Below are positions 1-64,000 of a stretch of DNA of 64,000 nt, one piece after another. The notes below the pieces were generated by a model, which saw only the letters and a list, made by a program, of their open reading frames with translations, did no database searches and was not told the origin of the DNA. Location of the stretch: assembly GCF_014268585.2 (NCBI RefSeq), contig NZ_CP077092.1, positions 1,674,001 through 1,738,000 of the forward strand, written 5' to 3'. The number at the start of each line of letters is the position of its first letter. The first letter of the stretch is position 1. The position numbers and the translations under genes are program-made. Source of the stretch: Pseudomonas iranensis (GTDB lineage: Bacteria > Pseudomonadota > Gammaproteobacteria > Pseudomonadales > Pseudomonadaceae).

Positions 1-611
1 TGATAGCGCTGTTGATACTTGTCGATCAGCTTGATCACCGCGTCCACCGTCAGGCCCACGCCCGCGGCGCCGATGAAGCGGTTGTGGTAGTCGTAAACCT
101 TGTAATTGATGAAGAACGTCAGGTTGTCCTTGTTGGCCAGATCCGGGTCGACGTTGATCTCGTACGGGTCCTGCATGTCGCGCACGCGGAAGTACCAGGT
201 GTCGCGCGGTTCATCGACTTTGACCTGCTTGAGCACGCCTTTGGCGTGGTAGTAGGTGAGCGTGGCATTGGAAACGAAGAACGCCGTGTAGGCGCCGTAA
301 TGGGTCATGACCTCGTCGAGATAGCGGGTCATCTGCTCGGGATTCTGCTCGCCATTGACCACCCAGTCGCGCATGAACGTATCGCGGGACATCATCGAGG
401 AAATCAGGATCGGCCGGACCAGATCTTTCTGGATTTCCGAATAGACCGTGTCGGAGGTCAGCGGCAGTTCGGTGTTGACGATGTTGTCGCGGATCGACTC
501 GCGGGAGGCGAAATAGCTCAACAGTGACGTAGCGAGAAAGCCGGCGCCGAGCAGGGCAACCAGGGTGAGCACCAGTGAACGTTGCGAGTACAAGGGAGAA
601 CGAAGCGGCAT
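1..611 (-). CDS. Membrane sensor protein, N-terminal part (probable dCache-type diguanylate cyclase), truncated by window edge
   Basis: The reverse strand is open from an ATG at 611 to the window edge, giving about 203 residues. Residues 13-33 form a hydrophobic segment (LVLTLVALLGAGFL...), followed by a long extracytoplasmic region containing SRDTFMRDWV and a GAAGVGLTV segment of the kind seen in double-Cache sensor domains. No output domain is visible because the rest lies outside the window. In Pseudomonas this sensor type usually precedes a GGDEF domain, so a diguanylate cyclase is inferred; a kinase or PP2C-like phosphatase output is also possible. It is transcribed away from the REP doublet at 723-816. 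Confidence 0.6.
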   Translation of the reverse strand, partial: MPLRSPLYSQRSLVLTLVALLGAGFLATSLLSYFASRESIRDNIVNTELPLTSDTVYSEIQKDLVRPILISSMMSRDTFMRDWVVNGEQNPEQMTRYLDEVMTHYGAYTAFFVSNATLTYYHAKGVLKQVKVDEPRDTWYFRVRDMQDPYEINVDPDLANKDNLTFFINYKVYDYHNRFIGAAGVGLTVDAVIKLIDKYQQRY

Positions 612-722
612 GGCAGATCCGTTGGCAGTGGCCCGATGGGATGCATTCTAGTGGCACTGCGCGCAAATAACTGCTCCCTGTGCGGCGTGAATGGTCGTTC
701 CTTTATTCGGGGGGGGCCAGAA

Positions 723-816
723 CCCGTGGGAGCGAGCCTGCTCGCGAAGGCGGTGGGTCAGCCACATCAATGTTGAATGACATACCGCATTCGCGAGCAG
801 GCTCGCTCCCACAGGG
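723..816. repeat. REP doublet (REPIN), GTGGGAGCGAGC family
   Basis: Two inverted copies of a palindromic REP sequence lie at 723-748 (CCCGTGGGAGCGAGCCTG...) and 790-816, separated by about 40 bp. The doublet sits between the end of the allophanate hydrolase gene (stop at 825) and the upstream region of the sensor gene. Its outer ends carry GTGGG and its inner ends GCGAA, the usual arrangement of Pseudomonas REPINs. Confidence 0.95.
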
Positions 817-824
817 CGACAGAT

Positions 825-2597
825 TCAGGCCAGGGTTTTGAGGTATGCCCGCCATCCCCCCAAATGACTGATATCCACCGCACCCTCCAACCCATACGGC
901 TCACAGATAAACCCGCTCTCCCAGCGCCCATCCGCCAGTTGCACCTTACCCAGCCCCAGCGGCGCCGGAATCCCGGTGAGAAACGAGCCCAATTCGCTGC
1001 TCGGCAACTCCCAAACCTCCACGGCAATCGCCTCGCCGCCATCCTTGACCCGCACCATCCCCGGCCGCAATGGCGGGCCGCCGGCGAGGGCGTGCAGTCG
1101 ATAGTCCGGCGAACTGAACGTGGTTTCCAGCAAGCGCCCGCCACGCTGGGTCAGTTGCCAGTTCAACGCCAGCCCTTGCAGGTGCGCGCCACACACCACC
1201 AATCGAGCGCGATCATTGCGCGCAGGGTTCGTCGGAGTTGGCAGGGCACTGTCGTGCTGGCGCTGCAAGGCATCGGCCACGCTCAACAGATACTGGTCGG
1301 TAAACACCCGCCCGAACAACGTCACGCCCCACGGCAGACCATTGCTCATGAATGCGGTCGGCACGGCCACGGCGGCGTAGTCGAGCAGGTTCATGAAGTT
1401 GGTGTAATAGCCCAGTTCGGAATTGCGCAGCACCGGCTCGGCCTCAAGCTCGGCCAACGTCACTGGACGGCCGATGGTCGGCGTCAGTACGCAGTCGAGA
1501 TTTTCCAGGGCCTCGTCGCAGAGGGCCTTCAGTGCCTGCAATCGATATTGCGCGCGAAAGGTCTGCACGCCAGTCACTGCCGGAGCCTTGGCCAGCACCG
1601 CACGGATCACTGGCAGCACCGCTTCGGGATTCTGCTCCATCAGCTCACCGGCGACGCTGTAACGCTCGGCGACCCACGGCCCGTCGTAAAGCAACCGCGC
1701 CGCTTCCAGAAACGGTGACAAGTCCAGCTCGACGGCTTCGCCACCCAAGGCCTTGAGCCGTTCGATGGCCGCTGCGAACAACTGTGGCCCCTCGCTGCAA
1801 CCGAAAAACTCCAGATCCTGCGCCCGTGGCACGCCGAAGCGAAACGGCCGTGGCGCGCCAAATGCCGAGCCGTCGTTCCATGCCGGATTTCCTCGGCTGT
1901 ATTCATCGCGAGGATCGTGTTTGGCCGTAAGCGCCAGCAACTGACTGGCCTCGCGAGCAGTCGCGGTGAAGGTGGTTACGCAGTCCAGCGTGCGGCACGC
2001 CGGCAGCACGCCGGCGGTGGTGATCAGGCCTTTGCTCGCCTTCAATCCCACCAGATTATTCAGCGCCGCCGGCACTCGCCCGGAACCAGCGGTGTCAGTG
2101 CCCAAGGCAAAACTCGCCACACCCAGCGCCACTGCCAGTGACGAGCCGGCGCTGGAGCCGCCGGACGGATACTCGGGCAAAACGCTGTTCGGACACGCAC
2201 CATAAGGCGAGCGGCTGCCATTGAGGCCGGTGGCAAACTGATCGAGATTGGTCTTGCCCAGCGGAATCGCCCCCAGCGCCAACAGCTGCTCGACGATGCT
2301 CGCCGACTGCTGCGGCACATAGGCAAACGCCGGGCACGCGGCGGTGGTGGGAATGCCGGCCAGATCGATGTTGTCCTTGATCGCGAACGGCACGCCATAC
2401 AGCGGCAGACTGTCGAGGTCACGATCGTCGAGGGCGGCCAGATACGGCTCCAGTTCATCGACGCTGAGCAGGTGGATGAACAGGTGATAGTCGGGATTCA
2501 GCGCAGCGGCTTTTTCGCGCAATTGCAGCAGCAGTTGGCGCGGTGTGGTATCGCCATTGCGATAGGCCTGGCGCAGTGCATCGAGTTGCAGATTCAT
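825..2597 (-). CDS. atzF: Allophanate hydrolase
   Basis: This 590-residue protein belongs to the amidase-signature family and hydrolyses allophanate to CO2 and two ammonia. The Ser-cisSer-Lys triad is visible: K74 in FAIKDN, S149 in PSGGSSAGSS and the nucleophile S172 in GTDTAGSGR. The C-terminal part (about 460-590) is the extra AtzF domain found in allophanate hydrolases, and the total length is normal for the family. It is the last gene of the guanidine operon, 25 bp after the carboxylase, and acts in the cytoplasm on the product of the carboxylase and DUF1989 proteins. The ATG at 2597 follows an AAGGATC-like ribosome site. A REP doublet lies immediately after the stop. Confidence 0.93.
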   Translation of the reverse strand: MNLQLDALRQAYRNGDTTPRQLLLQLREKAAALNPDYHLFIHLLSVDELEPYLAALDDRDLDSLPLYGVPFAIKDNIDLAGIPTTAACPAFAYVPQQSASIVEQLLALGAIPLGKTNLDQFATGLNGSRSPYGACPNSVLPEYPSGGSSAGSSLAVALGVASFALGTDTAGSGRVPAALNNLVGLKASKGLITTAGVLPACRTLDCVTTFTATAREASQLLALTAKHDPRDEYSRGNPAWNDGSAFGAPRPFRFGVPRAQDLEFFGCSEGPQLFAAAIERLKALGGEAVELDLSPFLEAARLLYDGPWVAERYSVAGELMEQNPEAVLPVIRAVLAKAPAVTGVQTFRAQYRLQALKALCDEALENLDCVLTPTIGRPVTLAELEAEPVLRNSELGYYTNFMNLLDYAAVAVPTAFMSNGLPWGVTLFGRVFTDQYLLSVADALQRQHDSALPTPTNPARNDRARLVVCGAHLQGLALNWQLTQRGGRLLETTFSSPDYRLHALAGGPPLRPGMVRVKDGGEAIAVEVWELPSSELGSFLTGIPAPLGLGKVQLADGRWESGFICEPYGLEGAVDISHLGGWRAYLKTLA

Positions 2598-2622
2598 CAG
2601 TTGATCCTTTTCAGAAATGGCT

Positions 2623-5600
2623 TCAGTCGAGTTCCAGCACCGCCACCCGTTGTCCGGCGCGCACCGCCGAACCGGGTTGCACGCGGATCTCGCGCACCAC
2701 GCCGGCCAGCGGCGCGAGGACAGGGATTTCCATCTTCATCGACTCGAGAATCACCAGTACATCGCCCGCCGCGACGCGCTGGCCGGTCTCGACCTGCACC
2801 TGCCAGAGATTGCCGGCGATGTGGCTGTCGACGCTGTGTTCACCGCTGTGCAGCGGTGCTTCTTCGCTGGCGTCAGGCACGGCTTCTTCGCTGTCGAAAT
2901 GCGCCTGGCCGCTGGCGATCCAGCGCTCGCGTTCAGCCTTGAACGCGCCCTGTTGCTGCGCACGGAAAGCGCTGATGCCCTCGGCTTCCTGACTGAGAAA
3001 TGCCTGATAGTCGGCGAGGTTGAGCTGGCTGTGTTCGATGTTCAGATCGAAGCGCCCAAGGGGGAAGTCGCGGCGGATGCGCAGCAGTTCTTCAGCGCTG
3101 ACCGGGTAGAAGCGGATCTGATCGAAGAAGCGCAGCAGCCACGGTTTGCCATCGAACGCGGCGACTTCGCGATAGCGATTCCACATCTGCAGGGTGCGCC
3201 CGACAAACTGATAACCGCCCGGGCCTTCCATGCCGTACACGCACATGTAGGCGCCGCCGATGCCCACCGAATTCTCGGCGGTCCAGGTACGCGCCGGGTT
3301 GTACTTGGTGGTCACCAGACGATGGCGCGGATCGAGCGGCGTGGCCACCGGCGCGCCGAGGTAAACGTCGCCAAGGCCCATCACCAGATAGCTCGCATCG
3401 AACACCGTGCGCTGCACTTCGTCGAGGTTCGGCAGGTCGTTGATGCGCCGGATGAACTCCAGATTGCTCGGGCACCACGGCGCGTCCTTGCGCACGGTGG
3501 TCATGTATTTCTCGATCGCCAACTGGCAGGCCGGGTCGTCCCACGACAGCGGCAAGTGCACGATGCGCGACGGCACTTGCAGATCTTTTGCGGCGCACAC
3601 CGCGTCCCATTCGCCGGCGATGATGCCGAGCAGATCGGCCAGCGGCAGTTGCTCCGGCTGGTAGTGCACTTGCAGCGAGCGAATGCCCGGGGTGAGGTCG
3701 ATCACCCCATCCAGGGCTTGGCTTTCCAGCGCCTGCATCAGTGCGTGGGCGCGAAAGCGCAGGACCAGATCAAGCTCCGGCGCGCCGATTTCCAGCAGTA
3801 GATGAGTGTCGCCAGAAACCCGTGCAACCAGTCGCTGATCGCCTTGGCCCAACGCCAACACCACAGGCGACATCAAACCCTGTGGGAGCGAGCCTGCTCG
3901 CGAAGAGGCCGTGTCAGTCAATATCGATTTGTCTGGGGCGACGCTTTCGCGAGCAGGCTCGCTCCCACAGGGGGCATCCCATTTCAGGGCGAGATCGCGG
4001 GCGGTGCAGAGGTCGACGGGGATGAACTGAATTTTATCGCCCGCCTTGAGCTGCCCCAGCTGCCACAGATCCGCCTCGATCACCGTCACCGGGCAGACAA
4101 ACCCACCCAGGCTCGGGCCATCCGGGCCGAGGATCACCGGCATGTCCCCGGTGAAATCCACCGCACCAATCGCATACGGATTGTCATGGATGTTCGACGG
4201 GTGCAGACCCGCTTCACCGCCATCCTCACGCACCCACTCAGGCTTCGGTCCGATCAGGCGCACGCCGGTGCGGCTGGAGTTGAAATGCACTTCCCACTGG
4301 GTCGCGAAGAATGTGGCGATGTAGTTTTCGCTGAAGTATTCCGGTGCGCCGTGCGGGCCGTAGATCACCCGGATCTGGCGCACGCTCGGCAGCGCCGTGA
4401 TGTGCTGTTCGGCCAGTTGCTGGCCGGCGCTGCGCTCGGCCAATGCCGGCACATGCAACACGTCACCGGCCCTCAACGCGCGACCGCCATGCCCGCCAAA
4501 CTGGCCGAGGGTGAAGGTACTTTTGCTGCCCAGATAATCCGGCACCTGCACGCCGCCGCGCAGGCACAGATAACTGCGCGCGCCGGCGCCGCTGATGCTG
4601 CCCAGCTGCAACGTCGCGCCGGCCGGGATCAGCAGCGCGGTGTTCATCGGTACCGGTTCAGCGTCAAGGGTCAAGGCAATCGGCGCGCCGGTCACCGCGA
4701 CCACCGCGTCACAATTGAAGCGCAGGATCGGCCCGCTCATGGTGATTTCCAGTGCGGCGGCGCCTTGTTCATTGCCGAGCAGACGATTGCCCAGGCGCAG
4801 CGCTCGGCTGTCCATCGGCCCCGAGGGTGGCACGCCGACGGCCCAGTAGCCGAGGCGTCCGGGATAGTCCTGCACGCTGGTTTGCGTACCGGCGCTGAGT
4901 ACTTCGAAGGTGTTGGCGTGATACAGCAGATTTTCCAGACAACGGGTCCACGGCTGACCGCTGGCGAATGGAGTATCGAGCAGAATCTGGCGCAGGTAAT
5001 CGCGGTTGGTTTCCACGCCGTACAGCAGGCTATCGCCCAATGCCTGATGGAGTTCGGCGCGAGCCTGTTCGCGACTCGGCGCCCACGCGATGAGCTTGGC
5101 GATCATCGGATCGAAATACGGCGGAATTTCTACACCGGCCTCGACCCAGGTGTCGATGCGCAACTCAACGCCGTTGGCTGGCGGAAATTGCACAGCGGTC
5201 AGCAGGCCCGGGCTCGGCTGGAAATCACGCCCCGGATCTTCCGCGTACAGACGTGCCTGAATCGCATGGCCCTGCGGTTCCAGGCCTTGATACAACTCGT
5301 TCAGCGGCGGCAGATCACCAGCGGCCAGCTCGATCATCCAGCGCACCAGATCCACGTCCCACACCTGTTCGGTGACGCCGTGCTCGACCTGCAACCGCGT
5401 GTTCACTTCGAGAAAATAGAAGCGCTGGCCCTCGCTGTCGAAGACGAATTCGACGGTGCCGGCGCTGCGGTAATTCACTGCTTGCGCCAGTTTGATCGCC
5501 GCTGCGCACAGCTCATCGGCCATGCCTTCTGGCAGGTTCGGCGCCGGGGTTTCTTCGAGGACTTTCTGGTTGCGCCGCTGCACCGAACAGTCGCGCACGC

Positions 5601-6270
5601 CGAGAGCGATGACTTCACCGCAGCCGTCGCCGAACACCTGCACTTCCAGATGCCGCGCGCGTTCGATGTACTTCTCGATGAACACGCCGGCGTCGCTGAA
5701 GTTATTCTGGCCGAGGCGTTTCACGGCTTCGAACGACTCGCTCAACTCGCTCGCGCTGCGGCACACGCGCATGCCGATGCCACCACCGCCAGCGGTGCTT
5801 TTCAGCATCACCGGGTAGCCGACCTGTTCGGCGGCGCTCAGCGCGCAATCGAGGCTGTCGAGCAGGTCGGTGCCTTCGAGCATCGGTACGCCGTGCTGTT
5901 TGGCCAAGGCGCGAGCAGTGTGCTTGAGGCCGAACACCCGCAATTGCTCCGGCGTCGGCCCGATGAAGGCGATGCCCTGCGCTTCGCAGGCTTCGGCGAA
6001 CGCTGCGTTCTCGGAGAGAAATCCGTAGCCGGGATGAATCGCCGTGGCGCCACTTTGTTTGGCGATCGTGAGGATTTTGTCTATCGCCAGATACGTCGCG
6101 GACGCCGCGCCTTCGCCGAGGCTGTACGCTTCAGCGGCCTGGGAGATGTGCAGGCTGGCAGCATCGGCTTCGGAGTACACGGCGACGCCTTGGGCCTTCA
6201 GCACGTTGATCGTGCGCAGGATGCGACAGGCAATCGCGCCACGGTTGGCGATGAGGATTTTTTCGAACAT
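2623..6270 (-). CDS. Biotin-dependent guanidine/urea carboxylase, with an in-frame REP doublet
   Basis: This 1215-residue multidomain enzyme starts at MFEKILIANRG (ATG 6270); the 33 codons open upstream do not look like protein. It has a biotin carboxylase/ATP-grasp N-terminus (about 1-450), two KipA/KipI-type allophanate-hydrolase-subunit-like domains, and a C-terminal biotinyl domain with the ESMKME biotin-lysine motif. The family was named urea carboxylase. Members beside two DUF1989 genes and a ykkC riboswitch are known to carboxylate guanidine, and that applies here. Residues about 767-798, between the two Kip-like domains, are encoded by a REP doublet (3878-3972). The flanking frame is preserved, so the protein should be full length with a linker of roughly 30 extra residues. 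Confidence 0.92.
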   Translation of the reverse strand: MFEKILIANRGAIACRILRTINVLKAQGVAVYSEADAASLHISQAAEAYSLGEGAASATYLAIDKILTIAKQSGATAIHPGYGFLSENAAFAEACEAQGIAFIGPTPEQLRVFGLKHTARALAKQHGVPMLEGTDLLDSLDCALSAAEQVGYPVMLKSTAGGGGIGMRVCRSASELSESFEAVKRLGQNNFSDAGVFIEKYIERARHLEVQVFGDGCGEVIALGVRDCSVQRRNQKVLEETPAPNLPEGMADELCAAAIKLAQAVNYRSAGTVEFVFDSEGQRFYFLEVNTRLQVEHGVTEQVWDVDLVRWMIELAAGDLPPLNELYQGLEPQGHAIQARLYAEDPGRDFQPSPGLLTAVQFPPANGVELRIDTWVEAGVEIPPYFDPMIAKLIAWAPSREQARAELHQALGDSLLYGVETNRDYLRQILLDTPFASGQPWTRCLENLLYHANTFEVLSAGTQTSVQDYPGRLGYWAVGVPPSGPMDSRALRLGNRLLGNEQGAAALEITMSGPILRFNCDAVVAVTGAPIALTLDAEPVPMNTALLIPAGATLQLGSISGAGARSYLCLRGGVQVPDYLGSKSTFTLGQFGGHGGRALRAGDVLHVPALAERSAGQQLAEQHITALPSVRQIRVIYGPHGAPEYFSENYIATFFATQWEVHFNSSRTGVRLIGPKPEWVREDGGEAGLHPSNIHDNPYAIGAVDFTGDMPVILGPDGPSLGGFVCPVTVIEADLWQLGQLKAGDKIQFIPVDLCTARDLALKWDAPCGSEPARESVAPDKSILTDTASSRAGSLPQGLMSPVVLALGQGDQRLVARVSGDTHLLLEIGAPELDLVLRFRAHALMQALESQALDGVIDLTPGIRSLQVHYQPEQLPLADLLGIIAGEWDAVCAAKDLQVPSRIVHLPLSWDDPACQLAIEKYMTTVRKDAPWCPSNLEFIRRINDLPNLDEVQRTVFDASYLVMGLGDVYLGAPVATPLDPRHRLVTTKYNPARTWTAENSVGIGGAYMCVYGMEGPGGYQFVGRTLQMWNRYREVAAFDGKPWLLRFFDQIRFYPVSAEELLRIRRDFPLGRFDLNIEHSQLNLADYQAFLSQEAEGISAFRAQQQGAFKAERERWIASGQAHFDSEEAVPDASEEAPLHSGEHSVDSHIAGNLWQVQVETGQRVAAGDVLVILESMKMEIPVLAPLAGVVREIRVQPGSAVRAGQRVAVLELD
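3878..3972. repeat. REP doublet (REPIN) inside the carboxylase coding sequence
   Basis: Inverted arms at 3878-3904 (CCCTGTGGGAGCGAGCC...) and about 3945-3972 (...GCTCGCTCCCACAGGG) match the REPIN at 723-816 almost base for base. The element lies inside the open frame of the carboxylase and is read as peptide containing GSEPARES and SRAGSLPQ, typical translations of this repeat. The flanking protein reads as normal family sequence on both sides, so the insertion kept the frame. Confidence 0.95.
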
Positions 6271-6465
6271 GGCATAACCCCTGAAGGGGGAGCGGGCCGT
6301 CCCGCTGTTTTTCGACAGACATCCGGGCCGTCCCGGATGGAAAACACACACTTCACTCCAACCCACCACAAACCCACAGGGTTCAGGGTTGTCCGGTGGA
6401 TTTCAGGCACTGCCCGGAACGCGCCTGGCACAGTGCAAAAAGCCAACGGCGTAAGCGGCTGATGG

Positions 6466-7107
6466 TCAGTTCCATACGAGCAACTCCGCCGGGGTCGGGT
6501 TGTAGGCATTGCATGGATTGTTCAGCTGCGGGCAGTTGGAAATCAGCACGATGACGTCCACCTCCGCGCGCAAATCAACGTACTTGCCCGGCGCAGAAAT
6601 CCCGTCCTCGAAGCTCAGCCCGCCATCTGCCGTTACCGGCACGTTCATGAAGAAATTGATGTTCGGCCCGATGTCACCTTTGCTCAATCGGCCGTCGTGG
6701 GCGCAGGCGCGCAGGTAGTTGTCGCGGCAGCTGTGCATGTAGCGTTTTTCCAGGGCGTAGCGCACGGTGTTGCTCTCTTGCGCGCAGGCACCGCCGAGGG
6801 TGTCGTGGCGCCCGCAGGTGTCGGCAACGATGGTCAGCATCGGCTGGCCGAGGTTGGAATACAGCACGCTGCCGGTGCTCAGGTAGACGCTGTTCTGCCG
6901 GCGCAAGGTGCGTTGCACGTCGTAGCGTTCCTTGGGGTTGGCGAGGCTGTAGAACAAGGTGTCGACGGCCTGATTGCCTTCCAGATCGAGGATGCGCAGG
7001 GTCTGCCCGGCCTTGACCTCCATCAGCCAGGGCTCGCCGGCGGGAATGGTCGCGCGGTAGATCGCGCTGTCGGCTTGCTTGTGCGAAGTGGCGATTGCGA
7101 GTGACAT
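6466..7107 (-). CDS. DUF1989 protein, carboxyguanidine deiminase subunit (shorter paralogue)
   Basis: This 213-residue DUF1989 protein was formerly annotated as urea carboxylase-associated protein or aminomethyltransferase-like. It carries the family motif DTCGRHDTLGGACAQE near residues 117-132 and a GPNINFFMNVP segment. Paired DUF1989 proteins beside a guanidine carboxylase are known to form the carboxyguanidine deiminase CgdAB, which releases ammonia and yields allophanate. I cannot say which of the two genes corresponds to CgdA, so no symbol is given. It lies between the longer paralogue and the carboxylase on the same strand. The gap to the carboxylase is 195 bp and has no evident terminator. 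Confidence 0.88.
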   Translation of the reverse strand: MSLAIATSHKQADSAIYRATIPAGEPWLMEVKAGQTLRILDLEGNQAVDTLFYSLANPKERYDVQRTLRRQNSVYLSTGSVLYSNLGQPMLTIVADTCGRHDTLGGACAQESNTVRYALEKRYMHSCRDNYLRACAHDGRLSKGDIGPNINFFMNVPVTADGGLSFEDGISAPGKYVDLRAEVDVIVLISNCPQLNNPCNAYNPTPAELLVWN

Positions 7108-7118
7108 GGCTGCGATCC

Positions 7119-7844
7119 TCAGGCGAACAAACGGTCGGTGTTGATGAAGCCGCGCTCGTTTTCCGGGCGCGAAGTGCGGCAGTGTTCGGCGACGCTGTCG
7201 TCGGCGTTCATCCAGCTCAGCTTCAAGGGTTTCGGGGCGTATTCGGGGGACGGGTCCATTGGATGTTGCAAGGCGGTGAGCACCACCAGGCTGTCCATCG
7301 GCGCGTATAGCTCGATGTAGTCGCCGGCCTTCGAGTTGCCTTCGACGAAGTGGAAACGCCCGGCCTCATCGACGTTCACACGGCTGAACAGATTGAGGGT
7401 CATCAGCAGGTCGGACAGGCCCAGGCCCCACTTGCCGAGCTCCACCAACAGGTTGTCGGTGCCATTGCGAAAGAAGCCGTTGCGCAGTTCCTGGTAGCGG
7501 CCCTGGCCGTATTTTTCTGCGACCTCTTGCGCGCACAGCACGCCGCCGAGGCTGTCGCTCCAGCCGCAGGTGTCGGTGGTGATCGCGGCTAGCACGCGGC
7601 CCATGTCCGAGTACAGGCAGTGGCCGGCGGTGAGCTTGGCGGTGTGTTGGCATTTGAGGCTGTCGGGCAGGTTCAATCGCTCGGTTTTTTCATTGGCATT
7701 GAGCAAGGTCAGGCTGACATTGGCGCCGCCGCGCAGGTCGGTCAGGCGCAGCAATTGGCCGCGCTTGAGCACGAATGAACGGTGGCCGCCGCCCGGCAGC
7801 AGTTCTTCAGCGAAGGGTGGGAAGAGTTGGATTGAATCAGTCAT
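7119..7844 (-). CDS. DUF1989 protein, carboxyguanidine deiminase subunit (longer paralogue)
   Basis: This 241-residue DUF1989 protein is the partner of the gene at 6466-7107 and ends 11 bp before it. It has the matching motif DTCGWSDSLGGVLCAQE, which is the main local similarity between the two paralogues. The paralogue pair is the arrangement known for carboxyguanidine deiminase, a heteromeric enzyme working between guanidine carboxylase and allophanate hydrolase. Thirteen bp separate it from the upstream ABC ATPase gene, so it is co-transcribed and perhaps translationally coupled. The alternative older name is urea carboxylase-associated protein 2. Confidence 0.88.
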   Translation of the reverse strand: MTDSIQLFPPFAEELLPGGGHRSFVLKRGQLLRLTDLRGGANVSLTLLNANEKTERLNLPDSLKCQHTAKLTAGHCLYSDMGRVLAAITTDTCGWSDSLGGVLCAQEVAEKYGQGRYQELRNGFFRNGTDNLLVELGKWGLGLSDLLMTLNLFSRVNVDEAGRFHFVEGNSKAGDYIELYAPMDSLVVLTALQHPMDPSPEYAPKPLKLSWMNADDSVAEHCRTSRPENERGFINTDRLFA

Positions 7845-7857
7845 TGGAGCAGTCCTC

Positions 7858-8646
7858 TCAAGCAGTGCGAAGGGTGCCCGCCAGCGGCAGCGGCAGGGCC
7901 TCGACGGCGGCGCGCTGGGCGCGGCGGTCGCTGTTCAACGGGATGTCGTAGGTGATGCGGGCGCCATAGGCGCCGGGGGCGTGCGGGTCGAGGCGCACCT
8001 TGTCGAACACCAGCAGGCGCGTGCCCAGGCTGAAGCCTTCCGACAGGTCGTGGGTGACCATGAACACCGTCAGTTGCGTCTCGCGCCACAGCTCCAGCAG
8101 CAGCGCGTGCATGTCTTTGCGAATGCCCGGATCGAGCGCGCCGAAGGGCTCGTCGAGCAGCAACACGCGCGGCTTCATGATCAGCGCCTGGGCGATGGCC
8201 AAGCGTTGCTGCATGCCGCCGGACAGCTGTGCCGGGTACTTGTCCTGCGCATGGCCGAGGCCGACTTTTGTCAGCAGGGCTGCAGCCTGCTCGCGCGCCT
8301 CGCGTTTGGCGTTGCCGAACAGCCGGCCGAGCAAGGGCGCGCGCGGCAATTCGAGACCGAGGGCGACGTTGTCGAGCACGCTCAGGTGCGGGAACACCGA
8401 GTAGCGTTGGAAGACCACGCCACGGCTGGCATCCGGCTCGCTGGCCAAGGGCTGGCCGTCGAGCAGAATCTCCCCGCGACTGGCGCTTTCCTGGCCGAGC
8501 AGCAGGCGCAGGAAGGTCGATTTGCCGCAACCGGAGGCGCCGACCAAGGTGCAGAACTCGCCTTCGTTGACGCTCAGGTTCAAGCCTTCCAGAACCACTT
8601 GATCGGCGTACTGCTGCCAGACGTTTTTTACTGTGATGAAGCTCAT
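7858..8646 (-). CDS. ABC transporter ATP-binding protein (guanidine operon)
   Basis: This 262-residue ABC ATPase has Walker A GASGCGKST, signature LSGGMQQR, Walker B LLLDEP and the D-loop FGALD, with the switch His in VTHD. It belongs to the NitT/TauT-type importer class, which pairs with one permease and a periplasmic binding protein, both present just upstream. Its start overlaps the permease stop by 4 bp (ATGA at 8643-8646). The substrate is inferred from the operon and riboswitch to be guanidine or a close relative, not shown by the protein itself. Confidence 0.92.
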   Translation of the reverse strand: MSFITVKNVWQQYADQVVLEGLNLSVNEGEFCTLVGASGCGKSTFLRLLLGQESASRGEILLDGQPLASEPDASRGVVFQRYSVFPHLSVLDNVALGLELPRAPLLGRLFGNAKREAREQAAALLTKVGLGHAQDKYPAQLSGGMQQRLAIAQALIMKPRVLLLDEPFGALDPGIRKDMHALLLELWRETQLTVFMVTHDLSEGFSLGTRLLVFDKVRLDPHAPGAYGARITYDIPLNSDRRAQRAAVEALPLPLAGTLRTA

Positions 8647-9458
8647 TTCGCCGCTCCCTCATACCAAGGGAAAGCGCGCTGGGTCAGCTGTTTCAAGCCC
8701 CAGTCCATCAGCCAGGCGAGCAGGGTGATCCACACCACGTAGGGCAGGATCACATCCATCGCCAGGTAGCGCCGCACCAGAAAGATCCGGTAGCCGAGGC
8801 CATCGGTGGAGGCGATCGCTTCGGCGGCAATCAGGAACAGCCACGCCGAACCGAGCATCAAGCGCAGCGAGATCAGCAAGCGCGGCAACAGCTGCGGCAA
8901 GACCACGCGCAGCATCAACGTCCAGGTCGAGGCGCCGAGGGTCTGCGCCTTGATCAGCAGTTCGACCGGAATGTCGCGGGCACGCTGTTCCAGATCCCGG
9001 GCCAGTGCCGGGGTGATGCCAATCACAATCAGCATGACTTTCGACAACTCGCCCAGGCCGAAGACGATGAACAGAATCGGCAGGATCGCCAGCGGCGGCA
9101 CCATCGACAGCACCGTCAGCAACGGCGACAACGGCGCGCCGAACAGCGGCAGGGTGCCCGCCGCGATACCGAGGCAAAGACCCGCCAGCGCCGCGATGCC
9201 GAGGCCGATGGCCAAACGCCGCAGACTCGACGCAGTGTCTTGCCACAACAGGTATTCACCGGTGCGGCTGTCGGCGTTGAAGGCCAAGCGTTTAACCGCG
9301 TCGCTCATCTGCACGGCGCTGGGCAGCAGTTTGTCGTTGGGGTTGTCCGCCAGGCGCTCGGCCGAGCCTGTGAAGTAGGCGAACAGCACCAGCGCGAACG
9401 GCAGGATCACCAGCAACAGGCGACTCGGGCGATCAGGGTGGCGATTGATCAGGCGCAT
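8643..9458 (-). CDS. ABC transporter permease (guanidine operon)
   Basis: This 271-residue inner-membrane permease of the NitT/TauT class has about six hydrophobic segments and an EAA-type cytoplasmic loop (about 165-195, LIKAQTLGAST...LPQLLPRLL). The ATG at 9458 is chosen because GGAGG lies 8 bases upstream; the in-frame TTG at 9464 overlaps that site. It is 18 bp after the binding-protein gene and overlaps the ATPase gene. It forms the membrane channel of the importer that supplies the carboxylase pathway. Confidence 0.9.
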   Translation of the reverse strand: MRLINRHPDRPSRLLLVILPFALVLFAYFTGSAERLADNPNDKLLPSAVQMSDAVKRLAFNADSRTGEYLLWQDTASSLRRLAIGLGIAALAGLCLGIAAGTLPLFGAPLSPLLTVLSMVPPLAILPILFIVFGLGELSKVMLIVIGITPALARDLEQRARDIPVELLIKAQTLGASTWTLMLRVVLPQLLPRLLISLRLMLGSAWLFLIAAEAIASTDGLGYRIFLVRRYLAMDVILPYVVWITLLAWLMDWGLKQLTQRAFPWYEGAAK

Positions 9459-9476
9459 GGCCAAATCCTCCGTGGC

Positions 9477-10544
9477 TTACAGCTTGGCGTCGGCGGCCAT
9501 CTGCACGTAGGTCGGATCGAAACGCAGCTTGAGGTTGGCGGTGTCGCCGCTGGTCACGCCGTTGGCGAAGGACATGCCCACCGCGCTCGGGTCCTTCGCG
9601 CCTTCGCCGAGCAAGCCGTGCTCGAAGGAGAACTCGGCGACCTTGCGCATGGTGTCCGGCAGTTGTTTGCTGGTGGCGAAATTCAGCGCTTCGCTTGGCG
9701 TGGCGAACAGTTTTGTGGTGTCCAGTTGCGCCTGGAAGCCGGCGAGATCGGTGCCAGAGGCCTTGGCCATGTGTTCCAGTGCGGCTTTGCTCGCGGCATT
9801 TTTCGCGTTCATCAAAGCGACCACTTCGAACCACGCGCCAGTCAGCGCTTTGCCCAGTGCCGGGTTGTCTTTGAGCGTGGCGCTGTTGACCACCATCATG
9901 TCCATGATCTCGCCGGGGATCTGGCTGGAATTGAACACTTCGCTGACGCCGGGTTTGGCCTTGATATCCGAGAGCATCGGGTTCCAGGTGGTCACGGCGT
10001 TGACGTCGTCGGTGTTGAATGCGGCGGCAATGTCGGCGTCGGAGGTGTTGACCACCTTCAGGTCTTTCTCGGTCAGGTCCACCGAGTCCAGCGCGCGAGC
10101 CAGCAGGTAATGCGAGACCGAGAGCTCGACCAGATTGACGTCCATGCCTTTCAGATCGGCGACTTTTTTACCTTCGCCTTTGAGCACGATGCCGTCATTG
10201 CCATTGGAGAAATCGCTGACGATCAACGCGGTGCTGTCAACGCCTCCGGCAGCCGGAATGGTCAGCGCATCCATGTTGGTCATGGTGCAGCCGTCGAACT
10301 GGCCGGCGGTGTACTGGTTGATCGATTCGACGTAGTCGTTGAGTTGCACGACGTCGATCTTGATCCCGTATTTCTTCGCCCATTTGTCGACAATGCCCTG
10401 GCTGCCGGCGTATTCCCATGGCATCCAGCCGGCGTAGATCGTCCAGCACACGCTGAAGTGGTCTTTCTGGGCGGCGGAAGATTGCGTGCTGATGAGCGCG
10501 GCGAAAGCGGCGGCGAGCAGGGCGGGGAAACGTAGTCGGATCAT
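9477..10544 (-). CDS. ABC transporter substrate-binding protein (guanidine operon, first gene)
   Basis: This 355-residue periplasmic binding protein of the NitT/TauT (SsuA-like) class has a signal peptide at residues 1-25 (MIRLRFPALLAAAFAAL...SSA). Conserved blocks include CWTIYAGWMPWEYA and TNMDALTIPAAGG. The ATG at 10544 has a GGAG ribosome site 8 bases upstream; the 16 codons open before it are leader RNA. It is the first gene after the riboswitch and sigma-54 promoter, and delivers substrate to the permease and ATPase encoded downstream. Guanidine as ligand is inferred from context. Confidence 0.88.
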   Translation of the reverse strand: MIRLRFPALLAAAFAALISTQSSAAQKDHFSVCWTIYAGWMPWEYAGSQGIVDKWAKKYGIKIDVVQLNDYVESINQYTAGQFDGCTMTNMDALTIPAAGGVDSTALIVSDFSNGNDGIVLKGEGKKVADLKGMDVNLVELSVSHYLLARALDSVDLTEKDLKVVNTSDADIAAAFNTDDVNAVTTWNPMLSDIKAKPGVSEVFNSSQIPGEIMDMMVVNSATLKDNPALGKALTGAWFEVVALMNAKNAASKAALEHMAKASGTDLAGFQAQLDTTKLFATPSEALNFATSKQLPDTMRKVAEFSFEHGLLGEGAKDPSAVGMSFANGVTSGDTANLKLRFDPTYVQMAADAKL

Positions 10545-10589
10545 TGCGGATTCTCCAGTTGATCGAGGGCGGACAGGAAGGCAACGCGG

Positions 10590-10603
10590 CACCGCGAACG
10601 GTG
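10590..10603 (-). promoter_or_regulatory. Short stable hairpin downstream of the riboswitch
   Basis: The RNA reads CACCG-UUCG-CGGUG, a perfect 5-bp stem with a UUCG loop, immediately after the aptamer. There is no U tract, so it is not an intrinsic terminator. It may be part of the expression platform or a spacer. Confidence 0.4.
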
Positions 10604-10700
10604 GCTTGTCTCCCGGGCTTTTGTCCCGCCGTGTAACCTCAACTGGAGGTCGCCAACTCTCGGACCAGCCACTCGCGCTTGCGAGCCGGAACCCTAGTCA
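10603..10700 (-). promoter_or_regulatory. Guanidine-I (ykkC) riboswitch
   Basis: Reading the minus strand from 10700, the leader carries, in order, the conserved blocks of the ykkC/guanidine-I aptamer: CTAGGGTTCCG (about 10697-10687), GGTCCGAGAG (around 10665), ACACGGCGGGACAAAAGCCCGGGAGA (split here for reference as ACACGGCGGGA and AAGCCCGGGAGA, ending near 10609). It sits 59 bp before the binding-protein start codon. The class binds guanidinium and turns expression on. The expression platform is not obvious: no U-rich terminator follows, so control may be translational or through a short hairpin at 10590-10603. Confidence 0.9.
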
Positions 10701-10756
10701 GCCATTGCAAATTGTGGTGCCGCGAACCTGTGATGACTCCTGCACAGGTTTGCTAA

Positions 10757-10773
10757 AGCGAGAGGCGTGCCAA
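10757..10773 (-). promoter_or_regulatory. Sigma-54 promoter of the guanidine operon
   Basis: The minus strand reads TTGGCACG-CCTC-TCGCT against the sigma-54 consensus YTGGCACG-N4-TTGCW. The invariant GG and GC dinucleotides have the exact 10-base separation, and there is one mismatch in the -12 block. The predicted transcript start is near 10746, about 46 bases before the riboswitch and 200 before the first gene. Sigma-54 dependence fits a nitrogen-source pathway. Confidence 0.65.
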
Positions 10774-10838
10774 GTCGCGCCGAGGCCTCTGCGGCGGGGA
10801 TCTGCTGGATTGCCGGGGGGAGCGGGGCGAGCGACAGC

Positions 10839-10874
10839 GCATCGTGGTGGTGCGCGGTTGCACCGTCATGCAGC
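10839..10874. promoter_or_regulatory. Two tandem NtrC-like enhancer sites
   Basis: GCATCG-TGG-TGGTGC at 10839-10853 matches the NtrC dyad GCACCA-N3-TGGTGC at 10 of 12 positions. GCACCG-TCA-TGCAGC at 10860-10874 matches at 9 of 12. Their centres are 21 bp (two helical turns) apart, at about -100 and -121 from the predicted sigma-54 start, a usual place for NtrC enhancers. Confidence 0.45.
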
Positions 10875-11057
10875 GCGTTTACGCATCACTGATCGTTGAT
10901 TTGCGGATTAACAAGATTTCATGATCACTTGTTTCAACTTGTTGCAGGAACGCACCAGATTCTGAAACCGCTGTCTGATTCTTCGACAGTCACGCAATTG
11001 CTGACGGTCGCCTGCCAGCGTCGCTGGTGTGGCCAACCCGCGGTCCAGGAGGCCGCC

Positions 11058-11462
11058 ATGTATCGCCGAATCGTACTGCTTGCCGTGATGCTTTTTTCCC
11101 TTGGCGGATGCGTTCCTTATTCCTATGGAGACAGCTACTACAGGTCAGAGGTCTACACATCACCCGCTCCGGCCTATTACAGCGGTGGCGGCTCCTATTA
11201 CCGCAGCGGCGGCACTTATTACACTCAGCCGCGCTACTACCAACCAGCGCCGCGGTACTACCAGCAACCGCGTTATTACCAGGCGCCGCGGCACTATCAA
11301 CCGGCCCCGCGTTACTACGAAAGCCGGCGTTGGCACGGCAATGATCGCGGACGCTGGGACGGCCACCGTCGCGGCGGTTGGGACAATGACCACCGGGGTC
11401 GCGGCAACTATGATCGTCACAGCGGTCGCCGTGACCACAATGGCCGTGGCAACCGCTGGTAA
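11058..11462 (+). CDS. Tyr-rich repeat lipoprotein, function unknown
   Basis: This 134-residue protein starts at ATG 11058 behind a GGAGG ribosome site; the longer frame upstream is not coding-like. Residues 1-17 (MYRRIVLLAVMLFSLGG, then Cys18) are a lipoprotein signal. Residues about 40-90 are a low-complexity array of YYQPAPRYY-like units. The C-terminus (about 95-134) is rich in Gly, Arg, Asp, His and Asn (GRWDGHRRGGWDND). Similar small lipoproteins are common in Pseudomonas but have no known function that I can name. An outer-membrane location is inferred. A strong terminator follows directly. Confidence 0.75.
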   Translation: MYRRIVLLAVMLFSLGGCVPYSYGDSYYRSEVYTSPAPAYYSGGGSYYRSGGTYYTQPRYYQPAPRYYQQPRYYQAPRHYQPAPRYYESRRWHGNDRGRWDGHRRGGWDNDHRGRGNYDRHSGRRDHNGRGNRW

Positions 11463-11479
11463 ATCACCGCAACGAACAA

Positions 11480-11507
11480 GCGGCGCATCAAGCGCCGCTT
11501 TTTTTTG
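11480..11507 (+). terminator. Rho-independent terminator after the lipoprotein gene
   Basis: An 8-bp stem AGCGGCGC/GCGCCGCT with loop ATCAA is followed by a run of eight T. It begins 18 bp after the stop codon at 11462. Confidence 0.93.
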
Positions 11508-11658
11508 CCCGGCGAAAAAGCGTTCCGTGGGCCATCTCCCAAGGCAATCCCGGAAGCGTCCTACAGTTTCATTTCGTGGTGTTTGTTAGCGTTCGTGGAT
11601 GCCGAACGAGGCGAGCAATCCTCAGCTCGATAGCGGCGAAAAATGGACGTTCAGCGCT

Positions 11659-12903
11659 ATGAAGCTACTGGTTATTCATCAAAATTTTCCCGGTCAGTTC
11701 CGTCATGTGGTGCTGGCAGCGCTGGAGCGCGGTGATGAGGTTGTGGCGATAGGCCGGGACACGGCACCGGGCGTCGCCGGTGTGCAAATCCATCGATATC
11801 GAGCGACCAGCCGAGCGCCCGGCAATATTCACCCCTATCTGATCCGCTATGAACAAGCGGTGATCGACGGTCAGAAGGTTTTTGAAATCCTGGGCAGGCT
11901 GAAACGTTCGGGTTATCAGCCAGATGTCATTCTTGCTCATCCCGGATGGGGAGAGACGCTGTTTGCCAAGGATGTCTATGCCGATACGCCGCTGATTCAC
12001 TATTGCGAGTATTACTATCGAGCGCAGGGCGCCGACTGCGGGTTCGACCCTGAATTCCGCCGAGCCGCAAGGGAGTCGTCACGGCTGCGCGTGCTCAACT
12101 CGCTGCATCTGTTGAATCTTCAACAATGTGATATCGCAATCGCGCCTACGCAATGGCAGCGCAGCCTGTTTCCGGCCGCTTACCGGTCGGCGATTCGGGT
12201 CATTCACGAAGGTGTGATTCAACGTTCTGACCTGGCGAAAGTCGGGGCAGTCAGATTGCCCAATGGAATCGAGCTCAAAGCCGGACAGCCGATCGTTACC
12301 TATGTCGCCAGAAACCTCGAGCCTTATCGCGGCTTTCACAGTTTCATGCGAGCGATCCCGCTTATTCAGGCCGAGTGCCCCGATGCGCAGATCATCGTGG
12401 TTGGCGGTGACGGTGTCAGTTATGGCAGTAAGCCGGTCGGGTACCCGGATTGGCGCAGCAGGATGGAGGCGGAGGTCAGTTTCGATCACTCCAGAGTGCA
12501 TTTCACAGGGAAACTTCCTCACCAGACTTACCGCGCGGTTCTGACATGTTCCAAAGTCCATGTTTATTTGACGTATCCGTTTGTCTGGTCTTGGTCGTTA
12601 CTGGAGGCGATGGCGTCTGGTTGTGTGGTTGTTGCGTCGGATACGGCTCCGGTAAGGGAAGTCATTGTCGAGGGGGCTAATGGCGTGTTGGTGGATTTCT
12701 TCGACCATCAAGAAATTGCCAGCAGTGTAAGCAAGGTTTTGAAGTCGGCAGGTGAGTACGATGGACTTGCCAGCGCCGCAAAGTTGACGGCAGGTCGGTT
12801 CAGTGTGGAATCGGGCGTGAGCCAATACTTTGAGGTTTTTGCAAGCGCGATATCCGGGCATAACGACATACCAACCGTTCCGCAGTTTGAGCGGGAGGTT
12901 TGA
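11659..12903 (+). CDS. Family 4 glycosyltransferase
   Basis: This 414-residue GT-B fold enzyme starts at MKLLVIHQNFPGQFRH, the typical N-terminus of its subfamily. An in-frame ATG at 11599 would add 20 residues and has no better ribosome site. The N-terminal acceptor domain spans about 1-190. The C-terminal nucleotide-sugar domain includes EPYRGFHSFMRA, VVGGDGVSYG and the SLLEAMASGCVVVAS donor-binding region. Donor and acceptor cannot be deduced. It leads a three-gene block with an unknown membrane protein (2 bp downstream) and an RTX protein, so modification of that surface or secreted product is a reasonable inference, not shown. Confidence 0.85.
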   Translation: MKLLVIHQNFPGQFRHVVLAALERGDEVVAIGRDTAPGVAGVQIHRYRATSRAPGNIHPYLIRYEQAVIDGQKVFEILGRLKRSGYQPDVILAHPGWGETLFAKDVYADTPLIHYCEYYYRAQGADCGFDPEFRRAARESSRLRVLNSLHLLNLQQCDIAIAPTQWQRSLFPAAYRSAIRVIHEGVIQRSDLAKVGAVRLPNGIELKAGQPIVTYVARNLEPYRGFHSFMRAIPLIQAECPDAQIIVVGGDGVSYGSKPVGYPDWRSRMEAEVSFDHSRVHFTGKLPHQTYRAVLTCSKVHVYLTYPFVWSWSLLEAMASGCVVVASDTAPVREVIVEGANGVLVDFFDHQEIASSVSKVLKSAGEYDGLASAAKLTAGRFSVESGVSQYFEVFASAISGHNDIPTVPQFEREV

Positions 12904-12904
12904 A

Positions 12905-13759
12905 ATGTCCAGGAAGTCGCGTAAGCAGACGATCAAGTGGTTTAAAAGGTTATTGAAGTATGGATTGTTCTTTTATGTCTGTTATTGCGTAGCGGAATTT
13001 TATATTCGCAAAGAACAATCTGCCGAGTCGGCGGCTATTCACCAAGCAAACGAGAAAGCTTGCCAGAACAAGCTGGCGAGCATGAAGCAAGTGCCGATAT
13101 TAGGCGGCGCCTATATAGATAAGACACTAGTCCCCGAGTTTTACGTTGGCATGCCTGAGATGGTGAACAAGAAAGCGTGTCTGGCGATTGCTCTGAAGGG
13201 GCTTTTCTGGTGGACCGGGACGGGGCTGCGCCGGCACCAGAATCAGCGCCTGGAACCGATCCCCGAAAGCTGGCGGCTCTATAAATTGAATGCCGGGCTT
13301 TTTACCAGAAAGGAAACTACCGAGCCCCATGAGCGGGGTTATCGGCACGTCAACTGGCCGGATGAGTTGATTGTGAAACTAAAGAATTATCCGGGGCTGG
13401 AAGTTTGGCTGAATGCTCCGCCACCGCATTTCAAGAATGTGTCATCCGTACGAAATTTTGTCATTGCAGGTTGGCCGCGGCGAGACGGAACCCCTCGGCT
13501 GATCAAGTGTGACGGCTTGATTCGCCCGGCTTCCGAAGAGCAACTGACTGACAAAAAGCTGGCAGGTTTTGGTAGGGCTGAATTGGAGAATCTGGATTTC
13601 GGCAAGCTGAATTTCTTCTGCACGGTCAATCTGGATAACTTCGACTTCGCTGGAGGGCACGGTAGTGTAGGTCTTGGTCTGTCGTCATTACGCGAAGCAC
13701 CTGAGATGCTCAAGTATCTCAGTGATTATCTTTCACGCTCTGTTATTACAAGGAAGTAA
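12905..13759 (+). CDS. Unknown protein with one N-terminal membrane anchor
   Basis: This 284-residue protein starts at an ATG two bases after the glycosyltransferase stop, with GGGAGG 6-8 bases upstream, so translation is coupled. A basic stretch (RKSRKQTIKWFKR) precedes one membrane segment (about 17-32, LKYGLFFYVCYCVAEF). The rest is predicted periplasmic and has paired Cys residues. I do not recognise the family. The DNA is visibly richer in A and T than its neighbours, suggesting acquisition by transfer. It ends 2 bp before the RTX gene start, consistent with a single transcriptional unit and a role linked to the RTX protein. Confidence 0.6.
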   Translation: MSRKSRKQTIKWFKRLLKYGLFFYVCYCVAEFYIRKEQSAESAAIHQANEKACQNKLASMKQVPILGGAYIDKTLVPEFYVGMPEMVNKKACLAIALKGLFWWTGTGLRRHQNQRLEPIPESWRLYKLNAGLFTRKETTEPHERGYRHVNWPDELIVKLKNYPGLEVWLNAPPPHFKNVSSVRNFVIAGWPRRDGTPRLIKCDGLIRPASEEQLTDKKLAGFGRAELENLDFGKLNFFCTVNLDNFDFAGGHGSVGLGLSSLREAPEMLKYLSDYLSRSVITRK

Positions 13760-13761
13760 CA

Positions 13762-14397
13762 ATGAGTTATGTTTTTAACGATATGGAAAAATCCGAAATT
13801 TTCAATGCGGCAAATAGTTGCAAAGGCATGACATTAAATTCTGAGGGTGTGGAGTACATTGCATTGGAATTAGCAGGGGCAAGCTGCGCTCCCCTGTACC
13901 AGAAGCTATTCGACATTATTGGTGAAAAAGTTTCTGACGTTGCAGCTGCCGATAGAGAGGCTGGAGAGGTGCTGAAAAGCGCCAGACTCTGGCTTGCCGT
14001 GGCCATTGATGCCAACGGTGGAAACGGTGCCTACTCTGCCCTGATTCGTGGTTACACCTCACGCCAGGGTGAACTCAGACTGAATACAATTTTCAGTGAA
14101 GACCTGATGCAGCTTTCATCCAACCAGGTTGCCGTCAACTTCATCAATACCCTGATCAACGGATCCCTTGCCGGTCAACTGGCACCCTGGACTGTTCCGT
14201 CAATCAGCCAGATCGCTGAAATCGACGCCAGCGCGATTGGCGAGGCGCTGTTCAAGGAGGTTTGCGGGGAGGACGATACCGCCGTGAAACGCAATGCCGG
14301 CTGGTCTGGAACAGTCGGATTCAGCCTGCTGGGCGGTAAACCTCCCTATGAAACCTGGAGACTAGATTTCTGCTGGCGACCCGAATGCGGAAGATGA
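13762..14397 (+). CDS. N-terminal part of a large RTX protein, interrupted by an apparent frameshift
   Basis: A 211-residue frame starts at MSYVFNDMEKSE behind an AAGGAAG ribosome site. It runs normally until about residue 201 (...PPYETWRLDF), then ends in an unlikely tail and a stop at 14395. Immediately after, the +1 frame is open from 14366 with natural-looking sequence (AGDPNAEDDGPP...), continuing into the long RTX frame without a good start codon for 168 bp. The simplest reading is one extra base near 14371 in a single gene of about 1840 residues. It could be a real mutation, phase variation or a sequencing error. No RTX repeats lie in this part. Confidence 0.6.
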   Translation: MSYVFNDMEKSEIFNAANSCKGMTLNSEGVEYIALELAGASCAPLYQKLFDIIGEKVSDVAAADREAGEVLKSARLWLAVAIDANGGNGAYSALIRGYTSRQGELRLNTIFSEDLMQLSSNQVAVNFINTLINGSLAGQLAPWTVPSISQIAEIDASAIGEALFKEVCGEDDTAVKRNAGWSGTVGFSLLGGKPPYETWRLDFCWRPECGR

Positions 14398-14533
14398 CGG
14401 CCCACCCACTCAGGCAAAACCCAACCGGCTCGACGACTATAAAAACATTCTCTTCGCCATCGACGCCTACAGCGTCGGCCTGCGAGCGGCGATCAGCAAT
14501 TTCGGCGTCAATCCACTGCAAAGTCTGCTTTCA

Positions 14534-17500
14534 GTGGTTCCGGAGCAAATCAACATCGCGCTGGCGAGTGGCAGTGTGAATCCGCTGATTCAGCATGTAG
14601 TCAAAGGTACGCCTGTTGCCGCCGTGGTCGAGCTGATCTTGCGCTACGGCCAGAACGAATTTCTCGACATGTTCAAGCGCACTTACGACGGCGATTCTGC
14701 TGCCATACCCACCACCAACGACACCTTCGCCAGCAACGCTTACGCCTTCTTCTCGGCATTCTCCCCAGAGCGGTCGCAAAGCATCGTCACCCGGACAATA
14801 AGCGAGTTCGGCAATGCCAATGCATGGGCGAAACTGGCAGGCGAGGCGACGCCGCTCGGTGTGGCGTTGCGCAACTCTTTGCAGCAACTCAGTGAAGTCG
14901 TCATAGAACGAGCCGACGGTTATCCCGATCGCAATCTCGAGCTTTACGATCCGCACACTGGCGAAGGCTTTATCACCGCGCAGTGGCTGGCGGATCGAGC
15001 GCAAATGCTGGCGCGGTTGATTGCCCGAACCCAAGGCTCGTTTGGCGAACACTCGCTGCAGCAGTTTTCCTACTCCGATCTCGCCTCAGGCAAACAGGCG
15101 CCGATGACCACCGGAGTGCTGAACCCGCTGGCCATGTTCGGTGATGACGGTGGGCGATCTTTCGCCGGCGGCGCAAATGCCGATCATCTGTATGGCGGCG
15201 TGGGCAATGACTCGATCCATGGGATGGCCGGTCACGATGTCATTGAAGGTGGTCGCGGTAACGACTCGCTAACCGGAGGTGACGGCAATGATGAGTTGTA
15301 CGGAATGGCCGGTGACGATGTTCTGCTCGGAGGAAAGGGTAACGACTCCTTGATCGGAGGCGAGGGCAGTGACCGCTATGAGTTTTCCAGCGGCGATGGC
15401 ATCGACGAGATTCTTGATGCCAACGCCGATGGGCAACTGTGGATCAACGGCGCGCCGATTCCCCAACTCAAACGCTGCGCGCCTCTGAGCAATATCTGGT
15501 CTACCGAGGATCGGTCCATCACCCTGACGCTTGTTGAACACACCCTCAACATCAAACATGGCCAGAGCGATCTGGTGGTCATCAAGAACTTCCAGCCCGG
15601 GATGCTTGGCATCCGCCTCCCTGAATACGAGGGGCAGCCGCTCACTGCTGCGGATTTGACGCTTCAGGGCGACTGGAAAGCCAAAGACGCTGATCCCACC
15701 GTCCCTGGCGATCAGCCTTCCTTTGATGAGCTGGGCAACGTGGTGCTGCTGTCCAAGGTCAAACAGCGCAACAAGGCCGACGTACTTTACGGTTCCGCCG
15801 CAGACGACGTCATTCTCGGCCTGGGTGGTTCTGATCGATTGTTCGGCAAGGCTGGAGACGATCGGTTATTCGGCGACAAGCAGACGACGCTCGAAAAAGC
15901 TATGGCCGACGGTGACGCCAAGGGCAAGGCAAGTCGCGGAGACTGGCTCGACGGCGGGCAAGGTGACGATTTGCTTATCGGTACGGCATCCCGAGATGTT
16001 CTGCTCGGTGGTAATGACCGGGATACCTTGATCGGCGGTGCTGGCGACGATGTGTTATCCGGAGACGAAACCACCGGTGCACTGGAACAAGGTTGGGCGG
16101 TCAAACGCGCTGACGTCCCCATAGCTCGCGGTGTAACCAGTCACCGAGCGGTCTATTCAAAGGCCTCGATAAACAGTGCGCCCGAGGGCGGTGACGACGT
16201 GCTGTACGGGCAGGGCGGCAAGGACATTATCAACGGCGGCTGGGGTGAGGACCTGCTTGACGGCGGAGCTGACGACGATTTTCTCAAAGGCGATCAAGGT
16301 GACGACACCCTGACCGGTGGCAGCGGCAACGACGTAATGCTCGGCGACAACCTCGATTGGGGCGGTGGGCTACCCAGCAAACACCATGGCAACGATGTGC
16401 TGGACGGCGGTAGCGGTGATGACCGGCTCGCCGGTAACGGTGGCAGCGACGCGCTGTATGGCGGCCCTGGCAACGACATTTTGCAGGGTGATGACGGCGT
16501 ACTGGACGGCGTCGAAGGCGATGCCGCGCATTTTTTTGGCGATGATCTGCTGGACGGTGGCTCCGGCGATGACACGCTCTGGGGCGGCGGTGGCGATGAT
16601 TTGCTCTTCGGCGGCGAAGGTAATGACGATCTGATCGGCGATAGCCCTGAGCATCCGGTTCGCTATCACGGCAACGACTTTCTCGATGGCGGCGCGGGGG
16701 ATGACACCCTGCGCGGCATGGGCGGCGCGGATACGCTGGCGGGTGGCGCAGGGGCGGATTTTCTCGATGGCGATGTGTCTGACCTGCAGCCGGGCGGAAG
16801 CAACAATGACGTGCTTCAGGGCGGCGAAGGAAACGATACGTTACAGGGTGGTTTCGGTGCCGACACGCTGTACGGCGGCGCGGGTGACGACATTCTTGCC
16901 GGCGATTACGAAAACAGCGCTGAGGCCGAGCAGAATGCCGATTATCTGCACGGTGGCTCAGGTAACGACACGCTGCTCGGAGGCGGTGGCAACGACACCT
17001 TGCTGGGCGGGGAAGGGACGGACTACCTTCGCGGTGATTCCGGTGACAACGTGTTTGATGGCGGTCCCGGTGCTGACGTGCTGGATGGCATGGATGGCGC
17101 CGACATCTACTATTTCGGCGCTGGCGACGGCCTGGATATCGTCACCGATGCCGGCGGCCGCAACCTCATCAGGTTCGGTGCAGGGTTTTGCGCGCAAAGT
17201 TTGAAGGCCGACGTTATCGAAGTTTCCGTCGGTACGGTGTTGCGACTGGCCAATGGCACAGGCGACGCGATACTCATCAAGAATCACGAGAAGTGGAAGG
17301 ATTCCACATTCAGTTTCAGCGACGGCGGGGTACTGGATTACGCAGATGTCCTGCGCAAAACATTGCCACCGATAGAGACGGCCGAGCCACCCGTACCGGA
17401 ACCTGTCACCGCCTCGGCAACCCCGGAAAGCAAAGTTGAGGATCCGGTTCAGCCAGACGATGTCACCGCTGCGGCGCAAGGCCCGGTGGCGTCTGTTCAA

Positions 17501-19294
17501 ACGGTCAACTGGACCGATGAGTTCCTCGCGCAAACCAAATCAAAACGCTCCGCCCGCAAACACGCCACAGGTTTTACCTTGAATGAGCAAGGCGTTTGGG
17601 TGCGCAGTCATGTCACCACCAGCGACACCGGTTACACCACTCACAGCGAGCTGATCGATGGCAGCGTCGAAGCGGGGACACTGTCTGATACGCCGCCATG
17701 GATGAAGGCGGATGCAGGGCAAGCCGTAGTCAGTGAAAGGCAGTCGACAACCACAACCCGTGTCGAACATAAACCGGTGAAAGCCGAGGGAGCAATCGCC
17801 TCCTCAAGTCAGGCGCCTCGCTATTATCGATCCGGCTCGGCCAACGGGTTTTCCTTCAATACGGGCGACGTATTGGTTGAGGACCGAAAGCAATCCGGCG
17901 CGCTTGAAGGCTGGTACGTCTATCCGGCGGCAAGCTTCAGTTCGGGCGCAACAGTGCCCAAGGCGTTTCGCTGGGATGTCACAACTGAAACGATCAAACG
18001 CAAAATCGTCCATGGCAACGATGCCGGCGGGCGGGTCAACGTTGAAGTGGAAAACGTTTTCCACGGCGGCGCGGGTGATGATCTGATCGTCGCTTATGCA
18101 GGCTCCCCACTTGACTATGGCACTGTCGGCGACAGAACACCGGGCGCGTTTTTATCCGCAGGTGCAGGTGACGATACCTTGCTCGGCTCCGAGGGCGCCG
18201 ACTATCTGCTCAGCGGATCGGGTGATGACTGGCTCTACGGCGAAGACGGCGCCGACACCTACATCGTGCAAGCGCATGCCGGGGCGACAACCACGATTGC
18301 GGACGTGCTCAACCCTGTTTTCCACCGAGCAGAAGTTGGCGTAGCGGGGTGGAAAGACGAGTACGGATTGATCGATCAGGACACGGTCGTTCTTCCCGCA
18401 GGCGCGCAGCGCGATGCACTGCAATTGAGCTGGGGTGCTGCGCTGATAGAGACCACCCATGTCGAGCTTGAGCCCAACCCGGATCGCGCGGCTTACCGCA
18501 ACCCGCCGAGAGCGAAAATGCTTCATCCGACGCTCGATATCCAATGGGGTGGGACGCAAAAAGTCCGCATCGTCTTGCCCCACAGCGGTGAACTTGAGGG
18601 CGCCGGTATTGAGCTCGTCAAGTTCGCCGATGGGGCGGTCGCAAGTTTGAGGCAGCTCCTGGAATCAAGTCAGCTCGGCCCTGCGCCCGAGACTTTTCGT
18701 ACGGGTGTCATCGTCAACCATCCCACCCTTTCAACTTCCTTGCGAGACGGACGAGCGCTGCCACTCGTGGGCGGTCGCGGCAACGACACGATAAGCGGCG
18801 CGGGGGAGATCCGAGGCATGCACGGGGATGACGTGCTCACCGGCGGCCTCGGTGATGATCTGCTGTTGGGTGGGCCGGGCAATGACACGCTGACCGGCGG
18901 TGCTGGAAATGATATCTACCGATACGATGGCCTCGGCAGAGACGTGATCATCAACAACGGAGGCGGCCTGGACGGAATCGATTTTTCCGAGCGCAGGCTG
19001 ACGATCGACAACCTCAAGTTTCATCGTGAGCGCGATGATCTGGTGATCGTGGTGGATTACGGCATGGCGCCGAAAATCCGGGTTTCCAGTCATTTTGCTG
19101 CTGGTGAAAGCGCTATTGGCTTCATAAGAGTCAGCGAAGGAACAGCGATTCAAGACTACAGCGCGACGCAGATTGCCGAGCGTCTGCACCCGCTTCCGCC
19201 ACTGAGGGATGTCGAGGATATTTTGATAAAGGGCGACGATGCAGCGCAGCGGGCCATCAAGGAAATCATTGAGTTCTACGAACTGAATGTCTGA
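14534..19294 (+). CDS. Large RTX (hemolysin-type Ca-binding repeat) protein, main part
   Basis: This 1586-residue frame begins at a GTG, but the same frame is open back to 14366 and is probably joined to 13762-14397 by a frameshift. Gly/Asp nonapeptides (GGxGxDxLxG) occur in at least six blocks: about 15170-15370, 15770-16070, 16190-16480, 16550-17100, 18060-18260 and 18770-18930, separated by non-repeat domains. Such repeats form calcium-loaded parallel beta-rolls in proteins exported by type I secretion through an uncleaved C-terminal signal. No ABC/HlyD/TolC genes are nearby, so export would need a system encoded elsewhere. No protease, lipase or adhesin active site was recognised, so adhesin, toxin or matrix protein all remain possible. 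Confidence 0.85.
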   Translation: MVPEQINIALASGSVNPLIQHVVKGTPVAAVVELILRYGQNEFLDMFKRTYDGDSAAIPTTNDTFASNAYAFFSAFSPERSQSIVTRTISEFGNANAWAKLAGEATPLGVALRNSLQQLSEVVIERADGYPDRNLELYDPHTGEGFITAQWLADRAQMLARLIARTQGSFGEHSLQQFSYSDLASGKQAPMTTGVLNPLAMFGDDGGRSFAGGANADHLYGGVGNDSIHGMAGHDVIEGGRGNDSLTGGDGNDELYGMAGDDVLLGGKGNDSLIGGEGSDRYEFSSGDGIDEILDANADGQLWINGAPIPQLKRCAPLSNIWSTEDRSITLTLVEHTLNIKHGQSDLVVIKNFQPGMLGIRLPEYEGQPLTAADLTLQGDWKAKDADPTVPGDQPSFDELGNVVLLSKVKQRNKADVLYGSAADDVILGLGGSDRLFGKAGDDRLFGDKQTTLEKAMADGDAKGKASRGDWLDGGQGDDLLIGTASRDVLLGGNDRDTLIGGAGDDVLSGDETTGALEQGWAVKRADVPIARGVTSHRAVYSKASINSAPEGGDDVLYGQGGKDIINGGWGEDLLDGGADDDFLKGDQGDDTLTGGSGNDVMLGDNLDWGGGLPSKHHGNDVLDGGSGDDRLAGNGGSDALYGGPGNDILQGDDGVLDGVEGDAAHFFGDDLLDGGSGDDTLWGGGGDDLLFGGEGNDDLIGDSPEHPVRYHGNDFLDGGAGDDTLRGMGGADTLAGGAGADFLDGDVSDLQPGGSNNDVLQGGEGNDTLQGGFGADTLYGGAGDDILAGDYENSAEAEQNADYLHGGSGNDTLLGGGGNDTLLGGEGTDYLRGDSGDNVFDGGPGADVLDGMDGADIYYFGAGDGLDIVTDAGGRNLIRFGAGFCAQSLKADVIEVSVGTVLRLANGTGDAILIKNHEKWKDSTFSFSDGGVLDYADVLRKTLPPIETAEPPVPEPVTASATPESKVEDPVQPDDVTAAAQGPVASVQTVNWTDEFLAQTKSKRSARKHATGFTLNEQGVWVRSHVTTSDTGYTTHSELIDGSVEAGTLSDTPPWMKADAGQAVVSERQSTTTTRVEHKPVKAEGAIASSSQAPRYYRSGSANGFSFNTGDVLVEDRKQSGALEGWYVYPAASFSSGATVPKAFRWDVTTETIKRKIVHGNDAGGRVNVEVENVFHGGAGDDLIVAYAGSPLDYGTVGDRTPGAFLSAGAGDDTLLGSEGADYLLSGSGDDWLYGEDGADTYIVQAHAGATTTIADVLNPVFHRAEVGVAGWKDEYGLIDQDTVVLPAGAQRDALQLSWGAALIETTHVELEPNPDRAAYRNPPRAKMLHPTLDIQWGGTQKVRIVLPHSGELEGAGIELVKFADGAVASLRQLLESSQLGPAPETFRTGVIVNHPTLSTSLRDGRALPLVGGRGNDTISGAGEIRGMHGDDVLTGGLGDDLLLGGPGNDTLTGGAGNDIYRYDGLGRDVIINNGGGLDGIDFSERRLTIDNLKFHRERDDLVIVVDYGMAPKIRVSSHFAAGESAIGFIRVSEGTAIQDYSATQIAERLHPLPPLRDVEDILIKGDDAAQRAIKEIIEFYELNV

Positions 19295-19358
19295 CAGGAT
19301 GACCGATTGAGCCGGCCCGTGATGGAAATCCAGTCGCCATCGCGGGCCACGCGTCACC

Positions 19359-20471
19359 TCAATACTGGGTCAGATCGGCCAACGGATGCCGCCCCTCCCA
19401 GACTTTATGAAAGTGCGCCTCGACCACCGCATCCGGCACGTTATTGATGTCCGGCCAGTGCCAGTGCGGCTTCTGATCCTTGTCGATCAAACGCGCGCGC
19501 ACGCCTTCGCTGAATTCCGGATGGCGGCAGCAATTGAGGCTCAGGGTGTATTCCATCTGGAATACTTCGGCCAGCGACATGTGCCGCGCGCGGCTGATCT
19601 GTTCCCAGACCAGATGCGCGGTCAGCGGTGAACCCTCGGTCATGGTTTTCGCCGCGCGGGCAATCAACGGATCGCTGCTGTCGCGGTGCAGGCTGATGGC
19701 TTTCCACGCACAGGCAACGTCGCTGACATCGAGCAGTTCGTCGATCTGCTGACGACGCGGCAGCCACTGCGCTTCGGGCATTTGTTCGAGTGCTTCCTGC
19801 TGCAAAGCCTTGAGCAGGCTGTTGAGCTGCATGGCGGTCTGTTCCTGCCAGTTCAATTGCAGCAAGCCTTCGATCAATTGCGGTTGCTGTTCGTCGAGCA
19901 GGAAGCGGTCGGCCAGATCCAGATCCAGCGCATCACGGCCGTTGATGTGCGCGCCGGTCAGACCGAGAAACAAGCCGAGCTTGCCCGGCAACCGGGCAAG
20001 AAACCAACTGGCGCCAACGTCCGGATACAGACCAATGGTGATTTCCGGCATCGCCAGACGGCTGCTCGGCGTGACGATCCGCGTGCTGGCGCCCTGCAAC
20101 AGGCCCATGCCGCCGCCGAGCACGTAACCGTGACCCCAGCAGATCAGCGGCTTCGGATAGGTATGCAGGCTGTAATCGAGGCGATATTCCGCGCTGAAAA
20201 ACTGCGCGGCCAGCGGCGGCACTTCGCCGGGGTGAGCGCGGCAGGCTTCGACCAGGCTGCGCACTTCGCCACCGGCGCAGAAGGCTTTGGCGCCGTTACC
20301 GCGCAGCAGTACGCAGACGATTTGCGGGTCATTGGCCCAGGCGTTCAATTTGTCGCTGAGCGCATTGATCATCGGCAGGGACAGCGCGTTCAACGATTTC
20401 TCGGCATCCAGGCTGGCGATGCCGATGCGGGCGCCGTCGGTGCCGGTTAGTTCTTCGAAGTGCAGATTCAT
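19359..20471 (-). CDS. Enoyl-CoA hydratase/isomerase family protein, 3-hydroxyisobutyryl-CoA hydrolase-like
   Basis: This 370-residue crotonase-fold protein has the oxyanion-hole segments GAKAFCAGGEVRSL and GYVLGGGMGLLQGA, followed by RLAMPEITIGLYPDVGAS, in the pattern of the ECH_2 / HIBYL-CoA hydrolase subgroup. Its length also fits that subgroup, being longer than ordinary hydratases. It would act in valine degradation or a related CoA thioester step. It is alone on its strand and divergent from ung, with a 132-bp gap in between. Substrate assignment is by family resemblance only. Confidence 0.82.
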   Translation of the reverse strand: MNLHFEELTGTDGARIGIASLDAEKSLNALSLPMINALSDKLNAWANDPQIVCVLLRGNGAKAFCAGGEVRSLVEACRAHPGEVPPLAAQFFSAEYRLDYSLHTYPKPLICWGHGYVLGGGMGLLQGASTRIVTPSSRLAMPEITIGLYPDVGASWFLARLPGKLGLFLGLTGAHINGRDALDLDLADRFLLDEQQPQLIEGLLQLNWQEQTAMQLNSLLKALQQEALEQMPEAQWLPRRQQIDELLDVSDVACAWKAISLHRDSSDPLIARAAKTMTEGSPLTAHLVWEQISRARHMSLAEVFQMEYTLSLNCCRHPEFSEGVRARLIDKDQKPHWHWPDINNVPDAVVEAHFHKVWEGRHPLADLTQY

Positions 20472-20603
20472 CGTGACCTCGATCGGGAATTTGAGCGATC
20501 AGTATGATCGCTATGGGGGAAAGTGCCGGATCTGCGTCAGATTAATTGACAAGCGTGGTCGGCTTTCCTAGGGTTCGCCCCATTGTTTTTGCCGGAAATG
20601 ACC

Positions 20604-21296
20604 ATGACTGCTGACGACCGTATCAAACTCGAACCGAGCTGGAAGGAGGCACTGCGTGCTGAGTTCGACCAGCCTTACATGGCAGAGTTGCGCAGCTTTC
20701 TGCAGCAGGAGCGGGCATCCGGCAAGGAGATCTATCCGCCGGGACCGATGATTTTCAATGCCCTGAACTCAACGCCGCTGGACAAGGTGAAAGTGGTGAT
20801 TCTCGGCCAGGACCCTTACCACGGCCCGGGCCAGGCCCACGGTCTGTGCTTCTCGGTGCAACCGGGCGTGCCGGCGCCGCCGTCGCTGGTCAACATCTAT
20901 AAAGAGCTGAAACGCGACCTCAACATCGACATTCCCAACCACGGCTACCTGCAGAGCTGGGCCGAACAGGGCGTGCTGCTGCTCAACACCACCATGACGG
21001 TTGAGCGCGCCAACGCCAACGCGCACAAGGACAAGGGCTGGCAACACTTCACCGACCGCATCATTGAGGTGGTCAGCGAGCGGCAGCCGCATCTGGTGTT
21101 CATGCTCTGGGGTGCCCATGCGCAGAGCAAGCAGAAGCTGATCGACGCGACCAAGCACCTGGTGCTGACCTCGGTGCATCCGTCGCCGTTGTCGGCCTAT
21201 CGCGGGTTTTTGGGCTGTGGGCATTTCAGCCGGACCAACAAGTTTCTCGAACAGAATGGCGAAACGCCGATCGACTGGCGCTTGCCACCGATTTGA
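20604..21296 (+). CDS. ung: Uracil-DNA glycosylase
   Basis: This 230-residue protein removes uracil from DNA to start base excision repair. Family 1 motifs are plain: the water-activating [13 protein letters not shown] near residues 64-76, [10 protein letters not shown], and the leucine-loop [11 protein letters not shown]. The start at MTADDRIKL (ATG 20604) matches Pseudomonas homologues; an ATG at 20598 and a TTG at 20583 are in frame upstream. It is a single gene, followed 22 bp later by a REP doublet. Confidence 0.97.
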
Positions 21297-21317
21297 TGTG
21301 TCGACCGGGTTGGCCCC

Positions 21318-21392
21318 TTCGCGAGCAGGCTCGCTCCCACAGGAATTGTGTGCAAGCCACAAACCCCCTGTGGGAGCGAGCCTGCTCGCGAA
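21318..21392. repeat. REP doublet, inverted arrangement
   Basis: Arms of the same REP family as 723-816 lie at 21318-21343 and 21366-21392. Here the order is reversed: the GCGAA ends point outward and the GTGGG ends inward, with only 22 bp between the arms. It lies between the convergent ung and AbrB-family genes. Confidence 0.93.
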
Positions 21393-21415
21393 AAGAGCAA
21401 CTCGATCTCGCAGAC

Positions 21416-22450
21416 TTAGGCGGGATGACGATTCCAATACCTGAACAACGGCTCCGCCAGAAACAGCACAAACAACAGCCGCATCACCTGCATCGCCGTC
21501 ACCAGCGGCACCGACAGTTGCAGGGTCTCCGCCGTCAGACTCATTTCGGCAATCCCGCCCGGCATCATGCCCAGAGTCAGTGAACGCAGATCCAGATGGG
21601 TCAATGCACTCAAGCCCAGCGCCGCCAGCGACGCGATCAACATGGTCAGCGCGGTGCCGATCAACGTCCGGCCCATGAACGACGGCGCGCGGCGGAAGAA
21701 CTGCCGATTGAAGTGACAGCCCAGACCGCTGCCGATCAGCCATTGACCGATCTGACTGCCGCCATTGGGCAAACCGATGTGCAGATCCCACGTAATGCTC
21801 ACCGCCGCACTGACCAGCAACGGCCCGAACAGCCATGGATTGGGTTGGCGCAGACGCTGCCAGAGCCAGGCGAGCAGGGCGCCCGCCGGAAACAGAATCG
21901 CCAGCCAGCGCCAATCGACACTGCCGGCGTGAGAAATCGGCGTGCCGTCACCGAGCAGATACTTGAACGCCGCCGGCACGCACAACACCACCACCAACAC
22001 CCGCAGACTCTGCCCGGCCGCGACATGGCTGAGCAGAGCACCGTTGCGCGCGCCGAGGTTGACCATCTCCCCGGAACCACCGGGCATGCTTGAGAAAAAA
22101 GCCGTGGCGCGATCCTCGCCGGTGCGGCGCATCAGCCACACGCCGACCACCGCCGAAAGGCTGGTGACCAATGCACCGAAGAAGATCAAACCGAAATGAC
22201 TGAGCACCTGTTCCATCACCAGCGGGGTGAAGTGCAGGCCGATACCGATGCCGACGATCCACTGGCCGCACTTGCGCCCGCCGGGGATTTCCGCCAGTTG
22301 CCACGGCGTCAGGCAGCGCACCAGGATGATCGCCAGCAACGAGCCGACCATCCACGGTAGCGGCCAGCCGATCTGGCTGGCGATGAAACCACCAAGCAGA
22401 CCGACCAGCGGGGTGCCCCACCAGGCTTTCAGGGACAAGCGATCAAACAT
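21416..22450 (-). CDS. AbrB-family membrane protein (putative transporter or regulator)
   Basis: This 344-residue protein is highly hydrophobic, with about ten membrane segments and a duplicated layout; segments such as MVGSLLAIILVRCL and GGSGEMVNLGA recur in related form in the second half (MMPGGIAEMSL). This is the AbrB (ammonia monooxygenase-like) family, whose role is poorly defined. The ATG at 22450 overlaps the tctA stop (ATGTTTGA), so it is translationally coupled to the tricarboxylate transporter operon and probably assists or uses the same solutes. An in-frame TTG at 22456 is a poorer start. Confidence 0.85.
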   Translation of the reverse strand: MFDRLSLKAWWGTPLVGLLGGFIASQIGWPLPWMVGSLLAIILVRCLTPWQLAEIPGGRKCGQWIVGIGIGLHFTPLVMEQVLSHFGLIFFGALVTSLSAVVGVWLMRRTGEDRATAFFSSMPGGSGEMVNLGARNGALLSHVAAGQSLRVLVVVLCVPAAFKYLLGDGTPISHAGSVDWRWLAILFPAGALLAWLWQRLRQPNPWLFGPLLVSAAVSITWDLHIGLPNGGSQIGQWLIGSGLGCHFNRQFFRRAPSFMGRTLIGTALTMLIASLAALGLSALTHLDLRSLTLGMMPGGIAEMSLTAETLQLSVPLVTAMQVMRLLFVLFLAEPLFRYWNRHPA

Positions 22451-23957
22451 CGGCAATGACGCGCCGTGCCGCCGAACGCTTGCGCCAGATGCGGATCAGC
22501 GGCATCAGCAGCATGATCGCGGTGAGGATCCAGCAACCGAAGGTGATCGGACTCGACCAGAGAATCTCCAGCGCGCCATTGGAGATCGACAGGGCGCGAC
22601 GCAGGTTCTGCTCCATCAGGCCACCGAGGATGAAGCCCAGCAGCAGCGGCGACAGCGGGAAATCCAGCTTGCGCAGGATGTAACCGAAGATGCCGATACC
22701 GATCATCAGGAACAGATCGAAGGTGGTCGCGTGCACCGCGTAAACGCCGATCCCGGTGATGATCGCGATGATCGGCACCAGCGCCCAGTTCGGCACGGCG
22801 AGGATGCGGGTGAATACGCGGATCATTGGGATGTTGAGGATCACCAGCATCACGTTGGCGATGAACAACGACGCGATCAGGCCCCAGACGATGTCCGGTT
22901 GCTGTTGGAACAGCAGTGGACCCGGGGTGATGTTGTACAGCGACAGCGCGCCGATCATCACTGCGGTGGTACCCGAACCCGGAACGCCGAGGGTCAGCAT
23001 CGGAACGAGAGCGCCGCACGCCGCGCCGCCGATAGCGGTTTCCGGCGCGGCCAGACCACGGGGGTCGCCTTCACCGAATTTGCCGCTGGAGCCAGCGATG
23101 CGTTTCTCGGTCATGTAGGCCACGGCACTGGCGAGCGTTGCGCCGGCACCGGGCAGCACGCCCATGATGAAACCGAGCACGCCGCAGCGCACGTTGACGA
23201 CGAAAACCGACGCCGCTTCCTTGAAGTTGAACATCATCCGGCCGGTGGCTTTCACCGCTTCCTGGCCGTGGTGGGTTTTTTCCAGCAGCAGAAGGATTTC
23301 GCTGATCGAGAACAGACCCAGCACCAGCACAACGAACTGAATGCCGTCGGTCAGGTGAATGTTGTCGCCGGTGAAACGGTACACGCCACTGTTGGCGTCG
23401 ATGCCGACGGTGGAAAGGAACAGACCGATCAGCGCCGCAATAAAGGTCTTCAACGGTCGATCACCGGCCATGCCGCCGAGACAGACAATCGCGAACACCA
23501 TCAGCACGAAGTATTCCGCCGGTCCGAAGGCAATCGCCCATTTCGCCAGCAGCGGCGCAAACAGGACCATGCCGCAGGTGGCGATGAACGCGCCGATGAA
23601 CGAACTCCACGCCGACAGTGACAGCGCGACACCGGCCATACCTTTGCGGGCCATCGGGTAGCCGTCGAGGGTGGTCATGACGGTGGAAGCTTCACCCGGA
23701 ATGTTCAGCAGGATCGAGCTGATCCGGCCGCCGTATTCGCAGCCCAGATACACCGCCGCGAGCAGGATCAGCGCCGACTCCGGCGGCAGGCCGAGCGCGA
23801 ACGCGATCGGAATCAGCAACGCCACGCCGTTGATCGGACCAAGGCCCGGCAACAGGCCGACGACGGTGCCGATCAGGGTGCCGCACAGTGCGGTCACCAG
23901 GTTGTACGGGCTCAGCGCGACGCCGAAGCCCTGACCCAAATAGCCAAGGGTATCCAT
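22443..23957 (-). CDS. tctA: Tricarboxylate transporter large membrane subunit
   Basis: This 504-residue integral membrane protein is the TctA component of a tripartite tricarboxylate transporter. It has about twelve membrane segments and the family signature GLLPGLGPINGVALLIP near residues 32-48, with a second glycine-rich loop GVLPGAGATLASAVAYM. The start is MDTLGYLGQGF (ATG 23957); upstream codons in this frame belong to the tctB region. One base separates it from tctB, and its end overlaps the AbrB-family gene. It forms the Na+- or H+-coupled channel fed by TctC. Confidence 0.95.
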   Translation of the reverse strand: MDTLGYLGQGFGVALSPYNLVTALCGTLIGTVVGLLPGLGPINGVALLIPIAFALGLPPESALILLAAVYLGCEYGGRISSILLNIPGEASTVMTTLDGYPMARKGMAGVALSLSAWSSFIGAFIATCGMVLFAPLLAKWAIAFGPAEYFVLMVFAIVCLGGMAGDRPLKTFIAALIGLFLSTVGIDANSGVYRFTGDNIHLTDGIQFVVLVLGLFSISEILLLLEKTHHGQEAVKATGRMMFNFKEAASVFVVNVRCGVLGFIMGVLPGAGATLASAVAYMTEKRIAGSSGKFGEGDPRGLAAPETAIGGAACGALVPMLTLGVPGSGTTAVMIGALSLYNITPGPLLFQQQPDIVWGLIASLFIANVMLVILNIPMIRVFTRILAVPNWALVPIIAIITGIGVYAVHATTFDLFLMIGIGIFGYILRKLDFPLSPLLLGFILGGLMEQNLRRALSISNGALEILWSSPITFGCWILTAIMLLMPLIRIWRKRSAARRVIADV

Positions 23958-23958
23958 A

Positions 23959-24417
23959 TCAGTTCTCCAGGACGCTGAGCAGGCCGAGGGGCAGCGGAAC
24001 ATCCATCAAGCGATCGAACAGCAGATAGAGACCAACCGCCATCAGGCTGATGATCACCACGCTCGGCAGCCAGCGGCCGCCATAGAGACGGGCCATCGGT
24101 ACGCCGGTAATGATGCTGGCCACGATGAAGCCAAGGGGTTCGAAGGTGCCGGCGAACACCAGCAGCAACACCACGCACAGACCGATCTTGGTCAGGGTTT
24201 CGCGATCCAGCGGCGGCTCATCCGGGTTGTGTTTGATCGGCGCCGGGCGAAACACCATGTACAGCAGCGCCAGCCCCATCAGGCCGAGCATCAGCAGCGG
24301 AAAGGCGCGCGGGCCGACCGGTTCATAGGAAAAAGCCGCTTGGTACGGCCACGCCATCAGTGCCAGGCCGGCACACACCAGCAGTAACACCGAGGCGAAA
24401 ATGCGTTGAATAAGCAT
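23959..24417 (-). CDS. tctB: Tricarboxylate transporter small membrane subunit
   Basis: This 152-residue protein has four hydrophobic segments and the layout of TctB, including GPRAFPLLMLGLMGLAL near residues 37-53. The start is MLIQRIF (ATG 24417) with a GGAGC site upstream. It lies between tctC (55 bp gap) and tctA (1 bp gap) in the usual C-B-A order. Together with TctA it makes the membrane part of the citrate or related tricarboxylate carrier. Confidence 0.93.
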   Translation of the reverse strand: MLIQRIFASVLLLVCAGLALMAWPYQAAFSYEPVGPRAFPLLMLGLMGLALLYMVFRPAPIKHNPDEPPLDRETLTKIGLCVVLLLVFAGTFEPLGFIVASIITGVPMARLYGGRWLPSVVIISLMAVGLYLLFDRLMDVPLPLGLLSVLEN

Positions 24418-24472
24418 GGGAGCTCCTGTGCTGCGTCCCCGCGTAGGAGACGCAGCCACTAGACAGAGACGA

Positions 24473-25450
24473 TCACTGGATCAGGCCGAACTCTTTGGCC
24501 AGCACTTTGTAGTCGGCGACCTGCTTCTTCACGTAGGTGTCCAGCTCCGGGCCAGTCATGGCGAACGGGAACAGCTCACGCTGATCGCGCAGCTTGGCGA
24601 ACTCGTCGGACGCCAGCAGTTTGTCGAACGAATCTTTCCACCAGGCGTAGTCTTCGTCGCTGACTTTTGGCCCGAGGTAGAAGCCGCGCACCACTGGCCA
24701 GACGATGTCGTAGCCTTGCTCACGAGCGGTCGGGATGTCCTTCATTTCCGGTTCGTCGAGACGCTTGTCCGAGAACACCGCGAGCAGACGCATGTCACCA
24801 CTCTGGATGTGCGGCATGGAGTCGGAGATGTCGGTACTGCCGACCTGGATGTGGCCGCCGAGCAGGGCCGTGGCGATTTCACCACCGCCTTCGAGTGCCA
24901 CGTAACGCAGTTCGCGCGGGTTGATCCCGGCAGCCTTGGCGATCAGTGCGGTCTGCATCCAGTCCTGGCTGCCGACGGTGCCGCCGGAGCCGATAACCAC
25001 CGAGCCTGGATCTTTCTTCAACGCCTGAACGAGATCGTCGAGGGTCTTGTAGGGCGAATCGCTTTTCACTGCGATGGCGCCGTAGCTGGTGCCGACGGCC
25101 GCGAGCCAGCGCACGTTGGTTTCATCGAAGCGGCCGAACTTGCCCTGGGCCAGGTTCAACAGCGAACCGCTCGACCACGCCACCAGCGTTCCGGCATCCG
25201 CCGGACGTTGCGCCACTACTGCGTTGTATGCCACCGCGCCGACACCGCCGGGCATGTAGGTCACGCGCATCGGTTTGCTCAACAGCTTCTGGTTGACCAG
25301 TGCGCTCTGCACCAGTTTGCAGGTCAGGTCGAAACCACCGCCGGGGGAGGCGGGGGCGATGCATTCGGGACGTTTCGGCTCGGCCATGAGTTGGCCGGCA
25401 AACAGCATCGCGCCAGCGGCGAGAGCAACTTTACGCAGTGATACGTTCAT
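24473..25450 (-). CDS. tctC: Tricarboxylate-binding periplasmic protein
   Basis: This 325-residue protein of the TctC/Bug family has a signal peptide (MNVSLRKVALAAGAMLFAGQLMA) and the ligand loop CIAPASPGGGFDLTCKL. It binds tricarboxylates in the periplasm for TctAB. ATG 25450 is chosen because the signal peptide starts there and CTGGAG lies 8-13 bases upstream; the long upstream frame is leader. The leader contains an AACAACAA motif (25468-25475) expected to bind Hfq/Crc. It is divergent from tctDE. Confidence 0.93.
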   Translation of the reverse strand: MNVSLRKVALAAGAMLFAGQLMAEPKRPECIAPASPGGGFDLTCKLVQSALVNQKLLSKPMRVTYMPGGVGAVAYNAVVAQRPADAGTLVAWSSGSLLNLAQGKFGRFDETNVRWLAAVGTSYGAIAVKSDSPYKTLDDLVQALKKDPGSVVIGSGGTVGSQDWMQTALIAKAAGINPRELRYVALEGGGEIATALLGGHIQVGSTDISDSMPHIQSGDMRLLAVFSDKRLDEPEMKDIPTAREQGYDIVWPVVRGFYLGPKVSDEDYAWWKDSFDKLLASDEFAKLRDQRELFPFAMTGPELDTYVKKQVADYKVLAKEFGLIQ

Positions 25451-25467
25451 TTGAGTCTCCAGAGGAG

Positions 25468-25475
25468 TTGTTGTT
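25468..25475 (-). promoter_or_regulatory. Crc/Hfq-type A-rich (CA) motif in the tctC leader
   Basis: The mRNA reads AACAACAA, a perfect match to the AANAANAA catabolite repression motif. It ends 17 bases before the tctC start codon, next to the ribosome site. Hfq with Crc is known to block translation at such sites in Pseudomonas when preferred carbon sources are present. Confidence 0.55.
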
Positions 25476-25778
25476 ATGGGTGGACCGAATGACCAAAGGG
25501 CAACGCGAAAACCTAGCGGCAGGCGCAGTTCTCTCGCGGCGCGAGCGCAACGACTGAAACAACGGAGGGGAAACAGGACTGCGGCGAAAAACCGACAGTG
25601 CAACGGTGGAATCGAGCAAGGCGAGCAGGCATTACAGCCTTGGTGCGCATGGAGGGCATGCTGGGGTACTCCGTTATTGTTCTTATGAGTCGAAAACGCT
25701 TCATGGCGTTTTTCGTTGCGCTGTGTGGCGGCAGCGGCGACAGTCGAAACTGTCCGTGGGCCGACTCTAACCGGCTAA

Positions 25779-25811
25779 CCTTTCAACAACCTTTCAATTG
25801 TCTTTCACGGT
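25779..25811. promoter_or_regulatory. Three 11-bp direct repeats, probable TctD operator
   Basis: CCTTTCAACAA, CCTTTCAATTG and TCTTTCACGGT follow each other with an exact 11-bp period in the tctC/tctD intergenic region, 84 bp before the tctD start. Helically phased direct repeats are the typical binding pattern of OmpR/PhoB-class regulators such as TctD. The protein that binds them is inferred from position. Confidence 0.5.
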
Positions 25812-25894
25812 TTTCGGGCTTCACAGCGGCGGTTGCGGCTGTAAACTCCGCGACAAAGCGTGGCGTCGGCCAACCCTGAACGAGGTAAAAATCC

Positions 25895-26566
25895 ATGCGT
25901 GTCCTGCTCGTCGAAGACCATCTGCAACTGGCCGAAAGCGTGGCTCAGGCGCTCAAGAGCACCGGTCTGACGGTGGATGTGTTGCACGATGGCGTGGCCG
26001 CCGACTTGGCGCTGGGCAGTGAGGAATATGCCGTGGCGATCCTCGATGTCGGCCTGCCGCGCATGGACGGTTTCGAGGTGCTGGCGCGGCTGCGTGCGCG
26101 GGGCAAGAACCTGCCGGTGTTAATGCTGACCGCGCGCAGTGACGTCAAGGATCGCGTGCATGGCCTCAATCTCGGTGCTGACGACTACCTGGCCAAGCCG
26201 TTTGAGCTGACGGAACTGGAAGCGCGGGTCAAAGCCTTGCTGCGCCGCAGTGTGCTGGGCGGCGAGCGTCAGCAGCGCTGTGGTGTGCTGGCTTACGACC
26301 TCGACACAAGGCGCTTCACCCTCGGCGACGAACTGCTGACCCTCACCTCCCGCGAGCAAGCTGTCCTGGAAGCGTTGATCGCGCGGCCGGGGCGAGTAAT
26401 GAGCAAAGAGCAACTGGCCGCGCAGGTGTTCGGCCTCGACGAAGAAGCCAGCCCCGACGCCATCGAAATCTACGTGCACCGCTTGCGCAAGAAGCTCGAT
26501 GGCCAGCCCGTGGCCATCGTCACCTTCCGTGGCCTCGGCTATCTGCTGGAAAGCCGCGATGCATAA
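25895..26566 (+). CDS. tctD: OmpR-family response regulator
   Basis: This 223-residue regulator has a receiver domain (1-116) with acidic pocket ED at residues 7-8, phospho-acceptor Asp in AILDVGLPRMDG, T/S in LMLTARS and Lys in LAKPF. Its winged-helix DNA-binding domain (about 130-220) ends in RGLGYLLE. The divergent position next to tctCBA and coupling with the downstream kinase identify it as TctD. The ATG follows an AACGAGGT ribosome site. It probably activates tctC in response to tricarboxylates. Confidence 0.92.
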   Translation: MRVLLVEDHLQLAESVAQALKSTGLTVDVLHDGVAADLALGSEEYAVAILDVGLPRMDGFEVLARLRARGKNLPVLMLTARSDVKDRVHGLNLGADDYLAKPFELTELEARVKALLRRSVLGGERQQRCGVLAYDLDTRRFTLGDELLTLTSREQAVLEALIARPGRVMSKEQLAAQVFGLDEEASPDAIEIYVHRLRKKLDGQPVAIVTFRGLGYLLESRDA

Positions 26567-27944
26567 GCCCAGCAGCCTGCGCTGGCGGTTGCTGTGGAAC
26601 CTTGGATGGTTGCTGGTGGTGCTGATGCTCGCCAGTGGTTTGAGCGCTTACTGGAACGGTCGCGAAGCCGCCGACACCGCGTATGACCGCACGCTGCTGG
26701 CCTCGGCACGCACCATCGCTGCCGGGTTGTCGCAGCGCGATGGCAGCCTCAGCGCCGACGTGCCTTACGTGGCGCTGGATACCTTCGCCTACGACAGCGC
26801 CGGGCGCATTTACTACCAGGTCAACGACATTCACCAGAAGCTGATTTCCGGCTACGAAAATCTCCCCGGGCCACCGCCCGGCACGCCGCGCACCGACAGC
26901 TATCCGGCGCTCGCGCGCTTTTACAACGCGAAGTACAACGGCCAGAACGTGCGTGTGGTCAGTCTGCTCAAGGCAGTAAGCGAGCCGAACATGAACGGCA
27001 TGGCGGAAATCCGCGTGGCTGAAACCGACGAAGCGCGGGTCAGCATGGCGCGCAGTCTGGCGGCTGACACCCTGTTGCGCCTGGGCATGCTGGCCGTGGG
27101 TGCATTGCTGCTGGTGTGGTTCGCGGTGAGTGCGGCGTTGCGCCCGCTGGAGCGGTTAAGAACCGCTGTTGAGGAACGCCAGCCCGACGACTTGCGGCCG
27201 CTGCCGCTGGTGGAAGTGCAGCATGAATTGGGACCCTTGGTCCGCGCGCTCAATCATTTCACCGAGCGTCTGCGCGGCCAGTTCGAGCGGCAGGCGCAGT
27301 TCATCGCCGATGCCGCTCACGAGTTGCGTACGCCGCTGGCCGCACTCAAGGCACGCCTGGAACTGGGCCTGCGCTCGAACGAGCCGGAGACCTGGCGCAC
27401 CACCCTTGAATCGTCCGCGCAAAGCACCGATCGCCTGACCCATCTGGCCAATCAGCTGCTATCGCTGGCCCGGGTCGAAAACGGCGCGCGGGCGATTGCC
27501 GAGGGCGGCGCGCAGTTGCTCGATCTGAGTCAATTGGCCCGAGAGCTGGGCATGGCCATGGCGCCGTTGGCGCACAAGCGCGGCGTGGCGCTGGCGCTTG
27601 AAGCGGATGAACCGGTGTGGCTGCGCGGTGAGCCGACGCTGCTCAATGAGCTGCTGAGCAATCTGGTCGACAACGCGCTGGCGCATACGCCATCGGGCGG
27701 CAATGTCATTCTGCGGGTCACGGCGCCGGCGGTGCTTGAGGTTGAGGATGACGGGCCGGGCATCCCGCTGCACGAGCGTGATCGAGTGTTCGAACGGTTT
27801 TATCGGCGCAATCAGCAGGTTGCCGGTTCAGGTCTGGGCTTGGCGATTGTCGGCGAGATCTGTCGCGCTCATCTGGCGCAGATCACCTTGCATGATGGCG
27901 AGCAGGCGGGGTTGAAGGTGCGGGTCAGTTTTATTGCCGGGTAA
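26559..27944 (+). CDS. tctE: Sensor histidine kinase
   Basis: This 461-residue kinase starts at MHKPSSLRWRLL (ATG 26559), overlapping the tctD stop by 8 bp. It has an N-terminal membrane segment (about 14-31), a periplasmic sensor region, and a second segment (about 172-192) with a HAMP-like stretch. The H-box is AAHELRTPLAALKARLE, followed by N-box NLVDNALAHTP, G1 EDDGPGIP and G2 GSGLGLAIVGEI. It phosphorylates TctD. A REP doublet of another family follows 24 bp after the stop. Confidence 0.92.
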   Translation: MHKPSSLRWRLLWNLGWLLVVLMLASGLSAYWNGREAADTAYDRTLLASARTIAAGLSQRDGSLSADVPYVALDTFAYDSAGRIYYQVNDIHQKLISGYENLPGPPPGTPRTDSYPALARFYNAKYNGQNVRVVSLLKAVSEPNMNGMAEIRVAETDEARVSMARSLAADTLLRLGMLAVGALLLVWFAVSAALRPLERLRTAVEERQPDDLRPLPLVEVQHELGPLVRALNHFTERLRGQFERQAQFIADAAHELRTPLAALKARLELGLRSNEPETWRTTLESSAQSTDRLTHLANQLLSLARVENGARAIAEGGAQLLDLSQLARELGMAMAPLAHKRGVALALEADEPVWLRGEPTLLNELLSNLVDNALAHTPSGGNVILRVTAPAVLEVEDDGPGIPLHERDRVFERFYRRNQQVAGSGLGLAIVGEICRAHLAQITLHDGEQAGLKVRVSFIAG

Positions 27945-27967
27945 TACCTTTGTGGCAAGGGTTTTTT

Positions 27968-28071
27968 GTGGCGAGGGGATTTATCCCCGCTCGGCTGCGC
28001 AGCAGTCGCGGTTCGGATCGCAGAGTCTAGGGTCGCTTCGCAACCCAACGGGGATAAATCCCCTCACCACA
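27968..28071. repeat. REP doublet, GTGGCGAGGGGATTTATCCCC family
   Basis: Inverted arms at 27968-27990 and 28049-28071 carry the core GGGGATTTATCCCC. The loop between contains a further small palindrome (GCTGCGCAGC). It lies between the convergent tctE and HDOD genes, ending 2 bp from the HDOD stop. The sequence is unrelated to the GTGGGAGCGAGC family seen elsewhere in the window. Confidence 0.9.
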
Positions 28072-28073
28072 GG

Positions 28074-28895
28074 TCAGTAGAACATCGACCGCGATTCTTC
28101 CAGATCCGCGCAAAACTGCTTGTTCTCCGGATCAATCCCGAGCTTTCTGAACGCCGGCACGCTAAACGGGTCAATCCGCGCAAACGGATGGTCGGTGTCC
28201 TTGCGGCAATACAGATTGGCCACCTGCACGACATCGACGTAATCGATGCGCGTCGAGTCGCGGCTGAAGTCTTGATACAGCAACGGCAAATGCACCAGGC
28301 GCTCGGGAAACTCCCACACCCGCAGCAATTTCTCGCCGAGCAATGGGTGAATCTGCTCGATCACATGGGTCAGGCTGACCGCATCCGAGAGCAGTTCATT
28401 GTGGTCTTCGGCGTAAGTCAGGATCGGCAACACACCAATCTGATGCACCAGCCCGCCGAGTGCCGCCTGATCGGGTTTGAGCTGAGTGTGACGACGACAC
28501 AGCGCATAGCTGACGCCAGCGATTTCCAGACTGCTGCGCCAGACTTCGCGCATCTTCTGTTCGACCACCTCGGAGCGGGCATTGAAGATCTGCTCCATCA
28601 CCAGACCGATCGCCAGGTTGCTGCTGTAGTTGATGCCCAAACGGGTGATGGCGGTGTGCAGGTCGGTGACTTCCTGCGCCGCGCGCAGCAGCGGACTATT
28701 GACCACTTTGATCAGGCGCGCCGACAGCGCGGTGTCGCGGCCGATGACTTTGCTCAGATCGCTGACGCTGATTTCCGGATCCTCGGCGGCCTTGCGAATT
28801 TGCAGGGCCACTTCCGGCAACGTTGGCAGAACCAGGTCATCGTTATCGATGGCCGCAACCAAATCCTGTTGGACCTTTTCCGCCAGTTCGCTCAT
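28074..28895 (-). CDS. HDOD-domain protein
   Basis: This 273-residue protein consists mainly of one HDOD domain (about 15-210), a catalytically dead relative of HD hydrolases. It has the typical opening LPTLPEVALQIRKAAEDPEIS and the segments RDTALSARLIKVVNSP and LGGLVHQIGVLPIL. Such proteins act as scaffolds in signalling; the partner here is unknown. It is 34 bp downstream of ygfZ on the same strand and probably shares its transcript. Confidence 0.88.
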   Translation of the reverse strand: MSELAEKVQQDLVAAIDNDDLVLPTLPEVALQIRKAAEDPEISVSDLSKVIGRDTALSARLIKVVNSPLLRAAQEVTDLHTAITRLGINYSSNLAIGLVMEQIFNARSEVVEQKMREVWRSSLEIAGVSYALCRRHTQLKPDQAALGGLVHQIGVLPILTYAEDHNELLSDAVSLTHVIEQIHPLLGEKLLRVWEFPERLVHLPLLYQDFSRDSTRIDYVDVVQVANLYCRKDTDHPFARIDPFSVPAFRKLGIDPENKQFCADLEESRSMFY

Positions 28896-28929
28896 TTGGA
28901 CTCTCTAGGGTGTTGCAACAATGCTGCGA

Positions 28930-29871
28930 TCAACGCTGGATTTCGCGGTCGCGATCCAGTTCGTAAGGCAGGTCGAGCACGTGCAACGCGGGGCCTTCGA
29001 GGGCGCCCAGACGCAAATCACCGGCTTCGGCAGCTTCGGCCTGCAACACGGCCAGGAGTTCAATGTTTCCCTCGGCATTGGCCGCCAGCACCACTTCGCC
29101 GATCGAGCTGTTGTGGCTGGGGGCAAACAGTTGAGTGCCGGGCTCCGGCAACTCGGCTGCGTCGAGGTGCAGGCGGTACAGGCGCCGCTTGAGCTTGCCC
29201 AGGTACTGCATGCGCGCAACGATTTCCTGGCCGGTGTAGCAACCTTTCTTGAAGCTCACCCCGCCGACCGCCTGCAGATTGAGCATCTGCGGGATGAACA
29301 GTTCGCGAGTGGAAGGCATGACCTGACCGATACCGGCGCGGATCTGGCCCAGCAGCCATTGATTCAGTTCGCCCTCAGCCAGCGTGGCGGACAGTTGGCT
29401 TTGAATGTTTGGCGCCTGAGCGGCAGGCACCCAGAGTTCGGCGCGCTCGGGCGAAACGCGAATTGCGATCAGGCCTTCATTGCGTACAACGCTGTCGGTT
29501 TCGGCCGGCAGTGCCAGACCGAGGCTGGTCAGGGCTGCATCGCCATGTGCCAGACCGAAGCGCACCCAGGCGGCGCTTTCATCGGTCAGTTTCGATTTGG
29601 AGAACACTGCGTACTTTTTCAGGTCGGCCAGTTGCGGCTCGAGCAGCTCGCTGGCCATCGCCATCACCACGCCGTCGCCCTCAAGCAGGATGCGGAAGCT
29701 CGACTGCATCCGGCCTTTCTGCGTGCAGCGGGCGCCGAGGCTGGCGCGGGTGTCGCTCAGGTAATTGATATTGCAGGTCAACTGGCCTTGCAGGAATTTT
29801 CCGGCGTCCGCACCGCGAACCGCGAGTACGCCTTCATGAGACAGGGTGCAGAAAAAAGCAGAATCGGCCAT
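28930..29871 (-). CDS. ygfZ: Folate-binding Fe-S assembly protein YgfZ
   Basis: This 313-residue protein of the COG0354 family has the diagnostic motif KGCYTGQE near residues 208-215, which contains the redox-active Cys. It uses tetrahydrofolate and helps assemble or repair certain Fe-S enzymes such as MiaB. Length and the N-terminal segment FLQGQLTCNI fit the family. It is divergent from sdhE, a Pseudomonas arrangement also seen in other gammaproteobacteria. Confidence 0.93.
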   Translation of the reverse strand: MADSAFFCTLSHEGVLAVRGADAGKFLQGQLTCNINYLSDTRASLGARCTQKGRMQSSFRILLEGDGVVMAMASELLEPQLADLKKYAVFSKSKLTDESAAWVRFGLAHGDAALTSLGLALPAETDSVVRNEGLIAIRVSPERAELWVPAAQAPNIQSQLSATLAEGELNQWLLGQIRAGIGQVMPSTRELFIPQMLNLQAVGGVSFKKGCYTGQEIVARMQYLGKLKRRLYRLHLDAAELPEPGTQLFAPSHNSSIGEVVLAANAEGNIELLAVLQAEAAEAGDLRLGALEGPALHVLDLPYELDRDREIQR

Positions 29872-30021
29872 GGGTCATCGCAGGGTAAATAGACTGGGGC
29901 ACATCATAAGGGGGCAGGGTTGAAATGGGTAGTTGATAAAGGATCACGGGTGCCCGACCAAAGCCGACTGTGCGGCCCGCGCCGGGGCTGTATACTGCCC
30001 GGCAAATTCGAGGAGGGCTCC

Positions 30022-30276
30022 ATGGTCGAACAAGTTGAACTGAATCGCCTCTTTTGGCACAGCCGTCGCGGCATGCTTGAGCTTGACGTGCTGCTGGTGC
30101 CGTTCGTGCAGGAGGTCTATCCGCACCTCAATCAAGTGGATCGTGATCTGTACGTGCGTTTGCTGACCTGTGAGGATCAGGACATGTTCGGCTGGTTCAT
30201 GGAGCGCAGCGAGTCGGAAGATCCGGAGCTGCAACGCATGGTCCGGATGATTCTGGATCGTGTCCAGCCCAAGTAA
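30022..30276 (+). CDS. sdhE: FAD assembly factor for succinate dehydrogenase
   Basis: This 84-residue protein contains the SdhE/DUF339 signature: the RRGMLELD motif near residues 15-22 required for flavinylation, and the [12 protein letters not shown] segment. It promotes covalent attachment of FAD to SdhA. The ATG at 30022 follows GGAGGGCTCC. It overlaps the next gene by 17 bp, as sdhE usually does with ygfX. Confidence 0.95.
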
Positions 30277-30712
30277 TACGTTCGAATGCCGCTGGCATGC
30301 CTCGCGGCAGTTGCTGGCGGCGTATCTGTTGGCCCAGGCGTTCGCCATGGGTTCGTTGTGTCTGCTGTCGATTCCGCTCTGGGCCAGTCTGCTCGGCGCT
30401 TGCGCCTGTGCGCTGCACGGTTTTTGGGTGCTGCCACGTCAGATTCTGCTGAACCACCCGAAAGCATTCTGCGGGTTGCGGCGCGACGGCGATGGCTGGC
30501 AGGTGTGGAATCAGGCTGATGGCTGGCAAGCAGTGCAATTGCGCCCGGACAGTCTGGCGCTGCCATTGATCGTGGTGCTGCGCTTTCGTTTGCGAGGAGA
30601 GTGGCGGGTCAGGTCGATCTGCGTGCCACGTGACTCGCAGGCGGCGGATCTGCACCGACGCCTGCGAGTGCGGCTCAAGTTCAGCCGGCGTAGGTGGGCG
30701 GCACCAGAATAG
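30260..30712 (+). CDS. ygfX: YgfX-family membrane protein
   Basis: This 150-residue protein starts at GTG 30260 inside the end of sdhE. Two adjacent hydrophobic segments (about 18-60) are followed by a basic cytoplasmic domain. Position and layout identify YgfX, a partner of SdhE that was once described as a toxin (CptA); its role is not settled. The 3' end overlaps the convergent nadB gene by 32 bp, so the basic tail (RRRWAAPE) is encoded opposite the end of nadB. Confidence 0.85.
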
Positions 30713-32297
30713 TGTCGAGCGCTTCGGGCAGCATATCCGGATAGTCGAGGGTGTAATGCAGCCCGCGACTTTCCTTGCGTTCCATGGCTGAGCTGATCAT
30801 CAATTCGGCAACCTGTGCCAGGTTGCGCAACTCGATCAGGTCTCGGCTGACTTTGTAGTTGCTGTAAAACTCATCGATCTCATCCAGCAGCAGACGCACC
30901 CGGTGCTGCGCTCGTTGCAGGCGCTTGTTGGTGCGCACGATGCCGACGTAGTCCCACATGAACCGCCGCAATTCGTCCCAGTTGTGCGCGATGATCACGT
31001 CTTCATCCGAGTCGGTCACCTGGCTGGCATCCCAGACGGGCAGGGCGTTTGGCGCCGCGACCTCATCAAGTTGCGCGAGAATGTCCGCCGCTGCCGAACG
31101 GGCATAAACGAAGCATTCCAGAAGTGAGTTGCTGGCCATGCGATTGGCACCGTGCAGACCGGTGAAACTGGTTTCGCCGATAGCATAGAGGCCGGGCACG
31201 TCGGTGCGACCGTGCTGATCGACCATCACCCCGCCACAGGTGTAGTGCGCAGCGGGGACCACCGGGATCGGTTGTTTGGTGATGTCGATGCCGAAGCCCA
31301 GGCAGCGCTCATAAACAGTCGGGAAGTGAGCTTTGACGAACGATTCTGGCTTGTGGCTGATGTCGAGGTATACGCAGTCGACACCCAGACGCTTCATTTC
31401 ATGGTCGATGGCCCGCGCGACAATGTCACGAGGCGCCAACTCCGCGCGTTTGTCGAAGCGATACATGAAGCGCTCGCCGTTGGGCAGCTTCAAATGCGCG
31501 CCTTCGCCACGCAACGCTTCAGTGATCAGGAAACTCTTGGCTTGCGGGTGATACAGGCAGGTCGGGTGGAACTGGTTGAATTCCAGGTTCGCCACCCGGC
31601 AACCGGAACGCCAGGCCATGGCGATGCCGTCACCGCAGGCGCCGTCGGGGTTGCTGGTATAAAGGTAGACCTTGGCTGCGCCGCCCGAAGCCAGAATCAC
31701 GAACCGTGCGCCGTAGGTGTCGACTTCGCCGGTGGCGCGATTCAGCACGTAGGCACCGAGGCAGCGGTCGCCTTCCAGGCCTAAGCGGCGCTCGGTGATC
31801 AGATCAACGGCGACGCGCTGTTCCAGCAATTCGATGTTCGCGCGCTCTTTGGCCTGGGCCAGCAAGGTTTTGAAGATCGCCGCGCCGGTGGCGTCGGCAG
31901 CATGGATGATCCGTCGATGGCTGTGGCCACCTTCGCGGGTCAGGTGAAATTCGAAACCACCGTCTTCAGTGCCGGACTGTTCGTCGCGGGTGAACGGCAC
32001 GCCTTGGTCGATCAGCCATTGAATGGCTTCGCGGCTGTGCTCGACAGTAAAGCGTACGGCGTCTTCATGGCACAAGCCGCCGCCCGCATTGAGGGTGTCG
32101 TCGACGTGGGATTCGACAGTGTCGGTATCATCGAGCACGGCGGCAACGCCGCCCTGGGCCCAGAATGTCGAACCGTTGGCGAGATCGCCTTTGCTCAATA
32201 CGGCAATGCGCAGATGACCGGGCAAGGTCAAAGCGAGAGTCAAACCGGCAGCACCGCTGCCAATCACCAGAACATCGTGTTGGAACTGTTGGCTCAT
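30681..32297 (-). CDS. nadB: L-aspartate oxidase
   Basis: This 538-residue flavoprotein catalyses the first step of NAD synthesis, aspartate to iminoaspartate. The FAD-binding start is [15 protein letters not shown] (about 9-23), with [12 protein letters not shown] and [21 protein letters not shown] characteristic of the NadB/SdhA family. The ATG at 32297 opens the conserved protein; the preceding 37 open codons are leader. A TATACT hexamer on the minus strand near 32385-32380 is a plausible -10 box. It is divergent from algU and converges with ygfX. Confidence 0.96.
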
Positions 32298-32574
32298 TTC
32301 AGGATTCCGCTCAAAGCGACCCGGGTCGGGGTTGGCGCAAGACAGCTGGATCGGCGAGTCAAGACAGCCACACAGCCCACTAGTATATAGAGGGGTTGGG
32401 CGGCACAATAGCCGGGCCCAGATGGCATTGTGAGACTACTGCGCAGTAAAAAGCGCTGTGCTTCGTCGGAAGTTTTTTTCATCGTTTTTGAAAAATGACA
32501 CCTGTATCGGCGCTGAAACAGTCTTTTCCGAGCAGGGTTGCGCAATGTCAGGTGGGTACGGCTATAAATAATTG

Positions 32575-32602
32575 GAACTTTTGCCAAAGGCCCAAGATCA
32601 AT
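32575..32602 (+). promoter_or_regulatory. Degenerate AlgU-type promoter copy
   Basis: GAACTT, then a 16-base spacer, then ATCAAT. The -35 box and spacer resemble the functional-looking promoter at 32769 (13 of 16 spacer bases identical), but the -10 box is poor. It looks like a decayed duplicate of the proximal promoter. Confidence 0.35.
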
Positions 32603-32768
32603 AGACGGTGCCAGAAACCAGGGACAGTGTCGGCTTCAGTGCGGAATCTGCGTTTGGATTCCTGCCGGCGAAACCGATAACAAGATTATTCGCGCAGCCG
32701 GTTTATCCCGCGCTGCGTTTTTCGTGCGTGCCAAATCAGAGCCCGCAGGAAACTTGCTTGGAGGGGGA

Positions 32769-32796
32769 GAACTTTTGCGAAAAGCCCGAGTCTATG
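32769..32796 (+). promoter_or_regulatory. AlgU-dependent promoter of algU (autoregulation)
   Basis: GAACTT-N16-TCTATG matches the AlgU/RpoE consensus GAACTT-N16/17-TCTGA well. It lies 59 bp before the algU ATG. Autoregulation of algU from such a promoter is established in P. aeruginosa. Confidence 0.7.
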
Positions 32797-32854
32797 TTTG
32801 CAAGTCTGGTCGTTTAGTAATGCAAGTCTCCTCCGGGCTTATCGAGGAGTGTTC

Positions 32855-33436
32855 ATGCTAACCCAGGAAGAGGATCAGCAGCTGGTCGAACGCGTACAGC
32901 GTGGCGACAAGCGAGCTTTCGATCTGCTGGTGCTGAAATATCAGCACAAAATTCTCGGGTTGATCGTGCGTTTTGTGCACGACACCCATGAAGCCCAGGA
33001 CGTTGCTCAGGAAGCCTTTATCAAGGCGTATCGGGCACTTGGAAATTTCCGCGGTGACAGTGCGTTTTATACGTGGCTGTACCGTATTGCCATTAATACG
33101 GCAAAGAACTACCTGGTTTCCCGCGGCCGTCGGCCGCCGGATAGCGATGTAAGTTCAGAGGATGCAGAGTTCTACGATGGCGATCACGGCCTCAAGGATC
33201 TCGAATCTCCGGAACGTGCATTGCTGCGGGATGAGATCGAAGGCACTGTCCATCGGACCATCCAGCAACTGCCAGAGGATTTGCGTACGGCTTTAACTTT
33301 ACGTGAATTCGATGGTCTGAGTTACGAGGACATTGCGAGCGTCATGCAGTGTCCGGTGGGTACCGTGCGCTCCCGGATTTTCCGCGCTCGGGAGGCCATC
33401 GACAAAGCCCTGCAACCGTTGTTGCAGGAAAACTGA
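32855..33436 (+). CDS. algU: ECF sigma factor AlgU (RpoE)
   Basis: This 193-residue sigma-70 family ECF factor controls envelope stress and alginate genes. Region 2 includes DVAQEAFIKAYRALGNFRGDS... and the YTWLYRIAINTAKNYL segment; region 4 ends in PVGTVRSRIFRAREAID. The ATG at 32855 follows GAGGAG and starts MLTQEEDQQLVERVQ exactly as in P. aeruginosa. It is the first gene of algU-mucA-mucB-mucD and is held inactive by MucA. Confidence 0.98.
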   Translation: MLTQEEDQQLVERVQRGDKRAFDLLVLKYQHKILGLIVRFVHDTHEAQDVAQEAFIKAYRALGNFRGDSAFYTWLYRIAINTAKNYLVSRGRRPPDSDVSSEDAEFYDGDHGLKDLESPERALLRDEIEGTVHRTIQQLPEDLRTALTLREFDGLSYEDIASVMQCPVGTVRSRIFRAREAIDKALQPLLQEN

Positions 33437-33466
33437 GACAGCGGCGACAGCCAAGAGAGGAACGCC

Positions 33467-34054
33467 ATGAGTCGTGAAGCCCTGCAGGAATCGCTGTCCG
33501 CAGTGATGGATAACGAAGCGGACGAACTGGAATTGCGTCGAGTGCTCAGCGCACTGGATGATGTTGATACCCGTGAGACCTGGGCTCGTTACCAGATCGC
33601 TCGGGCAGCCATGCACAAGGATCTGCTGCTTCCGCGTCTGGATATCGCTGCGGCAGTGTCTGCTGCGCTGGAAGACGAAACGGCTCCGGCCAAAGTATCC
33701 CGCAGCCCATGGCGTAACCTGGGTCGCCTCGCTGTTGCCGCTTCGGTAACCGTGGCCGTTCTGGCCGGTGTTCGCCTGTACAACCAGGACGAAATCGCCG
33801 GTGTTGAGCTGGCCCAACAGTCGAATCAGCCTACTCTGGCCACTCCACAGGTCAAAGGTCCGGCAGTTCTGGCTGGTTACAGCGAAAGCTCGGAAGCGAC
33901 TGGCCCTATGGCCAACGGCGTTCTGCAAGGTCAGCCAGGCTGGCATGATCAGCGTCTGCCAGGCTACCTGCGTCAGCACGCTCAGCAGGCTGCGCTCAAA
34001 GGAACTGAAAGCGCGCTGCCATACGCACGTGCCGCAAGCCTGGAAAACCGTTAA
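33467..34054 (+). CDS. mucA: Anti-sigma factor MucA
   Basis: This 195-residue inner-membrane protein sequesters AlgU. The cytoplasmic N-terminus (MSREALQESLSAVMDNEADELELRRVL) binds the sigma factor, a membrane segment lies near 84-102 (LAVAASVTVAVLAGV), and the periplasmic C-terminus binds MucB. Length is close to the 194 residues of P. aeruginosa MucA and the frame is intact, so no mucoid-type truncation is seen. The ribosome site AGAGAGGAACGCC precedes the ATG. Confidence 0.97.
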   Translation: MSREALQESLSAVMDNEADELELRRVLSALDDVDTRETWARYQIARAAMHKDLLLPRLDIAAAVSAALEDETAPAKVSRSPWRNLGRLAVAASVTVAVLAGVRLYNQDEIAGVELAQQSNQPTLATPQVKGPAVLAGYSESSEATGPMANGVLQGQPGWHDQRLPGYLRQHAQQAALKGTESALPYARAASLENR

Positions 34055-34062
34055 GGAGGATC

Positions 34063-35028
34063 ATGCGCGCCATCCCTCTACTTTCGCTTCTGCTCAGTGG
34101 CTGGTTCATAGTTCCAGCCCACGCTGACGAGGCCCAGGACTGGTTGACCCGTCTGGGCCAGGCCGAGCAGCAGCAGAGCTTCCACGGCACTTTCGTTTAC
34201 GAGCGCAACGGCAGTTTTTCCACGCACAACATCTGGCATCGCGTCCAGAATGGCCAGGTCCGCGAGAGGTTATTACAGCTCGACGGCTCGGCTCAGGAAG
34301 TCGTGCGTATTGATGGACGTACTCAATGCGTCAGCGGCACCCTGATTGCGGGATTGGGTGATTCACCCAATGCTGCCGCCCGTGCGCTGGATCCCAAAAA
34401 GCTGAAGAATTGGTATGACCTTGCCGTCATTGGCAAGTCGCGCGTGGCCGGCCGTGATGCAGTGATCGTGTCGCTGACGCCTCGTGATCAACACCGTTAT
34501 GGTTTCGAGTTGCATCTGGACAAGAAAACCGGGCTGCCGCTCAAGTCGTTGCTTTTGAACGACAAGGGGCAGTTGCTCGAGCGTTTCCAGTTCACCAGCC
34601 TCGACACGGATGAAGTCCCGTCGGACAAGGACTTGTTGGCGGACCCGGATTGCAAGCCGATCAACATTGCAAGCGACAAGGCTTCTGCAGCTAAAACCGT
34701 GCAAAACTGGCGTTCGGACTGGCTCCCGCCAGGCTTTGAGCTGACCAGCAGCAGTTCGCACAAGGATGCGCAGACCAAGACCCAGGTCAGCAGTCTGATG
34801 TATGACGATGGTCTGGCGCGTTTCTCGGTGTTCCTTGAACCGTTGAATGGCGCAACCGTCACTGACACCCGCACTCAGTTGGGCCCGACCGTCGCGGTAT
34901 CCCGTCGCCTGACCACGCCGCAGGGTGAAATGATGGTCACGGTGGTCGGCGAAATCCCGATTGGCACCGCCGAACGAATCGCTCTATCGATGCGTAACAA
35001 CGATGGCGCTGCGACCAGCAAGCAGTGA
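34063..35028 (+). CDS. mucB: Periplasmic regulator MucB (RseB-like)
   Basis: This 321-residue protein has a signal peptide (MRAIPLLSLLLSGWFIVPAHA) and the RseB two-domain layout. It protects MucA from AlgW cleavage and senses misplaced lipids or LPS. It starts 9 bp after mucA behind AAGGAGGATC, so the genes are co-translated. In P. aeruginosa mucC would follow; here a 208-bp non-coding gap with a hairpin precedes mucD. Confidence 0.95.
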   Translation: MRAIPLLSLLLSGWFIVPAHADEAQDWLTRLGQAEQQQSFHGTFVYERNGSFSTHNIWHRVQNGQVRERLLQLDGSAQEVVRIDGRTQCVSGTLIAGLGDSPNAAARALDPKKLKNWYDLAVIGKSRVAGRDAVIVSLTPRDQHRYGFELHLDKKTGLPLKSLLLNDKGQLLERFQFTSLDTDEVPSDKDLLADPDCKPINIASDKASAAKTVQNWRSDWLPPGFELTSSSSHKDAQTKTQVSSLMYDDGLARFSVFLEPLNGATVTDTRTQLGPTVAVSRRLTTPQGEMMVTVVGEIPIGTAERIALSMRNNDGAATSKQ

Positions 35029-35117
35029 GCTGATTTCAGTCATTTCCACTTCGTCGTCGAGACGTCGAAATGTTTGCTGAGCATTTTCATTTGCAAAACC
35101 CCTGAAAATTTTTTATA

Positions 35118-35152
35118 GGTCAGAGCCTCACGGCTCTGGCCTTGTTTGTTGT
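35118..35152 (+). terminator. Terminator-like hairpin between mucB and mucD
   Basis: A 10-bp stem GGTCAGAGCC/GGCTCTGGCC (one G-T pair) with loop TCAC is followed by TTGTTTGTTGTT. It could cause partial termination between mucB and mucD. It lies in the gap where mucC is found in P. aeruginosa. Confidence 0.6.
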
Positions 35153-35236
35153 TCCCGGAACAAAAATGCCGGTCTGTGGTTTCCGGTGTTCCTTTGCTCC
35201 ATATCGCTTAACCCTGCTCGTCGTAACGGGAGCTGT

Positions 35237-36670
35237 ATGTCGATACCAAGTTTGAAGTCTTACCTTTCCATCTTCGCCACCGTGCTGTTGCTCGGTCAGG
35301 CGGTGCCTGCTGCGCAAGCGGCCGATCTGCCTGATTTCACCCAATTGGTCGAACAAGCGTCGCCAGCGGTGGTGAACATCAGTACCACGCAGAAACTGCC
35401 GGACCGTCGTGTCAATCAGCAGATGCCGGATCTGGAAGGCCTGCCACCGATGCTGCGCGAATTCTTCGAGCGCGGCATGCCGCCTCAGCAGCGCTCGCCA
35501 CGTGGCGATGGCCGCCAACGTGAAGCGCAATCGCTGGGCTCGGGGTTCATCATTTCGCCGGATGGCTACATCCTCACCAACAACCACGTGATCGCCGATG
35601 CTGACGAAATCCTCGTCCGTCTGGCTGACCGCAGTGAGATGAAAGCCAAGCTGGTCGGCACCGATCCACGCTCTGACGTGGCGTTGCTGAAAATCGAAGG
35701 CAAGGATCTGCCGGTGCTCAAGCTCGGCAAATCTCAAGACCTGAAGGCCGGCCAGTGGGTCGTCGCGATCGGTTCGCCATTCGGCTTTGACCACACCGTG
35801 ACCCAAGGCATCGTCAGCGCTGTCGGCCGCAGCCTGCCGAACGAAAACTATGTGCCGTTCATTCAGACCGACGTGCCGATCAACCCGGGCAACTCCGGTG
35901 GCCCGCTGTTCAACCTGAACGGTGAAGTGGTCGGCATCAACTCGCAGATCTACACGCGCTCCGGTGGTTTCATGGGCGTGTCGTTCGCCATTCCGATCGA
36001 CGTGGCGATGGACGTTTCCAATCAGCTCAAGAGCGGTGGCAAAGTCAGCCGTGGCTGGCTTGGCGTAGTCATTCAGGAAGTGAACAAGGATCTGGCCGAG
36101 TCGTTCGGTCTGGACAAGCCAGCTGGCGCGCTGGTAGCGCAGATCCAGGATGACGGCCCTGCGGCCAAGGGCGGCCTGCAGGTTGGCGACGTGATCCTGA
36201 GCATGAACGGTCAGCCGATCGTCATGTCCGCCGATCTTCCGCATCTGGTCGGCGCGCTGAAGGCTGGCGCCAAAGCCAATCTGGAAGTGATTCGTGAAGG
36301 CAAGCGCAAGAACGTCGAGCTGACCGTCGGCGCAATCCCGGACGAGGACAAGGAGCTGGCAGGTCTGCCGAAATCCGGTGCTGAAAGCAGCAGCAACCGC
36401 CTCGGTGTTGCGGTCGGTGAATTGACCGCCGAGCAGAAGAAAACCTACGACCTCAAAGGTGGTGTGGTGATCAAGGAAGTGCAGGACGGTCCTGCGGCCC
36501 TGATCGGTCTGCAACCGGGTGACGTGATCACCCACCTGAACAATCAGGCCATCGGCTCGGCCAAGGAGTTCACCGACATCGCCAAGGCATTGCCGAAGAA
36601 CCGTTCGGTGTCGATGCGCGTGCTGCGTCAGGGCCGTGCCAGCTTCATCACCTTCAAACTGGCTGAATAA
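35237..36670 (+). CDS. mucD: Periplasmic serine protease MucD (DegP/HtrA family)
   Basis: This 477-residue HtrA protease-chaperone has a signal peptide (about 1-28, ending PAAQAAD). The catalytic triad is visible as His in LTNNHVIAD, Asp in DPRSDVALLKI and Ser in NPGNSGGPLF. Two PDZ domains follow (about 265-360 and 375-470). MucD removes misfolded envelope proteins and dampens AlgU signalling. ATG 35237 is preceded by GGGAGC. A strong terminator ends the operon. Confidence 0.97.
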   Translation: MSIPSLKSYLSIFATVLLLGQAVPAAQAADLPDFTQLVEQASPAVVNISTTQKLPDRRVNQQMPDLEGLPPMLREFFERGMPPQQRSPRGDGRQREAQSLGSGFIISPDGYILTNNHVIADADEILVRLADRSEMKAKLVGTDPRSDVALLKIEGKDLPVLKLGKSQDLKAGQWVVAIGSPFGFDHTVTQGIVSAVGRSLPNENYVPFIQTDVPINPGNSGGPLFNLNGEVVGINSQIYTRSGGFMGVSFAIPIDVAMDVSNQLKSGGKVSRGWLGVVIQEVNKDLAESFGLDKPAGALVAQIQDDGPAAKGGLQVGDVILSMNGQPIVMSADLPHLVGALKAGAKANLEVIREGKRKNVELTVGAIPDEDKELAGLPKSGAESSSNRLGVAVGELTAEQKKTYDLKGGVVIKEVQDGPAALIGLQPGDVITHLNNQAIGSAKEFTDIAKALPKNRSVSMRVLRQGRASFITFKLAE

Positions 36671-36689
36671 GCCAGCAACAAGGTAAAAA

Positions 36690-36717
36690 AAACCGCCTCG
36701 AAAGAGGCGGTTTTTTT
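36690..36717 (+). terminator. Rho-independent terminator after mucD
   Basis: The 7-bp stem CCGCCTC/GAGGCGG with a GAAA loop is flanked by runs of A and seven T, so it can also act on the opposite strand for the convergent bepA-like gene. Confidence 0.95.
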
Positions 36718-36747
36718 GTGTCTGGTTTTTGTTTTGTCTCGAAAGAC

Positions 36748-38181
36748 TCAGCCCATCATGTCCTTGACCATACGCTCCTGCTCCATCAGCTCGCGCTGGC
36801 GGGCATCGATGCGCGAGGACAGCGGGAAGTTGTTGCCCGCCTTGCGCTTGGCGAAGTCCAACTGCTGAATGGCCTGGCGGTAATCGCCGACCAGCGCAAA
36901 GTACTCAGCGCGCGCCTGATGCAGGCCAATGATGTTGCCCGACAGCCCGCGAGTTTCGGCAACCTGATACCAGACGTCCGGGTCATCCGGGCGGGTCTTG
37001 AGCAAACTGTCTAGCGCCTTCTCGGCATCGGCGGCGCGATTCTGTTTCAGCAGCAGATCGACGCGCACCTGATTCAGCGGATAGTTGCCCGGGTACTGCG
37101 TGAGCATGCGGTCGACCCGTGACTGCGCATCAGGCAGGCGATTATTGGTGATGTCCAGATCGACCTGAGCGAGGTTGTAGATGATCTCGTTCGGCGACTT
37201 GGCCAACAATTGCTTGAGGTTCTCGCGGGCCTCGTTGAGCTGGCCGCCCTTGATCTGGGCGATGGCGAGGCCGTAACGCGCCACATCGTTTTTCGGGTTT
37301 TCATCGAGCAGGGCGCGGAAACGCTTGGCGCCCAGTCCCGGGGTTTCTTCGTAGATCAACTGCACCCGCGCGCGGATCAACTGGTAGCGCATGCTGTCTT
37401 CGATGCCGCCCGGTTTCGCCTGCTCGGCGCGGTTGCGGGTGTCGGCGATACGCGATTCGGTAACCGGGTGAGTCAGAAGGAATTCCGGCGGCTTCGCGTC
37501 AAAGCGGTACTGGCGCATCAGGCGCTCGAACATGGTCGGCATCGAGCGCGGGTCGTACCCGGCCTTTTCCAGGTTGAGGATGCCGATGCGGTCCGCTTCC
37601 TGTTCGTTCTGCCGTGAGAAGCGCCGTTGTTCCTGCAACGCCGCAGCCTGGGTGCCGGCGATGGTGGCGATGCCGGCATCACCGCCACCTGCTGCCGCGA
37701 TGACGATGCCGGCGAGCAAAGCGGCCATCATCGGCACCTGCATTCTTTGTGAGGCTTCGACGCCGCGAGCGAAGTGGCGTTGCGACAAGTGCGCCAATTC
37801 GTGAGCGAGCACCGAGGCGTATTCACCTTCGGTCTGGGCGTTGAGGAACAGGCCGCCGTTGACCCCGACCACGCCGCCCGGCGCTGCGAAGGCGTTGAGT
37901 TGTGGGCTGTTGATCAGGATGAATTCCAGCCGTCGGTCGGAGACCTGACTGGTCTCCACCAGCTTATAGACGCTGGATTCGACGTAATCCTTGAGCTGCG
38001 GATCGTTGAGCTGGGAAACCTGACTGCGCAGCATGGCCAGCCAGGCGCGGCCGAGCTGGTATTCCTGTTGCGGCGAGACAATGGCAGAGCTGGCGTCGCC
38101 GAGTGACGGCAGATCGTCGGCAAAGCCTGGTGAGGCGAGCAGGCAAGCGAGCGTCAGCAGGGTAGGGCGCAGAAAAGTCAT
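36748..38181 (-). CDS. M48-family periplasmic metalloprotease with TPR domain (BepA-like)
   Basis: This 477-residue protein has a signal peptide (MTFLRPTLLTLACLLASPGFA), an M48 zinc protease domain with HELAH near residue 135 and the third ligand region NEQEADRIG, and a C-terminal TPR region (about 310-470). This is the layout of BepA (YfgC), which degrades or helps assemble outer-membrane proteins such as LptD. It is divergent from tusA and converges with mucD. The ATG at 38181 starts the signal peptide; the upstream in-frame start adds seven unlikely residues. Confidence 0.9.
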   Translation of the reverse strand: MTFLRPTLLTLACLLASPGFADDLPSLGDASSAIVSPQQEYQLGRAWLAMLRSQVSQLNDPQLKDYVESSVYKLVETSQVSDRRLEFILINSPQLNAFAAPGGVVGVNGGLFLNAQTEGEYASVLAHELAHLSQRHFARGVEASQRMQVPMMAALLAGIVIAAAGGGDAGIATIAGTQAAALQEQRRFSRQNEQEADRIGILNLEKAGYDPRSMPTMFERLMRQYRFDAKPPEFLLTHPVTESRIADTRNRAEQAKPGGIEDSMRYQLIRARVQLIYEETPGLGAKRFRALLDENPKNDVARYGLAIAQIKGGQLNEARENLKQLLAKSPNEIIYNLAQVDLDITNNRLPDAQSRVDRMLTQYPGNYPLNQVRVDLLLKQNRAADAEKALDSLLKTRPDDPDVWYQVAETRGLSGNIIGLHQARAEYFALVGDYRQAIQQLDFAKRKAGNNFPLSSRIDARQRELMEQERMVKDMMG

Positions 38182-38279
38182 GCACAAAGCCTTGGAGGAC
38201 AAAGACCTTACTGTAGCCGGACACCGAAGCCGCGACCAGATATTCTAGGCAGCTCGACAACCCGAACCGGAGTGACGCA

Positions 38280-38519
38280 ATGACTGACGCTGTAGCCCAT
38301 GACGTGGAACTGGACGCCAGTGGCCTGAACTGTCCGTTGCCGTTGCTCAAGGCGAAAATGGAACTCAATAAACTGCAAAGCGGCGCTGTACTCAAGGTCA
38401 TCGCCACCGATGCGGGCTCGCAACGGGATTTTCGTACCTTTGCCAAACTGGCCGGTCATGCGCTGTTGCGCGAAGAAGACGAGGCTGGCGTTTACCGTTA
38501 CTGGTTGAAAAAAGCCTGA
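38280..38519 (+). CDS. tusA: TusA-family sulfur carrier protein
   Basis: This 79-residue protein contains the TusA signature GLNCPLPLLKAKMEL near residues 15-29, with the active Cys and CPxP motif. It carries persulfide sulfur for tRNA 2-thiouridine synthesis or related sulfur transfer. It starts 98 bp from the divergent protease gene and is 32 bp before the perM-like gene, so they probably form an operon. Confidence 0.93.
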   Translation: MTDAVAHDVELDASGLNCPLPLLKAKMELNKLQSGAVLKVIATDAGSQRDFRTFAKLAGHALLREEDEAGVYRYWLKKA

Positions 38520-38551
38520 CGCGAGCGCGTTAACGATCGAAGGGATTATTG

Positions 38552-39622
38552 ATGTTCAAAGTGTTACGCGACTGGATTCAGCGCTACTTCTCCGATGAGG
38601 AAGCGGTGGTGTTGGCAGTGCTGCTGTTTCTCGCCTTCACCGCCGTGCTTACCCTCGGCGGCATGCTTGCGCCGGTTTTGGCCGGGATGGTGCTGGCGTA
38701 TCTGATGCAGGGCCTGGTGGTGACGCTCGAGCGGCTGCGTGTGCCCGGCGGGGTGGCCGTGGGGCTGGTGTTTGCGCTGTTCATGGGCGCGCTGATGCTG
38801 TTTATCGTCGTGGTGCTGCCATTGCTGTGGCATCAGTTGATCACGCTGTTCAACGAGTTGCCGGGCATGCTCGCCAAGTGGCAATCGCTGCTGCTTCTAT
38901 TGCCGGAGCGCTATCCGCATCTGGTGTCTGACGAGCAAGTCCTGCAAGCGATCGAAGCGGCGCGGGGCGAGATTGGCAAGTTCGGTCAGTGGGCACTGAC
39001 TTTCTCGTTGTCGAGTTTGCCGCTGCTGGTGAACATCATGATCTACCTGGTGCTGGTGCCGATTCTGGTGTTCTTCTTCCTCAAGGATCGGGCGATGATT
39101 GGCGAGTGGGTGCGTGGCTATCTGCCTCGCGAGCGCGCGCTGATCACCCGCGTCGCCCAGGAAATGAACCGGCAGATCGCCAATTACATACGTGGCAAAG
39201 GCATCGAGATAGTGATTTGCGGAGGCGTGACCTACATCGCCTTCATCGCGCTGGGCCTGAACTACGCGGCGCTGCTGGCGTTGCTGGTCGGTCTGTCCGT
39301 GGTGGTGCCGTATGTCGGTGCGGTAGTGGTGACCGTGCCGGTGCTGCTGATTGCGCTGTTCCAGTGGGGCTGGAGCGATCAGTTCATCTACCTGATGGCG
39401 GTTTACGGAATTATTCAGACGCTGGACGGCAACGTGCTGGTGCCGTTGCTGTTTTCGGAAGCAGTGAATCTGCATCCGGTGGCAATCATCTGCGCGGTGC
39501 TGTTGTTTGGCGGGTTGTGGGGATTCTGGGGGGTGTTCTTTGCGATCCCGCTGGCGACGCTGTTCAAGGCAGTGCTGGATGCGTGGCCGCGAAAGGAACC
39601 GGTGGTGGCGCCGTTGCTTTAA
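38552..39622 (+). CDS. AI-2E (PerM) family transporter
   Basis: This 356-residue inner-membrane protein of the UPF0118/AI-2E family has about seven membrane segments and the family elements LVPILVFFFLKDRAMIGEWV and GNVLVPLLFSEAVNLHPVAII. Members export or exchange small solutes; the substrate is not predictable. The ATG at 38552 is used (preceded by AAGGGATT); the TTG one codon before is unnecessary. It follows tusA closely. Confidence 0.88.
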   Translation: MFKVLRDWIQRYFSDEEAVVLAVLLFLAFTAVLTLGGMLAPVLAGMVLAYLMQGLVVTLERLRVPGGVAVGLVFALFMGALMLFIVVVLPLLWHQLITLFNELPGMLAKWQSLLLLLPERYPHLVSDEQVLQAIEAARGEIGKFGQWALTFSLSSLPLLVNIMIYLVLVPILVFFFLKDRAMIGEWVRGYLPRERALITRVAQEMNRQIANYIRGKGIEIVICGGVTYIAFIALGLNYAALLALLVGLSVVVPYVGAVVVTVPVLLIALFQWGWSDQFIYLMAVYGIIQTLDGNVLVPLLFSEAVNLHPVAIICAVLLFGGLWGFWGVFFAIPLATLFKAVLDAWPRKEPVVAPLL

Positions 39623-39646
39623 ATCGGGGTGAGGCTTTTGGCCTCA

Positions 39647-39714
39647 TCGCTGGCAAGCCAGCCCCCACAGGTTTTGTATGTGCTGAACCCTGTGGGAGCT
39701 GGCTTGCCAGCGAT
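39647..39714. repeat. REP doublet, GTGGGAGCTGGCTTGCCAGCGAT family
   Basis: Inverted arms at 39647-39671 and 39688-39714 contain the palindrome GCTGGCAAGCCAGC / GCTGGCTTGCCAGC with a CCCACAGG end. GCGAT ends face outward. The core differs from the other two REP families here. It lies between the convergent perM-like and bcp genes. Confidence 0.9.
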
Positions 39715-39741
39715 CGCGTCGGTGACGACGCAACAGAACCA

Positions 39742-40215
39742 TCAGGCTTTATTCAGAGCCTCAGCCGCCGCCAGCACGGCATCAACATGCCCCGGCACTT
39801 TCACGCCACGCCATTCCTGACGCAGCACGCCGTCCTTATCAATCAGGAAAGTGCTGCGATCAACGCCCAGGTATTCCTTGCCATACAGCTTTTTCAGCTT
39901 GATCACGTCGAACAACTGGCAAACCGCTTCGTCCTTGTCACTGATCAGTTCGAAGGGGAATTCCTGTTTGCCTTTGAAGTTTTCGTGCGACTTCAAACTG
40001 TCGCGGGAAATGCCGAAGACTTCGGTGTTGGCAGCCTTGAACGCCGCATATTGATCGCGAAAGCCCTGGCCCTGAGTAGTGCAGCCCGGGGTGCTGTCCT
40101 TCGGGTAGAAGTAGATCACCACTTGCTTGCCCTTGAGTTCGGACAGGCTGACGGTTTGCCCGCTGGTCGCAGGCGCGGTGAAATCCGCAACCGGTTGGTC
40201 GATGACAACGGCCAT
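39742..40215 (-). CDS. bcp: Thioredoxin-dependent peroxiredoxin (Bcp/PrxQ)
   Basis: This 157-residue peroxiredoxin reduces peroxides. The peroxidatic Cys is in YPKDSTPGCTTQ near residue 45. The second Cys five residues later found in E. coli Bcp is replaced by Gly (GQGFRD); a further Cys occurs in DEAVCQLFDV. Resolution therefore probably uses a different thiol, as in other Pseudomonas versions. It lies 10 bp downstream of gcvR on the same strand, in the conserved Pseudomonas gcvR-bcp arrangement. Confidence 0.93.
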   Translation of the reverse strand: MAVVIDQPVADFTAPATSGQTVSLSELKGKQVVIYFYPKDSTPGCTTQGQGFRDQYAAFKAANTEVFGISRDSLKSHENFKGKQEFPFELISDKDEAVCQLFDVIKLKKLYGKEYLGVDRSTFLIDKDGVLRQEWRGVKVPGHVDAVLAAAEALNKA

Positions 40216-40225
40216 GAAAGCTTCC

Positions 40226-40786
40226 TTACATTGGGTTTTGTGGGCGCCAAGGTTCGATCAGGGCATCGAGGTTCATCGCATCGGCGAAATCGAGGAACTG
40301 ATCGCGCAGCCAGCTGATCTGCGTGTTGGCCGGCAGGGTCACGGTGAACGTGGCGTTGAGCATGGTGCCGCCGGTCTGTGGCGCCTGATAGGTGTCGCAG
40401 GTGAGGTTTTCCAGCTCGACGTTGTGGTCCATGAAGAACTGGCACAGCTCATTGATGATGTCCGGGCGATACGCCGAGCTGACGTAAGCCACGTAAGGCA
40501 GCGCTTGCGGACGATTTTCCAGAGCGGCGCTGCGCACCACGTTGACGGTGAAAGCGTGACGCTTGGCCAGCAATGGCAGGCTGCCTTCGAGGCGCGCGAG
40601 GGCGTCCCAGCTGCCGGAAATTTCCAGCACCAGGGCGCTGCACTCGCCGTGGCGGGTCAGGCGAGAGGTGACGACGGCGCAGCGGTTTTCATGGCTGGCG
40701 CGGCACAGGACGTTGGTCAGCTCCATGGGGTTGGCGCCGAGGGCACTGATGACAAGGAATTGTTCGCGAACTGTGGGGGTGGACAT
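40226..40786 (-). CDS. gcvR: Glycine cleavage system transcriptional repressor GcvR-like (ACT domains)
   Basis: This 186-residue protein consists of two ACT domains (about 5-85 and 95-175), with REQFLVISALGANPMELTNVL at the start and YVSSAYRPDIINELCQFF in the second. Length and the second domain match GcvR, which modulates GcvA in enteric bacteria. Its targets in Pseudomonas are not evident from the sequence. It is divergent from dapA, with 328 bp between. Confidence 0.85.
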   Translation of the reverse strand: MSTPTVREQFLVISALGANPMELTNVLCRASHENRCAVVTSRLTRHGECSALVLEISGSWDALARLEGSLPLLAKRHAFTVNVVRSAALENRPQALPYVAYVSSAYRPDIINELCQFFMDHNVELENLTCDTYQAPQTGGTMLNATFTVTLPANTQISWLRDQFLDFADAMNLDALIEPWRPQNPM

Positions 40787-41114
40787 GCAGCATTCCTAAA
40801 GCGATGAGCGGTCGGTAGGTTGACGGGCGTTGGCGGCCGGGAGTGCCTGTTCTGGCGGTCCGTATAAAGAGCCCCGGCCAGCGTTCGCGGCTCGCTCCAC
40901 TGTGCAGGAGCGCGTCGATGCGACGCAGGAACGGGGCCTGGGAGGCCGAAAGGGGAGGCTGAAACCCGGCGTACAAGCTGATCTGTACCGATCAAAGTCT
41001 GAAGGGTAGCGAAAAGCGGCGCCAAGGGGAATGGCGGCGGCGCAGTACTTCGCTTGTGCAAGCATCTTGGCGCCAGTACCATTACCGCTCTCTTTTTCCG
41101 GCAGGAGCGGTTTC
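40787..41114. other. gcvR-dapA divergent intergenic region
   Basis: This 328-bp region has no accepted gene. It must carry both promoters. Small palindromes are present (GCTTGTGCAAGC near 41051), but I recognise no operator, riboswitch or strong promoter with confidence. Confidence 0.5.
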
Positions 41115-41993
41115 ATGATTGCGGGCAGTATGGTGGCACTGGTCACTCCCATGGATGCAGAAGGGCGTCTTGACTGGGACAGCCTCAGCAAACTCGTGGA
41201 CTTCCACCTCAAGAACGGCACCCATGCCATCGTCGCCGTCGGTACTACCGGCGAGTCGGCCACCCTTGATGTAGAAGAGCACATCGCCGTCATCAAAGCC
41301 GTGGTCAAACAGGTTGCCGGGCGCATTCCGGTCATCGCCGGCACCGGCGCCAATTCGACCCGCGAAGCCGTCGAGCTGACTCGCAACGCCAAGGCCGCCG
41401 GCGCCGATGCCTGCCTGCTGGTGGTTCCTTATTACAACAAGCCGACCCAGGAAGGCCTGTACCAGCACTTCAAGCACATCGCTGAAGCGGTCGACATTCC
41501 GCAGATTCTCTACAACGTTCCCGGCCGCACCTCCTGCGACATGCAGGCCGAGACGGTGATTCGCCTTTCCACCGTGCCGAACATCATCGGCATCAAGGAA
41601 GCCACCGGCGACCTCAAGCGCGCCAAAGCGATCATCGATGGCGTGAGCAAGGATTTCATCGTGCTGTCCGGCGATGATCCGACCGCTGTCGAGCTGATCC
41701 TGCTGGGCGGCAAAGGCAACATTTCGGTCACCGCCAACGTCGCCCCGCGCGAAATGGCTGACCTGTGCGAGGCCGCGCTCAAGGGCGACGCCGGTACCGC
41801 ACGCGCAATCAACGAAAAACTGATGCCGCTGCACAAGGACCTGTTCATCGAAGCCAACCCGATTCCGGTGAAGTGGGCTTTGGTCGAAATGGGCCTGATG
41901 CACGAAGGCATCCGCCTGCCACTGACCTGGCTGAGCACCCCTTGTCATGAAACGCTGCGCTCGGCCCTGCGCCAGTGCAACGTCCTGGTTTAA
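41115..41993 (+). CDS. dapA: 4-hydroxy-tetrahydrodipicolinate synthase
   Basis: This 292-residue enzyme condenses pyruvate with aspartate semialdehyde in lysine and peptidoglycan synthesis. Active-site elements are clear: GTTGESATL, the [10 protein letters not shown] segment with the catalytic Tyr, and the Schiff-base Lys in [10 protein letters not shown] near residue 161. ATG 41115 is preceded by GCAGGAGCGG; the longer frame before it is not protein-like. It heads the dapA-bamC-MBL-purC series, typical of Pseudomonas. Confidence 0.98.
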
Positions 41994-42010
41994 TTGAGGA
42001 AGTACAACGC

Positions 42011-43126
42011 ATGAAGCGAATGGCCGGACTTTCCGCACTTGCCTTGATTATCTCCAGCACCAGTGGCTGCGGATGGGTCTGGGGGCCGGAAGGTTATTTC
42101 CGCGACCGTGGAAGCGATTACCTGCAAGCGCAACAGACTGCACCGATGCAATTGCCACCGGATGTGAGCACTGCCAAACGTCTCGATCCGCTGTTGCCGA
42201 TCCCGCGCAACGTGGCCGATGACACCGCGACGGGCGAATACGTCGTGCCGCGTCCTCAGCCGCTTTCGGCGGTTGCCGATGCCACGGATTACTCGCTGCA
42301 GAAGAGCGGTGATTCGCGTTGGGTCGTGGCCCAGCACCCGCCGGCCGAAGTCTGGCCAGTGGCGCTGCAGTTCTTCCAGGACAACGGTTTCCGTCTGGAT
42401 GAACAGCGTCCGCAGACCGGTGAATTCACCACCACCTGGCAGCACTCCGACGAGCTGTCCGCGTCGATGGCCAAGCGCCTGAGTGCGGCCGGTATCGCCA
42501 GCGACAGCGAAACCCGCGTGCGCGTGCGCATCGAGCCGGGCGTGCAGCGCAACACCAGTGAAATCTACGTGGTCAGCGCCGAGCGTCCTGCCGGCAGCAC
42601 GGCGGACGTGGCTTTCACCAACCGTTCGGTCAACACTGGCCTGGACGCTGCGCTGGTCGACGACATGCTCGCGAGCATGAGCCGCACCTCCGAGAAGGGC
42701 GGTTCGGTGTCGATGCTGGCCTCGCGTGATTTCGACGCGCCAAGCCGCGTCAGCCTCAGCGAAGACGGTAGCGGCAACCCGGTGTTGAACGTCGGTACCG
42801 ATCTGGACCGCGCCTGGTCGAGCGTCGGCCGTGCGCTGGAACAGGGCGAATGGCGCGTTGAAGACATCAACCGCAGTCTGGGCCTGTACTACATCAACCT
42901 GGCCGAAAAAGCCGAGAAGAAAGACGACAAGCCTGGCTTCTTCAGCAGCCTGTTCGGCAGTGCGCCGAGCAAGGAAGAAGTCGAAGCCCGCGCCGAGCGT
43001 TATCAGGTTCGCCTGAGCAAGGTGGGCGAGAACATCCAGGTCACCGTCGAAAAGAACATCAACACCGTCGCGCCGGCCGATGTCGCGCGTAAAGTGTTGA
43101 GCGTGATTCAGGACAACCTGGGCTGA
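42011..43126 (+). CDS. bamC: Outer membrane assembly lipoprotein BamC
   Basis: This 371-residue protein has a lipoprotein-type N-terminus (MKRMAGLSALALIISSTSG, then Cys20) and two helix-grip domains linked to a long N-terminal unstructured segment (APMQLPPDVSTAKRLDPLLPIP) that contacts BamD. BamC is an accessory lipoprotein of the beta-barrel assembly machine. It starts 17 bp after dapA behind GAGGAAG, the usual dapA-bamC linkage. It is longer than E. coli BamC, as other pseudomonad forms are. Confidence 0.92.
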   Translation: MKRMAGLSALALIISSTSGCGWVWGPEGYFRDRGSDYLQAQQTAPMQLPPDVSTAKRLDPLLPIPRNVADDTATGEYVVPRPQPLSAVADATDYSLQKSGDSRWVVAQHPPAEVWPVALQFFQDNGFRLDEQRPQTGEFTTTWQHSDELSASMAKRLSAAGIASDSETRVRVRIEPGVQRNTSEIYVVSAERPAGSTADVAFTNRSVNTGLDAALVDDMLASMSRTSEKGGSVSMLASRDFDAPSRVSLSEDGSGNPVLNVGTDLDRAWSSVGRALEQGEWRVEDINRSLGLYYINLAEKAEKKDDKPGFFSSLFGSAPSKEEVEARAERYQVRLSKVGENIQVTVEKNINTVAPADVARKVLSVIQDNLG

Positions 43127-43132
43127 TCCGAT

Positions 43133-43894
43133 ATGCGTTTTGCCGTTCTCGGCAGCGGTAGCCAAGGGAACGGCACGCTGATCGCCAGTGCTGATACATA
43201 TGTGCTGGTGGATTGTGGTTTTTCCCTGCGGGAAACCGAAAGACGTCTTTTGCGCCTGGGTGTGCACCCGGCGCAACTGAGCGCGATACTCGTGACCCAC
43301 GAACATGCCGACCACGTGCATGGCGTGGGTTTGCTATCTCGGCGCTACAATCTGCCGGTCTACCTCAGTCGCGGCACATTGCGCGGGATGCGCAAACCGC
43401 TTGAACCCGCAGGCTTTCTGGCCGGCGGCGAGCAACTGCAGATCGGCGCACTGAACGTCGGGGTCATTGCCGTGGCCCATGACGCGCAGGAGCCGACCCA
43501 GTACGTCTTCAGCGATCAGGAACAGCGGCGCTTCGGCCTGCTGACCGACCTGGGGTCGTTCTGCGAGCGGGTGCTGGACGGCTATCGGGATCTCGATGCG
43601 TTGATAATCGAGTCCAACCATTGCCGCGACATGCTGGCCCGTGGCCACTACCCGTACTTTCTCAAGCAGCGGGTGGGCGGCGAACGCGGACATCTGAACA
43701 ACCATCAGGCGGCATTCCTGGTGGCCGAGTTGGGCTGGCAGGGTTTGCAACACCTGGTTCTGGCCCATCTGAGCAGCAAGAACAACCTGCCGCAGCTGGC
43801 CCGGCAATGTTTTGTCGACACCCTCGGGTGCGACCCGGACTGGCTGCAACTGGCCGATCAAGATTCAGGGCTCGACTGGCGCCACATCGCCTAG
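43133..43894 (+). CDS. MBL-fold metallo-hydrolase (YycJ-like)
   Basis: This 253-residue metallo-beta-lactamase-fold protein has the metal-binding motif THEHADHVHG near residues 56-65 and further ligands in NHCRDM and LAHLS. The opening MRFAVLGSGSQGNGTLI is typical of the YycJ/WalJ-like group, some of which are nucleases. It lies 6 bp after bamC and 28 bp before purC, so it belongs to the same transcript. The substrate is unknown. Confidence 0.87.
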   Translation: MRFAVLGSGSQGNGTLIASADTYVLVDCGFSLRETERRLLRLGVHPAQLSAILVTHEHADHVHGVGLLSRRYNLPVYLSRGTLRGMRKPLEPAGFLAGGEQLQIGALNVGVIAVAHDAQEPTQYVFSDQEQRRFGLLTDLGSFCERVLDGYRDLDALIIESNHCRDMLARGHYPYFLKQRVGGERGHLNNHQAAFLVAELGWQGLQHLVLAHLSSKNNLPQLARQCFVDTLGCDPDWLQLADQDSGLDWRHIA

Positions 43895-43922
43895 CCCACC
43901 TACTTAGCAAGCGGAGCCCATC

Positions 43923-44636
43923 ATGGAAAAACGTGAAGAACTCTACCGCGGCAAAGCCAAATCGGTTTACAAGACCGACGACGCTGACCGCTTGATCCTG
44001 CTGTTTCGCAACGACACCTCGGCGTTCGACGGCAAGCGCATCGAACAGCTCGATCGCAAAGGTATGGTGAACAACAAGTTCAACGCTTTCATCATGCAGA
44101 AGCTCGAAGCGGCCGGCGTGCCGACCCAGTTCGACAAACTGCTGGGCGACAATGAATGCCTGGTGAAGAAGCTCGACATGATCCCGGTCGAATGCGTCGT
44201 GCGTAACTACGCCGCGGGCAGCCTGGTCAAGCGTCTGGGCGTCGAGGAGGGCATGAAGCTCAACCCGTACACCTTCGAACTGTTCTTGAAGGACGACGCC
44301 AAGGGCGACCCGTTCATCAACGAATCCCACGTTGTGGCGTTCGGTTGGGGTACCGCCGAGCAACTGGCGCGCATGAAGGAACTGTCGCTCAAGGTCAACG
44401 AAGTCCTGAGCAAACTGTTCGACGACGCCGGCCTGCTGCTGGTCGACTTCAAGCTTGAATTCGGCGTGTTCAGCGACGGCTCGATCGTCCTCGGCGACGA
44501 GTTCAGCCCGGACGGCTGCCGTCTGTGGGACAAGGACACCAAGAAGAAGATGGATAAGGACCGCTTCCGCCAGGGCCTCGGTGACGTCATCGAAGCCTAC
44601 GAAGAAGTCGCCGCTCGTCTGGGCGTACCGCTTTAA
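43923..44636 (+). CDS. purC: SAICAR synthetase
   Basis: This 237-residue enzyme joins CAIR and aspartate in purine synthesis. Signature segments are [27 protein letters not shown] and [10 protein letters not shown]. Length matches E. coli PurC exactly. It begins behind AAGCGGAGCCCATC, and ends the dapA-bamC-MBL cluster. A tRNA-Ser gene with its own promoter follows. Confidence 0.98.
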
Positions 44637-44704
44637 TCGACGCAAGCATCTGATAGCACGGAAAAAATTTCGTTTGGGGGGTTCGCAACCAACGAAAGTG
44701 TTGT

Positions 44705-44710
44705 TATGAT
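44705..44710 (+). promoter_or_regulatory. Probable -10 box of the tRNA-Ser promoter
   Basis: TATGAT lies 10 bp before the mature tRNA 5' end and is followed by a GCGCGCC stretch resembling the GC-rich discriminator of stringently controlled stable-RNA promoters. A matching -35 box is not clear. Confidence 0.45.
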
Positions 44711-44720
44711 GCGCGCCGTT

Positions 44721-44810
44721 GGAGAGATGCCAGAGTGGCCGAATGGGACGGATTCGAAATCCGTTGTACCTTCACCGGTACCTAGGGTTCGAATCCCTAT
44801 CTCTCCGCCA
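44721..44810 (+). tRNA. tRNA-Ser(CGA), with encoded CCA
   Basis: The 90-nt gene begins GGAGAGATG and ends with the matching acceptor strand CTCTCC, then G and CCA. The anticodon arm ACGGA-TTCGAAA-TCCGT shows anticodon CGA, reading UCG (Ser). The long variable arm and the GGTTCGAATCC T-arm fit a class II serine tRNA. A strong terminator follows. Confidence 0.95.
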
Positions 44811-44825
44811 TTATTGAACAAGACG

Positions 44826-44864
44826 AAGCCCCCGTAATCATTGCTGATTACGGGGGCTTTTTCG
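44826..44864 (+). terminator. Rho-independent terminator after tRNA-Ser
   Basis: A 15-bp perfect stem AAGCCCCCGTAATCA/TGATTACGGGGGCTT with a TTGC loop is followed by a T run. It ends tRNA-Ser transcription. Confidence 0.95.
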
Positions 44865-44930
44865 TTTCTGGCGTTTTGTTCGTTACGCTTTTCGGGTACA
44901 ACCTGCCGACTGCATAAAAGGAACAGCTCG

Positions 44931-46286
44931 ATGAGTGAAGTTCAGCCGTTGGCGGGGGATGACGATGTGAAGCCGCAGGCCGTGAGCCTGCGCGAGGCTT
45001 TCTGGTTCTGGTTGAAGCTGGGCTTTATCAGTTTCGGCGGGCCGGCCGGGCAGATTTCGATCATGCACCAGGAGTTGGTCGAGCGGCGGCGCTGGATTTC
45101 CGAGCGGCGTTTTCTGCATGCCTTGAACTATTGCATGTTGCTGCCCGGGCCTGAGGCGCAGCAGTTGGCGACTTATATTGGCTGGCTGATGCATCGGAGC
45201 TGGGGCGGGATTGTGGCCGGGGCGTTGTTCGTGTTGCCGTCGCTGTTCATCCTGATTTTCCTGTCGTGGCTCTATATCGCCTTCGGTGAAGTGCCGGTGG
45301 TGGCGGGGCTGTTTTACGGGATCAAGCCTGCGGTGACGGCCATTGTCGTGCAAGCGGCGCATCGCATCGGTTCGCGGGCGCTGAAGAACAATTGGCTGTG
45401 GGCGATTGCGGCGGCGTCGTTTACCGCAATCTTTGCGTTTAATGTGCCGTTCCCGTTGATCGTGCTGGGTGCGGCGGTGATTGGCTATTTCGGCGGTCGA
45501 CTGGCACCGGAGAAATTCAGGGCCGGCGGGCATAGCGCAGCGAAGAAGTCTTTCGGCGCGGCGTTGATTGACGACGACACGCCAACCCCGGCCCATGCCC
45601 GTTTCAGCTGGACGAAACTGGCCACGCTCGCCGTGATCGGTGCCGCGCTTTGGGCGTTGCCGATGGGAGTATTGACCGCGCTATTCGGCTGGCAGGGCAC
45701 GTTGACGCAAATGAGCTGGTTCTTCACCAAGGCAGCGCTGCTCACCTTCGGTGGAGCTTATGCGGTGCTGCCCTATGTCTATCAAGGTGCGGTCGGTCAC
45801 TACGGCTGGCTGACCCCGACGCAGATGATCGACGGCCTGGCGCTGGGCGAAACGACGCCGGGGCCGCTGATCATGGTGGTGGCGTTTGTCGGTTTTGTCG
45901 GCGCTTATGTGACGCAGGTGTTCGGCGCCGATCAGGTGTTTTTCGCCGGAGCGGTCGCCGCCGCGCTGGTGACGTGGTTCACCTTTCTGCCTTCCTTCCT
46001 GTTCATCCTCGCCGGCGGCCCGCTGGTGGAGTCAACGCACGACGAACTCAAATTCACCGCCCCACTGACCGCGATCACCGCTGCGGTGGTTGGGGTGATT
46101 CTCAATCTGGCGTGTTTCTTCGGCTACCACGTGCTCTGGCCGCAAGGGTTCAGCGGCAGCCTGGATTGGCCCTCGGCGTTGATCGCCATTGCGGCGGCCA
46201 TTGCGCTGTTTCGCTTCAAGCGCGGAGTGATTCAGGTGTTGCTGGGCTGTGCGTTGGTTGGGTTGGTGGTGCATTTGCTGCGTTAG
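44931..46286 (+). CDS. chrA: Chromate transporter ChrA
   Basis: This 451-residue long-chain CHR protein exports chromate. It is an internal duplication: the first half has LGFISFGGPAGQISIMHQE and the LNYCMLLPGPEAQQLATYIG motif, the second half LLTFGGAYAVLPYV and LALGETTPGPLIMV. About ten to thirteen membrane segments are visible. The start at MSEVQPLAGDD (ATG 44931) follows AAAGGAAC. No chrB regulator is adjacent. Confidence 0.92.
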   Translation: MSEVQPLAGDDDVKPQAVSLREAFWFWLKLGFISFGGPAGQISIMHQELVERRRWISERRFLHALNYCMLLPGPEAQQLATYIGWLMHRSWGGIVAGALFVLPSLFILIFLSWLYIAFGEVPVVAGLFYGIKPAVTAIVVQAAHRIGSRALKNNWLWAIAAASFTAIFAFNVPFPLIVLGAAVIGYFGGRLAPEKFRAGGHSAAKKSFGAALIDDDTPTPAHARFSWTKLATLAVIGAALWALPMGVLTALFGWQGTLTQMSWFFTKAALLTFGGAYAVLPYVYQGAVGHYGWLTPTQMIDGLALGETTPGPLIMVVAFVGFVGAYVTQVFGADQVFFAGAVAAALVTWFTFLPSFLFILAGGPLVESTHDELKFTAPLTAITAAVVGVILNLACFFGYHVLWPQGFSGSLDWPSALIAIAAAIALFRFKRGVIQVLLGCALVGLVVHLLR

Positions 46287-46524
46287 TGATCGCGGCGCTG
46301 GAAATCGAATCGCGCGCTGGAGACTCGATTCCGGCAATAAGTTCCGGTCATTCCAGTGCGAATATCCCCAGCGGTATAGCCCCGTTTCGCTTGTTGGCGC
46401 GGTTCAAACCATTTGTCCTGTCGCCGCAAATTTTTTGAAATTTCCGCAACGACAATGCTTCACAAAAGGGTAGGCAAACTTTTACCCAGAACTTGCCACG
46501 CTTACCCGACTGAGGAGATTTGTC

Positions 46525-47409
46525 ATGTTTCTACATAACAAGCGACTTCAATACACCGTTCGTGTCGCCGAGCCCAATCCGGGGCTGGCCAATCTGTTGC
46601 TCGAGCAGTTTGGCGGCGCACAAGGTGAACTGGCGGCGGCTTCGCGCTATTTCACTCAAGCCCTGGCCGAGGACGATCCGGGACGCAAGGACTTGCTGAT
46701 GGATATCGCCACTGAAGAACTCAGCCATTTGGAAATCATTGGCTCGATCATCGTCATGCTCAACAAGGGCGCCAAAGGCCGGATGGCCGAAGGCGTCGAA
46801 CAGGAGGGCGAGCTGTATCGCTCGCTCAATGGCAACGGCAATGACTCGCACATCACCAGCCTGCTCTACGGTGCCGGTTCGCCGCTGACCAACTCGGCCG
46901 GCGTACCCTGGACGGCGGCATACATCGATACGATCGGCGAGCCCACTGCCGACATGCGCTCCAACATCGCTGCAGAAGCGCGGGCCAAGATTGTTTACGA
47001 GCGCTTGATGAACGTGACCGATGACCCCGGCGTGAAAGAGGCACTGGGTTTTCTCATGACCCGTGAGATCGCCCACCAGTTGTCGTTCGAAAAAGCCCTG
47101 CATTCGATTCAGCCCAACTTCCCGCAAGGCAAGCTGCCCGGCATGCCTGAGTTCACCAACGTCTACTTCAACATGTCGCAAGGAACCGAAAGCATGCGCG
47201 GGCCGTGGAATCAGGGCGACGATTGGGAGTTTGTCGAAAGCCCGACGCCGGCGGTCGACGGCGGCGACGGCCTGGCCACCGTGCAACTGGACAGCGCCGA
47301 CGAAGCGCTGCTGGAAAACATGAAAATGCGCACCATGTCCGACCCCAACAGCGAGCCGGTCACCGGTGCGGATCTGGGCTCCGGCGCGCAGGCCAAGCCT
47401 GGTTTGTAA
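46525..47409 (+). CDS. Manganese-dependent catalase
   Basis: This 294-residue non-heme catalase disproportionates hydrogen peroxide with a dinuclear Mn centre. The ferritin-like four-helix bundle carries ligands in QGELAAASRYF, ATEELSHLEIIG and TREIAHQLSFEKAL. A Gly/Pro-rich C-terminal tail follows (about 245-294). The ATG follows GAGGAGATTTGTC. It is 77 bp before a DUF892 gene, a frequent pairing in stress-response loci. The cluster probably serves stationary-phase or desiccation stress. Confidence 0.93.
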   Translation: MFLHNKRLQYTVRVAEPNPGLANLLLEQFGGAQGELAAASRYFTQALAEDDPGRKDLLMDIATEELSHLEIIGSIIVMLNKGAKGRMAEGVEQEGELYRSLNGNGNDSHITSLLYGAGSPLTNSAGVPWTAAYIDTIGEPTADMRSNIAAEARAKIVYERLMNVTDDPGVKEALGFLMTREIAHQLSFEKALHSIQPNFPQGKLPGMPEFTNVYFNMSQGTESMRGPWNQGDDWEFVESPTPAVDGGDGLATVQLDSADEALLENMKMRTMSDPNSEPVTGADLGSGAQAKPGL

Positions 47410-47416
47410 GGCACGT

Positions 47417-47447
47417 GGGGCGCGCCGGACATCAGGCGGCGCGCCCC
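47417..47447 (+). terminator. 11-bp GC-rich hairpin between Mn catalase and DUF892 genes
   Basis: A perfect stem GGGGCGCGCCG/CGGCGCGCCCC with a 9-base loop follows the catalase stop by 7 bp. There is no T tract, so it may attenuate or protect the upstream mRNA 3' end rather than fully terminate. Confidence 0.55.
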
Positions 47448-47486
47448 GGTTGATCACTGTGAAATCATCAAGAAGAGGACTCGACA

Positions 47487-47996
47487 ATGGCTACTCCACA
47501 GGAAAACCTGCTCGACTGGCTGCGTGACGCCCATGCCATGGAGCAACAGGCCGAGCAGATGCTCAAGGCGCAATCCAAGCGTCTGGAACATTACCCGCAG
47601 CTCAAGGCGCGCATCGATCAGCACATCGAAGAAACCCTCGGCCAGCAGAAGCTCATCGACGAATGCCTGCAACGATTGGGGGGCGATTCTTCGACGATCA
47701 AGGACCTGGGCGGCAAATTGATGGCGTTCGGTCAGGCTGTTGGCGGCTCCTTGATGAGCGATGAAGTCATCAAGGGCGCTATGGCCGGCTACGTTTTCGA
47801 GAACATGGAAGTCGCCAGCTACACCGTGCTTATTGCAGCGGCGAAAGCGGCGGGGGACACGCAAACTCAGAAGGCCTGCGAACAGATTCTGCCGCAGGAA
47901 GTGGCCATGGCTGAATGGCTGCTCAAGCATTTGCCGCAACTGACCGACGCGTTTCTCGAACGCTCGGCGGATCCGGACAAGGAAGCCAAGAAATAA
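47487..47996 (+). CDS. Ferritin-like DUF892 (YciE/YciF) protein
   Basis: This 169-residue protein of the DUF892 family is built of four long helices, with Glu/His ligands in LRDAHAMEQQAEQML and HIEETLGQQKLIDECL and again in FENMEVASYTVL and PQEVAMAEWLL. Members bind two metal ions and appear with stress proteins, though the reaction is unclear. The ATG follows GAGGAC. It is in operon order with the Mn catalase and ends before a hairpin shared with the convergent rnz gene. Confidence 0.88.
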   Translation: MATPQENLLDWLRDAHAMEQQAEQMLKAQSKRLEHYPQLKARIDQHIEETLGQQKLIDECLQRLGGDSSTIKDLGGKLMAFGQAVGGSLMSDEVIKGAMAGYVFENMEVASYTVLIAAAKAAGDTQTQKACEQILPQEVAMAEWLLKHLPQLTDAFLERSADPDKEAKK

Positions 47997-48008
47997 CCGC
48001 ACCTACCA

Positions 48009-48035
48009 GCGTCCGCCCACCATCCGGGCGGACGC
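48009..48035. terminator. Hairpin between convergent DUF892 and rnz genes
   Basis: A perfect 10-bp stem GCGTCCGCCC/GGGCGGACGC with a 7-base loop lies 10 bp from both stop codons. No T run is present, so termination strength is uncertain. Confidence 0.55.
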
Positions 48036-48044
48036 GGTATCGAA

Positions 48045-49034
48045 TTACGGCGCGACCTGCAGCGGTTTGCGCTCGATTGCCACGGGCTGTAAATGCCCAA
48101 AGCGGTCGAGGTGATAACGCTGCAGATCCCGCGCCAGAATCAGTTGGCCGTTATACAGCGCCGCCGCTTCACTGCGCACATCTTCGATCGACGGACTCAC
48201 CGCCGGGTTGGTCTGATAGCGTGCGCTGAAGTGCGTCAGCACCAGATTGCGCACCCCAGCGGATTCGGCGAAACCGGCGACAGCGGCGGCGCTACTGTGG
48301 CCGTAACTGGCACGAGCGCGGTCGATTGCTGCCTGCACGAATGTCGCTTCATGCACCAGCACATCCGCCGATTGCGCCACTTCTGCCAGCAGTGCCGGCC
48401 GATCGTTATCGCCGCAGACGATGATGCGCCGATCAGGTCGCGCGCTCAGCAGATAGTCGCGAGCGTGCAGCATCCGCCCGTCAACCTCCACGTCCTGACC
48501 ATGGGCCAACTGACCCCAGAGCGGGCCGCGTTCGATGCCTTCAGCGTCGAGTCGCTGCACGTCGAGACGCGGTTCCGGATCGGACTCGGTAAATACATAA
48601 CCGTGACACGGCACACGGTGGGACAACTCGACGGTCTGCACCTGAACGTTGAGGTTGCGCCATTCGGTAAGCGTTTCCACAGCGTGCAGGTTGATCTCGA
48701 AGGGCAGATGCGATTGCGTCACCTCCAGGCTCATTCTCAGCCACGGATGCAGCGCCGCCGGCAGAATAATGTCCAGCGGCCGCGTGCGTCCGGACATGCC
48801 GGTGCTCGCCAGCAGACCCGGCAAGCCCAGGCAGTGATCGGCGTGCACATGAGTGATGAAAATCGCCCGCAATTCACTCAGTGACAGCGGCGTGCGCAGC
48901 ACCTGATGCTGGGTGCCTTCACCGCAATCGATCAGGTACCAGCCCTTGCCGGCAGAGGCGATCAATGCTGTTGCGCTGACGTTGCGCTGGCGGGTCGGCA
49001 CGCCGGCAGACGTGCCCAGAAACAACAAATCCAC
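48045..49034 (-). CDS. rnz: Ribonuclease Z
   Basis: This 329-residue MBL-fold nuclease processes tRNA 3' ends. The motif [13 protein letters not shown] near residues 60-72 supplies metal ligands, with further His/Asp in HEATF and LTHFSARY. The GTG start at 49034 ([18 protein letters not shown]) has GGGAG 8 bases upstream and matches the conserved N-terminus; the longer frame upstream is not conserved-looking. It is divergent from the LOV kinase with 196 bp between. Confidence 0.9.
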
Positions 49035-49230
49035 GGTGGTTCTCCCTGGCGGATCGGATTTCAGATCTTGCGTGCAGTTCTCGGTGAGCTTTCGACAATC
49101 AGCGAGGCGATTCGGATCCATCGAAGTACCGGGACAATTCATCGGACACCCGCCGTTGCGGTGTGCGGCCTTGGCACTTCGCTCGCTGATGATGGTCACA
49201 GCGAAACGGAGTCACTTAGCGGAGGTCAAC

Positions 49231-50808
49231 TTGCCCAGAAAATCCAGGCCGATCGTCGACCGCGCCGATGCGGCGACCCTTTCGCAAGAACGCAAAGATG
49301 TGTTTTTCGCGGCGGTGCAGGTCAGCCGCATGGCCATGATTGTCACCGATCCAGCGCAGCCCGACGATCCCATCATTTTTGCCAACAATGCGTTTCTTGA
49401 ACTCAGCGGCTACGAGCTGGAAGAAGTGCTCGGGCGCAACTGCAGGTTTCTGCAAGGCGAGCAGACTGATCGTTCCGTCTTGCAACAGGTCAAGCAAGCG
49501 CTGAAACATCAACACGAAACCTGCGTGGAGGTACTCAACTATCGCAAGGATGGCTCGTCGTTCTGGAACGAGCTGTTTATCGCGCCACTATTCAACGAGC
49601 GCGGGCAACTGGTGTATTTCTTCGCCTCGCAAATGGACGTCAGCCGCCGACGCGACGCCGAGGACGGCCTGCGCTACAGCGAGAACATGGAAGCGCTGGG
49701 CCAGTTGACCGGTGGCATCGCCCACGATTTCAACAATCTGCTGCAAGTGATGATCGGCTACATCGAGCTGATCCAGCATACCGCCAAGCGGCCGAGCATC
49801 GATCCGCAGCGTATCGTGGTAGGCGCCGGTCACGCCCGTGCGGCGGCGGAAAAAGCGCGCCTGCTGACTCAGCATCTGCTGGCGTTCTCCCGCCGACAAC
49901 GGCTCGAAGGCCGGGTGATCAATCTCAATGCCTTGCTTGAGCGCTCTGCGCTGCCGTCGCATGAATCCGCCGATCTGGAACCGCGATTCGAACTGGCCGA
50001 GGACTTGTGGAACTGCCGGCTCGACCCGGCGCAGGCCGAGATGGCACTGAATCATCTGCTGTCCAATGCCCGCGATGCGTTGGGGCAGCAGCAACAGCCG
50101 GTGATCACCGTGCAGACCCGCAACGTCGTTGTCCCGGACGCGACCGATCCGCATCAGAGCGGAGTGGCGGCGGGGCGTTACGTCTGCATCGCGATCGCCG
50201 ATAACGGCGTGGGCATTGCCGCCGACGATCTCGACAAGGTCATGGAGCCGTTCTACACCACGAAAGAGGAAGGTAGCGGCGCTGGCCTCGGGCTATCGAT
50301 GGTCTATGGCTTCGTCAAGCAATCCGGCGGTGTGGTCAAAATCGAATCGACGCCGGGGCTCGGCACCACGGTGCGCCTGTTCTTCCCGGCGGATGACAGT
50401 CAGCTATCGGCACCTGGCTCCACTGAAACCGCAGAAAACCTCAAGGGCACGGAGCGCATCCTGATCGTCGAGGATCGCGCCGAAGTCGCTGAACTGGCGC
50501 GCTTCGTACTGTCCGAACAGGGTTACCGGACCACCATCGCTGCAGACGCGAGCGAGGCGCTGGCGATGTTGCAGAGTAGCGAATTTGAGCTGGTCTTCAC
50601 CGATCTGGTCATGCCCGGTGAGATGAACGGGCTGGCACTGGCGCGAGAAATCAGCCAGCGCTATCCGGCCATGAAAATCCTGCTGACGACCGGCTACTGC
50701 GCGGACAAGTCGACGCCCAATGAGCTGGCTGACAATGAGTTCGAATTGATCGCCAAGCCCTACGCGCCGGTGGATCTGCTGCGCAAGCTGCGCTCGATGC
50801 TCGGCTGA
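49231..50808 (+). CDS. LOV-domain hybrid histidine kinase (blue-light sensor)
   Basis: This 525-residue soluble protein has a LOV/PAS domain (about 22-140) with the photoactive motif GRNCRFLQ (Cys71), which forms the flavin adduct under blue light. Next come a dimerisation domain with H-box GGIAHDFNN (His165), an ATPase domain (N-box LNHLLSNARDAL, G1 ADNGVGI, G2 GSGAGLGLSMV) and a receiver domain with Asp458 in FTDLVMPG. The layout is that of the LOV-HK known in P. syringae. The TTG at 49231 has GGAGG 7 bases upstream and is preferred; an in-frame ATG about 14 codons earlier is possible. Confidence 0.9.
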   Translation: MPRKSRPIVDRADAATLSQERKDVFFAAVQVSRMAMIVTDPAQPDDPIIFANNAFLELSGYELEEVLGRNCRFLQGEQTDRSVLQQVKQALKHQHETCVEVLNYRKDGSSFWNELFIAPLFNERGQLVYFFASQMDVSRRRDAEDGLRYSENMEALGQLTGGIAHDFNNLLQVMIGYIELIQHTAKRPSIDPQRIVVGAGHARAAAEKARLLTQHLLAFSRRQRLEGRVINLNALLERSALPSHESADLEPRFELAEDLWNCRLDPAQAEMALNHLLSNARDALGQQQQPVITVQTRNVVVPDATDPHQSGVAAGRYVCIAIADNGVGIAADDLDKVMEPFYTTKEEGSGAGLGLSMVYGFVKQSGGVVKIESTPGLGTTVRLFFPADDSQLSAPGSTETAENLKGTERILIVEDRAEVAELARFVLSEQGYRTTIAADASEALAMLQSSEFELVFTDLVMPGEMNGLALAREISQRYPAMKILLTTGYCADKSTPNELADNEFELIAKPYAPVDLLRKLRSMLG

Positions 50809-50898
50809 AAAAACGAACTGTCAGCGAACGTTCGGCGTCCATCCTTAAGACCACATTGAACAACCAGTGAGGGGACGATCCCCGAGGAGATGTTGGCG

Positions 50899-51129
50899 AT
50901 GAGCGATTATCCGATGGACGAAACCGATTCCGATCACCGCAACCGCCAGTTCGGCCAGGCGCTGGGGCTGGATGCTGACGAGGTGGAGTCGTGGGTCAGT
51001 GCAATCGAAGATGACGGCAGCGGCATGGGCTATGTCGTGCATTTTTCCAGCGAGACGCCGGTGGACGTACTGGCCAAGGTGCAAGGACTGGGCGAAGACC
51101 TGATGATCAATATCGGACCGATTGACTGA
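50899..51129 (+). CDS. Small acidic protein, function unknown
   Basis: A 76-residue acidic protein (SDYPMDETDSDHRN... then MGYVVHFSSETP) with no recognised domain. Start ATG 50899 is chosen because GAGGAG lies 10 bases before it; the ATG at 50890 is too close to that site. It lies between the LOV kinase and an SDR gene on the same strand, 19 bp before the SDR. Codon use looks native. Confidence 0.6.
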   Translation: MSDYPMDETDSDHRNRQFGQALGLDADEVESWVSAIEDDGSGMGYVVHFSSETPVDVLAKVQGLGEDLMINIGPID

Positions 51130-51147
51130 GGTCAGGGAGGGCGATCC

Positions 51148-52125
51148 ATGCAGGAGCAACCTTTGGTGGTGATAAGTGGCGCCAGTGCCGGCGTCGGGCG
51201 TGCGGTGGCTCACCGGTTTGCCGCTGGCGGCTACCGTATCGGCCTGTTGGCGCGTGATCCGGCGGGACTGGCCGCCACGCAAGAGGAGCTGCAAGCGTAT
51301 GGCGTTCAGGTTGAAACCGTTAGCGTCGATGTCGCCGATGCGCTCGCCGTGCAGCAGGCCGCCCAGCAACTGGAAACCGCACTTGGGCCGTTGGCGGTCT
51401 GGGTCAACGCGGCGATGGTCACGGTGCTTGCGCCGATAGAACAATTGTCCGCCGCCGAGATCGAGCGCGTCACTCAGGTGACCTATCTCGGCACGGTTCA
51501 TGGCACCTTGGCGGCGCTGTCGTTGATGCGTCCGCGCAACAAGGGCCTGATCATCCAGGTCGGCTCGGCACTGGCCTATCGCGCCATTCCGTTGCAGGCC
51601 GCCTATTGCGGGGCGAAGTTCGCTGTGCGCGGTTTTACTGATTCATTGCGCTGTGAGTTGCTGCATGAGCGCAGCCATATTCGCGTGTGCATGGTGCAAT
51701 TGCCGGCGATCAATACCCCGCAGTTCGATTGGGCCCGCAACAAATTGCCCAAGCGTCCCCAACCGGTGCCACCGATTCACGACCCCGACGTGGCAGCACG
51801 GGCAATTTTCAGTGTGGTAAAGCATCCGCCGCGAGAGTTGTGGCTAGGGTGGTCGACGATCAAAGCGATTGTCGGCCAGTCGGTCATGCCGGGTTTGCTC
51901 GACCGCCTGATGGCGCGCGCCGCCTGGTCCGGTCAGCAGACCAATGAGCCTGAAGACAACGAGCACCCGGACAACCTGTTCGAAGCGCAGCCGGATCGGC
52001 ATCAGATTCGCGGCCGCTTCGTCGGCCGTTCCAGGGATGCGGCGCTGGCCTTGACCTCGACGCAAGTGCTTGCGGTGTCTGCGCTGATCGCCGGCCTCGT
52101 GGCCGTGGTGCTTCTACAGCTCTGA
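51148..52125 (+). CDS. Short-chain dehydrogenase/reductase with C-terminal membrane anchor
   Basis: This 325-residue SDR has the dinucleotide motif SGASAGVGRAVAHRFA near residues 10-25, catalytic Ser in VGSALAYR and the YCGAK Tyr-Lys pair near 152-156. It is longer than a classical SDR. The end (about 305-325, VLAVSALIAGLVAVVLLQL) is a membrane helix, so the enzyme is probably tethered to the inner membrane. The substrate is unknown. Similar SDRs occur in stress loci. The last 12 bp overlap the convergent GH13 gene. Confidence 0.86.
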   Translation: MQEQPLVVISGASAGVGRAVAHRFAAGGYRIGLLARDPAGLAATQEELQAYGVQVETVSVDVADALAVQQAAQQLETALGPLAVWVNAAMVTVLAPIEQLSAAEIERVTQVTYLGTVHGTLAALSLMRPRNKGLIIQVGSALAYRAIPLQAAYCGAKFAVRGFTDSLRCELLHERSHIRVCMVQLPAINTPQFDWARNKLPKRPQPVPPIHDPDVAARAIFSVVKHPPRELWLGWSTIKAIVGQSVMPGLLDRLMARAAWSGQQTNEPEDNEHPDNLFEAQPDRHQIRGRFVGRSRDAALALTSTQVLAVSALIAGLVAVVLLQL

Positions 52126-53730
52126 CGGTTGCCGGCGAAACCAGCGATAGCCGAAGCCGGCCAGGGTCAGACTCTCGTGCTCGGCGGCGGCATGATTGCG
52201 GTCTGCGAGTATCGGTTCATAGCCTTTCAACGTGGCATTGAGCTCGTCGCCGAGGCGCACCGGTTTACCGCTGAGATTGCAGATCATGACCGAGGACGAT
52301 TGCGCGCGGTGCACGATTGCGAATACTGCCGGATGACCGCTGTCGAGAATTTGCCATTGGCCTTCGCCGACTTCAGCAAGGTTCGCGCGCGCTTGCAGAA
52401 TGCGCCGGCAGCGACTCAGCAGCGATAGATCATCCGCTTGCTGCGCGACGACGTTGAGTTGCGCAAAAGCGAACGGCCCTTGGTCGATTATCGGTGCGGC
52501 CAGCCTGGCTGACGCGGCGGTTGAAAACCCGGCGTTGCGCTCGGCTGACCACTGCATCGGCGTACGCACCGAGAGTCTTTCCGGGCGTCGCAAGTCATCG
52601 CCCATGCCGATTTCTTCGCCGTAACGCAGAATCGGCGTGCCGGGCAGCGACGCCAGCAATGCCTGGGCCAGGGCCTGATGAGCAACGTCGCCGCGCAGCA
52701 TCGGCGCCAGGCGACGCCGGATCCCGCGACCGTAAGCGCGCATGTGCGGATCCGGTGCGAACACTTCCATGACTTCCTTGCGCTCGCGCTCGGTCAAACG
52801 TTCCAGATCCAGCTCATCATGGTTGCGCAGCCACACGGCATAACTGGCGCCATCGGGCGGTGTCGGGCGCCGGTGCAGGGCACGGATCAGCGGTTCGGCC
52901 TGACCGCGAGCCAAGGCCAGGAACAGGTGATTATTGACCCAGAAATCCAGCGCCAAAGCCAGGCGGTTGCCGTCACCGAAGTAATGGACGAAGCGCTCCG
53001 GCTCGACATCGACTTCGCCCATCAGCACGCATTCGGGATTGATCCGCCGCGCCAGCGTCGACAAGCGCTCCAGCAGCCAGACACCTTGTTCCTCGTCGCC
53101 ACCACCAGCCTGTTCCACCGCATGGGACGCTGCGTCCAGGCGAAAACCTGCCACACCCAGGTCGAGCCAATAGCCCATGATCTGCTCGATTTCCGCGACC
53201 ACCGCCGGATTGGCCAGATTCAAGTCAGGTTCATGGCGATAGAACAAATGGCGGTAAAACTGCCCGGCCTGTTCATCCCACTGCCAGATGCTGTCCTCCA
53301 CCGACGGGAAAATAGGCTGGTTACCATCGTCCACTGGCTGATCCGACCAGATGTAGTAATCACGATAGCGACTATGCCGATCACGCCGTGCTTGAACAAA
53401 CCACGGGTGCTGATTGCTGGTGTTTTGCAAAACCAGTTCCAGCACTATACGTATGCCGCGCTTGCCCGCCTCCCTGAGCAACAGGCGCCAATCCTCTTCG
53501 CTGCCGAAGCGCGGCTCGAGCTGTCGATGATCACTGATGTCATACCCGGCATCGCGAAATGGCGAAGCGAAAATCGGTAACAGCCACAGCGTGCCGACGC
53601 CCATTGTCTGCAGGTAGTCGAGTCGGTCGATGACTCCGCGCAAGTCACCGCAGCCGTCGCCGTTGCTGTCGAGGAACAGTGATGGATCAATCTGATAGAT
53701 CAGGGTTCTGCGATACCAGTCGGCGCTCAT
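52114..53730 (-). CDS. GH13 family glycosidase, trehalose synthase-like
   Basis: This 538-residue alpha-amylase superfamily enzyme has a TIM barrel with catalytic residues conserved: nucleophile Asp in GFRLDAASH, acid Glu in LMGEVDV and Asp in LRNHDELD. The start YRRTLIYQIDPSLFLDSNGDGCGDL and the NHDELD form resemble trehalose synthase and related alpha-glucan enzymes. The exact substrate cannot be fixed. It overlaps the upstream GH13 paralogue by 4 bp (ATGA), so the two are expressed together, suggesting joint alpha-glucoside or trehalose turnover. Confidence 0.83.
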   Translation of the reverse strand: MSADWYRRTLIYQIDPSLFLDSNGDGCGDLRGVIDRLDYLQTMGVGTLWLLPIFASPFRDAGYDISDHRQLEPRFGSEEDWRLLLREAGKRGIRIVLELVLQNTSNQHPWFVQARRDRHSRYRDYYIWSDQPVDDGNQPIFPSVEDSIWQWDEQAGQFYRHLFYRHEPDLNLANPAVVAEIEQIMGYWLDLGVAGFRLDAASHAVEQAGGGDEEQGVWLLERLSTLARRINPECVLMGEVDVEPERFVHYFGDGNRLALALDFWVNNHLFLALARGQAEPLIRALHRRPTPPDGASYAVWLRNHDELDLERLTERERKEVMEVFAPDPHMRAYGRGIRRRLAPMLRGDVAHQALAQALLASLPGTPILRYGEEIGMGDDLRRPERLSVRTPMQWSAERNAGFSTAASARLAAPIIDQGPFAFAQLNVVAQQADDLSLLSRCRRILQARANLAEVGEGQWQILDSGHPAVFAIVHRAQSSSVMICNLSGKPVRLGDELNATLKGYEPILADRNHAAAEHESLTLAGFGYRWFRRQPSEL

Positions 53731-55259
53731 GTTGAGCCCTCGGCCGGGCGCAGGATCAGCGCTTGTTCCGGTGCCAGCATTCCGTTGAAGGGCTGGTCTG
53801 CGGCAACGGTGTCACTGGCGACGTCGACCCGCCAACGACCGGACATTGGAAAGCTGTGTTCGCGCTGGTCGAAATTGATGCAGACAATCCGTTCGTCTCC
53901 CGTGCAGTGACGCCGATACGCCAGCACTTGCGGGTGTGACGGCAATTCCTGCCAGTCGCCCAGACGCAACGCTTCACTCTTGCGGCGGCAATCGAGCAAT
54001 TGGCGATACAGCGTGAGCGTTGATTTGGTTGAGCCTTGTTGCACCTGCACCGCCAGATCGGCGGCGTCCGGCGGGAAGGGCAGCCACGGCGCGGACCCGC
54101 TCCAGCCGTGTGGCGGATCGGCAGCCCAGGGAATCGGCCCGCGACTGCCATCGCGGCCGCCGGGGTCCACGCGAGTTTGCGCTTCGACCACGGTGTCCTC
54201 CAAGGCCAGCTCGTCGCCCTGAAAAATGAACGGCGTGCCACGCAGGGTCAGCAGCATCACCGCGGCCGCCCGCGCCCTGCGCAGAGAGCCACCGTAACGA
54301 CTGCGGATGCGTCGGTTGTCATGGTTGGACAAGGCCCACGTCGGCCACGCTGACTGCGCCCCAAGAAGGTTTTCCACGTCGCGAATGCACAGGCGAAACA
54401 CCACTGGATCCCAAGGTGCATCCAGGGGCGGAAAATTGAACGACATATGCAGTTCATCGCTGGCGCCGTAGTACGCGGCCACCCGAGCGGTGGAACGGAT
54501 GTTCACTTCGCCGATCAGCACGCGGTCGCCGGGGTAGCCGTCGACCAGACGGCGCAACCCACGCAGCACTTCATGGCTGTACGGCTGATCATTGATCTGC
54601 ACCATGGTTTCGCCGGCCAGGCAGCGCGGATCATCGGCGAACGTCGGATCCTTGCCGACGCAATGCACCACATCGATCCGGAAGCCATCGACGCCGCGAT
54701 CCAGCCAGAACCGCAGCACCTCGTGCATGGCCTGCACGACTTCGGGGTTATGCCAGTTGAGATCCGGCTGTTGCGGCAAAAAGAAGTGCAAATAGTATTG
54801 CTGGCTGCCTTCGTCCCAGCTCCAGGCACTGCCGCCATCGATCGAGGCGCGCCAGTTGTTCGGTTGATCTCGCCAGATGTACCAGTCGCGCTTGCGACTG
54901 TCGCGGCTGGCGCGGGATTCGATGAACCACGGATGCTGATCGGAAGTGTGATTGGGCACGAAATCCATCAGCACCTTGATGCCACGGTTGTGCGCTTGTG
55001 AAATCAGGTTGTCGAGATCGGCGAGATGGCCGAACAGCGGATCGATGTCGGTGTAATCGCTAATGTCATAGCCGGCATCGACCATCGGCGATCGGTACAC
55101 CGGCGACAGCCACAATGCGTCGATGCCCAGCGCCTTGAGGTAATCGAGCCGAGCGATCAGGCCGGGCAGATCACCAATGCCGTCACCGTTGGCGTCGGCG
55201 AAGGAGCGCGGGTAAACCTGATAGATGACTGCGTGTTTCCACCAGGGCGATGTCGACAT
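53727..55259 (-). CDS. GH13 alpha-glucosidase
   Basis: This 510-residue enzyme has the oligo-1,6-/alpha-glucosidase layout: WWKHAVIYQVYPRSFADANGDG at the start, DFVPNHTSDQHPWF, nucleophile Asp in DGFRIDVVH, acid Glu in VLIGEVNI and Asp in LSNHDNRR. It would act in the cytoplasm on short alpha-glucans or sucrose-like sugars. It lies first in a two-gene operon with the other GH13 gene. The ATG follows AAGGAGAAACC. Confidence 0.88.
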   Translation of the reverse strand: MSTSPWWKHAVIYQVYPRSFADANGDGIGDLPGLIARLDYLKALGIDALWLSPVYRSPMVDAGYDISDYTDIDPLFGHLADLDNLISQAHNRGIKVLMDFVPNHTSDQHPWFIESRASRDSRKRDWYIWRDQPNNWRASIDGGSAWSWDEGSQQYYLHFFLPQQPDLNWHNPEVVQAMHEVLRFWLDRGVDGFRIDVVHCVGKDPTFADDPRCLAGETMVQINDQPYSHEVLRGLRRLVDGYPGDRVLIGEVNIRSTARVAAYYGASDELHMSFNFPPLDAPWDPVVFRLCIRDVENLLGAQSAWPTWALSNHDNRRIRSRYGGSLRRARAAAVMLLTLRGTPFIFQGDELALEDTVVEAQTRVDPGGRDGSRGPIPWAADPPHGWSGSAPWLPFPPDAADLAVQVQQGSTKSTLTLYRQLLDCRRKSEALRLGDWQELPSHPQVLAYRRHCTGDERIVCINFDQREHSFPMSGRWRVDVASDTVAADQPFNGMLAPEQALILRPAEGST

Positions 55260-55293
55260 GGTTTCTCCTTGAACCGTGCTGTGCGGACTCGAT

Positions 55294-55815
55294 CTAGGGC
55301 TTGGGCGGCGTCAGTGCACCGGCGGAGGGTTTGAGCTTTTCCTGTAGACCGCGGGCGGTTTTCGCCTGTTCTTCAATGCTTGGCAAAGCGGATTGAGCGA
55401 AGGCTTTGAGCTGCGGATTTTGCGATGACATGGCTTCTTTCTTGAACAGCATCAGCTTTTGCTCGAGGGTTTCGGCCTGGCTGTCGATGTAGATGCGGTC
55501 GAAGGCGTCGTCCCTTGATTCAAGGCGTAGCTGCTTGGCTTTGGATGCCATCGAGGGCTCGGCGGGAACCGCCATATGCTGGCTTTGCCCCAGTTGCCGG
55601 ATTTGCTTATCGAAACGCTCGTTGTCGGCGATCATTTGGCTGGCGAACGCTTTGACCTCGGGCAGGCTGGCCTTTTCCAGCGCGATGCGCGAACTGTTGC
55701 TCTGGAACAGGCTTTGCTGCGCCGCCTCTTCGATGAAGGCATCAATAGTGTCCGCATGGCCAGGCTGAATACTCATAGCCAGCATCGCCAAGCAGATCGC
55801 GACGAATGATTTCAT
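55294..55815 (-). CDS. DUF4142 periplasmic protein
   Basis: This 173-residue protein has a signal peptide (MKSFVAICLAMLAMSIQPGHA) and a DUF4142 domain (about 25-160), a four-helix ferritin-like fold with FIEEAAQQSLFQSNSSRIALEKA. The function is not known; family members appear in stress and desiccation loci, as here. ATG 55815 follows GGAGGTTATGC. It lies 34 bp upstream of the GH13 pair on the same strand. Confidence 0.85.
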   Translation of the reverse strand: MKSFVAICLAMLAMSIQPGHADTIDAFIEEAAQQSLFQSNSSRIALEKASLPEVKAFASQMIADNERFDKQIRQLGQSQHMAVPAEPSMASKAKQLRLESRDDAFDRIYIDSQAETLEQKLMLFKKEAMSSQNPQLKAFAQSALPSIEEQAKTARGLQEKLKPSAGALTPPKP

Positions 55816-55865
55816 GGTGCATAACCTCCGCAGCCTCTAAGAAATAGTGGCGGGCCCGGCACGGC

Positions 55866-56090
55866 TCATGGCTGCTGATAGTGGCCAGGGACATTGTCGC
55901 CTTCATCGGGCCTGGTGCGTTTCTGTACCTGCACGTCGCTCAGTGAAGCGGTTTTCAATTCAGGGAAAGCGGTCTTGACCAGGGTTTCCGCGAGACCGGG
56001 ATCAAGGGTGTCGCCATCGTGGATCAGCGTGCGGCTTTGCGGCTGGTTGTCGACGATGAAACTGATGAGGTAGCGGTGCTCATGGGACAT
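55866..56090 (-). CDS. Small protein, function unknown
   Basis: A 74-residue protein starting MSHEHRYLISFIVDNQPQS, ending in a hydrophilic tail (TRPDEGDNVPGHYQQP). No family is recognised. The ATG at 56090 is preferred over the longer frame because the first conserved-looking residues begin there and an AAGGA lies 11 bases upstream. It sits 50 bp before the DUF4142 gene on the same strand. Confidence 0.5.
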   Translation of the reverse strand: MSHEHRYLISFIVDNQPQSRTLIHDGDTLDPGLAETLVKTAFPELKTASLSDVQVQKRTRPDEGDNVPGHYQQP

Positions 56091-56223
56091 GGCTGAAATC
56101 CTTGGGTGCATGGCAGCAAAAATTGCAGTACATGCACCTTTGATGAACACCGCTGACAAGCATTCAAATAAACGCTTTGAAGAGCGACAGACGGTGCCGC
56201 GTCGCCGATGAAAAGGGTCTCGC

Positions 56224-56415
56224 TCAAATTTCCTTGATTGGCGTCTCGCCCTGTACGGCTTTGATCACGTTGATCACGTGCAGGCAATCGGCCTTGTTCA
56301 CATACGACTCGCCGCTGGCCACCGTCTCGTGGTTGCGCGCGCGCAGACGCCAGCGCCATTGACCTTTGCCAGAGCTCGGGGTGCCGCGGGTTTGTCGGTA
56401 GATTTCGAAATACAT
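56224..56415 (-). CDS. DUF1508 (YegP-like) small protein
   Basis: A 63-residue protein with the DUF1508 repeat pattern: MYFEIYRQTRG, then GQWRWRLRARNHETVASGESY and the closing NKADCLHVINVIK. It has a single repeat unit, where E. coli YegP has two. The role is unknown; stress association is reported for the family. The ATG follows AGGGAG. A LysR gene is divergent from it, 201 bp away. Confidence 0.8.
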   Translation of the reverse strand: MYFEIYRQTRGTPSSGKGQWRWRLRARNHETVASGESYVNKADCLHVINVIKAVQGETPIKEI

Positions 56416-56616
56416 GGGTTCGCTCCCTGCGATTGATAGGCGCGCCAACCTCTGTGGCGCATCGACGCAAGCCTAGCGCAGCGGTTTTTTTTGGCTATCG
56501 CGGATTTGTTTCCAATCGTTCGCGGATGTTTCTGCAAAAGCCGCCGCATAAACGTTTATGGACGGCATCCCCAAGGCCTTTCTACACTGCCGCTATTCCG
56601 GGAGCAGGGGCAATGG

Positions 56617-57537
56617 ATGAACCGCAATGAACTACGCAAGGCCGACATCAACCTGATGGTGGTGTTCGAGACCCTGATGCTGGAACGCAATGTGACCCGC
56701 GCAGCGGAGAAGCTGTTTCTTGGCCAGCCGACCATCAGTTCGGCACTCAACCGTTTGCGCACGATGCTCAATGATCCGCTGTTCATCCGCGTCGGCCATC
56801 GCATGGAACCGACGGCCCGCGCCGAAGACATTTACCGCCATCTCAAACCGGCACTGGATTCACTGTCGGCGGCGCTGAGCCTGACCCGCGATTTCGATCC
56901 CGCCACCAGCACCATGACCTTTCGCATCGGCCTGTCCGATGACGTCGAATTCGGCCTGCTGCCGCCGCTGTTGCGCGCATTGCGTCAAGAGGCGCCGAAC
57001 GTGGTGTTCGTGGTGCAGCATGTCGATTACTGGCGCATTCCCGACCTGCTCGCTGCCGGCGATATCACCGTCGGCATCAGCCAGACCCGGGGCCTGCCGG
57101 CCAACGCCAAACGCAAACTGCTGCGGCACATCCAGCCGAGCATCCTGCGCGCCGATGCCTCTGCTACACCACTGACCCTCGACGAATATTGCGCTCGTCC
57201 GCATGTGCTGGTGTCGCACACCGCCAATGTCAGTGGCTACGCCGATGAGTGGCTGGCGGAGCTGGGCCGCACGCGGCAGGTGGTGTTGTCGGTGCCGCAA
57301 TACAGCGCACTGCCGGCGTTGCTGGCCGGCACCGACCTGATCGCCAGCCTGCCGGATTACACCGCAGCGGCGATGGCGGCGTCCGGGGCGCTGTTCCAGG
57401 AACCGTTTCCGTTCAAGACGCCGACACTGGACCTGTCGATGGTCTGGCTCAGCCACGTCGACAGCGACCCGGCCGAACGCTGGCTGCGCTCGCGGCTCGA
57501 AGCGTTCATGAGTGAACGGCCGCTGATTCCGTCCTGA
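56617..57537 (+). CDS. LysR-family transcriptional regulator
   Basis: This 306-residue regulator has an N-terminal winged HTH (about 10-70, NVTRAAEKLFLGQPTISSALNRLRTMLNDPLFIR) and a co-inducer domain. It belongs to the NodD/NahR/LeuO-like branch by the MEPTARA and PLFIR segments. ATG 56617 starts MNRNELRKADINL; an overlapping out-of-frame ATG is at 56613. Its target cannot be read directly; the divergent small genes and the nearby isomerase are candidates. A REP doublet follows 14 bp downstream. Confidence 0.88.
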   Translation: MNRNELRKADINLMVVFETLMLERNVTRAAEKLFLGQPTISSALNRLRTMLNDPLFIRVGHRMEPTARAEDIYRHLKPALDSLSAALSLTRDFDPATSTMTFRIGLSDDVEFGLLPPLLRALRQEAPNVVFVVQHVDYWRIPDLLAAGDITVGISQTRGLPANAKRKLLRHIQPSILRADASATPLTLDEYCARPHVLVSHTANVSGYADEWLAELGRTRQVVLSVPQYSALPALLAGTDLIASLPDYTAAAMAASGALFQEPFPFKTPTLDLSMVWLSHVDSDPAERWLRSRLEAFMSERPLIPS

Positions 57538-57551
57538 CAAGCACCACGCAA

Positions 57552-57642
57552 CCCTGTGGGAGCGAGCCTGCTCGCGAAGCGGTTCGGCAGGCGCAGATGT
57601 GCAACCTGAAAGGACGCTTTCGCGAGCAGGCTCGCTCCCACA
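57552..57642. repeat. REP doublet, GTGGGAGCGAGC family
   Basis: Inverted arms at 57552-57578 (CCCTGTGGGAGCGAGCC...) and 57619-57642 are separated by about 40 bp. The arrangement is the same as at 723-816. It lies between the LysR gene and the isomerase gene. Confidence 0.93.
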
Positions 57643-57703
57643 AATGACGCTGTGTGATTGTGGTATATGTACGCCCCCCGCACCCACCGACTGGAGATCC
57701 GCA

Positions 57704-58069
57704 ATGCCACACCTGCACATGGAATACACCGCCAACCTGACGCAGTTGAACGCTGACATCGCCCTGATTCGGCTCAACAACACGCTGGTCGGTTCCGGTC
57801 AGTTCGGCGCAGAGTTCGATATCAAGAGCCGCGCGATCAAGATCGACAACTTCAAGGTCGGCACGGCGCAAGGCGAGCGTGCCTTCGTCCATGTGAAGCT
57901 GGCCTTGCTCAGCGGGCGCTCGGCGGAGATCAAGAAGCAGCTCTCGCAAAGTCTGCTGGCAGTGTTGCAGGAACTCTGCGAATGGCCGGCCGGGCTCGAA
58001 GTGCAACTGTGTGTCGAACTGCTCGACATCGATCGCGAGTCCTACAGCAAAGCTGCGATCGGCGTCTGA
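57704..58069 (+). CDS. 5-carboxymethyl-2-hydroxymuconate isomerase-like protein
   Basis: This 121-residue protein of the CHMI (HpaF-like) family has the N-terminal Pro after Met removal (MPHLHMEYTANL) that acts as the catalytic base in the tautomerase superfamily, and GERAFVHVKLALLSGRS. In the homoprotocatechuate pathway it isomerises CHM, but no other hpa genes are nearby, so the substrate here is uncertain. ATG 57704 follows CTGGAG. It ends 3 bp from the convergent LysR gene. Confidence 0.85.
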   Translation: MPHLHMEYTANLTQLNADIALIRLNNTLVGSGQFGAEFDIKSRAIKIDNFKVGTAQGERAFVHVKLALLSGRSAEIKKQLSQSLLAVLQELCEWPAGLEVQLCVELLDIDRESYSKAAIGV

Positions 58070-58072
58070 CGC

Positions 58073-59008
58073 TCAGGCGTTTTCCAGCTCGCTGCACACT
58101 TGAATCACCTGTTCGCGCAGCCAGACGTTGGCGCTGTCCTGATCGGCGTTCTGGCTCCACTGCATGTCGAGGGTGAAACCCGGCAAGCCATTGGGCGCCT
58201 CGCAGTGGTTGAACACCGCGTCGTTGGTCAGCAAACGCTGGATACGCCGGGGCAGGGTGAGGATGAAATCGGTGCCGGTGATCATCTTCAACGCGGCGCT
58301 GTAGCTGTTCGAGCGCGCGACGATCTGGCGTTTCTGCGCCTGCCGCGCCAGCCAGCCGTCGACCATGTTGGTGCTTGAAGTCCACGGCGTCGGGAACACA
58401 TGCCGACGTTCGGTGAATGCTTGCAGGCTCAACCGCGGTTCGAGTGGCGTGGCGCGTTTGTCGAAGACGCAGACCAGGTCATCTTCAAGCAACATCCGTG
58501 ATTTCAGATCCGCATGCTGGCGGTGAAAGTGCGGGCCGAAACTGATCACCAGATCGAGGCTGCCGTCGCGCAACTCTTCGGCCGGAACGTCGGTTTCAAA
58601 CTTGTGCATGTTGACCATCACCGGCAAATCGTCGAAGTCGAAGCGCTTCAACAGTCGCGGCAGAATCAGTTGTTCGAAGTATTCCGGTGCGCAAATGTTG
58701 AAAGTCACCGCCTGCCGGCTCGGGTCGAAGGCCGGGGCACCGGCGTGGCAGAGATTGATGCTTTCGATGATCTTCTGCACGTGGCCGTACATGCTGCAAG
58801 CCTTGTAGGTCGGGCGCATGCCGGTGCGGGTGTTGATGAACAGTTCGTCTTCGAAACTGGTGCGCAGTTTCTTCAGGCAATAACTGACGGTGGACTGGCT
58901 GACGAACAGGGTTTCCGAGACATCGGTGACACTGCTCTGCTCGTACACGGCGACGAATACCATCAAGTCCTGCATGTCGAGCTTGCGAAGCAAATTACTG
59001 TTCAGCAT
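58073..59008 (-). CDS. LysR-family transcriptional regulator
   Basis: This 311-residue regulator has an HTH (about 15-75, SVTDVSETLFVSQSTVSYCLKKLRTSFEDELFI) and a substrate domain. It is distinct from the LysR at 56617-57537 but belongs to the same NodD/NahR-like branch (GMRPTYKA). The start MLNSNLLRKLDMQDL (ATG 59008) is preferred over the upstream frame. It lies downstream of the CynX-type transporter gene on the same strand, a possible regulatory target. Confidence 0.87.
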   Translation of the reverse strand: MLNSNLLRKLDMQDLMVFVAVYEQSSVTDVSETLFVSQSTVSYCLKKLRTSFEDELFINTRTGMRPTYKACSMYGHVQKIIESINLCHAGAPAFDPSRQAVTFNICAPEYFEQLILPRLLKRFDFDDLPVMVNMHKFETDVPAEELRDGSLDLVISFGPHFHRQHADLKSRMLLEDDLVCVFDKRATPLEPRLSLQAFTERRHVFPTPWTSSTNMVDGWLARQAQKRQIVARSNSYSAALKMITGTDFILTLPRRIQRLLTNDAVFNHCEAPNGLPGFTLDMQWSQNADQDSANVWLREQVIQVCSELENA

Positions 59009-59185
59009 GAGTTCCGTCTCGCTGTGCCCCCTTGCGCAGAATTCGCGCAAACGTGTGCGTACGATCCTAACGGAACGATGGTGCCAGGAGAAACCCTTGT
59101 AGGACATTTCACGGACACATGTGGGACAGAAACTTTTAGCAACACGACGTTGCCAATCTCGTGCGCAAAAGATGGCCAGAGGCCT

Positions 59186-60358
59186 CTAGCCCGGGCGAGG
59201 CAAGTGGCGCGCGTAGTGGCGAGGGTCGAAGCGCATCACCATCAGCAGCATGATCACCATCATCGCCGTCAACGCCCACCACGCGCCTTCGAAATTGCCC
59301 AGCCGATCGCGAATCATCCCTGCCAACAGCGGCGAGAGGCCGGCGATCAGATAACCGATCCCCTGTACAAACGCGGTCAGGCCACCGGCACGCTGCGGCT
59401 CTTCGTAATGATCCAGCGCGACGATCAGGCTCATCGGAAACAGACCGCCAATCCCCAGGCCCAACAGACAGGGCCACAGCAGGGCCAAATATTGCGGGAC
59501 GAGTATCAGCCCGCAGAAACCGCCGATGATCAGCGACAGCAGAACCGCCAATATCCCGCGTCGATCACGGCTGCGATTGGCGATCGCCGGCACTGCCAGG
59601 CCGGAAATGACCTCCATCGCTGTAAGAAAACCCAACAGCAGCCCGGCGTTCTGTTCACTCCAGCCTTTTTCCACGTAATACGGGGCAAGCCAGGCGAGGA
59701 CGCAGGTGTAGGACGCCGTACCGAGGCCAAAGAACATCGCCAGCAACCAGGCGCGCGGGCGGGTGATGAAGGACTCCCGCCGGGTCCCCCTTGATATGGC
59801 TTGCGCGGGCTGCAAACACCAGACCAGCAACGCGACCAATGCCAACACCGCCCAGATGGCCAGCCCCACGCGCCAGCTGCCGGCCTGCACCATCACCAGT
59901 GGCGCGAACGAGGCGGCAATCGCCGCGCCGCCCATGATTGACGTGACGTAGACGCCCATGCATAACGCCACGTTGTCAGCAAAGCGCGATTTGATCAGCG
60001 CCGGCATCAATGCCTGAATCAGGGCTATGCCAATGCCGGCCAGCATCGCGCTGAAGATCAGCTCGATCGCCGAATCGATAAACAGCCGTGACACGCTCGC
60101 CAGCCCGATGATCAACAGCGACAGCAGCACCGTGCGTCGGTCGCCCAGGCGCTGGCCGATGCTCAGGCCGAAAAACATCGCCAGTCCCATGGCCATCACC
60201 GGCAGCATCGTCAGCAGAGAGGCAAGCGTGAAGCTCAACGGTATATCGCCACGGATCGCCGACAGCAGCGGCCCGATGGCTGCCATTGAGGGGCGCAGAT
60301 TAAGTGCGACAAGGATGATCGCGAGCATCAGCCAAGCGGCGGGGCGGGTGTGATTCAT
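59186..60358 (-). CDS. MFS transporter, CynX/NimT family
   Basis: This 390-residue carrier has twelve hydrophobic segments and opens with AAWLMLAIILVALNLRPSMAAIGPLL, the hallmark NLRP segment of the CynX (cyanate/nitroimidazole) subfamily of MFS. The substrate is unknown; no cyanase is nearby. It is 177 bp upstream of the LysR gene, both on the minus strand. Its own upstream region contains a REP doublet. Confidence 0.88.
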   Translation of the reverse strand: MNHTRPAAWLMLAIILVALNLRPSMAAIGPLLSAIRGDIPLSFTLASLLTMLPVMAMGLAMFFGLSIGQRLGDRRTVLLSLLIIGLASVSRLFIDSAIELIFSAMLAGIGIALIQALMPALIKSRFADNVALCMGVYVTSIMGGAAIAASFAPLVMVQAGSWRVGLAIWAVLALVALLVWCLQPAQAISRGTRRESFITRPRAWLLAMFFGLGTASYTCVLAWLAPYYVEKGWSEQNAGLLLGFLTAMEVISGLAVPAIANRSRDRRGILAVLLSLIIGGFCGLILVPQYLALLWPCLLGLGIGGLFPMSLIVALDHYEEPQRAGGLTAFVQGIGYLIAGLSPLLAGMIRDRLGNFEGAWWALTAMMVIMLLMVMRFDPRHYARHLPRPG

Positions 60359-60468
60359 CAGCAGGCCTTTGAGTCGGGAGGCTGATGATTAGGCGTCGCG
60401 TCGCGCGCATCGGCAAATCAGAAAACCCCGGGCCAGACCTAAAAACTCGATAACACCCCTGTCCCGAT

Positions 60469-60557
60469 GTAGGAGTGAGCCTGCTCGCGAATGCGTTCCT
60501 CCAGACAAACATTCATTTGCTGACATTGCGCTTTCGCGAGCAGGCTCGCTCCCACAG
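60469..60557. repeat. REP doublet with one degenerate arm
   Basis: The left arm (60469-60491, GTAGGAGTGAGCCTGCTC...) deviates from the GTGGGAGCGAGC family at a few positions, while the right arm (60533-60557) is intact. It lies in the MFS-eptA intergenic region, upstream of a ColR-like box. Confidence 0.88.
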
Positions 60558-60649
60558 AGGACATTGCGAAGTGCCTGAAACTGAATAAAACCTGAACCAT
60601 TCTCAAATACTCGCAAACTTTCACGTTCGTACTCCGAGGCAACTAATCA

Positions 60650-60665
60650 TTAGCATCTTTTTCAC
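60650..60665 (+). promoter_or_regulatory. ColR-like operator upstream of eptA
   Basis: TTAGCATCTTTTTCAC matches the ColR consensus as I recall it, (T/C)(T/C)NA(C/G)NN(T/C)TTTTTCAC, at every defined position except the fourth (G for A). It lies 97 bp before the chosen eptA start. ColRS is known to induce lipid A phosphoethanolamine transferase in Pseudomonas in response to excess zinc. Confidence 0.55.
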
Positions 60666-60761
60666 GAAAAATTGATCCATGGCTGCCTAAAGTTTGGCAT
60701 GCCTCGGTGAATGAAATTTTCACACTTGACGAGGCTCTTCTTTCAGGAACAGTCACTCATC

Positions 60762-62411
60762 ATGTTGAAGTTAAAAGCCGTGCGCCCGGAATGGGTGACG
60801 TTGTTTGCCAGCGCCTTTTTATTGCTCGGTTTCAATCTGGTGCTTTGGCAACATCTGTTCGAGATCACCGCCGCCGATGGCAAGGGCATCGCCATGCGCG
60901 TGGCGTTTGGCGTGATGATCTTTGCCGCGTTCAATATCGTGCTGACGTTATTCGCTTTCCGGCCACTGCTTAAACCACTGTTGACCCTGTTGTTTTTAGT
61001 CAGCGCCGGCGTGGCTTACTTCATGAGCCAATATGGCGTGATGATCGATGCCGGCATGTTGCGCAACTTTGCCGAGACCAACGTGACGGAAGTGCGTGAT
61101 CTGCTCTCATTGAAGTTGTTTGCTTATATTCTTTTGCTGGGTGTCCTGCCTTGTTTGTTGTTGTGGAAAGTTCCGGTCAGTTATCGGCGCTGGCATCGCG
61201 AGTTGTTCAGCAAAGTTGTTGTCAATGTTGCCTCGGCGGCGGTGATCGGTATTGTCGCATTGGCCAACTATCAAGGCTTGTCGTCGCTGTTTCGCAATCA
61301 CCACGAAATTCGCCTGATGCTGGTGCCGAGCAATTACATCGGCGCATCCATTGGTTATCTGCAAGAGCAAGTGGTCTCGGCACAGCAGCCGTTCATCAAG
61401 ATCGGCGAAGATGCCCAGCGCAATCCCGACCTGCAGCTACAGCCACGCAAATCCCTCACGGTGCTGGTGGTGGGGGAGAGTGCGCGGGCGCAGAACTTCG
61501 GCATTCTCGGTTATGACCGCGACACCACCCCGCAACTGGACAAAGAGGCTGGCCTGATCGCTTTTACTGACGTGCATTCCTGCGGCACGGAAACCGCAGT
61601 TTCGGTACCGTGCATGTTCTCCAATATGGGTCGCAAGGATTACAACGCCAGCAAGGCCAAGAATGAAGAAGGCTTGCTCGATGTGCTCAAGCGTGCCGGC
61701 ATCGATGTGATCTGGCGCGATAACCAGTCCGGCTGCAAAGGCACTTGCGACCGCGTCACGGTGCAGGATGTCAGCAAGTTGCAGGACCCTGCGTTATGCG
61801 CCAACAGCGAATGTCGCGATGAAATTCTCCTGCAAGGCCTGCAAAGTTTCATCGATCATCTGGACAAGGACACCGTGCTGGTTCTGCACCAGATGGGCAG
61901 TCATGGCCCGGACTACTTCAAGCGTTATCCCAAGGAGTACGAACACTTCACTCCGGTCTGTGAAAGTAACGCGCTGAACAATTGCAGCCGCGAAAGTATC
62001 GTCAACGGTTACGACAACACCTTGGTCTACACCGACCATGTGCTGGCGAGCCTGATCGATGTGCTGCGCAGCAATCAGGACAAAGTCGACACCGCCATGC
62101 TCTATCTGTCGGACCACGGCGAATCGCTGGGCGAGTACAACCTGTTTCTGCACGGCACGCCTTATATGCTGGCGCCCGAGCAACAGAAGCATGTAGCGAT
62201 GCTGGCGTGGTTCTCTGACAGCTATCAGAAAGCCTACTCGGTCGACACCCATTGCCTGCAACTGAGCCGGGACAAACCGCTGAGCCAGGACAATCTGTTT
62301 CACTCGATGCTCGGCCTGCTGGAAGTGCGCAGCAGCGTGTATCAGCCGGCGCTGGACATGTTTGCCGGTTGTCGCGGCGCGGTGATCGACGGCGTGTTGG
62401 CCAAGCAGTGA
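60762..62411 (+). CDS. eptA: Lipid A phosphoethanolamine transferase
   Basis: This 549-residue inner-membrane enzyme adds phosphoethanolamine to lipid A, lowering negative charge and polymyxin binding. Five N-terminal membrane segments (to about 175) precede the periplasmic sulfatase-like domain with GESARAQNFG, the nucleophilic Thr in HSCGTETAVSVPCMF and metal ligands in LSDHGESLGEY. Start ATG 60762 (MLKLKAVRPEW) matches the family; an in-frame ATG at 60711 would lie very close to the likely transcript start. A terminator follows. Confidence 0.92.
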   Translation: MLKLKAVRPEWVTLFASAFLLLGFNLVLWQHLFEITAADGKGIAMRVAFGVMIFAAFNIVLTLFAFRPLLKPLLTLLFLVSAGVAYFMSQYGVMIDAGMLRNFAETNVTEVRDLLSLKLFAYILLLGVLPCLLLWKVPVSYRRWHRELFSKVVVNVASAAVIGIVALANYQGLSSLFRNHHEIRLMLVPSNYIGASIGYLQEQVVSAQQPFIKIGEDAQRNPDLQLQPRKSLTVLVVGESARAQNFGILGYDRDTTPQLDKEAGLIAFTDVHSCGTETAVSVPCMFSNMGRKDYNASKAKNEEGLLDVLKRAGIDVIWRDNQSGCKGTCDRVTVQDVSKLQDPALCANSECRDEILLQGLQSFIDHLDKDTVLVLHQMGSHGPDYFKRYPKEYEHFTPVCESNALNNCSRESIVNGYDNTLVYTDHVLASLIDVLRSNQDKVDTAMLYLSDHGESLGEYNLFLHGTPYMLAPEQQKHVAMLAWFSDSYQKAYSVDTHCLQLSRDKPLSQDNLFHSMLGLLEVRSSVYQPALDMFAGCRGAVIDGVLAKQ

Positions 62412-62421
62412 AGTGTTTCCT

Positions 62422-62455
62422 GCCCGTCGCGCCAATGCGACGGGCCTTTCTGTTT
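62422..62455 (+). terminator. Terminator after eptA
   Basis: A 9-bp stem GCCCGTCGC/GCGACGGGC with a 6-base loop is followed by the T-rich CTTTCTGTTT. It begins 11 bp after the eptA stop. Confidence 0.8.
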
Positions 62456-62574
62456 CTGCTGTCAGACTATTCTTGCTGACAGGCAAGACATTTCCTTACA
62501 GCTCTTGCCCTTCAAAGGCGCGTAAATCGTCGGTGGCGATATATACTGCGCGCCATTCTTCAAGGGAGAGCCGT

Positions 62575-63708
62575 GTGGCTATCGATATTCACTGGATTCG
62601 CGACAACGAAAGCCTCGCGCAGTTTTGCGCCGAGTGGCAGCAGCTGCCGTTCGTTGCCCTCGACACCGAATTCATGCGGGTCGACACCTTCTACCCGATT
62701 GCCGGCCTGTTGCAGATCGGCGACGGCAAACGCGCCTACCTGATCGACCCGCTTACCATCAACGCCTGGCAACCGCTGGCCGCGTTGCTGGAGAACCCGG
62801 CGGTGCTGAAAGTCCTGCACGCCTGCAGCGAAGACCTCGAAGTGCTGTTGCGCCTGACCGGCAGCCTGCCGGCGCCGTTGTTCGACACGCAACTGGCCGC
62901 CGCTTACCTGAACCTCGGCTTCTCGATGGGCTATTCGCGTCTGGTGCAGGAAGTGCTCGGCATCGACCTGCCCAAGGGCGAAACCCGCTCCGACTGGTTG
63001 CAGCGCCCGCTGTCCGATACCCAGATCAGCTATGCCGCCGAAGACGCCGTGCATCTGGCTGAGGTGTTCGTCGAGTTGCGGCCCAAGCTGTCCGCCGACA
63101 AGTTCGCCTGGGTGCTGGAGGATGGCGCCGAACTGGTTGCCAACCTGCGCCGCGAGACCGATCCGTACGAGGTCTATCGCGAGGCGAAACTGGCGTGGAA
63201 GCTGTCCCGAGCGCAACTCGCCGTGCTGCGTGAACTGTGCGCCTGGCGCGAAAAAGAAGCCCGCGCCCGCGACCTGCCGCGCAACCGCATCGTCCGGGAA
63301 CACTCGCTGTGGCCCCTGGCCCGCACGCAGCCGGATAACCTCGCGGCGCTGGGCAAGATCGAAGACATGCACCCGCGTACCGTACGTCAGGACGGGCAGT
63401 TTCTGCTTGATCTGATCAAGCGCTCTGGCAGTGTGGGGCCGGATCAATGGCCGCCGGCAGTGCCCGAGCCGTTGCCGATCGAAGCCGCTGCGTTGATCAA
63501 ACAACTGCGCGCGCTGGGTCAGGCCGAGGCCGAACGCCTGGGTATTGCCCCGGAACTGATGCTGCGCAAGAAAACCCTCGAAGCCCTGGTCAAAAGCGGC
63601 TTCCCCGAGGGTCCTTACCAATTGCCCGATTCGCTGCGTGGCTGGCGCCGCGAATTGCTCGGCCAGAAGCTGCTCGACAGCCTGGCCACCGCCGGAGAAC
63701 AGCCTTGA
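62575..63708 (+). CDS. rnd: Ribonuclease D
   Basis: This 377-residue 3'-5' exoribonuclease trims tRNA precursors. The DEDD exonuclease residues are visible: [14 protein letters not shown] near residues 24-37, [10 protein letters not shown], and the final [12 protein letters not shown]. An HRDC domain lies around 210-290. The GTG at 62575 follows AAGGGAGAGCC and fits the N-terminus VAIDIHWI; the long upstream frame is not protein-like. It overlaps ycgL by 4 bp. Confidence 0.95.
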
Positions 63709-63998
63709 AACGTATTTGCTCCATCTACCAAAGCTCCAAGCGCAGCGGCATGTATCTCTACGTGCTCAAGAGCGATGCGCTCGAGCGCGTGCCGGATGCG
63801 CTGATGACGGCTTTCGGCAAAGCGAAGCATTCCTTCGATCTGGTGCTGTCGCCCGAGCGCAAGCTGGCCAGCGAAGACATCACCGTGGTTCTGGAAAACC
63901 TCGACAAGCAGGGCTATCACCTGCAGATGCCACCGGCCGAGGACGAGTACATCGAGCACTTGCCCGAAGAGTTGCTGCGACGCAACGACCCGGTCTGA
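63705..63998 (+). CDS. ycgL: YcgL-family protein
   Basis: A 97-residue protein of the YcgL/UPF0745 family, starting [19 protein letters not shown] and containing [14 protein letters not shown] and GYHLQMPP. The TTG at 63705 overlaps the rnd stop (TTGA) and has GGAG 9 bases upstream, so translation is coupled. The function is unknown; the rnd-ycgL pair is conserved in pseudomonads. It ends two bases before the window edge. Confidence 0.9.
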
Positions 63999-64000
63999 CC

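Follow-up and report, generated by a model that had tools for sequence, protein, structure and literature searches.

How does a repeat that is usually treated as extragenic come to lie in frame in the middle of a large enzyme, and what becomes of it there? The REPINs of Pseudomonas, in the excerpted account of Bertels and Rainey (2011, PMC3116915), consist of two inverted REPs and a spacer, occur in high copy number, form hairpins and were counted in extragenic space; the one considered here is part of a carboxylase. It lies in a window of 64,000 nucleotides of Pseudomonas iranensis (contig NZ_CP077092.1, positions 1,674,001 to 1,738,000), with the following features:

2623..6270, minus strand: urea/guanidine carboxylase gene, 1215 aa from Met (TIGR02712, 1886 bits against a cut-off of 1304; Pfam domains)
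4021..4839, minus strand: CT_A_B (KipA-like) carboxyltransferase half (PF02626, residues 480-752 of P0001)
3163..3822, minus strand: CT_C_D (KipI-like) carboxyltransferase half (PF02682, residues 819-1038 of P0001)
3878..3972, minus strand: in-frame REP doublet (REPIN), 95 bp, residues 767-798 from Met (coordinates; dispersed copies in its own genome)
3946..3972, minus strand: REP arm on the 5' side of the coding strand, encoding ..CGSEPARE (27-nt inverted repeat)
3905..3945, minus strand: loop between the 27-nt arms; 43 nt between the 19-nt REP cores
3878..3904, minus strand: REP arm on the 3' side of the coding strand, encoding SRAGSLPQ (27-nt inverted repeat)
6292..6339, minus strand: Guanidine-II riboswitch directly upstream of the carboxylase gene (RF01068, 44.6 bits, gathering threshold 32)
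723..816, no strand assigned: second REPIN of the same arm class, outside the carboxylase gene

An earlier note on this DNA had described a doublet in frame in the linker between the KipA- and KipI-like domains, with normal family sequence on both flanks and a coding contribution of about 30 residues, and this description stands. The arms are identical, perfectly inverted and 41 nt apart; the coordinates and the two Pfam halves agree with it; the ORF stays open between conserved flanks; and the residue numbers hold when counted from the start Met. Each arm is a GTGG/GTAG-tagged REP with an internal palindrome, TGTGGGAGCGAGCCTGCTCGCGAA, and contains PF10 of the REP list in PMC3686654. A 20-mer arm pattern has 535 + 531 exact matches in the genome of origin and its reversed control has 0, and the RNA of the element, taken together with short flanks, forms a long hairpin at -73 kcal/mol (z -9.6). 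Structure and copy number both class it as a REPIN; what is unusual is its location, which is not extragenic. The near-identity that had been claimed with the copy at 723..816 is true of the arms, which match, and does not extend to the loop, which differs (76 of 96 aligned columns identical).

The host protein has the domain order BC, CT_A_B, CT_C_D and biotinyl and scores above the TIGR02712 cut-off, and about 20 bp separate its start codon from the end of the upstream Guanidine-II riboswitch, a context from which we take the enzyme to be probably a guanidine carboxylase. To call the gene essential-looking, as had been done, appears too strong for a catabolic enzyme behind such a riboswitch. 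A Guanidine-I riboswitch lies at 10608-10708 (minus strand), so that one gene cluster carries two guanidine riboswitch classes, II and I.

The earlier note took the doublet for a private insertion, either tolerated or recent and not yet removed, and predicted that about 31-32 residues would be missing from close relatives. The prediction fails: at the same linker most of these relatives carry a REP doublet, often of another class. REP-type peptides such as CGSEPARE..SRAGSLPQ, CGSGLARE..SRASPLPQ and CRSEPARD..SRAGSLLQ were recognized by eye in the 100 linkers extracted from the best 120 of 8000 scored homologues, the other 20 not being extractable, in a search whose query included the insert and therefore favored carriers. 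An even draw of 119 Pseudomonas genomes yielded 62 orthologues, the window's own genome included, with linkers of between 12 and 307 residues. When up to 3 mismatches are allowed, 47 of these 62 linkers contain one or more arms of a listed repeat family and 35 contain two or more; the arm test succeeds in 4 of 1670 windows of equal length taken from other parts of these 62 genes. With at most 1 mismatch allowed, the contrast is 43 of 62 linkers with 0 of 1670 windows. A second, named set, the best 80 of 589 loci, whose organisms overlap those of the genus sample and which was counted apart, has at least one arm in 63 of 80 linkers and at least two in 43. Without reference to any family, an inverted repeat scoring at least 15 is found in 32 of 62 linkers and 0 of 1670 same-gene windows, and one scoring at least 10 and above all 60 codon shuffles in 44 of 62.

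The element is dispensable, given that 15 of the 62 linkers have no recognized arm. The same stretch measures 12-30 residues in these 15 repeat-free Pseudomonas linkers and 46 in the window, a net gain of 16-34. In the 80 named genes and the window, aligned over gap-poor columns that do not extend to the ends, length varies by more than 3 residues at no other internal place. Outside the genus but within the class, none of 17 complete orthologues has a strong inverted repeat (best score 10), these being 22 loci minus L189 (the window's own gene), L191 (wrong frame) and the partial L201-L203; visual inspection of six readable Pseudomonas paralogues gave no repeat, a seventh (L212) having been dropped for its wrong frame. 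An assembly error is unlikely, with the same site occupied in dozens of genomes. Two observations concern the records themselves: the carboxylase match of genome G041 has one stop inside, and three loci from records titled P. viridiflava (L001, L042 and L059) are 92, 77 and 82% identical to the window over the best segment, so that their species labels may be unreliable.

The occupants of the linker are diverse. We name the REP classes by their peptides, EPAR, GLAR, WLAS, ELAR and QLAG; other repeats are of the GTGGCGAGGGAGC type, the GAGCGGATTTATCCGC type (often recognizable only with 2-3 mismatches), GTAGCCCGGATGCAATCCGGG and CCCTCTCCC..GGGAGAGGG. Set against the REP list of PMC3686654, as far as that paper is excerpted, EPAR corresponds to PF10 and PF11, GLAR to PF9, WLAS to PF14, ELAR to PF8, PF10 or PF18, and the GTGGCGAGG type to PF7 or PF17, whereas the CCCTCTCCC and GTAGCCCGGATG palindromes are absent from its entries PF1-PF22. 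PF8-PF16 belong there to a single RAYT orthogroup, IV. Copy number varies as well: the linker of L138 (G094:C2:1042066-1046899) is a run of 307 residues encoded by eight tandem in-frame REP doublets, that of L042 is a tandem array, those of L058 and L073 mix repeat families, and L013 has a mixed doublet with one GLAR and one WLAS arm.

Palindromes of the CCCTCTCCC/GGGAGAGGG family lie in frame in the same linker of L041, L051, L054, L058, L063, L069, L073, L120, L126 and L139, where they encode SPLPxGEG-like and PSPQPSPxGRG-like peptides. One group (L045, L059, L076, L109, L119 and L130) carries a decayed REP read in another frame, as WEPGLPAMQ or something close to it, and shorter remnants of it are possible in L123, L131 and L052. 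Tandem REP arrays also occur outside the carboxylase gene, at G034:C1:1785231-1786388 and G078:C1:4714904-4715613.

The reading frame leaves its mark on what is retained. For this we used (+,-) doublets with exact arms, took the distance between their 19-nt REP cores as the loop length and removed identical genes and loops. The loop length is 3n+1 in 30 of 32 distinct in-gene doublets (31, 37, 43 or 46 nt, the remaining two being 35 nt) and in 15 of 34 doublets from the DNA flanking the same genes; before that removal, with overlapping loci counted twice, the figures were 33 of 35 and 17 of 37 (Fisher p 7e-6, uncorrected for kinship). Over 800 kb of the genome to which the window belongs, 44 nt is the loop length in 27 of 41 doublets but in none of those in the gene, and 11 of the 41 would keep the frame open. 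Of that genome, 864 kb (some 14%) were examined for REP clusters, and two of the 102 that could be tested fall inside coding-like ORFs, namely the carboxylase one and one in an ORF without a Pfam match. The latter (L167, 3503-4453) was set aside as a second intragenic case, the ORF being probably spurious.

Close relatives differ in the REP class and repeat family of the occupant, in its copy number, and in the loop and its orientation. With the linker columns left out, a tree of 41 near orthologues needs 18 changes to account for five class labels (minimum possible 4; shuffled-label mean 22.4); 3 of 200 shuffles need as few, so the labels are weakly clustered, a point against the reading that we favor below. 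The window and its sister L083 illustrate such a change. The former has an EPAR REPIN with a 43-nt loop and the latter a WLAS REPIN with a 31-nt loop, and over six 150-nt bins the two genes are 95% identical beside the element on both sides and 96-99% further out; the difference between them is essentially the element itself. The adjoining bin is less alike than the next in several of the other 16 pairs compared (0.83 vs 0.92 in L003/L011; 0.82 vs 0.93 in L085/L086), which may reflect relaxed constraint or short import and therefore leaves room for short allelic imports.

For none of the swaps was a donor copy found, the best match of the window element in its own genome being 88%, and this too weighs against our preferred reading. 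A query near the L083 element matches in-gene copies of G034, G084 and G019 at 94, 92 and 91%, with intergenic copies at no more than 85% among the matches listed. Because the in-gene WLAS elements of these three genomes are more alike mutually than any is to the listed intergenic ones, the idea that each change on the tree was a fresh insertion from the resident genome is weakened.

The most telling occupant is an element with a 31-nt loop. Of the 32 distinct in-gene doublets, 13 have a loop of this length, as against 0 of 34 flanking and 0 of 41 own-genome doublets, an absence outside the gene that comes from samples and partial listings and to that extent counts against us; among the REPIN places listed for parts of G034 and G097, none has it. 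Neighboring lengths do occur outside the gene, as a 33-nt loop in G084 (L217) and a 32-nt intergenic loop in G034 (L216), the latter scoring 1.5 against the 31-nt consensus, where shuffled sequence reaches 6.5 and the in-gene 31-nt loops score 21-31. In a wider in-gene set of 19 doublets with this loop, the arms are WLAS in 14, EPAR in 3, GLAR in 1 and mixed in 1, and the loop is inverted in 4. One loop is thus accompanied by different arms in different species, and the arms therefore appear to have been rewritten in place.

The arms themselves are strikingly uniform within a class. Among 33 intact doublets, same-class arms are 97.7% identical (135 pairs), compared with 80.8% between classes (387 pairs). 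At third codon positions the same-class value is 97.0%, whereas such positions elsewhere in the gene are only 68.7% identical. In 36 doublets, counted without linkers L081, L093, L095 and L102, which repeat others, 810 of 828 arm-to-arm cells are Watson-Crick paired, and two pair types occur at 7 of 23 arm positions, accompanied by amino-acid changes in the arms. Homogenization among REPs predicts both the identity and the pairing, so that selection on the peptide is not needed to account for them.

The class in the gene also follows the REP population of its host. We compared in-gene class with exact whole-genome counts of four classes in 21 fluorescens-group genomes, G083 having been dropped from 22 for a class that was not counted, and with labels taken from imperfect arms in four of them (G074, G097, G016 and G049). 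The in-gene class has a mean log10 of own-genome copies of 2.55, against 1.78 for shuffled labels, and 0 of 20000 shuffles were as high, although kinship among the sequences means that these shuffles, like the Fisher tests, overstate significance. Within these 21 genomes, an in-gene EPAR element always goes with 462 or more EPAR copies and a GLAR element with 432 or more GLAR copies; for ELAR the minimum is 86, and the relation is weaker for WLAS, with a minimum of 19. Two results go the other way: the in-gene class ranks first among the four in only 12 of 21 genomes, and WLAS elements often sit in genomes where WLAS is a minority. Judged by the first places listed, the host of L007, which has GLAR arms, has mostly GLAR REPs, and that of L003, with EPAR arms, has EPAR, ELAR and GLAR without WLAS. 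EPAR is the commonest of the four counted classes in the window's own genome, which has two Y1_Tnp matches. One of these (L205, G000:C1:1951001-1955500) has WLAS REPs on both sides and an EPAR doublet about 2 kb away, and the other has none of the searched arms within 4 kb. WLAS flanks around L205 in an EPAR-rich genome are consistent with a class switch.

We consider it probable that this linker is a permissive safe harbor for REPINs, a site that has housed palindromic repeats, mostly REPINs, through the divergence of the genus, with arms homogenized with the REPs of the host genome and selection filtering for frame and stops. The linker would be flexible and exposed, such that most in-frame, stop-free peptides are tolerated, a property that we infer from the family pattern alone; an AlphaFold model from 29 close sequences was poor throughout (mean pLDDT 54), with linker blocks at 27-36 and much else low. 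The hundreds of REPs elsewhere in the genome would serve as templates for rewriting the arms, through short ectopic conversion or template switching, and one rewritten arm could then template the other within the hairpin, as arm-to-arm correction. The same hairpin might occasionally invert the loop, multiply the doublet or admit replacement by a whole REPIN, perhaps with RAYT assistance, and selection would act mainly as a filter against frameshifts and stops. For the resident with the private 31-nt loop in particular, we are evenly divided on whether its arms were rewritten to host REP classes, with inversion and amplification along the way and the protein unbroken throughout. In the window lineage, an older 31-nt-loop element most likely gave way to the present EPAR REPIN with its 43-nt loop, a history to which the idea of an insert awaiting removal does not do justice.

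Several other accounts deserve weight. A single recent insertion, private to the window genome and either tolerated or awaiting removal, has in its favor an in-frame element with normal flanks and a loop that, among the intact 43-nt loops compared, is close only to that of the nearest relative, L082 (42 of 43). It has become very improbable in the face of the arms in 47 of 62 orthologous linkers, the peptides in the carrier-favoring homologue search and the different REPIN at the same place in L083; the homologue linkers rule it out as a description of the site, and it is possible only in the sense that the latest replacement was recent. Excision and re-insertion by a RAYT at a GTGG/GTAG-tagged REP target, at the same point and without gene conversion, would fit TGTGG or TGTAG being kept in most in-gene arms, the two Y1_Tnp matches with WLAS REPs beside one, the whole-element difference between the window and L083, and the presence of unrelated palindrome families in the linker. 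We nevertheless think it unlikely, for it leaves unexplained how one loop, unseen outside the gene in our samples, comes with different arms, it does not explain the mixed doublet of L013 (though mixed doublets exist outside the gene too), and the CCCTCTCCC and GTAGCCCGGATG palindromes are not among the PF1-PF22 REPs.

Pseudomonas exchange genes, and the discordance might then stem from allelic recombination between species and not from change at a resident element. The greater likeness of the L083-like query to in-gene copies and the less similar adjoining bin in several of the 17 pairs both point that way. We hold this doubtful: the window and L083 are 95% identical in both adjoining bins and 96-99% further out, and one loop with different arms would require breakpoints inside the element. 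Functional domestication, with the hairpin or peptide selected, for instance to slow ribosomes for folding, or with a needed linker length, would suit a strong hairpin in the middle of an ORF, arms kept complementary through paired amino-acid changes and the high occupancy in near relatives. This we regard as quite improbable, since the occupants are unrelated in sequence and in length, 15 linkers have no recognized arm, strong inverted repeats are missing from the 17 complete orthologues of other genera, and REP homogenization alone yields the complementarity.

Parts of this reading have precedents. In-frame palindromic elements are already known from Rickettsia and from GTAG/CGTC REPs; what appears to be new is a single coding site with changing REPINs across a genus. 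In the excerpted text of PMC3733652, GTAG/CGTC REPs and their dimers lie inside ORFs of several bacteria, where they encode 20-30 residues, and REPs occupy about the same recB site in two Xanthomonas species, for which a flexible location was proposed. The intragenic REPs of that account are scattered over many genes, unlike the single carboxylase site, and the same text contains no case of one genus-wide site with class turnover, loop inversion and unrelated families. It also cites the Rickettsia palindromic elements (RPEs) as in-frame palindromes.

Genes that host RPEs stay functional, and RPEs have spread into many unrelated genes. The window REPIN resembles them in being an in-frame insert in an intact host protein and differs in its reach, the in-frame REPs of the 864 kb sample being limited to the carboxylase gene and the one ORF without a Pfam match. 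Among the open-access papers listed by full-text searches, none has a title or abstract opening that points to the carboxylase linker site. An 'orthoswitch' among orthogroup classes, followed by multiplication, has been deduced for the REPs that flank RAYT genes (PMC3686654, in excerpt); the difference in arm class described here is instead seen at one fixed intragenic locus.

Although REPINs are usually treated as extragenic and a model of their populations, as excerpted from PMC8049555, assumes that copying into a gene destroys it, the carboxylase linker is a counter-example to that assumption. With a frame reporter built in, gains, swaps, inversions and deletions can be traced at one locus across a genus, and the choice between transposition and in-place conversion as the source of changes in REP class becomes testable. 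The site also bears on the correct reading of in-gene repeats during annotation, and a large enzyme that accepts foreign peptides of up to about 300 residues in this position could be of use in protein engineering. If a resident with the 31-nt loop has indeed had its arms rewritten in place to follow the host classes, the linker would preserve, at a fixed locus, a natural record of conversion as a route to REP orthoswitching, and would be an interchangeable part of a protein supplied by a mobile element.
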